From: Mugil cephalus
Taxonomy: Eukaryota; Chordata; Actinopteri; Mugiliformes; Mugilidae
Length of the DNA: 64,000 nt
Assembly: GCF_022458985.1 (NCBI RefSeq)
Contig: NC_061779.1
Coordinates: 11,544,501 to 11,608,500, forward strand
Direction of reading: 5' to 3'
Below are positions 1-64,000 of this stretch, one piece after another. How positions within the stretch are numbered: the first letter of the stretch is position 1; the number at the start of each line of letters is the position of its first letter. Made by a program: the position numbers and the translations under genes. The notes beneath the pieces were generated by a model that saw nothing but the letters and a program-made list of their open reading frames with translations, did no database searches and had not been told where the DNA came from.

Positions 1-573
1 CGTAGATGACGGGCAATAATCATCCTGTTAAAAATGGTCATCCCATTAAAAAAAAAGGCTCAACATAAAGTGTTTGCTTCATCTGTTTATAGCACATGTA
101 GCATGAGTCCCTCCCTCCCTCCCTGACGGTAGCTCTGATAAAGCTTTAGACGGGTATCTCTCTCCTTGCTTGTGTTTACAGTTTTGTCCTCTTTAAACAG
201 CGCACCTCCCACGAGATTTCAGAGTGAGATTTCACCTTGAGAGGAATCCTATCCATTATGTCCTTGAAAGTCCTGTGCGGACTGCAGCTGTGTCGGCTGC
301 GGTGGCTGGTTGATAGTGCCGTCGCTATTTATTTGATTGATTGCAATGATTTTTGTAGCCATTTAGACTGTAAATATTATTAAAGGATGGCAAATGTTGG
401 ACATGTGATTCTCCTAACGAATACTAATAATGTCCAGAGTGTGCAGGTATATCTGCTGTAACGATGTTATCATGTGTCGTGTTTAGTAGTTGATACACAA
501 ATAGTCTACTACACACAAATGTAAAAGGTTTCAAGACATCTGAGGGTTTCTGAATGTGTCTCTGCCTTCACAG
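1..573 (+). other. rsbn1l: rsbn1l intron, 3' part
   Basis: This is the end of the intron before the last rsbn1l coding exon. It closes with an acceptor (ttcacag) at 567-573. No other gene or repeat was recognised in it. Confidence 0.7.
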
Positions 574-2238
574 TGTGTGCAGTGGATCGACGACGCCAAG
601 CTGAACCAGCTCAGGAGGGAAGGGATCCGTTACGCCCGCATCCAGCTCTACCACGACGACATCTACTTCATCCCCAGAGGAGTTGTCCACCAGTTCAAGA
701 CCGTGTCTGCGGTCTGCAGCCTGGCCTGGCACATCCGACTCAAACAGTACCACCAACACGAAGAGAACGAGGAGGACAACGACGGCGACGAGGACGGCGA
801 CGAGGACGAGTGTTCGCCGGGAGAGGCGACGCTTAATATCAAAGAAGAGGAAGAAGATCAGGAGGGAGAGGAGGAGTGCGACCTCGCTGTACAGACGGAG
901 GTGAAGCTGGAGGAGGTGGAGGAACGGGAGGGGCCGTCGCCACAAACTCCTCCGACGCGGATTTTCAAGGAGGAAGAGCGAGAGAACAGAGCGGAGACGG
1001 AGGAGACGTCGGCAACGGCGCCGCTGCCTTTTGTGAAGAGAGAGAGAGATGAAGGTGTTCTCACTCCCACACTAATGGAGCCCAAAGCTGAGGAAGATGT
1101 GAAAGATGAAAGTAAAGGAGCTGCAGACATGTGTCCGACACAACAGAAGAGCCACGGGGAGGGAGCAGTGGACGGTGCCTCCTTTAAATCATTACAGCCA
1201 ATTAGGAAGGAAAGCGATGTGGAAGACGAGAGGCCGCAAAAGACGCCTCTGCCGGGTCAAAAAGACAAAAGCAAAGACGGTACGACGAGCACTCCAAACA
1301 CCCCACAAATCAAAAAGGAAAGGGATAAAGGAAAAAGAGAAAAAGATGAAAAGGAGAGGGCTAAAGAGAAGAAAGACAAGGACAGAGTTAAAGAGAGGGA
1401 ACGGGATAAGAAAGACAGGGGGAAAGACAGAGACAGAGAGAAGGACAAGGTGAGGGAGCAGGACAAAGTCAAGGCCGAGGGCGGCGCGCTGATGCAGCCG
1501 CTGCCTCAGATGAAGAAGAAAGAGGACGAGGAGCGGACAAGAGAGGGCAGCAAAGCCTCTCAAACCGCCCCGACGGCTCCGAGAGACGAGAAGTGGACCA
1601 AGGAGTGCGACTCGAAAACACAACCCCACTCCGTCAAGAAGGAGAAGGAGCACGACAAAGACAGAGGAGGCACGCAGGCGGCGTCTCACTTGCGGCCGGA
1701 CAGAGAGGAGGCTCGGGACGCCTGCACACACAAACACAAGTCCTCGCACGGGAAGAAGGAGAAGAGCGGCCACAGGGAAGGCAAGGACAGCAACGCGTCG
1801 AGTGCGCAGGGGGCGCAGGCGAAGACGGGGAGAGAAGACGGGAAGACGCCCAAACCCGCCGCCATCCAGGTTAGGAAGGAAGGAAAGAAGGACTTCGGCA
1901 GCAAAGAGGAAAAGAAGAAGCCTCTTTCTGGTCCCGGCCAACCAGAACACAAACAACCACGGACGCTCGTCACCTTTGACCTTTTTAAGCCGATGGAGGC
2001 TCACCAGACTTTTGCCCTTTCCTTTACAGACAGTAGACCTAAGACCCACCACCACCACCACAGTGACTCTCGAGGCTCGTCCTCTAAGCCCGGGTCTGAC
2101 GGTCGGACAGTTGTGCCGTCAAAAGGACCAAAAGTAAAGGACTCGGTGCAGGGGAAACCTGCCGCGGCGCTACAGGACTCGTTGAAGCAGCCCCTGAAAA
2201 CACACACAACCCACACACAGAAAGACTTCTTAATATGA
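574..2238 (+). CDS. rsbn1l: Round spermatid basic protein 1-like, last coding exon (partial gene)
   Basis: RSBN1-family proteins are nuclear JmjC-type histone demethylases. The exon starts in frame after the ttcacag acceptor at 573 and encodes about 554 residues to the TGA at 2236-2238. The first 60 residues are the conserved end of the JmjC fold ([20 protein letters not shown], then [12 protein letters not shown]); the His in VVHQF fits the last metal ligand. The rest is a long charged tail: acidic first, then Lys/Glu/Arg/Asp repeats, then a His5 run, with eight matches to the SUMO-acceptor pattern hydrophobic-K-x-E. As I recall it, the human RSBN1L tail is much shorter, so this exon is unusually long. 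The choice of rsbn1l over rsbn1 rests on the adjoining tmem60, which is its human neighbour. Upstream exons lie outside the window. Confidence 0.88.
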
Positions 2239-2254
2239 ATGTCTAGATGTCTTC

Positions 2255-2285
<31 letters not shown>

Positions 2286-2995
2286 TACTGTACAACTTAC
2301 GCCGAGGCTTTGTTAAAATATTTGGAAGTGCATCCTTTGTTTCTTTGCTGCATTATCCCTGCGGCGATGAGACGAGTGCGCGTTCAAAGCATTTTAACAA
2401 AGCCTAAGAATGTAAGCTAAGTAGCTCACTTCACGTTTGTTAGCAGATGTATGTAGGCTTTATATAAAAATGTTATGTGACCCGTGTGTCAGTGCCTGTG
2501 CACTACTTAGCTTCGCTCTTTAAAGCACCTATTTTAGGTACTGGACTAGCCAATCTGAAAACAACCTGCTACAAGAATCGACTACATCCACCGTTTTGGA
2601 CACGACTGAGCCGACACCCTCTTCGCTTTGTTACTCTAGTCTGTGGAGTTTGTTGTTTAAAACACTCCTGAATCAGAGCAAAGTGGTTGTTTTCAGACTG
2701 GACTGTTGGACTCACACAGGGCTGTAAATGATACTGTATGTACCAAAACTGTACAGTATAGATGTTATTAGCACCAATGTGAGAAAATGTATACAGAAAT
2801 TGCATATATTTTTTGTAAGACAAGTTTTATTTTCCATAGAACTTATTTATATCATTTACTGTCTGTTTTTATTTGAAACCGATGTATGTGAAAAATTTTG
2901 TTGTATATACATTTTATTTCCTAAGATAAGACTTGGTAGTGTGATTTATACTCTGATCAGAACCTCTCAATAAATGGTTCAATATGTTGACTTAG
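2239..2995 (+). other. rsbn1l: rsbn1l 3' UTR
   Basis: AT-rich non-coding sequence follows the rsbn1l stop, with a poly-T run at 2268-2286. It continues to the polyadenylation hexamer AATAAA at 2969-2974. The exact cleavage site cannot be read. Confidence 0.65.
2969..2974 (+). promoter_or_regulatory. rsbn1l: Poly(A) signal of rsbn1l
   Basis: Canonical AATAAA about 730 bp after the stop codon, followed within 25 bp by GT-rich sequence. Confidence 0.6.
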
Positions 2996-4640
2996 TCGGC
3001 GTTTATGTCTTTACTACATCATCTATTAGCTACTTTTTGCCAGATACAGCAGCAAATATTGTTTTAAAAATGCCAAAAACATTAGATGTGATGTTTTGTG
3101 TGGTGCTCTAAGCTCGTAGATGTGCCACGCCAGCGTAACCAACCTTAAAAAGCAATGCAGTCAAATAGTAGAAACCACACAGAAACGAATCACAGCACCA
3201 CAACTGTCGGGGGGAAAAAAGCTACCATGAAACCATTTGATGACATCTTGTCATCTGTTGATAAGTCTACAAAGCCCTGCTCTACTCTTTACAGCTGTTT
3301 CAAGCTTTTTATCATCAGAAACATTAAAAAACATTCAAAATTATCCTAAACCAGACCTAGATCTAATTTGCCCACATATCTATTTTTAGCCACAAAACAA
3401 ATTTGCCTGAAACTGCTCAACTGTGGCAACGCAGGTGGCTGTTAAACCTGGTGTCACCTCCATCAATCCTCTCAAAAGAAAACCCAGTCCACCCAACCTG
3501 TACCTATAATATTAACAAACAACAACATGTTAAATGTCATCGTGCTCACAACCTAAACTGACGGTGGCACGCTGACGTATACTTTGTACAGCAGACAGTT
3601 ATGATGATGTGTCATACTACACCAAACAGCCACAACATTGAAACCGGCGATAAATGAAGTGTATAATATTGGCTGAATTAACGATTAACGAAGAAATGTT
3701 GTTTTAAATGTGTCCTGCAAAAAAGAAAGAGGAAAAAAACGCTCCCTACATCCCAGTCTGACAAAGTATCTGCAGGATGCGCTACATCAAGTCTGATCCA
3801 CAGAAGCCCCGCCCAGCAAAACACAGGACCCGCCACCAGTGTCCCATGTCCTCGTCTCAACGAGTTCACCGCTGTTTTGTTGACATTAATGGGAACAACA
3901 CACTGGCCGGGTGGTTTTAATGTTATGGATGGTAGGTGTGTGAAAAGCACAGCTGTTTCTAACAATGACAGTCCTGGTGAACCAGCACCCTGACTCTGCA
4001 GCGGTTAAATGAAATTCAGTCGTGACTATTTTTTATTGTTAACACTCGTGCTTTTCCTACTGTGACATGTCAGAATGTCTGCAGTGAAAAACATCCATTA
4101 AACTCCACCTGCAGGGAAGCAGTGCAGCTGAAGCTGAGGTTGCACTTACTCGAAGCCTCTAAGGACAGACGTGTTTACCATAATAATGTGAAAGAAGTGC
4201 TGCTGCAGCGGATGATTGTTGAGCTGGGAGCGTTTAGTAATTTGAATCTGAAGTGTCCTGGTGTCACCGCTGCACAGGAGACGAACACGGTTGATTTAGA
4301 GACATTTTGGCAAAAGTTTTAGAGTGCAAAGAACATTTAATCCACACAGTCAGAGGAAGTTCTCACGTTACATTCAATTTGTGTTACTGACAAAGGGGCC
4401 ATTTGATGTTTGGTCTATCACATAGGAAGATGTGAGGTTTTAGCGTCTGTAACAAGTTTCATAACTACTTACGGCTCAGCTGTGAATTTTGCATATCGAG
4501 GAGATGGTACACATTTTTCTACCACAATGCTCGATCACTATTTCTATTTTATCCACGACCCAATCTCACCTGGTGTGGCCCGTTTTTCTCTCAATTGCTG
4601 ATTAAAGAGGAGCCAAAAGGCAGCAATGTGAATCCCACAA
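2996..4640. other. Intergenic spacer between rsbn1l and tmem60 3' ends
   Basis: The two genes converge on this spacer. It contains one inverted-repeat element (3622-3936). Short open frames here (for example 4062-4322) have no recognisable similarity and no splice context, so I do not call them genes. Confidence 0.55.
3622..3936. repeat. Non-autonomous TIR element, family A
   Basis: The left end at about 3622-3648 contains agccacaacattgaaacc. The right end at about 3909-3936 contains ggttttaatgttatgg, its imperfect inverse. The same pair of ends recurs near 16884/17583 and 20815/21267. The body is about 315 bp with no coding capacity, so it resembles a MITE. The superfamily was not determined. 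Confidence 0.6.
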
Positions 4641-4656
4641 CAAAGTGAAGGCATAA

Positions 4657-4662
4657 TTTATT
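4657..4662 (-). promoter_or_regulatory. tmem60: Poly(A) signal of tmem60
   Basis: tttatt on the plus strand reads AATAAA on the tmem60 strand, about 300 bp past the tmem60 stop. Confidence 0.5.
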
Positions 4663-4961
4663 CTCAAGATACCAAACCATGTGGCTGGAGTTCCATTAAC
4701 CACCAGCATGAGAAAATGCGACGTTTTCTCTCGCGACACTGATTTCGAACATCTCCTATTTAACGCCCGTGTGCCACATGTGTAAAGCCCACTGGGACCC
4801 TAAACCCAGTTATTCTACACGCTGGCGTTAATGTACAGTGTCAAGTAGCAGAGGGTTTTAATGTGAACGGTTAGTGATGACCTTCAGCGGCTCATCCTTC
4901 GTCTGAGAAGTTTTTTTTTTGTCCCCATCACATCATCTCAAAATCAACATCCTCCACCAGT

Positions 4962-5366
4962 TCAGTCCCTCCTGTAGTGGAAAACACTGCGTCCCAGCTC
5001 CACCAGCGCTCCACCCAGCAGCACCCACAGAGGGACGCACACCACACTGACCCAGATGTCCGTGAGCCTCTCCAGGCGGGAGCACAGTGTCAGACAGAAG
5101 GCCAGCTTCAGGAACAGGGCCGTCAAGTACCACAGCCTCTTCTTTAGGCTCTGCTCGCCGTCCCTGGGGCCAAAGTCTGGCTTGCAGCGGCCCGCCATCT
5201 TCACTATTAGCATGAGGATGAGGATGGTGTCAAAGGTCCAGACAGGGAGGAAGATGAGGAACCAGTTCCAGTTGATTTTGGAGTCCAACTTGAGGACCAG
5301 CATGATGAGGAAGATCAGGGCAAATATCCAGGAGAGGAGCACTCGCTGGGCCAGGGACATCTTCAT
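4962..5366 (-). CDS. tmem60: Transmembrane protein 60
   Basis: This is a complete 134-residue protein in a single coding exon, the same length as vertebrate TMEM60. It begins MKMSLAQRVLLSWIFALIFL and ends in RRD as in mammals. Four hydrophobic segments lie at about residues 8-27, 33-57, 78-97 and 103-123, with a basic loop (KMAGRCKPDFGPRDG) in the middle, so it is a small four-pass membrane protein. Its molecular role is not established. The start was chosen because M-(K/R)-MSLAQRVLL is the family N-terminus. The gene runs tail-to-tail with rsbn1l, the arrangement I recall from human 7q11. The phtf2 gene expected upstream in that arrangement is absent. Confidence 0.93.
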   Translation of the reverse strand: MKMSLAQRVLLSWIFALIFLIMLVLKLDSKINWNWFLIFLPVWTFDTILILMLIVKMAGRCKPDFGPRDGEQSLKKRLWYLTALFLKLAFCLTLCSRLERLTDIWVSVVCVPLWVLLGGALVELGRSVFHYRRD

Positions 5367-5870
5367 CTATGGAGGCCTGGCACAGGGCCAGTGTCATCCA
5401 CACCCGGAGAGACTGGAGAGGAGGCAGGAGACCAGACACACAGATCTGAAAATACACACACGCAAAAAAAAAAAAAAAAAAAAAAAAAAACACAATAGAC
5501 CTCTTTCTATTTTAATGTAATGCTACATTAATGAGCACATAAAACTCAAGTTCACACATCAAAACAGCCAGCTCTAGCACCCACCCTTTACGTTTCAACT
5601 CTCCTTTAGAGATACAGATGTTGTTGTGTTCATGCTAACACGAAGCTAATGTATGCTAGCAAGCTGTATCTAACTTGCGACAACAATGTTCAAATATATC
5701 TTACCGAGTTCACTCGAAGGGCCGACGTGTTGTCTTAAAAACTAACTTTGAAACACCAGCTCCTCGCCGGGAAGACGAACGGCAGCACTTTAAAATGTTT
5801 AAAGTTTTAACAGCAGCGCAGTTAGCGCTAGCTTTCAGTTAGCACTGACATCCGGTTTCTCATTTCAAAA
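5367..5870 (-). promoter_or_regulatory. tmem60: tmem60 5' UTR exons and promoter region
   Basis: On the minus strand an acceptor (ttttcag) ends at 5446, so the coding exon carries about 79 bp of 5' UTR (5367-5445). A good donor (CTCG|GTAAG) lies at 5705/5704, giving a non-coding first exon from 5705 to roughly 5850. An ETS-type CTTCCGG motif sits just upstream at about 5899-5906. The transcription start itself is inferred. Confidence 0.5.
5464..5490. repeat. Poly(A) tract in tmem60 intron
   Basis: Run of about 27 A residues on the plus strand. It supplies the pyrimidine tract (as T) of the tmem60 intron acceptor. Confidence 0.8.
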
Positions 5871-5906
5871 CAAAAGTACGTTTTTAAAGCAACTTGCGAC
5901 TTCCGG

Positions 5907-6500
5907 TAACTATTTGTTTAAAAAGCAAAAGCACGATTTTATCATTTTTGAAACATGTATTGTATGGGAAGATATTTACACATTTTTCTATCACAATCCC
6001 CGATCACTGATTTTTGGCCAGGTGATTCTCAATCCAAAACAAGTGTATATTTTTCTCATATTTAAAGCCTGTGTACCACACTGCATAAAGACCCAGTTTA
6101 AAATCCTTTTTTGGAAATATTAAAGTTACTTAATGACTCAAACCTTAATTTAAATAAGTGAAAAAAAGCTAGGATCAATTTATTAAATGTGATATTTCCA
6201 AAATGAACCTTTCAAGAGTTCATAAGGAAATTAAAATGCACACAATTGTAGTATGTTTAGAATTTAGATTGCTATGCAAGTATAAAATGTAGAAATATCA
6301 AATTCTTCATGCCTGGTTATGCCAGATTTATAACAGTACAACTGGAACATAATAGGAAAAAGAGAGAGAAAGAAATAAACTATATCCAGGAGTGACTGCT
6401 CATTATCTGTTTTATTTAAAAATCTCTGTTTCCTCATTTATGTAAATATTAATACACGTGCGTTGTTCAAAACAGAAAGGGAAAGACTTGTTTTTTAAAT
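5907..6500. other. Intergenic spacer between tmem60 and prr5
   Basis: AT-rich sequence with no recognisable coding exon. The phtf2 gene would be expected here if the human tmem60 neighbourhood were kept, and it is not seen. Confidence 0.5.
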
Positions 6501-7785
6501 ATTACTCAAATTTATTTATTCTTTACTGGGCTAGTATAACAAATTAATACAAAGTACAACTCCGTAGACATCATAGATTGTCAAAAAAGTAAAGTACAAA
6601 ACGCTTGAGGTAAAACATCGTTGAAAAAGATTCAGTTAAAAAGCCCTTATTAAAATCTCACTTTACACCATCTAGCTGTCCTAAAAAAAAACAACAATGC
6701 ACTTTTATTTACAAGGTAGCGGCGGTGCAAAATACAGTGTGTGAGACAACATTCAGTCAGAATTTCCATGTCTTTGTCAAATGTAAACAATAAACATTGT
6801 CATATACCTTGAAATCCAAAGCTAAACCAGAAAATCAAATGCTGTCACACTGACGTTTGCTCTAAGAGCGCTGCTGGCAAGGTAGAGCAGGAGACCTCAT
6901 TACGACCAAGCAGAACACAACAGAGCGCAGACGGAAAATATAAAACTGTTGTGAGTTGTTAACACATATACAAAACAAATCCGTGAAGTTTGAAACATGA
7001 TGTGTATGGAAAGTTTCTATGGCCGGCAGCTGCACGGCCAGTTCCTCCGCGAAGGTCTGTTGGTGAAAACCTTTTCATTTCAACTTTTATTCTGAGCTGA
7101 ACCATAAAATGTTCCTCATTCAACTGAAGGACACACATAACAATATCGTCCTTTTTTTACTTCTTCTTTCTTATTGCCAACAAAACTCATAAACACACCA
7201 AAACCATGGAGGCGTCAGTCTGCGTTACGAAGCGGGTTAGAGATATAGTTTTATTTTTAAGTAGGCGAAATCATTTTTGTTCTTTTTGCAAACTATACTG
7301 TTTGTTAGGGACTGTTTTCAGCTGCCGATCAATACACACGTGATGCTTGGTTAAGTATTTACAGAGACACTGTCGGAGATATAGGGACCGTGACGGCATG
7401 GCTCACTGATATGTTTGCACAAGTCTTTGGACGAAAATAGAGCTCTGTGATATTTCAGAGGCAATATTCGTTTCTTTGATCAACTCATTGTAAATTATGA
7501 ACTTTGTTGACAATAAGAAAATGTCCTTTAAGAACAACACATCCACAGGTCTTTAATAACAGTACCAGTTTGGGATTTCTTTTTTAGCTCGTTAAGGATT
7601 AAAAGGTTTTCACCCGCCAGTGAAAGCACTTGGAGGGGACTCGTCATAGAAACTCATTGTACCACAGTTTAGAAAAGGAAGATGGTACCCTTTTAATCAA
7701 ACACAGTTGTAAGACTTCTTCCCATTTTCTCCCAAAATATTATAGTACACACTGTGGGTTTTTTCGTCTCTAAAGGCAACCGCAG
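6500..7785 (-). other. prr5: prr5 3' UTR
   Basis: AT-rich non-coding sequence between the prr5 stop codon and the poly(A) signals. No other feature was seen. Confidence 0.55.
6511..6520 (-). promoter_or_regulatory. prr5: Poly(A) signals of prr5
   Basis: tttatttatt on the plus strand gives two overlapping AATAAA hexamers on the prr5 strand, about 1.27 kb after the stop. Confidence 0.5.
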
Positions 7786-10700
7786 TTACACAGTGCTCTG
7801 CCTGCTCTCGCGGCTAAGCCCCATTGCCTCTGAGGAGTGAGGTGGGAAATCAATAAATATCCCATCTGAGTCTGAGTCGGCAGACTCTAGCACTTGTCCA
7901 ATTATGGTTTCAGGGCTGGATGATTCACTGGGCGGCGTGGAGGATGCACCTTTACTGAGATCAGTCATTGTTGTCGTGGCCTCGGTGCCGTGGAGAGCTC
8001 CTGAGGAATGAAGTGGAAGGATGGCGGGAGACGAAAGAGCGCCGGCTCCGGCTTGTATGATGCCTATAAACGAGACGATGCCGTGGGGTTATTGTTATCA
8101 GTGATAGACGCAGATGTGCGAAAACAAAAACTGAAAGCCTACCATTGAACTGAGAGCCCACACACAGCCTGTTGGAGGCAGAGCCAGACAGTTCAGATCC
8201 CGGGGCCAGGTCAGCGTAGGCGAGTCCTTGGTCCTCCAGGCATGATATGATCTCACAGGCTGAGTGCCGCCGGATTCCTCCGCTGCCAACGGAGCTGGCA
8301 TCGGGATCGTACTCGGCCACTGGGGTGAGCAGCAGAGGAATGTTGTAGCTTTTAGATCGTACCACAGGGTTTTTAGACGGTTGATCTCCAGGCTTGGGCC
8401 AGCCCCAAGGTAAACGCTTATCTGAAAAACAAGAGCCAAGCGGAGAAAGATGTTATTTATTAAGTTAAATCCAGCCTTACAGACAAACAACATTTTCCAC
8501 CCCCCGTTTTTCTGTCTCACCAAAAACACAGCACTGGGCCTCGGTGTCGTCTCCAGAGTAAAGCCCGTGGGTGCCCAGGTAGGGCGAGACCACCTTCTGA
8601 ACCAGAGACTCCAGCCGAAGGTAGTCATCATTCACGCCACGTGACTCATGGACCCCCTAAACACGGAAACCCCGAGGCAGACAGCACAGGAGACTGATCG
8701 TTAAGTCTCAAATACAGTTGTTTCTTAATGCTGATGTCAGACTTGATCATGAGAATGAATCATTATTCAAATATATTATGGCTGCAGCGTCTTAGATGTG
8801 TTTTGAATTTGGTGCATTACATCTTCTTCTCATGTAAACTGAACAACTACGACTGTGGAGCGAAGTAATAATAAAAAAATAGATAAATAAATAACGATCC
8901 AGAATCAGAAACTGCATACAAGTCACAAAACGGTTTTAGTTTTGTATGCAGTGAACACATTTATGTGTTTGTGTTAGTTCCAATCGCACAGTCGTGCGTT
9001 TATGTTTACACTCCAATGCCAGTTTATTAGGTACGCATAGTCAAAACTCATTTACAGTCCTTCAATGAATCAGTACTATTCCGGAGAAGGTTACGGCGTT
9101 CGGTTTCCGCAGAGGCGCTGATTTACTTTTATGATCGCGTTTGTTGCTGCATTGTTGTTGTTGTTGTGCAGTTGAATTGCGTTGCTTTGTAATGAGAGGT
9201 GTTTCTTGCTGATGTGGATACACAGGAGAAACATTCAGCGTGATGCAGTGCAATTAAAAGCGATCACAAACTGCTGCATCCACAACGGTTGGACCAACAC
9301 GTCTCCGATTTCATGAAAAAACATTATACTTGCCATAAACCGGGAATGGATCGGCGGAGGATTAATTGTAGCACAGTGTATAATAATAATATTAAAGTGG
9401 TGTCTATAACAGACTCCAGCACTTAGATAGGAAACACTGGACTGAAGCTGGAACATCCTGATGCTCCTTGTTATGAACAGTAGCAATAACACAAACAGTG
9501 AGTGAGCCGAGGTCAAATTTGGGTTGACTCCCGCGCGCTTACCTGTAGAATAAGCAGCATCTGTGTAACAGAGGGGGGCACACGGGCCCGCGGTCGAGAC
9601 AGGGCGTCCTCTAACTTGACGCTCAGGACTATAGTGTTCCTGAAGTGCAGCAGGGCGAGCTGTCGGACAGAAGGCTCCTTACCCTGCGCGCGGGAAGGAA
9701 TGCATGAAACGGCAGCTTGAGTGGGCGCCGCGGAGGAGAGGTTGTTGCGTCAAAGACAAAAACAAACAGACTCTTCAGGAGGCTGCGTACCTGAACCGGG
9801 TGAAAGATGGCCTGCAGCATCGAGAGAACGTCACAGAAGAAGAAGTCCCAGGTCTCTGCCAGAGAGTCCAGCAACTTCTGACCTGCATGGATCACACGGG
9901 AGAAAGAAAAGGCTCGCCTGAATCTTAATTCGACAACATTACCCCGGACGATTTATATTTTAGAGATAATCAGAACTAATTCGGTACCTTCGTAGAACCT
10001 TATCTTGTCCCGTAGGATGACCATGCCTTTTGTCAGCAACTGGTTCTGTGAAAAGAAGCCAGTAACTATAAACGTCTGAGGCACTGTTGCTGCTGAGCCG
10101 CTCACGATGCTCCAGTAAATATTATTGTCTCATGAAACAGTGGGTTTCAAATATGTAAACGAGTGTTTTGTGTTACCTGAAGGTATTCTGTGAAAAATGA
10201 TCCCAGCTCAGTCTTCAACAGATGCCTGAGAGAAGAAATATGAGGCATTTGTTTAATTTCTGCTTTGAAAAAGTCAATCTGAGGGTAAACCATTAGAATA
10301 AATATACAATAACAGATCAAACTGAGTAAATGTATTTATTTCTAATTGGGAAAGCAATGCTAGTAACCAGGGATTCGTTCCTAAATTATATTTAATTACA
10401 TAAGAGAATCTCATAGTAAAGCCACGGGATGTAAACTACTCGATTAAACACTGGGCTCTTTGTATGTAGTGAAAGAAATGTGTGTCAACCTCCTCTCGGC
10501 TTTTTTTGTACATAAAAATATGTTTACTGAGCTATAATGGAGGAGGGTAGAAGTGATGTGCCTGGTTTGGAAAGATAATGAGATATCTGGCACAGCCACA
10601 TGACTCCCCAGGCCCACATACAGCACACCACACACAAACAAACTCATTCACAGTAAGACATTCAGTCAGCGTGCAGTACAGACAGTAATTATAATAATTA

Positions 10701-13403
10701 TGGCAGAAAATGACATCAAGAGTCTAGCGTAAGATCCTTCACAGTGCTCGTGTGTGCAGCAGTTCCCGTCTAAACTCACCGGACACCTTCATTAAGGACG
10801 TAGAGTTCGTTATCGGCCAAGCCCTTCTTCTGGAAGACTGCTATGACGGCATTGTGGATGCTGGAACACGAAACACACAGAAGCTGGTTCACGTTACTTC
10901 CGTTTAAGACATTTAAACGCGTTCATTTGGCATCATTCGGCGTACCTGTTCCAGGTGGCGTTGGCTCCTGCCCTCTTCTGCTTCTCCCCTCTGTCCTCCG
11001 GTGAACTTTTCTCGCTCTTCCCCAGCTCGCTGAGGCTGGGAGAGCTCATCAACTTCAGCCGGTGCAGAGTCCTCATGGGGTAAACGTAAAAGGGGGGAGA
11101 GAGAAACAGAAACAGAGTGCGTGCTAAGTGGCAGTGGACAGCAGAGAAAGAAGGTCAGGCGATGAGCCGACGTGCACTGAGACGCGGGGAAGGAAACACG
11201 AGGAGATGGCTGGAGGGGAGAAGGAGAACATAAGCAGCGTGAGTTTGAGAAAGGGAGTACGCAGAGGGATACAGCACAGTGACAACACAAAGAGCGGCCG
11301 GTGGCAGAGGAGGAGGGAAGTAGGACAGAATGATGCATGGTGAGACAAGGGCAGCACACTAAGAGCAGGATGGGTGGAGCCCAGCGTGGAGGTGGGCCAC
11401 AGAGTCGCTGCACTGGCCGCAGAAAACAATAGCACATGCACTGATGGGGGCACAGTCTTCTTCCCTCTCTGCCTCTGTGTCGGTACAATACGACCATTGA
11501 TGCAAACAAATATTTATGCAGGGCACAGATGCCAGAGGAACTGCAGGGTAAGCAGAGGGCCGAGGCGGGTTGGGACTTTGTTGTGCTTGTGACTGTACAG
11601 AGAGGAGGTGGAGGAGGAAGTCGTCCGGCTTATTAACAACAACAGAAACAGGGTTAGGAAGCAGTGACACAATGTGGGACAATGAAGAAGCTCTTCCTGC
11701 TCTCCCACAGCTGGACGTAAGTGGCGCAGGATGAAAAACAGCAAAGAAACAGGAACTTGACCAATGCTGGATTTTTCTGTGGCGAAATGTGTGACCGTTC
11801 GTCTTCACGCCGGGGGAGTTGGACGAGAAGATCGGGGGCGGCTAGCTCGGCTTAGGTTAGCATAAAGAACTGTAAACGAAAGGGAAACGGCTAGCCCGGC
11901 TCCGACCAAAGGGAGTTACAGACCATGTAATGAGGTTGTAAAAGTCCTCTCTTGTGCGATCAGCTGCAAACTTTAACGACAAACAGAAAGCATGCTGTTG
12001 CCATGGAAACAGCAGCGCGAGCCGCAACATGAGCAGCCACCCTTTTCTCTTTTCTTTTTTCTTTTTTTTTTTTTAAGGCCTGTGTTTGTTTACATTTTGA
12101 AACATTAAATATGCTGAATTACCTGTTAACCGTTCCTTCCCGATACGCTGGATGCACTGACAACTCACGCGTCAGTCTATTGTGCGCTTTCTTGATGACC
12201 GTATAAAACAAAAACCTCTTTCTCGTTTTGTAATGACCTCTCATCTGCAAACTTATACTCACCAGCCAGTTCATTAGGCGCAAGCAGTGTAAAATAAAAC
12301 ACTGTAATTTAACAGTCCTGCACTAAATCTTTCTTTAATATAATGGTCGAGCTGTAGCTGTAGATTCACCCATGTACACTTTTGTAATATTATTGAATTA
12401 AATCATATTATACTGACTCATGTTTCTGTTATTTTGACAGCCCTGTTAGTCAGTGGGCTAGGCATAAAAAACAGAAACATTTCTGCATTTCATTTAATCC
12501 AGTTTAACAACACCACAAAGTACTTCCTCCAAAGCGATCATCCACTTCAGTTACTACCTTTCTTACACCGCTCCAACACAAACTGAACATTAAAACAGTC
12601 ATGAAGGAGGATTTAGAGCAGGTCTGTTACATTAGAATACGTTACTTTTCACTGGTGTACCTAATGAACTGGCAACTGAGTGTATTAACTGATAACAAGC
12701 TGAAATTTTAAGTCGATCCACCTTAAAAGACACATGACTCCTAAATGTTGATTTACCGGTACTTCAGCGTGACTGTTTTTTGTGCATACTTTAGCGCAGC
12801 CATAAGAATTTATATCAAACTGAAACAGTTTTTCAATTTTCAGGAGAGATTGGTAAAAAGTCGCTCTCTGAAAAAGAAAAAATGATGAATCCGTACCCAC
12901 GCAGTCCTGAAACTCCCTGCTGACAGCACAGCAGTAAACAACAGACTCCCCACCCTCCCCATTCACACCCACATACACACACACACACAGCACAACACAA
13001 CACAACACAAACACAGAGAAACATAGAGAGCAAGTGTACAGATTGATGAGATGTACACACATGAGGAAATGAGTTAATCAAAAGTCCCACCAGGAGATAA
13101 TTATCATTAGGCCGGCATGTGTCGCAGCAAAGCTCAGCTGGGTAATGAAATCATCTGGGACCAGGGAGGGTGTGATTCTTATTTATTTATTTTTTTTTGA
13201 GAAGGCTAATGAATGTTTTATGCATTTTCCGGGAAGCTGCGCGTTGTGAAATGTTAATACCGGGAGCCTTACCTCCTGATTGGATGCTCGCTGCTGCTGT
13301 CCATGTCCGGGCTCGGGGGAGGGGCAGAGAAGGTGCTGAAGTTGAGTGACAGGGGTCTGGGGGAGGGCCGGGAGGCGTGCCTCCGCCGTAGTCCATCCAG
13401 CAT
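7786..13403 (-). CDS. prr5: Proline-rich protein 5 (Protor-1), mTORC2 subunit
   Basis: PRR5 binds Rictor and is a non-catalytic part of mTOR complex 2, which phosphorylates AGC kinases. Coding exons from 5' to 3': 13403-13273, 11071-10946, 10860-10780, 10225-10177, 10045-9988, 9882-9791, 9683-9543, 8656-8521, 8421-8143, 8063-7786. They sum to 1,371 bp (456 aa and stop) with all phases matching. The HbrB-like core spans about residues 75-275; recognisable parts are NATWNSIHNAVIAVFQKKGL, LLKTELGSFFTEYLQNQLL, QKLLDSLAETWDFFF and YLRLESLVQKVVSPYLG. The tail keeps NPVVRSKSYNIPLL and ends in the family signature QVLESADSDSDGIFIDF. The first exon (about 43 aa, Pro/Ser-rich) is a less conserved N-terminus. 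Translation might instead start at the ATG at 11076, which overlaps a splice acceptor. PRR5L is less likely because of the C-terminal signature. Confidence 0.92.
9006..9410. repeat. Degenerate TIR element, family B, in prr5 intron
   Basis: The left end at about 9010-9038 (tgccagtttattaggtacg) resembles the ends at 12254 and 54339. The right boundary near 9410 is eroded and uncertain. The element lies between prr5 exons at 8656 and 9543. Confidence 0.35.
12254..12684. repeat. TIR element, family B, in prr5 intron
   Basis: The left end (ccagccagttcattaggc, about 12264-12281) and right end (gtacctaatgaactggc, about 12657-12673) are inverted copies. The body is about 430 bp and non-coding. A copy in the opposite orientation is at 54339-54668 in erc1. 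It is a MITE-like element of undetermined superfamily. Confidence 0.65.
13273..13403 (-). other. prr5: prr5 upstream exon carrying the N-terminal ATG
   Basis: The exon is bounded by an acceptor (ATGTCCAG) directly before ATG at 13403 and a donor (AGGAG|GTAAGG) at 13273/13272. It encodes MLDGLRRRHASRPSPRPLSL and then further Ser/Pro-rich residues. It joins the next exon in frame as PIR-RTLHRLK, so the whole 10-exon frame is a multiple of three. That supports a real coding exon, although the N-terminus matches nothing I know well. Confidence 0.6.
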
Positions 13404-13760
13404 CTGGACATGGAGAGGGAGGGGAACGATGGAAAAAAAATCAAGGTTTAAGTAAAGCAGAGCATAAAGGAGCGATTAAGAGTGGATCAAAGCAGCCGTG
13501 TGAGGCATCAGTGAAAAATGTCTGACACAGTCATGATCCCCCCTCTCCCCCTCTCCCCCTTTACTGAAAGAGTGAGTAAAATAAGAAGCATTAAAACACC
13601 AAAAACCAAACACAGGGAGACTTACGGTTGGACTGGCACAGGACGGGATCAAACCACACATCTATGACCTCTTCAGAGAACAAACACTGACTCCTTTCCT
13701 TTTCGTTATTGTGACGGTTATTTCGTCAGTAATGGTGTTTCACAATCACAGCTCAGCCTG

Positions 13761-13793
13761 ACACACACACACACACACACGTACGCACACACG
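13761..13793. repeat. CA microsatellite
   Basis: An (AC)n run lies in the prr5 5' intron. A second run is at 14105-14144. Confidence 0.8.
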
Positions 13794-14104
13794 CAGGACA
13801 TCAGTGGAAAGAACCTGTGTGTACATGCATCCCTGTGTGTGTGAATGGTTCCTGTATAGGTGTGTGCTTACAGTCACAGTGTGTTTGGGTGTCTCCCCAT
13901 AGAAACATACTGTACATAGTAAAGCACCATCCCCTGGTCAGAGGGGAGAACAACAGTCTGGGTTGTCACTCTTCAGACAAAGACTCAACACAAGCCTACT
14001 TCACTGCCACCCTGCATGCAAGGGATAAAAAAAGATGTGGCTCGTGTGTTTTCATCAGGCCTGGTCTTGTGTTTCATTAGAGTGATATCACATTTCACTC
14101 AGAA

Positions 14105-14144
14105 ACACACACACACTCACAAACACACACACACACACACACAC
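14105..14144. repeat. CA microsatellite
   Basis: Interrupted (AC)n run in the prr5 first intron. Confidence 0.8.
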
Positions 14145-14610
14145 TGTCTAGTCGAAATGCCATGCCACGCCAGTCTGGGCATTTCTGCTTTTGTTCACCC
14201 CTCCTCCTTGTCTTCTTTTCGGGGCGACTACAGTCGGATCGATGCCACTTTTGATTTACATTAGCCCATGTCTGGTTTTGGTCAATACATTTCTCAGTGT
14301 GCTGCTGTTTTTTCGACGTTAGAGGTCCAATCAATCGGCCCAATACGCAGCCACTAGTCCACGTTTATCCTACAGGGAGGAATGTACAGCCAGTCGTGCG
14401 TACGTGGAGCTTTTTTATTTTTTTTCATACCTGCATGGACGAGAAATTGAAGCAAAGTACCAGAATACACAAAAGCATTGTGTTAAGAGCAGACGCATGC
14501 TGGCACGGAGGCAACAATGAGTCCCACATATGCATAAAAACTGGACCATAATGGCCACAAAGTTGCCGTATGTCATGCGCCTCTGCCCGCCCACTGTAGC
14601 CTGTACTCAC

Positions 14611-14930
14611 CGTTCCTGATCCTGTCGTGTTGCTCCTGATGGGATGAAACGGTCATGTAGTGCAGAGGGGACGTGTTTACTGTCCGGGCTCATCAGCGGC
14701 TGGCTCCTCTACTGCTCCCCGCCGGTGTGCGCACCCTCACGGGCATCAGGGTGCGGGCGGATGAAGGGTCCGACCTGCGGTGCAGTGAAGGGGGACTCAT
14801 TCATGAAGCATGAACCGACGCTTGCTTGCTCGCCTGCTCGCTCTCCGGCTCGCCCCCGCTTTGTTTTGACGAGATGCAAACGCGAACCTGGGCGCGGGCA
14901 CGAGTGACGAGGGGACGCGCGTTATGGTTA
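14611..14930 (-). promoter_or_regulatory. prr5: prr5 first (non-coding) exon and promoter region
   Basis: A strong donor on the minus strand (GGAACG|GTGAGTAC) marks an exon ending at 14611. Its only ATG frame (MTVSSHQEQHDRI) is out of frame with the next exon, so I read it as 5' UTR. CpG-rich sequence around 14860-14930 is the likely promoter. The start site is not resolved. Confidence 0.45.
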
Positions 14931-16050
14931 TAGCTGTATGCAAAACAGCTGCAGGGAGGAAAAACACAAAGATAGTATTTTTTATTTTTTTCTCACTTTA
15001 GGCGTTCACGGAACAATTATTATTTTAAATGCAGGCAATAAAAGGGCAGATTGCCAGGTGTATATAGAAAAAGACACACAACATACTAACAAGCTCAGAG
15101 CCACACTGCACTGGCACTGCAGTACAACACCACATGCAGGTGTGCAGTCAGTACTGGAGGAAGGCATGCATGTGCCACGTTGCCTTGAACTCTCGCATGC
15201 ATCTGGGTTTATCAACAGAGAGGAGATAGTAAACACTATATCCGGCGCTGACCCCAATCTATGCAGTGTAACACACAGGGTGTCCGACCATCTGTCGGTG
15301 CAGGAATATTTGGAGATAATCCCCCATTTCCATGGATCTTTATGTACATTTACAAGTCTTGTAAGGAATCTTCACTAGTACATGTTAACTCATAAAATCA
15401 TACATTCATTTGAATCACCAAAGCCCCGCAGAAACATAAAAAATGCTAAGAGGCCGATCAGAGATTTTGAATTTCACCTGGTGCTCAAACGCAGACTGAC
15501 ATGAAATAATTCCTCTCGTGTACATGTTGTTAATCTGTTGACGCAGTGAAAAGGCTCTTAGTGGATCCACTTGAACACGGAGTTTATCTGAGACAGATTT
15601 TATTTCATCCAAGAGTCAGACTGTGGTAATTTTCAGATGATTCAGTTATATAATTTTAGTCAAGGTGGGGACTAAAGCAGAATATAAATATAAAAACAAC
15701 ACACATATATATAAACGAGGTCAGGAAACAACCGCTCACAACAAAATTAGATTAGAAAATTAAGGCCCAAAATGACTTAAAAAAAAAAACTCGATTCACT
15801 CTTCCTATGCTGTACATGCTCACTTAAGGAACATCGAGTACTTTTCATTTTCTAGGCCTATGAGAACAAAAATCACATTTGTATCGCACAAGTTGTGCTT
15901 AGATTAAATATCTTTTCATTTTCAAAAGATTAATACATAGAAATTAACATCTACTATAGAATACTTACCTTTATTTAAAAAAGGCCACTGGCTGATATTA
16001 CATAATACGTAGCACGTTTAAGTTTTCTTTTTTCCGATAGACTTGAAAGC
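14931..16050. other. Spacer between prr5 and rad52 (head-to-head genes)
   Basis: No coding exon was recognised. The spacer would hold the divergent promoters. Open frames here (for example 14938-15378) show no known similarity. Confidence 0.5.
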
Positions 16051-16185
16051 AACTTAAGCTCCTCCTCCTCCGTCAGTCCGAGCGGGAAGTTCAGATGTTT
16101 CATTCCTAAATATACTCTCATGTAAATACTCAAATATTCCGCCGTTCATTCAACAAAAAAAAACTCTTTCGGGGTATTTTAAACG
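16050..16185 (+). other. rad52: rad52 non-coding first exon (probable)
   Basis: A donor (AAACG|GTGAGT) at 16185/16186 pairs with the acceptor ttatttcag ending at 16419, which opens the ATG exon. The 5' limit is inferred only. Confidence 0.45.
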
Positions 16186-16445
16186 GTGAGTTTGTATTTA
16201 CGTTGTTTGGCAAACTTACCACGAAATTCCGACCCTGGCTAATGTTTTATTAACGAGCTAAATGGGACTAGTTTAACCCTCTTATATATATATAGACTGT
16301 AGCTGTTAGCTCCTGTAATGGGTGACGTATCTTGCTTCATTGTATCTTCAAACACGAAAGCGAACATGGCTCATTTGTTGTTAGAGGAGACTTCATTTAG
16401 CCGTTTCTGCTTATTTCAGTGCCTGTAGGAGACACGTCCGCAGTC

Positions 16446-19400
16446 ATGTCCAGTGAGGAGGAGAGGAGCACCTCTGCATCCAGGTGTTTTGGACAGGTAT
16501 GTAGCACAGACAACACCAGCCCACCAACTTCTGTAGAGGTTAATTAAAAACACAGGTGTGCAGGATTAGCCGAGGCAAAACACAGCTGTGGGTTCGAGTC
16601 CTGCAGCTGTGAAGAAGTAAAGAAGGGTTTTATTATTTAGAGAGTGGCACCGTGTCTTTTATTCTGCAGCACAGCAGAGACAATGATGTGAAGGATCAGT
16701 GGGTTATAAGTTATAACAAATGGTTATAAAAAAAAATAATGTAGCACTGGGACAAAATGAGTAACAATATGATGAAGATTGTTGTATGCAACATAATTGA
16801 CATGTGATTCCTAATAAAAATAAAATGGGGGGAAAAAAGTTATAACAAATTGCAGGGTGCAGTGCAGCACGATGGGTGACTTAAATCAGCCATAACATTA
16901 TGACTAATCTAGGTAATCACCTATATTATTATGAGACCTGCCAGTGGGTGGAATATATTAGACGGCATGTGAACATTTTGTCCTCAGTCTGGAGCTGTAA
17001 AGATGGACAAGCAGGAGGATCTGAGTGACTCTGATGAATGTTAAATTGTGATGACTGGACAGCTGGGTCAGAGCACCTCCAAAAATACAGCTCTTGTGGG
17101 TTGTTCCTGGTCTGCAGTGGTCAGTAGCTATCAACGTCAAAAGTAATACAAAAAAAAAAAAAAAAAAAAAGCAGCGAACCAGGGATGGGGTCGAGGCTGA
17201 ATGATTTACAAGGCTGGTCACTGTGGTCTGATCCGACAGATGAGCTACTGTAGGTCAAAATGCAGAAAAAGTTCATGCCGGGTTTGATAGAAAGGAGTCA
17301 CAGTTTATTTTATACTGTATGAGGCCGCGTAGACACAGACCGGTCAGAGAGCCCTTGCTGACCCATATCCACTGCTGAAAGCCGCAGCATCAGAACTGTG
17401 ACCACGGAGCAATAGAAGAAGATGACTCTTATGTGGACAACAAATGGCACCAGGACGCAAGGAACATATCCTTGCTGTTGCTATGACAGCGTATTTGGCC
17501 TGCAACAATGTTCAGGTGGTCGGGTCAGGTCAAATCAGAACATTTATTCACTTCCCTGGTTTTAATGTTCTGGCTGATCAGTGCTATCAACACTGATCTT
17601 CCTCCATCTGCAAAAGACGATTATAATTACTAACTAATCTGAAACCCTTCATATTTTGACGTATATAAATGGTCTTTTAGGTATTTAGGTGTTTTCTTTC
17701 TCATGTTTTTTTTGTTTTTCTTCTTTTTCTCTTGCCTGCTTCGCTGATGCTGGACCGCGTTGACAGTTCACCTACACGGCTGAGGAGTACCAGGCGGTGC
17801 AAAACGCTCTGCAACAAAAGCTGGGGCCAGAATACATCAGCACCAGAGTGGCTGGAGGAGGACAGAGGGCAAGTCTTTGTCTTTCTCTGCAGCTGTGTGT
17901 GGCCGATTCAAAGTCTCCCTCCACTGTACAGAACAAAAACACACACGAGGCACAAATTACTCAGCTTGTGCATCTCCTCCTCTGATTTCTATAGGTGTGT
18001 TACATTGAAGGGCATCGTGTCATCAGCCTGGCCAATGAGATGTTTGGATACAACGGGTGGTCTCACTCGATTTCCCAGCAGAACGTTGGTGCGTCTTATC
18101 AGACTATAGAGGCTCCGGCTTCGACGCTGTATCATTAGACTAATGTCAGCTCTTCTATTTTCAGACTTTGTGGACCTCATCAATGGGAAGTTTTATGTCG
18201 GAGTCAGTGCTTTTGTCAAAGTGCAACTGAAGGTTGGGTGAACGAATACTTTCATTTTCATTTCTCCATCGTCATTATTGTTCCAATCTCAGGATCAAGT
18301 TCACTGTTTGTGTCGTCTGCATGTATTTGAATGAATCTGTGTAACAAGGGCGTGTCCCTCCAGGACGGGTCGTTTCATGAGGACGTCGGCTACGGAGTCA
18401 GCGAAGGACTGAAGTCTAAGGCTCTGGCACTGGAAAAGGCGAGAAAGGAAGCTGTCACTGATGGCATGAAGAGAGCGCTGAAGTACTGGAGCTTATTATT
18501 TATACTCATTAGCTTTGCTCTTAATAAAATAAAAGTAATATTTTTTTTTGTCTTGTTGAGGTGTTTCGGTAACGCCCTCGGAAACTGTATCCTGGATAAA
18601 GGATACCTCCTAGCCATTAACAAGATCCCCAAACAGGTGAGAACATATAAAGTGTAACATTTTCATCAGTAATTCTTCAGGAGCTGAGTCTTGTTTCTTC
18701 TCTTCTACACAAAGCCTCCTCCTCCTCTGGACCCGGCCCAGACTAAACGCACCGAGGGCGAGCCGTCGGTGGAGAAGGCCCGCTTTGGAAGTATGGCTCG
18801 AGAGGAAAATCAAGCATCGGCTCCTGTCAGGACGCCGCTGGAGCCCAGAGTCATCAACCAGAACCAGGACTGTTCAGAAGCTTACACTCCTAAAGCTGCT
18901 GACCTTTGCCCTGATGGGAGGAGCGAGAACGGCTGCTCCAGGTAAAAAAAAATAAATAAATAAAATAAAAAAGCTTTAGTTTGTGGATTTAATCTGCACA
19001 GAAACCTCCTCATGTCCTCCTCCTCTCTTACTCAGGTCTGTTACGGACGAGTCGGACCCCAAACAGCTGAGAAAACTCAGACAGCAGCAGCTTCAGCAGA
19101 AGTTCAGGAGAGAGATGGAGGCCAAGAAGCTGCAGCAGAAACAGGATCAGGCCAAGTCAGAGGAGAAAGAGGTCACTATCGGACAAGGATCCGGCGCAGG
19201 TAAAAGTTTCACATGCACTTTCATTCAGTTTAAAGCTGCTGCCTCAGACTCCAACTACTCGTCAGGAATCCCAAGTAAATGTTGTGTCTTTTTAAACTAT
19301 AAATGTTTTTTGGGGTTCAACTGTTTGAGAAGTCACTCCATAAACTGAGGCTATAATTGTCACCGCCGGCTGGAATCAGACCTGCGCTCTTTGCTGCATG

Positions 19401-20052
19401 TCAACCCCCCGTCCCTCTCGCCTCACCACGGTTCAGTAAATGTCACATGCGAAATAAACTTTCCCTCCGTTGTTTCTGTTCCTCAGCTCATGAAAGTGCA
19501 TCTGCGTTCAGTGACTCAACCACAGGTGGACACGGTAACCACGGCAGCAGGGATGTTTGTTTAGCAGGTGCTGTAAACCACAACCACCACCACCACCACC
19601 AGAAGACTTAGCATTACTAGAACAGTGTGATGAGAAAACGTGACTCTCTGCTGCGCTGCTTCGTCTTCGCCTGCAGATGATCCTGAGCTCTGGGACTTCT
19701 CCCTGGATGGAGGCGAGGATCTGGACGTCCCAGCAGACGGCCCGTCCCTCAGAGAGTCCAGGGTGAGCACGCCGGGGAATCACCAGATGCAGACGCGCAG
19801 CAAGACTCCTCAGAGAGCCCCCATCAGACCTCCAGAGGCCCCGTCGTACAGCAGAGGACACGAACAGGCTCAGTCCAGACCTCAACAACAGAACCAGTAT
19901 CAGGGGAGAGCAGGTGAGGCGTCACTATGGTCTTCACTCTGAATCTGAGTCCTGTGGTTGTGAATTAATTTCTAATTTTCCATCTTTAAGGTGAATCGTT
20001 CAGTCCATACAGACAAGGACAGTACATGAAGAAACGCAGGCTGGACACATGA
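16446..20052 (+). CDS. rad52: DNA repair protein RAD52 homolog
   Basis: RAD52 forms rings that bind single-stranded DNA and anneals complementary strands during recombination repair in the nucleus. Coding exons: 16446-16496, 17767-17868, 17995-18088, 18165-18232, 18364-18482, 18561-18636, 18715-18941, 19036-19199, 19487-19567, 19677-19913, 19991-20052. They total 1,281 bp (426 aa and stop), close to the 418 aa of human. The conserved annealing core is residues 18-170, with [54 protein letters not shown] and [15 protein letters not shown]. The C-terminal half is Gln-rich ([10 protein letters not shown]), then acidic ([17 protein letters not shown]), and ends in a basic MKKRRLDT that could be a nuclear signal. 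Four introns are 76-78 bp. The intron after exon 2 uses a GC donor. The gene is head-to-head with prr5 and tail-to-tail with wnk1. Confidence 0.95.
16884..17583. repeat. TIR element, family A, in rad52 intron
   Basis: The left end (atcagccataacattatgac, about 16886-16905) and right end (ggttttaatgttctggctgat, about 17558-17578) are inverted copies. The element is about 700 bp and holds an internal A-run at 17151-17170. Internal text such as agtgggtggaatatattag recurs near 20436. Confidence 0.65.
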
Positions 20053-20307
20053 CGTTTTATGCTGCTGTTTGTTCTATGCTGCCTACATTTAAGTGTTATG
20101 ATTTTATTTATATATGTACGTTTATATAGTTTTTGTATGATATGTGTACAAATGTTTTTGGTTATTTTATTATTAAAAAAGGAAAACCAAAAGAAGCACA
20201 TTTACATGATTGAACATGTAGCAGTGAATCACACCTCATGAATTCATTTTATTAACCTTTATGTGACTTTTTTTAGTTCATTATTAATGTTCAAAGGAAG
20301 AATTTAA

Positions 20308-20313
20308 AATAAA
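20308..20313 (+). promoter_or_regulatory. rad52: Poly(A) signal of rad52
   Basis: AATAAA about 255 bp after the rad52 stop codon; 20053-20312 is the likely 3' UTR. Confidence 0.6.
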
Positions 20314-20384
20314 GTTTGTAAATTAAATCAAATCTCTGTCTCTTTACATAAACAGAAATAATAATAAGACATACAAGAGTCAAG

Positions 20385-20800
20385 TAACAACATTATGCCT
20401 GACTGGTCACATTAATAACACTGATTATCTCATCAGTGGGTGGGATATAATAGGCGGCAAGTGAACGATTTGTCCTCAAAGTTCATTTGTTAGAAGCAAA
20501 AAAAAAAAAAAAGATGGACAAGAAAAAGGACTCATTCTGATGTCTAGACAACCGTGATCCATACTGATAAAAAAGAAATGGTCCAAGGAAGGAAAAGGAA
20601 AAGTGGTGAACCAGCAACAGGGTCATTGGCGTCACAGATGCAGACGAGGAGAACTGGACCATGGAGAGATCGAGGAAGGTGACCTGGTTTGATGGATCAG
20701 GTTTTCTTTTCCATTACATGGATGTCGTCTCTTATCTGGAGAATATATAGCACCAGAAACCTCTTAGCTAGCATTGTGATATAATAATGTTCAGTTTGTG
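20385..20800. repeat. Family A element, partial
   Basis: It begins with aacattatgcctgactggtc and contains agtgggtgggatataatag and tgaacgatttgtcctca, which match the element at 16884-17583. The far end is not clear and merges into the next element at 20815. Confidence 0.45.
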
Positions 20801-20814
20801 TATCATCTGCATAA

Positions 20815-21267
20815 ACTGATCAGTCATAACATTATGACCGCTTTACTAATATTGTGTGGGTCTTTGTTGTGCTTCATCAGAGAATGGACATGGGCCTTCT
20901 GAGGGTGTCCTGGTGTCAGTGGTGGGGGTATTTGGGTTCAATGGGTTGAGGGGAGGGACCTCAGTGGATCCCACAGAAACGTGATCAGTTTGGGATCTAG
21001 TGAATTTGAAGGCCTTGCGCTGTTTTTCATGCTTTTTTTAAGTCGTTCCTAAACCATTTTTGAGTGTGTGTCTGCGTGAGGCTGCATCCATCCATCCATC
21101 CATCCATCCAGGAGTGTCGCTGCTATGGGGTGGGGGTGTCCAGTCTAGGTGGATGACACATGTCTGAGTAACATCCAATCCCAGGTCCTAGAGTTTTACG
21201 AAAGAACTGTTACAAGACGTTCTTCACTTCTCCAGTTGGCGGTTTTAATGTTGTGGCTGATCGGCGC
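20815..21267. repeat. TIR element, family A, abutting wnk1 3' end
   Basis: The left end (gatcagtcataacattatga, from about 20818) and right end (ggttttaatgttgtggctgat, about 21241-21261) are inverted copies. The element is about 450 bp, carries an (ATCC)n run at 21084-21110, and shares gctatggggtgggggtg with the element at 49451. Confidence 0.65.
21084..21110. repeat. ATCC microsatellite
   Basis: Six to seven perfect ATCC units inside the family A element. Confidence 0.8.
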
Positions 21268-21309
21268 AAATCAAAACAATTCAATGAAGACGACCGGTAA
21301 ATCAGGACT

Positions 21310-24066
21310 TTTAATCGATATTATTTTTATTTGCTTTTACATTTTGTACAATGTGAAAAACATACACAAAACAGACACTGAATCACAGGAAGTCAGGAAG
21401 GAGGGATCAGAAGAAAGAGAACAACTGTGTGTGTGTGTGTGTGTGTGTGTCAGTAGCCTCCAGCAGTAAAGAAGACGTCTGAGATAATTACTGATAATAA
21501 CAGCCGACTAGCACACGGAACGTAAGCTTTGTTGGGAGCTTGTGCTGTACAGTAGCCAGTCGTGAGTAGTGAGTCGTCACTTGTTATATTGAACACCAGG
21601 TAAGCCAGCATGCAGAACTCATACGTATGTCTTGATACTGAGGTTGTGCCGGAGATATTGATGAATGGCAATAAAACAGACTAGTGACACTCTCAAGAAG
21701 GCAAAGAAAAAAAAGATACTTAAAAAGAAAAAAACTGATATTTCAATATCAAAAAACATTGAAGTTGATAACAACCCTCATCAGCATGCAAATGTTTCCA
21801 ATTTCCCCCTCGGTCCCTATAAAACTTTAAACATTGCATATTCTGCATTGCAGTAACTTATTTTTTTTCTCTAGAGAAGTTAAACTATTTCGTTCAATCT
21901 ACGAGCAGGCGAAAAAGAGTCACGACGACGGCGGCATGGCACTCGCGTGAGGTGGCGAGACGAAAGCTGAGTCAGCATGACAACTTATAAACCTTTGCAC
22001 AGCTCACTCGCCGCCCGAAAACGAGTGGTTTCCGTGAAACTGTTTAATGATAAATCCGCAGGAGAAAGGAAAACAAACACGGATCCGCGTTCCACGTGAG
22101 CCAAGTATAAACACACAGCTGATTACACAACGTAACTGTAGAGAGAAAAGAAACGGCTTCCACTTTCCCCCCGGTGTGCTTTCCCCGTTCTGCAGTCCTA
22201 CGTGTGGCCTCTGTTTTCAGCGTCGCATGCTCTGAACTGGTCGTGCCGGGTTGCTTGTTTACATTGGATCTTGTTATCGGGTTTACTGCAGTACAGTCAC
22301 GGCTACAGGACTAGATGAATGTGGAACTTGTCATTAGTGAGGATGCAAGGCACTAAAGTGTTCCTCATGTTTGCAGGTTAGAGTGCGTGTGCATTTAGAG
22401 TGGGTCACCACAAGCATACTCTAGTGACCGAGCATTACGTGAAAGCATTTACCTCACATGAACATATATACACAATAAAATAGAAAAAGGGGGGGGGGGG
22501 GCAGGGCAGTTATAGATAGAAGAGCTTAATAAACTGCAGGATTTACTCCTGCACAGTGAGAAGGATACCAATAACAACAACCCTGCAATTGCACTTTTTA
22601 TATTCCTTTAACTACATGTTGTTTAACAACCTTTAATAATAATTACAGTGAAACAACATCAAAATCTGATGGCTGAATACAGGTCCATAAAGAACATTGT
22701 TGTTTGTTTTATTAAATATATGCATACAAAAACAGACCACAGAAAGAGAGAACCCCAGACACTTGTGATTTGAGAGGTCGCAGCTAAAGGTAACGGGTAG
22801 AAATATTTTTGTGATGTGAGTTTGCTGTTCGTCTGCGTACTGTGCACCACCAGTGTAAACATCTGGGAGAAGCGGGGACACACCTCTCAGAGTCAGAGAC
22901 CTTCCTCAAATACTTTAATTTAGCATGTTTGTGATGAGCAGATTATGATCATTCCCAATGTCTCATAACTAAACACCAAGTCGTCCTGCGTCCATTCGGG
23001 AGAAAAAAACAACGAAAAAGACAAAGAAACTAAAAGCTCTGCAAAACACAGAGCTTATGATCTACAGCAGCGTCACCTCTTTAGTTCCAATCGGTGGTCA
23101 ACACCAGGACAATTCTTCATGTGGCAAATCCACTCGGCTTACAACGTTTTGTGAGGAATGAATCTGAATCAGAGACAACTCAAATCACAATGACACCAGA
23201 CTCTCACAGGGACATAAATATGTTAAATGTAGAATCATAACCCAGAGAAGACATTTCTATGTACAAAGACAATGTTTAAACGTGTTTGGGGATTAAGGCC
23301 ACAGTTACAAGAGACGGTATCTACTTTTGCCATTATTGCGTTTAACTTAATAGCCACTGGGATGTATTTATACGGCAACGCTATCCATTATCCAGCCTAA
23401 CTTACCAAGTCCTTCTTCTTCCTACGTCTACCCGCCACTTCATGTCTCCACCTGGGACAAACTGTCCCGCTCGCATGTCCCACTTCCTGTACACTGACAA
23501 TCTCCCCTCGCCCGCTAAGACAGTTTAACCTACCAAGTCCCTCAACCAGGTTAACGTTTAGACAGGTGTGCACTTGTTATATTTGTGGCGTCTTAGTTTA
23601 ACTCTCTTAAGTCCCGGCTTAGCCTCAAGTCCAGACCTGTCCCTCCCCACCTCCTCCCCTTCAAAGGAATGACGGTATTGCAACGTCTCCTCTTAAAAGA
23701 CATCTTTGGCAGCTGTTGGTTAAGCCTTTGGGTCGATACATCACCAGACGCAACCAACTGACTCGTCACAGCTCGTTTTTTTTCCACAGCTAATGGCAGG
23801 GCTAAATGTGAGACTTTTGTGCTGTGGATGTGTATTGCACTCTCCCTCCAAATTGCCAGACAGACTCAGCTCTGCCTGAGAGGACTCAATCCACATAGGT
23901 CAAACTCTGTTACAGGAATAACACATAATATTAAAAGGTGAAATAAAACAGCACAATACCAAGCCAGTTAACCAGCAAACTGCGAAGAGAGGCTGTGGAT
24001 CTCGATCAACGACTGTCTGACCTCTCTGCCCTGTGCGCTCCTCCTCCTCAGCCTGAACGGATCGGG
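21310..24066 (-). other. wnk1: wnk1 3' UTR
   Basis: Long AT-rich non-coding tract after the wnk1 stop. The furthest good poly(A) signal is AATAAA at 21332-21327 (minus strand); another candidate is at 22713-22708. It also contains a GT run at 21426-21450 and a G12-13 run near 22489-22501, which is C-rich in the transcript. The true 3' end is uncertain. Confidence 0.5.
21327..21332 (-). promoter_or_regulatory. wnk1: Candidate distal poly(A) signal of wnk1
   Basis: tttatt on the plus strand, about 2.7 kb past the stop and just before the TIR element that ends at 21267. Confidence 0.4.
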
Positions 24067-44292
<20,226 letters not shown>

Positions 44293-44306
44293 CCCACCAC
44301 CCACAC

Positions 44307-46520
44307 TGAGAGCAAGGGGGTACAATAATTGAAAAATTAAAATAAGGATACTTCCATTTCTGCTATATGGGCTTATAAATACAGTTTCTGTCTGTGCTTT
44401 AAAACTAAGAGAACGAGAGACAGAAAGACTCACAACTTCCACCTCCAGTGGTGCTTTGTTATTGCTCAAAGACAGTCTTTATATATATACAGTGCCGGGA
44501 TTGGAGGTGTAAGATCGGAGGTGTTCTCTTGTAAATGGAAAAAGATTGAACACCGCAGCAGAACACAGAGTGCTGATGTTGATACACAAGTCTCTTTAAG
44601 TCCACACCATCCATCCTGTAGGACACGGGATACAGCTTCTTTCAAGCATAAGGAATCACTGGTGAGGAACAAACACGCACAGGCACTAAACTTCCTAGTG
44701 CAGGCAAAGGTGGGATGGGCAGGCAGTCTGAATTTGCTCTGGTCCAGTTTCACTGCAAGAGAAAATAGAAAACAAACACCGTCTGACATGTTTCAAAAAG
44801 TAACCAATACTATGTCAAGTGTCAACAAGTTTTGTGAAGGAGCAGCCTAAGTCTGTGCAAGTAGAATTTACAGTATACATAAAGTGCATAGCCAGAAACA
44901 TTATGAACTAACGATTCAGACTGTTGACTGTAATGTGCATTTCCAGTGGAGTGCATTAAATCACCGTCATTTATAGGTTAAAATTTCATTGTGCCTGTCC
45001 TTAACATTCCCCCCTTTCTCTTAAGACCACCTTGGCCAAGAAAATGTCATGAAGGCCATGTGTTTGACTTCAAGTAGTATTTTCAACACTGGCCAGTCAA
45101 TGTACTATTCACTGATTTATTTAGAAGCAATTAAACATATTGCAATAACAACAGCATGTTAAACTGTGTGATGTGGCACAAAACTCAAATACAGCCTTTC
45201 AGAATAACTGACTGAGAATTTAATGTCTAACATTTATCACTTTCCTAGTCTCCAGCTTAAACAAGCAAACACATATGCTGTCATTCACAGGTTGAATATA
45301 ATATCAATATGTGAATTACATGAATTACTGAATTAAATTTCAATCATTAAAGCTGCACAAAGCTATACACATTTAACTTGTTTTTTGCCCAGTAATAAGT
45401 CATAATTCTGCATCCCGACCTCTGTTATAGTGCTTCAATTAAGTAAAATAGCTGTGACAATCTTGTTACTTATTCATCTGTAGCCTGTCATGGTTACAGC
45501 CATTACCAGCCAAGGCAACCATAATGTCACATCCAAACCGGATAATGTTAGCTGCGACATCCTGACAAATAAAACAAAACGGCAGTGCGAATGAACTAAA
45601 AACAAACAAACAAAAAAAGGATAACACCATTTATAGCTTACTAATTTTTCCATCGTCTTATGAGTGACAACATGGCCATCTGAAGTGGCAACATCGACCA
45701 CAACCTCACAAAACAAGGGGGATCGGTGGCTCTTTGTTAGAGCAAAGCTAGCTGGTTAGCTGTCGTCGGCTAATCCTTGAACGATAACCAACGATGACTA
45801 ATTTCCGCGTCACATCTTTTAAAATGTATCACCCATGCTGTGATTCAGCTTACATTTTCAAAGTATGTCACTTGGAACGCACAGTTACAATGGCACAGTC
45901 CAAAGCCTTTACCCCATCCAGGTCTTGTTTCCATCCCCGAAAGATTAGCATCACATCGGATACGTTCGTCCGGTGCAACGCCGGTTGGAGATCTACCAGG
46001 GACGTAGAGCTAACGGTAGCTAGCTGGTTAGCCACATAGCTACCGTTAGCTAACCAGCGAGCTACCTAGCCAACATTAGCCACGTTCCTAACTAGGTGGG
46101 CGGCTAGGTAGCTAAAATTGGCTATGTGGCTAGGCAGCTATGGCTAGGCGGTAGGTAGCTAGGCGGCTAGGTAGCGAACGTTAGCTAGGTAGCTAACATT
46201 AGCTATGGGGCTAACTTTGCCCACCTAGGCGGGTCTTGCTAACGGCCTACATAGCTGGACCCTCCTCCTGGCTGCCCCCATTCAAATTAACGTTATCTCA
46301 AGCGTTAATAATATTAAAGCTGACTTGCCGTCATTAAAATCATAATATCAATCACTGGTTTACACCAACCATTCATAGTAGGGTAGCAAACCATCTAATG
46401 TTGGACATAATTTATTTGTGATAGAGTTTAACGTTCAGGTGAGTCTAATTTTGTTGGGAGTTGTTAGCAGTACAGACTTAGCTTCGGCTGAGCGGAGCCG
46501 GGTGGTTGATAGCGACCTAC
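44307..46520 (-). other. wnk1: wnk1 5' UTR intron(s)
   Basis: An acceptor is seen at about 44307-44310 (CTTGCTCTCAG) and an alternative one at about 44754-44757 (CTCTTGCAG), so the 5' UTR may be spliced in more than one way. The GCTA array at 46007-46217 lies inside this intron. Confidence 0.45.
46007..46217. repeat. Degenerate palindromic GCTA/TAGC array
   Basis: About 210 bp are built from GCTA, TAGC, GTTAGC and CTAGGTAGC units in both orientations (for example gctagctggttagccac). Many units are self-complementary, so either strand can form hairpins. The array lies about 300 bp downstream of the putative wnk1 first exon. Confidence 0.75.
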
Positions 46521-46766
46521 CTCAATATCGTATCCACAACACAAGTCACGGTCAGTGGCGTTGAAATTCTCCTCACCGCGTGGATCCGTCTTCATATATA
46601 TGAAAGGGACCGCATGTACATACTCCACATGTTTGTAAGTGTCAAGCAGGTAATACGTTTCCCAGTCTGTGGACGCCGGAGTTTTTACCGTCTGGTTTTC
46701 AAACCAGCGGCGCAGAAGCTACAGATTGAAGAAGAAACGTCTTTTTCCCATCGCGCCTGCGCAACA
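46521..46766 (-). promoter_or_regulatory. wnk1: wnk1 first non-coding exon and promoter (probable)
   Basis: A donor on the minus strand (ATTGAG|GTAGGTCG) ends an exon at 46521. The sequence above it contains an NRF1-like GC palindrome (gcgcctgcgca, about 46755-46765). The start site is inferred. Confidence 0.45.
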
Positions 46767-48379
46767 CAGCAATGACCTCATAACCATAACACAGCACTTT
46801 GACGCTGCTGGTGTTGGACTTGACCTTCTTATTATGGGTTTGTTTTAATTAACAACGCCTACCTACCGCCTAATTATAGGTGATCAAAAATATTACAGGA
46901 TATCACATTTCTTGTCTCTCTTCTACAATAGATTGTGGTTGAGTGAGTGACAAGCCCTCGTGTCTATCCTGAATGACTTGATTTTGAACTGATTTTGTTT
47001 ACAAATGATTTACAAATGGCATACCATGTTTGACCTTAATTGTTGCAGTTGTTGTTGATATGTTCTTGAACAAACAACAGGTTAACCTGGCTATGATTTT
47101 GTACCTAACTATCAAACATTTATCTAACTGGAATTTTGTATATTTGTACAACAAATGAAAACCATACCATACTCTTTCTGAAACACAAGTTTACTTTCTG
47201 CCAGCCCTCACATGCATGCATGTTATTAAACAAAAATGGTATGTTTTATTTGTCTAATTTCTATCGTGCTATAAGCGTAAAACAATAAACAACGTTGCAA
47301 TATGTCATAATGACTGTATAATATAGTATAACCATGTTTGATATATGCAGAAAAACAGTGAATTGGATGGAAAAAAGAAAGATATCAGCAGTTTCTAACG
47401 AGTTCGTAGTTGCCCTTTTCGTACATGTTAGCACTGCCCCCTGCTGGTATTTGTTGACTAAATGTGCCAAAATGTTCTGCTTTTATGACACAATAAACTG
47501 CAGTCTACCATCACAAACAGCCGTTACATTGTAAATATCAAAAAGAGAAATACTCCATTAAATGGTGGCATTTGGGTGCCTGACCTCAACATTTACTTTC
47601 ACTTCCTTTTTTTTCAGAGCTTTGTATGTTGTCAGCATTTATCCTAAATGAAATGACTTGATCGTGAATTAATGTGACAAACAAATTGCTAAATAGCTTT
47701 TATATTTTTAAATGTTTTGTCAAACATAAAAGACAGTATGTTTTATCTTTTGTTCACATTTCACTTTCAGGTTGTATCTTTGCTGTCGAACATTGCTTAC
47801 TGTGGTCATTTTGGGGATTTTCGGTTTCTTTCTTTTCTTCTTTCTTTCAAGTGAAGCAGGATGTGGGCAGGGATGTTGCTACACTTTCAGGGATTCAATA
47901 AAGATATTTTTTTACACACATAAAATATTTTCTCATATTCTTGGTATTCATAATTAATACAATGCAGTTTCACTCTCATTTAATGCAGATTTATCAGCAT
48001 TTCTTCTTTAACAATAAGTGTTTTATCTATTCCAAATCCTGACATATGTGTTTGTTGAGAAGTACTAATCTAGTTATTGCTCTGTCAATCTCTTGTTCAA
48101 TTTAAGAACTAAATTGAACTATTTTAATAAAAAATAAACACTTATTATTAAAAATAAATTAATATACACTTGAAAAAGAAACAAAAGACAGAAAATTAAA
48201 AAGACTTACAATAAAAACATAAATTTCGCTAATTTCAAAAGAGTTGGGAATATAAGTATCAATAATTTCTCCACTCGCTTTCCACAATAAATGTCTCCAT
48301 TTGTGTGTGTGTGTATATGTGTGTTAGTGTGTTTGTTGTGTTGTTTTTATGTGTTGTGTGTGTGTGTGTGTGTGATTCC
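46767..48379. other. Spacer upstream of wnk1
   Basis: AT-rich sequence with no recognised exon. A GT-rich run at about 48302-48374 marks the edge of the kinase pseudogene. Confidence 0.5.
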
Positions 48380-49059
48380 TGAATTCAACACAGTGTCTTT
48401 TGGCCCTCATGGCCTCATACTCACATGTATCGGAAGTGCAGGCCAATATATAGCAAAGCCAAAATACTGCTCAGAGCCCACATGCCCACTGCTTTGTCCA
48501 ATAGAAGGCCCAGCCTGACCTCAGGGGCCCAGTAACCAAGGGCCTGAAAGTGCCCACGGCCCAAAGCGGAAGCCTAAGTGACCAAACCAAAGTCAATCTA
48601 TTTTGCCTCGAAGGGCCGTGACTGATGATTGACGAGCATTATGTTGTCTGACTTGATATCAGTGCGAGCCAGATCAGTGATTTTCAGAGCATTCAGAGCC
48701 ACCAGCATCTGCTCTCATTTGATCCCAGACACACGCAGTGGCTTGAACTTCCTGCTTGCCATGAAGTCAAATGAGCTTGTGTCTAGCATTTCAAAGGCTA
48801 AACAAATGTGGTCGAAATGTTCGGAAAACCTGACCCAGCTTGTTTGGGCCTTGTCAAGCAGCCTGAGCTTTTTTTTTTTCTTTTAAACACAACAACCTCT
48901 TTTTAGCTTCGTTGTTTAAGATATTTCTTGAACAATTTTAACTGCTTTTGTGTCCTGTTTTATGCACATGGCCACTTTTACATAACTCCCCTCACCGAGC
49001 AACCATTCAACCAAGTATTTACCTGACTTACTAAACAGAACTTCATATTGTTCAACCAT
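48380..49059 (-). pseudogene. HIPK-like protein kinase pseudogene
   Basis: Read on the minus strand from the ATG at 49059, the translation gives the start of a HIPK-type kinase domain: YLVEWLLGEGSYVKVAMCIK (glycine loop), then RFSEHFDHICLAFEMLDTSS, KPLRVSG, QMLVALNALKITDLARTDIK (catalytic loop, with HAD or HRD replaced by RTD), SDNIMLVNH, IDFGLVT, and GYWAPEVRLGLLLDKAVGMW. Stop codons and frame breaks occur after QEIS, after SGIK and after FGLVT, and the catalytic Asp context is altered. Blocks that would lie on several exons follow each other without introns, which suggests a retrocopy or a decayed single-exon member. The call rests on eye alignment with remembered HIPK motifs. Confidence 0.65.
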
Positions 49060-49450
49060 GAAACACGGCATTTATAAAGCGCCTGATTCTTTCCTAGATA
49101 TGCAGCAAGTATTGTCTTCAGATAATTGTTGAATTGGTACAATGGTGCAATACAGGCGTTTTTGTCTGTGTAGTATTTACTCGTAGAGACAAAGTGACCT
49201 CAAAGATGTGTGAATAGGAATTGCTTGGCTTTGATCTTGACTGACAAAGCTTGTTGTATGTTAAGCACTGATTGGCTTTGGTCTTTCTCTATGACACTGT
49301 TTGATCCTAACTGAGAACATTTTCAGTCACTGACTCTCCATTTTGGCCCTGGAAGGTACTGTCACCTCGGCGGCAACTTGTCACTGCCAAAGACCAAAGT
49401 TCATGATTTTCATGGTCTAACCTCCACAATAAGTTAGAAGTTATACACCC

Positions 49451-49770
49451 ATAAGTCATAACATTGTAACTTAATGTGACCGAATATTTTGTAGGTCTCC
49501 CTTGTGCCTCCAAAACAATTCCGACCAATCAGAGTCTGCAGGCCCAGCTTAAAGAGGTAATAAAAGGTCTCCCGATTTTAAGATCCGTTGTATTAAGAAT
49601 ACATTATAATTTATAACCAATCATGTAGTGTCATTGCTATGGGGTGGGGGTGCCTGGTCTGGTCTAAGTCTAAGTGGTTTAAGTGGGTCTAAGTAACATC
49701 CACACGAATGTCAGGTCCAGGCATTTCCCAGCAGAACATTGAAATGTCAAAAAACATTGTTGGCAGGAAC
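49451..49770. mobile_element. Composite family A element carrying an erc1 exon fragment
   Basis: The left end (aagtcataacattgtaac) and the right-hand block (gctatggggtgggggtg, then gtctaagtaacatcca, then aggtcc) match the family A element at 20815-21267 in order. The middle of that element is missing and replaced by 49536-49607, a copy of the erc1 exon 2/intron junction. The right terminal repeat is eroded (aacattgaaatgtc). The join on the left falls at a shared atcagag. Confidence 0.6.
49536..49607 (+). pseudogene. Duplicated erc1 exon-intron junction fragment
   Basis: 72 bp match 52743-52814 (last 21 bp of the first erc1 coding exon, its GT donor and about 51 bp of intron) with about 6 mismatches, roughly 92% identity counted by eye. 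It encodes the exon end LQAQLKE and keeps the donor AAAGAG|GTAATA. It lies 3.2 kb upstream of the source, in the same orientation, with no other erc1 sequence around it. Confidence 0.8.
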
Positions 49771-50639
49771 CAGAACCCTTCACACAGTACATCATTGTGT
49801 AAAGTTCTATAAATAATAACAATACAGAGAGAGATACAGAGTCATCAAATCCAGAACTAATAACAGTTGTTACTGTATGTATATATACATATATTTTATC
49901 TGTGTGCTGCTATAGTTTTTATTTTTTTATTGCTCCTGAACCAAAGAGCCGCCAAACTGTATTTCGTTGTTATCACCAGACAATGACAATAAAAGCTTTA
50001 TTGTTATTATTCTTAAAAACGGAATAATTGGCTGGGAAGGGACATACTAATGTCCCAGAGATTATGTTTATTAGGAGACAAGGCACAATTTCGAAACACA
50101 ACTACTGGCGAAGTGTCTGTAATCAAAAAAATGAAAACAAAAATTCAAAGTACGGATTAACACCATGATAGAGACTAACTCCCCTGAGCTTATGATTAAT
50201 AGGTTAAATAACAGAAATAAGGCTGAGGTATCAGTCTGGGAACTCTTGGACTCATGACACATGAACTGATTAGTCTGCAACATGAATGCCTCCACTTAAA
50301 GTAGCTAATCTGTGATATTAAGGTAACCTGTTGGATGAATGTGTCCTTTTAGCTATGACATTGACAATTGTTCCCACATTTGATTATTTTAATATATGTA
50401 CTTTATTTGATCACCCTGACATTATTTCAGTTTTGTTATACAAGTGGTGATAAATGTGTTTTTAGCAACGATGTCTCATACTGTAAATCTCCGTACTATT
50501 ATACCACTGTTATACTGTCATACACCAAAGCAAAAAAAAAAAAAGTAATAATAATTCAGTCTAAACTCAGTCAATTGTTTCAGTAGGACGGTGTTTTAAG
50601 ATATCCCAAGTTTTCTGTTGTCAGTGAGTGAGTTGGCAG

Positions 50640-50916
50640 GTCTGCTCCATCGGCCCCCCTTTCTCCAGCCATTGAGTCGTGACCGCGCGTCTAAAATTCA
50701 AGCGTGGCGAAGAAGACTGCCGTGAACGCGCGCAGGAGGCTTGACGTCACTGAGGCGCCCTGGCTCTCCTGAGCCGCTGGCGAAAAAAAAAGATGGGAAA
50801 ATCAGATGCACATTTACCGAGAAATTGATGTAAAATGACCGCTTTTGCTGACGATTTCCACTTGACAGAAGACCCAGTGTCGGCACCGATTTGAGCCCCG
50901 GCAGACAACGAGAAAG
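50640..50916 (+). promoter_or_regulatory. erc1: erc1 promoter and first non-coding exon
   Basis: CpG-rich sequence (gaacgcgcgcagg) contains a perfect cAMP-response-element palindrome TGACGTCA at 50742-50749. A non-coding exon ends at a donor (AGAAAG|GTAGTT) at 50916/50917. The exact start site is inferred. Confidence 0.55.
50742..50749. promoter_or_regulatory. erc1: CRE palindrome TGACGTCA
   Basis: Full 8-bp CREB/ATF consensus within the CpG-rich erc1 upstream region. Function is inferred from the motif and its position only. Confidence 0.5.
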
Positions 50917-52012
50917 GTAGTTTGTTTGGAGGGTTTTTCTTTTAACCGCTGGCTATTGTGTTAGCGAGAGGAAGAAAAAAAAATAGAGATTCTGCTTGAC
51001 CACAAAAAAAATGGATGTAGTAGCCTCCTTATAGGCGTGTGCACAATTTATATATGTTACCGCTTTCTCTGATATGTACTAATCTTTTAAATGCGGACTA
51101 TGTGAATGAACAAAATCGTAGCTGAAGACGAAAAGCCGTTCAGCAGAGGAGAAAAATGGACATGGTTTGACACGGGTGTCTCCAAAGCAGACATTGTACG
51201 GAGCTGTTAGGATCGTGCTAAAGGCTTTAATTCCGGTTAATTTGGTCACATTTGAACGCATCGTACAATAAACCTCAAATATACAACCTATTCTACAAAC
51301 TATTATTTCTGTTTGTGCAGAAAAAAATTAAAAAAAAATCAAGCTGGGAGGTTTTTTTTTTCTCCCACTAAGTCCACCGTGGACAATCCCCTTTTTTCCC
51401 TCCCTTGCTAGTTTTTAATCCTTAGCGTCAGCACATTAGAAAAAACGATCCAGAGATTCAACGTTTACGTCCCAAGCGAAAGACACGGACGAGAACTGGA
51501 GCAAGCGGTGACATTTCAGGGCGTAGTTGGAGATAGAAATGTCAGCCTTTGCTTTTAGCCGGTGTGTAGACGCCACATTAGCCGCTAGCAAGGCCACGCA
51601 GGCTGGAGTTAAATGGCTGTGTGGAGACGTGCAGTGACAAAACTCAGTGTGAAGCAGAATAGTTGCACATGTTTCTGGATGCAAAAAGCCTCTTGGATTT
51701 GATCTGATCTGATCTGTGCACCGTTAAATATCTGAATTACGACCCCAGTTGTAGATTTGTGGTACACATACTTCCCCATACCTTTGTGTATGTATGTATG
51801 TATGTATATAATGCATAGAGTATTTTCTCCGACGTGTATATAATTAAATTCTTGGATATAACTTTATACAGTTTGCATGACTGCATGTACTGCAGGAGCA
51901 AATCCAGTTAAGATTGTAAATAAACAAGGTGATGCTGCATATTGTATTATTAATTTCTAGCTTTATTCTTTGTTGTTTATTTAATTGGAAACGCCTCGTG
52001 TTTTCTTTACAG
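50917..52012 (+). other. erc1: erc1 intron 1
   Basis: 1.1 kb intron with a GTAT microsatellite at about 51788-51810. No further feature was seen. Confidence 0.55.
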
Positions 52013-52066
52013 ATCGGTGTCATCCCTTGTAGCACAGGATACCTCCTCTCTGACCTCTCTTGTATC

Positions 52067-52096
52067 ATGAACGTTGTGCCCATTGTCCCCAGTTGA
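52067..52096 (+). other. Short upstream ORF in erc1 5' UTR
   Basis: ATG at 52067 opens a 9-codon frame (MNVVPIVPS) that stops at 52094-52096, well before the erc1 ATG at 52218. It may dampen translation; this is inference. Confidence 0.4.
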
Positions 52097-52217
52097 AGGA
52101 CGATCACCGACATATTCGCTCCACTGGCGAGAGTCAAAACTGCAAAAACCTGTAAGGACACACTTGGGGCTGTAGTTCAGTTTTTGCGTTGAGCGGCTGT
52201 CTCCGATTAAGCGGAAG

Positions 52218-55200
52218 ATGTACGGTAGCGCCCGCTCCGTTGGCAGAGGGGATGCCAATCATAGTGGTGGAAGAGATGGAGGCGGTGCTGGCAATCAGGG
52301 ATCCGGCCGCTCCCCTCGCCTTCCCCGCTCTCCCCGGATGGGACACCGTCGTACCAACAGCACCGGAGGCAGCGGAGGGGGTCCGGGAGGAGCAGGAGGG
52401 AAGACGCTTTCCATGGAGAACATCCAGTCCCTAAATGCTGCCTATGCCACCTCCGGACCAATGTACCTGAGCGATAATGAGGTCGCCATGGCGGGTGACC
52501 ACCTCCCCAAAAGCGGTGGGACTGTGACGACCATGGGGAGACAAAGGGTGACATACGGGTCACGAGGTAGCAACAGCGGAGTTGTAGCCGCGAGCACTCC
52601 CAATATCTCCACCTCAGTGCCTGGCAATGCGGTGCTGCCTGTAGGCATGATGGCTGGCGATGCTCTAGCATTCGGGGACCACCACATGGCGTCCACAGTG
52701 CCCCATTCTCTGAGGCAGGCCAGAGACAACACCATACTTGACCTGCAGGCCCAACTTAAAGAGGTAATAACATGTCTCCCACTTTTAAGATCCATTGTAT
52801 TAAGAATACATTATTTTTTTAAAAGAAATCTACATATCTCATACAGTAATTACGTGCTAACCAGTAATCTTGCTTTCTCAGGTTCTGCGTGAGAATGAGA
52901 TGTTGCGACGAGATGTGGAGGTTAAGGAGAGCAAACTCAGTTCCTCCATGAACTCTATCAAGACCTTCTGGAGCCCAGAATTAAAAAAGGAACGGGCTCT
53001 TAGGAAGGATGAGGTTTCGAAGATTAACGTCTGGAAGGAACAATATCGTGTTATTCAAGATGAAGCGCAGGTGAGTTTTCCCTTACAGTTATGTGAATGG
53101 AAAGAAAGAAGATGTTTTTGCCTGTTTTCATCTAGTGTGTCGGCTTTAATACAAGAGTGATTTCCTCCCATATTCTCTCGGCACAGGTTAGAAGCAGTTT
53201 TTGATCATCTAGCTAATCCTCTTATATGCAGCTATATGCTCATGTTTAGTAGATGAAAGAGGATGTAAGTCTAATGGCTGCATTAGCATCTCTGTATGTC
53301 ACTGGATTCGGTGGAAAGGATAAAAAAACAAGTGGAAGAATATAAAAATGGGTAAATATGTAGGATTGTGGGAAGATGAGGAAGATGTCTCTGTTGAGGT
53401 TGCAAAGAAAAGAGTGCATTTTAGCTGTGTGCATTCAAGAGCTTTAAACATAATGTTCAAGTTCGGTTTACGAGACGATATGGGTGATTAATTATTTTAA
53501 AAGCCTTCAACTACAGGACTGTATCAAGTTCCTCCTTCAGTCCTTCGGCCTTTTTATTTTTTTTTATTTTTAAATGCTGTGTTTCCTCACACATCTGAGT
53601 CCCTCAAAATGGAGCATACGACCACGTACTAGACTTGGGTTGTGCATTTGTGTTGCATCTTCATCGAAATGGGTTGTTGCGTGCTGCTCAATGTTTTGAC
53701 CTATTTATAGCAGAGTAACAGATACAGATCAGGCGTTTAAAAAAAACAACAACAACAAAAAAAACTACTATGTTGTAGGAAATTAGGTTTCGTTAATGAA
53801 AAGCAATTGTCTTTGTTTAACTGTGATTCTTAATGGATGGGCCGACCTGTATAATTTCCTGTTTCCACTCCTGCTGACTCACAGAACCACACTCTGGACT
53901 AATTCCCAGTAATGCCCGACTAGTGCAGGGCTAATCATCGGGTGCTTTAATTTAAAGATGTCTGCTTTCAAACGTCTGATTCCACCTCCCACACTGGCAC
54001 ACACACACACGTACACACACACACACACACACACTCAAAGACATTTGGTTAATTACAGCTCCGTGCCCTCATTGAAAGGAGGTCTAACTGCATGTGCTTA
54101 CAGCATGTTTACACATGTACACATTTATGTGTGTAATTTAGATTTTTCTTTTTGGCTTATTTCAAATTGGAGTCATCGGCAGTCGCTTGAACACAATAAA
54201 AATAAAATAAAAGATTAGAGAGTCAGAGAATAATTACTACTTCTCACATCTGTAAAACATAGCCGTTGTGAAAGGATGCTGTGAAATGCCAGCGATGTTT
54301 AAACATTTTGATAAAACGTTGCTATTGTTGCAGATATACATTGACCTTCAAAAACATTAGGTACACTAGTGAAATGAATGCATAATGAACAGACCAACTT
54401 CATGACTGTTATAAGTTTTAATTTCCATTCAAGCAGCATAAGAAAGGCGGTTATTCAACTGTAAGATCATTTGTCAGAATAATAGAAATATGTGTACAAC
54501 ATAATGCTGTTCTATTGTACTACAAACCACAGCCAAACATCAACTCTTATTTTCAAGAAATGCTGAATACAATAACCTTCATGAAGCTAAATATTTAGTT
54601 CAGGGCTGTTACAAAAGAATGCATTAGTTTTCACTAAAATACCTAATGAAATGGCACTATAGTGTATTTAAATAATAAAAAAAAAGGAGTTTGTGTGTCA
54701 CGGTGAGCACCTTTTGATGTTGTAACTTTTATACCGTCGATGATGTGTAGCAGATTCATTATGACCTGGCGTTTGGATCCGTTTATTTAGTGAATCACGT
54801 CTCATCAGCTCCCACCAACACCTGACTGTTGTCTCTCCTCGGGAAGAGAGAGCGAGAATATGGGGGCTGAGGAAGGGAGGTGTGTGTGTGAGTGTGTGTG
54901 TGTAAGTGTGTGTGTGTTTCTGAGCTTGTCTGTGCATGCATATGCCCGTGTGTATGTTGTATCGGCGCAGTCACAGCAGTGAGTCAGCCCTAGTCACGGG
55001 GCGGAGAGGGGCGGTTGGTGAGAGGAGAGGTGAGAGTATTGGAAGGAGGGGATGGGATGACGGCGGGGAAAGGTGGATGAATGGTGTGTGTGAGGATGAG
55101 AGAGTGGTGTTTGCTGGTGGAGGCCGAAGGAGAGAGTGACAAAGGAAAGGAGAGGGAGGGGGCTGGAGGAGGAGGAGGACGGAGAGAAATGAAGGCAGGC

Positions 55201-57940
55201 ACTGACTTCTCTCTTTGTTCTGTCGTCTGAAAACGCTCAGAGCTGGTTCAGACCAGTGCGTAACACGGCCTTGTGTTACTCTCTCAGGGCGGCTCTGCCA
55301 AGTGTCCGTGGCGTCAGATGCCACAAACAATGCAATACTACACTGGGCTGATTGTGTTTCACCACTTGTATTACTTTGGGCATGAAATGTAACACTGTCC
55401 GCACAGCCTGCATGTTGGGGGTGCATCAGTGAAAGCATTTCTAAATTTTCAGGCTGATTTTTAACACAGACTGTTTTAGCACTTTTCTCTCAGTGTAGAA
55501 GGCCTGTATATAAGTCAAGTCATCGATACATTTCACCTCTTCTACCCTGTTTAAATAATTTTGCAATAAAAGCCGGTGAACTCAGAGAAGATTAGTTAAA
55601 TGTCTACATATGCACGTGTCTCCTCTCCGTCCTCAGCATCTCCAGATGACTGTTCAGGCTCTTCAGGATGAGTTGAGGATCCAGAGGGACCTGAACCAGC
55701 TGCTCCAGCAGGATCCCGCCAGCCACGGACGGGACCTGGCTTTGACATCCGAACCCACGGAGGAGAACTACCGGCGGCTACAGGGCGAGTATGAGAGGCA
55801 GGCCAAAGAGCTGTTCCTCCTTAGGAAGACCCTGGAGGAGATGGAGCTGAGGATTGACACACAAAAGCAAACCCTGGGAGCCAGAGATGAGTCCATCAAG
55901 AAACTTCTGGAGATGCTGCAGAGCAAAGGTTGGTTTAATCCTTGAGTGAGTGTGTTAATTAACTTACTCCAAGGTTTACAGTTAATTAATCCTTACAAAA
56001 AAAAGAAGAGGAGGAAAGATGGCAAACTGAGCCATCATGTTTCTTCTATATCTGAAGCTGCAATGCTCGTCTCCTGTGGGCCAGAAATGTAGTTCTTTGC
56101 AGCATTAACTAGCTCTGATCCACCCTTCAAAGTAAAGCAGGAGCTAGTGAACACCCAAGGCTTTTGCATATGTCTCCTAAAATAATTGCATTTAGTCATC
56201 TTAAGGGGAATCAAATATCAGAGCCATCGGATTTAATGTCTAGTAACAGAATAAAACGAAGAACCACGAACCCATGTTAGTAAGTAAAATAAAAATACAT
56301 TTGCGGATAAAATAAAAACCATGTGACTTATAACTGCTGTAAACCTCTCGACGAGATCAACGTCTAAACGCTGTAAAGCAGGTTAAAATTTTGCTGTTTC
56401 AGGGCCGTCTGCCAAGGCCTCAGAGGAGGACCAGGAGAGGACCAGGAGGCTGGCTGATGCAGAGATGCATCGGCATCACCTTGAGAGCTTACTGGACCAG
56501 AGAGACAGAGAGATAACGGCACTAAGAGAGGTAATGTCCGGTTTATGCATTGCCACACGATACATTTTAGCGCATCGTTTGTTGAATATTAAACTGAGTT
56601 CAAAATCGGACCCAAACAGGAGCTGCACCGTCGATACGAAGGAACCCCAGAGTCGACCAAAACTAAAGCTCTTCAGACTGTCATCGACATGAAGGTGAGG
56701 ACTTAAATAGAAAAGTGTGTGTGTTTATGGACATGCACAGAACGCAATGAGCGCTAAGTTTTCCACATCAACTGTAGGATGCAAAAATCAACTCGATGGA
56801 GCGGAGCCTGAGAGACATGGAGGAGGAGCTGCTGATGATGAAGTCTAACGGGCTCTTGAGCTGCGAGGAGCGTCAAGAGGAGATGAAGCAGATGGAGGTG
56901 TACCGCAGTCACACCAAGTTCATGAAGAACAAGGTCAGAGGCCACGTGAGATGAGTGTAGTTTGACTGAACTGCTGTAATTGTTGTCAGTCCAGTGCCCA
57001 AACTTTGCCTAAACATCGTTCTTTGTTTAATCCTTGTCAGATGGAGCAGGTGAAGCAGGACCTCTCCAGGAAGGACACTGAGCTGCTCGGTTTGCAGACT
57101 AAACTGGAGACGCTAACCAACCAGTTCTCAGACAGCAAGCAACACATCGAAGTCCTCAAGGAGTCCCTCACTGCCAAGGAGCAGCGTGCTGCCATTTTAC
57201 AGACAGAGGTATAGTAGATATAGTAGATGGTGTAGGCACTCTAAGGGCTTAGTTATACTTCTCGTGTGTGTGCTGGTGACAGTATATACATCACTCAAAC
57301 CCCAGCAGACCCTTGTGTACTTGGGGAAAGTGTAACTCCACCCTACATCTATACATGTGTATTGTATGGGGGTTCTCTTTCCCTTATTTTGTTTACCAGA
57401 TTGTTCTTTTCTGTTGTCACCCTCATTTTAAACTTGAGAGTGGAGCACATTCGTGGGTCGTTCTGACTTGTCACTTCTCTCCTGGCCAGGTGGATGCATT
57501 GCGTCTGCGTTTGGAAGAGAAGGAGGCAACGCTGAATAAGAAGAGCAAGCAGATACAGGAAATGTCAGAGGAGAAGGGAACCCTCAACGGGGAAATCCAC
57601 GACCTGAAGGACATGCTCGAGGTTAAGGAGCGCAAAGTTAATGTGCTGCAGAAGAAGGTGATGTGGACACGAGGACGGGCTTCTGAGCCGAGAAAGCTGA
57701 ATGCGTCGTGTCTTGGGGTTGACGTCCATTTTGACACGTGGTTACTTGTGTTTGTGCTGCAGATTGAGAACCTGCAGGAACAGTTGAGGGACAAAGAGAA
57801 GCAGATGAGCAGCCTGAAGGAGAGGGTGAAATCGCTGCAGGCAGACACTTCCAACACTGACACTGCTCTCACAACACTGGAGGAGTCTCTTGCAGAAAAG
57901 GTGAGTTTCTACTTACTTGCATCTATATTTATTGGTAACA

Positions 57941-57980
<40 letters not shown>

Positions 57981-60900
57981 TGGTTGGTTATATTTGTGAA
58001 TACGTCTGGGGTGATTGTTTCCTTCATTTTTTTTTTCTAGGAGCGCATCATTGAGCGTCTAAAGGAGCAGCGAGACAGAGACGACCGGGAGAAGACCGAG
58101 GAGCTTGACTGCAACAAAAAAGAACTGAAAGAGTTGAAGGACAGACTGAGCTTACTGCAGGGAGACCTGTCAGACAGAGAGGTGAGAAACAGATGCGGAA
58201 ACACAAGCTCACATTAAGACGGGGGTACTTGTGTGTGCGCATCTATTAATACAGTGAAAAATTGCTGTCGGAAACGACCGTGCTTCTTTTCCATTTGTTT
58301 GCTGAGTCACGGAAACCCGTATTAGATTAGCTCTGTTAGTTTAATAAGCTGGAGGAGGCTCATGTATACATCTCTGTACGTGCAGACGTCTCTGTTGGAC
58401 CTGAAGGAGCACGCGTCCTCCTTGGCCTCCTCGGGGCTGAAGAAAGACTCCAAGCTGAAGAGTATGGAGATTTTCTTGGAGCAGAAGAAGGAGGAATGCC
58501 TCAAACTGGAGACCCAACTTAAGAGGGTGAGAGGCCTCAAATTAAAGAAAAAAAACAACGATTTGGCTGACGTTAGTGACAGCATATATAATTATGGAGC
58601 AAGCTGACGTTTTTTTTTTTTTTTACACTGAAGTCACTTCTAACCAGAGTCGTGTCCTCTCCCAGGCTCAAAATGCAGCACTGGAAGCTCAAGCCAACAC
58701 TGAACTGTCTGAGCGCATTAAAAACCTCGAGCAGGAAGTGGCTCGCCACAGAGAGGATTCTGGGAAGGCGCAGGCTGAGGTGGACCGCCTCCTGGAGATA
58801 CTTCGTGAAATGGAGAATGAGAAGAATGACAAGGACAAAAAGATCAGTGAGCTGGAGAGGTGGGTTTAACTTTAACTTGGATGCTGTCATTTATAGTAGG
58901 ATCAATATCAAGCACCTAATGAAGAGTTACACAGGTCCACATTTTGCCTCAGGAAAAACTTAACACCTCCCTTTAAATTTCTTTAATATGCAGCTAGTTT
59001 CTAATTGTTAGTTCTGAAATACGTGTCTATGTAATGTGCTGCTTTTCCGGTGGCAGAAAGCAGACTGTAGCTCCTGTTGTTGTTGTTGTTGTTGTTTTCG
59101 TCTCTGCTGTCTTTGACTTTTGACCTTTGTTCCTTCCAATTGATGCAAATTGTTCGACAGTGACATCATGTTTCTCTGGAGACTGTTGATCTGGCACATC
59201 AAAGGGTGGAGTTCAGTCTAATGTGGCCATCTGCCGCTCCCAACTTAGCAGTATTGATTAGACTTACCTCAGCAGGTCGGCTTTTTTTATGGTCATGTTC
59301 ACAGCTGTGGTAATTTTGGCACCAGCTTGTCTTTTTCTCATGTAGCATTTCTTTCTTTGTGAACCGCGTGATCGACGTATGTGAAAGATGCTGCGTAATC
59401 TTACGAGCCCCCACCTGTCTCTCTTGTTCTTCATGTTGGCTTATTATCTCGGTCTGAGTCTGTTTTTCTCTTTCCTGCTTTCTTGTCTTTACATTGGACA
59501 TTTCTCACTCTACCAGTTTGACCTCCAGGTTAGTATTTGCATCTTTTTCTCCCCCTGACCACGACACATTTGTCTCTTTGTCCTCTCCTCACATTTCTCC
59601 CTCCCTGTCCCTTGCACCTCTTGCCTAAAAACAAAGTACACAGAGCTGCAAGTAATTGTCTTTTCCCGACATATTGAACCCTTTGTGTCTCCTCTTATTT
59701 CTGTTCAGGCTCATTTTTCCCTTTTCCGCCTTCTCATTGTTCTGTCTTCCACCCCGAGTCAAATCGGAGATTGACTCTCTGCAGTGCTATCTAAAAATCT
59801 TGCCAAAGCAAGTCTGTAAGGCTGTGGTTGTAAAAAGGGCAGCTTTTCATGAGACCATATCTCTGTGTGTCCCCATTTGATATGAAAATAGCTTTTATTT
59901 GCTTCCTGGCACTGTATTTACTCAGTGTGCCATAATTATTTGGCTACAGTCATAAAGTACCTGAATCATCGGGTGCATCTAATACGCAGTGTTTACATCC
60001 GGTGCCATGGCTGTATTTGCGTCAATCTTTTATGTACTTACGGATAGGCCTTCGCAGATTGATGACACATCATGGATTGGAAAATGCTTGCTTTGCGCTT
60101 GTGTGTAAAACTCCTCATTTGGAAGTAGACGCAAAAATGTGATGAATCCACTAAAAATATCGAATATTTGCAGAACTCTATCCAGCATTTATTGACCATC
60201 TGTTTAAAACTGGAAGATAAATGTTAGATTTACATGTCAGGTTTGATTAGATCGTGATCGTCCTTCAGATACTATATATAGCTCTGTCCTTCTGCATCGC
60301 ACCCGGCAGGCAAATGAAAGACCAGTCGAAAAAGGTGGCATCGCTCAAGCACAAGGAGCAGGTGGAGAAGAGCAGGAACGCTCGACTCGTGGAGGAGGCC
60401 AGGAAGAGGGAGGACAACCTGTCGGAGAACTCCCAGCAGGTGAAGGTGAGGCCTGTGCGCTGGATTACTCGCAGGATCCTGCAGGAAAGTCCACATGTGC
60501 TGGCGCAACCTTGCAAGGTCGGCATCAAACAAAGCACATTTATTATACCTTTCCTCCTCCTGTTATAAAGGACACTCTGCGCCAGAAGTCGGAGCGCATA
60601 GAGGAGCTGGAGGAGGCCCTGAGAGAGAGCGTTCAAATCACCGCTGAGCGAGAGATGGTGCTCGCACAGGAGGAGGCTGCCAGGTCCCTCCAGGAGAAAC
60701 AGGTACACAAGCCACACACACACACACACATGCAAAACTATATTAATCAGTCAACAAGACCCCACTAACACTACGTGCATATCGAAATCCATCTGTATAC
60801 AGATAACAAAACCGCTTCTCTTTCTCATTTTTGCTGCCATCGTGGTGTTACTCATCCGTACTTCAGTTCCATCTTCTCCTCTGGCATCCCGCTACTTTCT

Positions 60901-63900
60901 CAGTTCTTTTATCTTTGCTTGTCGTTTTCTCTTGTTTTCTCTCTGCTACACATCGACCTCTCAGAAGCACTCATTCAAACCAATGCATGAGTCCGACCTC
61001 GCCCACTTTAAGTGGTCTAAGGTACGAGCCCAGTACATGTGACCTCCACCGGTGACCAACGGCACCTACAGAGGGTGGAAACAACAAAAGCAACACCTTG
61101 ACAATTCATGCAGTCTCAGTTCAGTCAACTACTCTGCTATTCGGTGCATTCGAGTAGTTTAATTTATGTTTGATGTCGTTGGACTGCATGTTTTTGCAAA
61201 GTGTTGCCGTTGTTTCTAACCTATGTAAAATATGCCTGGTGTTTACCTGGTGTTTGCTTATAAAACAATGCTAATAAAGTGGTCTGCTCACACGTGAAAT
61301 GTTGAATAAAACTGATACTTTCAAGATTAATTATTAATTTGTTCTCCCATTTAGTCAGCTGTGATTAAAGTATAGTTATTGATGTGGAAACAAGTGCACT
61401 TAAGTATTTATAGCTCAAGTTAATAACAGGTAAATCACACCTAGTGCTAAAGTTTACCTGTACTTGTATTGTTAATTGCTCTCTAGTCCTTCCCAACATG
61501 TGAATTCTGCTGCTCCTCCCCCTTACTCTCAAAGCATTTACATGTTTTCCTTAAATAAAAAAAAAAAAAAAAAAAAAAAAGCCCGGTGTGGTCACTGTTG
61601 GGTTTTAGCTAATGCATTTTTACTGTGTTTTCCCAGATGGAGGAGCTGCTGGGGGCCATGGAGAAGGTGAAGCAGGAGCTGGAGTCCATGAGGGCCAAGC
61701 TGGCATCCACTCAGCAGTCTCTGTGTGAGAAAGAAGCACACCTCACAACCCTGCGAGCTGAGCGCAGGAAACACCTGGAGGAGGTGCTGGAGATGAAGTA
61801 CGTGAACGCAGACACACACATAGCAGCGTGCCATAAATTCAGGATTATTGATTGCTACCTTAATCTCATGAAATGTCATCCTATTCTGGCCTTCCCCAGC
61901 TGGCATGCTGACGTTACGCAATGAATAATAAATGAAAATTGAGCTATTTACTTGTGTGGGTAAATGCCATGTTGTTGCGTTTCCACCTAAACAGGCAAGA
62001 GGCGCTGTTGGCTGCCATCAGTGAGAAGGATGCCAACATCGCACTACTGGAGTTGTCCTCCTCTAAGAAGAAGAAAACCCAGGATGAGGTGGCTCTGCTG
62101 AAGCGGGAGAAGGACCGACTGGTGCAACAGCTCAAACAGCAGGTAGGGAAGCAGCCTCACCATGTTTATGTACATTTATGGTAGTTTCCTTGAGTCAATA
62201 AAATGTCTTGTCTGTGTGGAAGGGACATATCTGAAATACGTACACTACAGGCCAAACGTTTGGAAGCAACATCAAACTTGCACTTAAGATTTATTATATA
62301 AAGAGTAACTTATCAGATATTTTTTTTCTGTAATTATCAGGTATTTGAGTTTTTCTTGCTTAGACTTGGCTTTCTTCAACGTAACCTCCTCCGGCTTTAA
62401 CAACAGCATGGCATATACGAGGGATATTTGTATGCAGACTCTCAAAAGCCAAAGAGTTAAAGTGAATGATGCAAACTGTGATTTGTTTTTTGTTTTGTTT
62501 TTTTTTTATTTTTGCACTGAGGTTGTGACTCTTTCAAATCTTCGTGGCCCTAAAACTTTTCTTTTGCCGACATTTATTCAGCAATGGCCCGGTAACATTA
62601 ATGTGCACCTAAAGGTAAATGGTGCGTTTCAATAAAAGTCTTATCATGCAGTTAACGCATCCCAAAATACAAATAAGTGTTTTTTTAAGACGTATGTACA
62701 TGTTTTAAGATGTATTGTGAACAGAAACTTGAAGTTGCTTCCAAACTTTTGGCCTGTGGTGTATTTCGCATAGAAAACATTGCCCATTCTCATCTAATTT
62801 GAGAAGTAACTTTTCTACTGACACCTCCATTTGGTCTAGGATGTAGCCAAGTCCAAAAACAGCACCAATTAAGCCAGAAAAAAAAAAAAAAAAAAAGACT
62901 GGCCACCACCCGTTACTCACTCTTCTATTTTATATTCTTTGTGTCTTTACAGACTCAGAACAGGATGAAGCTGATGGCAGACAATTATGAAGATGACCAT
63001 CTGAAGACTGCACCTGTCCAGACAAATCACAAACCCTCTCCAGATCAGGTAACCCGCAACAACCAGTTAGCTTTGATGAGGTCTCTGATCACCAGCCTTA
63101 TCATCTTCTTACTTAAAACTGCTGCAGTTAGCAAGATCATGTCTGTAAAAATGTCTGTAAACAACTGACCACTTCTCTCTGAAAGGAACAAATATTAGGA
63201 GATATGAGTCTTCGTCTGTGTTTTCTACCGTTCTTGTCTGTTTACACACTAACCAAATGTTCTTTCTAATGCTGCCATTGGCTTACCTTGTGGCTAACAG
63301 GATGATGAGGAGGGTATTTGGGCATAGCCAAGTTTTTGCCCTCCCCTCTCTCTCACAGCCATTTTGTTCAGAAGGGTGAGCTCGTATGGAAAGCCAGATC
63401 CTGTCATTGTGCCAGTGGCATGTTTACCCGTCTTACATTAATTGTTTTTCCTTGTTGCCATGTTGTCATTCCTTTCCACCTAATGTTGACTGTCATTATC
63501 ATGATCGCTTGTTCTCACAAACTCATCCTTTGCTTTGAAACTGTTCACTGGTGTCTGTTAATGAATGTTTGCATGTGCGATCCATCCAACAATGTTGGCT
63601 CTAATGTGAAGTGGTGATGGGTTCGTAAGCATGTACGCAGATGATGCTGCTTTGTGTTTCTCTCATTTTCTGTTTTAATGTAAGTGGTTTCCTGTGAGTG
63701 GGTTAGAACTTCTAAGGTGTAGTTTGGACTGAATATTTTTTTCTTACACTTGTTTATCTGTCTCCTTCAACAACCCTCCCACCCTGCAGATGATACCCCC
63801 TCTTTTAGCCCTGTCCCAGAACCGCAGTAAGCTCAAACTCTACATCGCCCACCTGACAGACCTCTGCCACGACCGGGACCCCAGCATCCTCAGCCAACTC

Positions 63901-64000
63901 ACTCCACCCTCTCACTACCACCACAGCGACCCTGAAGACTGGGAGAAGGAGCTCCAGAAGATGAGTGTCCAACAGGTAGTGGAGGAGCTCTCAACATATG
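52218..64000 (+). CDS. erc1: ELKS/RAB6-interacting/CAST family member 1 (truncated by window edge)
   Basis: ERC1 is a long coiled-coil scaffold at presynaptic active zones and exocytic sites, binding RIM, liprin-alpha and Rab6. Coding exons: 52218-52763, 52882-53070, 55637-55928, 56403-56530, 56620-56694, 56778-56933, 57041-57208, 57490-57657, 57763-57900, 58041-58181, 58386-58526, 58666-58859, microexon 59517-59528, 60310-60445, 60571-60702, 61637-61797, 61995-62142, 62953-63048, then 63790 to the window end. Exons up to 63048 give exactly 1,007 codons. Residues 1-182 are the Gly/Ser-rich head (MYGSARSVGRGD, GKTLSMENIQSLNAAYATSG). The remainder is heptad-rich coiled coil (DTELLGLQTKLETLTNQFSD, LKEHASSLASSGLKKDS). 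The last exon starts the Rab6-binding end (NRSKLKLYIAHLTDLCHDRD). An alternative ending is at 63301-63327. Whether this is the a or b fish paralog cannot be decided here. The start fits because MYGSARSVG is the family N-terminus. Confidence 0.95.
54000..54032. repeat. CA microsatellite
   Basis: (AC)n run broken once by gtac, in an erc1 intron. Confidence 0.8.
54339..54668. repeat. TIR element, family B, in erc1 intron
   Basis: The left end (acattaggtacactagtgaa, about 54354-54373) matches the inverse of the right end of the element at 12254-12684, and cttcatgactgtt matches inside it. The right end (tacctaatgaaatggcac) is its inverted partner. Orientation is opposite to the prr5 copy. Confidence 0.55.
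57941..57980. repeat. AT/GT microsatellite
   Basis: (AT)n followed by (GT)n, just after an erc1 exon donor. Confidence 0.85.
59074..59096. repeat. GTT microsatellite
   Basis: Seven GTT units in the erc1 intron upstream of the microexon. Confidence 0.8.
59517..59528 (+). CDS. erc1: erc1 12-nt microexon
   Basis: tttgacctccag is bounded by acceptor CTACCAG and donor GTTAGT. With flanking exons (AG at 58858-58859 and G at 60310) it reads S-L-T-S-R-Q, inserting four residues after ELE. Mammalian ELKS has the same ESLTSRQ at this position, as I recall it. Skipping it keeps the frame (ELERQ), so it may be alternatively spliced. Confidence 0.75.
61558..61580. repeat. Poly(A) tract
   Basis: Run of about 23 A residues in an erc1 intron, 55 bp before the acceptor of the exon at 61637. 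Confidence 0.75.
62241..62763. mobile_element. Tc1/mariner-like MITE in erc1 intron
   Basis: The ends tacactacaggccaaacgtt (62241 onward) and aacttttggcctgtggtgta (to 62763) are inverted repeats of about 30 bp, with TA at both outer edges as expected for a TA target-site duplication. The roughly 520 bp body has no transposase frame. Confidence 0.75.
63301..63327 (+). CDS. erc1: erc1 alternative terminal exon (DDEEGIWA, PDZ ligand)
   Basis: Directly after an acceptor (GGCTAACAG, ending 63300), GAT GAT GAG GAG GGT ATT TGG GCA TAG encodes DDEEGIWA and a stop. Joined in phase 0 to the exon ending at 63048 it gives SPDQ-DDEEGIWA. The same EEGIWA ending is found in mammalian ERC1B and ERC2/CAST, where it binds the RIM PDZ domain. 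This isoform would be about 1,015 aa. Confidence 0.8.
   Translation, partial: DDEEGIWA
63328..63789 (+). other. erc1: erc1: 3' UTR of the short-end isoform or intron of the long isoform
   Basis: Non-coding between the IWA stop and the acceptor (CACCCTGCAG) of the Rab6-binding exon at 63790. No poly(A) hexamer was confidently seen. Confidence 0.45.

Follow-up and report, generated by a model that had tools for sequence, protein, structure and literature searches.

A 72-bp copy of an erc1 exon–intron boundary inside a Tc1-like relic of Mugil cephalus, probably a patch from local templated repair

Pack-TIRs are transposons bounded by two terminal inverted repeats in which a filler foreign to the element lies between stretches of element sequence; a source at least 90% identical to the filler is found elsewhere. 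In animals, 370 of them have been described, eight in zebrafish (Tan et al., 2021; PMC8277862). Among the 281 unique cases of that survey, 160 have their source within 15 kb, in most instances at less than 5 kb, and 190 show microhomology at a breakpoint; single-copy cases were attributed to gap filling that needs no transposition (PMC8277862). A further study cites direct repeats at filler DNA, but in its own test Drosophila introns showed no excess of them (19 of 77 for gained introns, 26 of 100 for controls; PMC3296678). Such patch-like repair has already been described in animal genomes, and the erc1 case presented here, found in a window of 64,000 nucleotides (the whole stretch of DNA analysed), is most likely a further example.

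The copy and its source in erc1 (Table 1) are identical at 66 of 72 positions, ungapped and on the same strand (E 1.7e-24), in agreement with a preliminary description of this DNA, which had claimed a match to the end of the exon, its donor and the intron with about six mismatches, in the orientation of erc1 and 3.2 kb upstream. One of the six mismatches falls among the 21 exon bases and five among the 51 intron bases, and the copy crosses the exon–intron boundary. The same description placed the copied donor wrongly, at 49562; the GT lies five bases further left, at 49557-49558. When the window was searched against itself with low complexity masked, six repeat pairs had E up to 1e-4 and the erc1 pair was the best of them, and 49300-49900 compared within the window yielded only one other copy of the 72 bp, the source. 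A source with 91.7% identity, 3.2 kb away in cis, is thus present as in Pack-TIRs.

Table 1. Positions, in the window, of the erc1 source, its copy, the junctions and the Tc1-like sequences
Feature	Position	Strand	Remarks
Source in erc1	52743..52814	+	Exon part ending at 52763 (3' end of the first coding exon of erc1); intron start, with its donor GT at 52764
Captured erc1 copy	49536..49607	+	Exon part 49536-49556 (21 bases); intron part 49557-49607 (51 bases), with donor GT at its start
Left arm of Tc1-like relic	49446..49534	- (would-be transposase sense)	Weak terminal repeat; matches to element and uncurated consensus
Right arm of Tc1-like relic, internal part	49620..49741	-	Matches to element and uncurated consensus
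Junction bases AATTTATAACCA	49608..49619	+	Aligned to neither source; last four belong to 8-bp repeat
8-bp direct repeat ACCAATCA, left copy	49524..49531	+	
8-bp direct repeat ACCAATCA, right copy	49616..49623	+	
Related non-autonomous Tc1-like element, used for comparison	20815..21267	-	Ends match as inverted repeats

The sequence was copied from erc1 to the relic and not the reverse, because the copied exon part (21 bases) codes for the residues at which the Pfam Cast match to the joined exons begins. The last seven codons of the source exon read LQAQLKE; once this exon is joined to the next one, Cast (PF10174) is matched at E 1.2e-31, with the alignment starting at profile position 1, while the first coding exon alone gave no Pfam hit. 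The name erc1 was assigned because of the Cast match and of the neighbours, namely Rad52 (Pfam match, E 1.4e-13) and a gene that we take, from reading, to be wnk1, a piece of which was sent to Pfam without a hit. A further criterion for Pack-TIRs is a source that has no TIR element next to it within 100 bp; here, the surroundings of the source (~52.7 kb) gave no hit at E 0.01 with the consensus of one family, the Tc1-like one introduced below. Between wnk1 and erc1, at 46021-46215, there is also a cluster of imperfect GCTAGGTAGCTA-like repeats, both direct and inverted.

The two flanks of the copy match, in order, the left and right parts of the element at 20.8 kb, as had been claimed for what was then called family A. 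The ends of this element score 32 as inverted repeats, where 95% of 300 random stretches score up to 23.1. The left flank (49443-49510 against 20811-20875) scored 47.5 and the right flank (49620-49761 against 21106-21224) scored 67, with maxima of 32 and 38, respectively, in 1000 dinucleotide shuffles, so that no shuffle reached either score. The erc1 core showed no match to the element, its score being reached by 822 of 1000 shuffles, and the middle of the element (20876-21105) gave only a weak best alignment with 49430-49830 (score 21). A second comparison used an uncurated text that we take to be the consensus of a common teleost Tc1-like element, and which serves as a lead rather than as a database result. 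The left flank corresponds to positions 1-85 of this consensus (69 of 85 identical) and the right flank to positions 360-481 (93 of 117 aligned bases identical), neither score being reached in 300 shuffles; for the controls, the score of the erc1 core was reached by 133 of 300 shuffles and that of 49770-50000 by 100 of 300. Positions 86-359, amounting to 274 of the 1221 bases of the uncurated consensus (~22%), are absent where the erc1 piece sits, which bears out the earlier claim that the normal middle is missing. The filler, itself not derived from the element, is therefore bordered by element sequence to its left and right.

The uncurated consensus also matches relics near 16.9-17.6 kb (E 2.8e-57) and at 3.6-3.9, 20.4-20.7 and 20.8-21.3 kb, and these matches support its text. 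On the minus strand, both flanks contain reading frames that resemble, by reading, a Tc1 transposase. Three short stop-free pieces of the relics in the window had no Pfam hit, and the Tc1-like assignment thus rests on the uncurated consensus and on this resemblance. The first three of the relics matched by this consensus lie at 16885-17585, 3620-3938 and 20399-20722; the one at 3620-3938 seems to be a combination of a middle piece and two right ends. A second, diverged repeat family occurs in the window at 12254-12335, 12583-12698 and 54563-54681, with 73-76% identity.

A TA at 49444-49445 adjoins the left end of the relic and may be one side of a TA target duplication. Four probes for a right terminal inverted repeat in 49700-50300 gave nothing above the null: three of them scored 14, less than random stretches do on average, and one scored 18, equal to that average. 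This last probe, taken from the left tip of the relic itself, has low power, since its score with the right ends of two relatives (22) does not exceed the 95% point of the null (22). Of the terminal inverted repeats that bound Pack-TIRs, then, the relic has a weak left one, and no right one was found in that range. Because of this, the host is most likely a truncated, internally deleted relic, and the copy may also represent a chance insertion into a repeat.

Over the two branches together, copy and source have come to differ by 8.3% (6 of 72; Jukes–Cantor 0.088). For the relic, the comparison with the uncurated consensus, which covers one branch, shows differences at 40 of 202 aligned bases (0.23; Fisher p 0.027 against the copy), and that with the 20.8-kb element, which covers two branches, at 42 of 181 (p 0.007 against the copy). 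Since the copy has thus diverged by 8.3% and the relic from its relatives by 20-23%, the capture looks later than the decay of the element and suggests an event after its active life. The contrast is borderline for the 51 intron bases alone (p 0.047), and its reading is limited by the use of an uncurated consensus, by subfamily differences and by possible gene conversion, which could keep the erc1 copy young. The preliminary description had offered either Pack-type capture or a template switch during local movement or repair. Pack-type capture linked to active transposition, by gap repair after excision or by fork switching followed by movement, would suit a Tc1-like host, given that TcMariner elements hold 115 of the 370 published animal Pack-TIRs (PMC8277862). 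However, multicopy cases in print have distal sources (PMC8277862), and here the source lies in cis at a distance of 3.2 kb; in addition, the right terminal repeat was not found in 49700-50300, and the element arms have diverged further than the piece between them. We therefore consider this part of the earlier proposal very unlikely. Its other part, a template switch or local repair, stands as the best reading.

At the left junction, element sequence runs to one base before the erc1 copy; no leftward extension of the erc1 match and no clear case of microhomology with the source were found there. At the right junction, element alignments resume directly after the bases AATTTATAACCA, which are either filler or what decay has left of the copy's end; attempts to extend the erc1 match past 49607 gave no significant result, since 67 of 400 random starts did as well. 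The insert lies between the two copies of the 8-bp direct repeat ACCAATCA. This repeat was noticed before testing, and repeats of its length arose in 0.7, 1.0 and 1.3% of 20,000 random placements with flanks of 20, 25 and 30 bases, respectively. The repeat may be a duplication made at a staggered break or a native microhomology, as CCATC is present in both arms of the uncurated consensus at the ACCAATCA sites. These observations bear on the possibility that the relic had lost its middle earlier, that end joining then placed a patch in it and produced the 8-bp duplication, and that the transposon setting is incidental. Consistent with this, the right copy of ACCAATCA departs by eye from the uncurated consensus at three positions, at all of which it has the bases of the left copy, as expected of a duplication. 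However, the CCATC shared by both arms indicates that the repeat may be old microhomology, and the missing middle coincides with the insert. We regard such a two-step history as unlikely. A hAT-type insertion as the source of the 8-bp repeat was set aside, because no inverted ends were seen by reading in the insert.

The duplication-like repeat and the position of the copy on the same strand as erc1 would also fit the insertion of reverse-transcribed erc1 pre-mRNA as a templated insertion of class 1 or 2. Against this, no poly(A) was seen at the ends of the 72-bp copy, for which reason a LINE-type insertion was likewise set aside, and the closeness of source and copy would be unexpected for a free RNA. 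We regard an RNA intermediate as highly improbable.

Considering these results, we propose the following scenario, to which we assign a probability of roughly 0.7. An old, inactive Tc1-like relic may have suffered a double-strand break or a stalled fork in its middle, at which ~270 bases of the relic would have been lost. The gap would have been patched with 72 bases copied from the erc1 exon–intron boundary 3.2 kb away, the probable route being template switching (gap filling) followed by end joining. The 8-bp repeat fits either fill-in of a staggered break or a copying strand that returned slightly upstream. While the copy, its orientation, the element flanks, the 8-bp repeat around the insert and, by comparison with relatives, the loss of the middle are observed, the break, the template switch and the order of these events are what we infer. 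The consequence of the patch is probably neutral.

The copied donor is the same as the real erc1 donor from -3 to +6 (GAGGTAATA) and scores 6.0 bits with an uncurated matrix; counting the copied donor, 7 of the 365 GT sites in 46440-52010 reach that score. By the same matrix, the GT at 46439, in the context CAG|GTGAGT, is the strongest plus-strand donor in 45.0-52.1 kb, with 12.5 bits against 7.5 for the second best, and is located in a stretch of raised CpG ratio (windows starting at 45.4-46.6 kb). An acceptor ending at 52012, before the erc1 coding start, ranks fourth among 302 AG sites in 46.5-52.1 kb by a crude score. The strong donor and this acceptor suggest that 46439-52012 may be a first, 5' UTR intron of erc1 that holds the relic; the copy may thus be inside that intron, and hence not upstream of the promoter. 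Against this intron, the stretch at 45.4-46.6 kb has less than 50% G+C, the marks for CpG ratio and G+C being reached together only in the windows at 52000 and 52200, and a second stretch of raised CpG ratio (windows starting at 50.4-51.4 kb) leaves room for a nearer promoter. The donor at 46439 stands isolated between wnk1 and erc1 and is a candidate for a non-coding first exon of erc1 or for a divergent transcript. As the preliminary description suggested, a role of the copied donor as a decoy 5' splice site is possible. If a transposon acceptor ending at 49494 were joined to the captured donor at 49557, a cryptic exon of 62 bases in the first intron would alter 5' UTR splicing, and erc1 would have acquired, ahead of its own sequence, a duplicate of its splice donor; the candidate acceptor is weak (rank 51 of 302 AG sites by the crude score), and we consider such an exon very improbable.

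In searches for outside copies, a motif from the element end was found in 0 viral contigs, and an 18-base internal motif was found in one viral and 10 genome contigs. The latter matches are taken as chance, about seven being expected by our own estimate in 257 Gb. When the four elements of the window were compared with these 11 loci, all matched around the motif, the longest match (locus L007) covering 38 aligned bases at 87% identity (E 1.4e-5) and the remaining ones being short, with E of at least 0.16. No Tc1-like transposase was seen in two of the 11 loci, for which the ORFs of L005 and one reading frame of the L007 stretch were inspected. Moreover, 16880-17590 had no match to phages and 49200-49900 had none to plasmids. 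Among the publications listed for transposon gene capture in animals or fish, no capture of erc1 was named, which does not imply its absence from print.

With the Tc1-like elements of teleosts the relic shares a terminal repeat and, on its minus strand, pieces that resemble transposase, whereas the host described here is a non-coding, internally deleted and truncated relic. The locus is most likely a clear single case, in a vertebrate, of local templated repair in a dead transposon duplicating an exon–intron boundary. The closest likeness is to the single-copy cis Pack-TIRs, which also have element sequence on both sides, filler from less than 5 kb away, an apparently old host and an explanation by transposition-independent gap filling (PMC8277862); in contrast to these, the right terminal repeat of the mullet relic was not found in 49700-50300. 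The median gap of the element in published Pack-TIRs is 4.6% (PMC8277862), and the gap here is larger (~22%, by the uncurated consensus). Templated insertions of the human genome (TSIPs) are similar in being short templated patches with unassigned junction bases, but they derive from a distant source, whereas the source here is local (PMC5110952); those of class 1 have a repeat of at least 5 bp, as here, and poly(A), which was not seen here (PMC5110952). In Drosophila, alternative end joining by polymerase theta likewise produces insertions copied from DNA near the break (PMC2895639), although the template in the present case is 3.2 kb off and the copy is 72 bases long. The cut-off of the Pack-TIR survey (BLAT minScore 100; PMC8277862) is out of reach for a filler of 72 bp, and patches of this kind may therefore be undercounted, beyond which the interest of the case is local.
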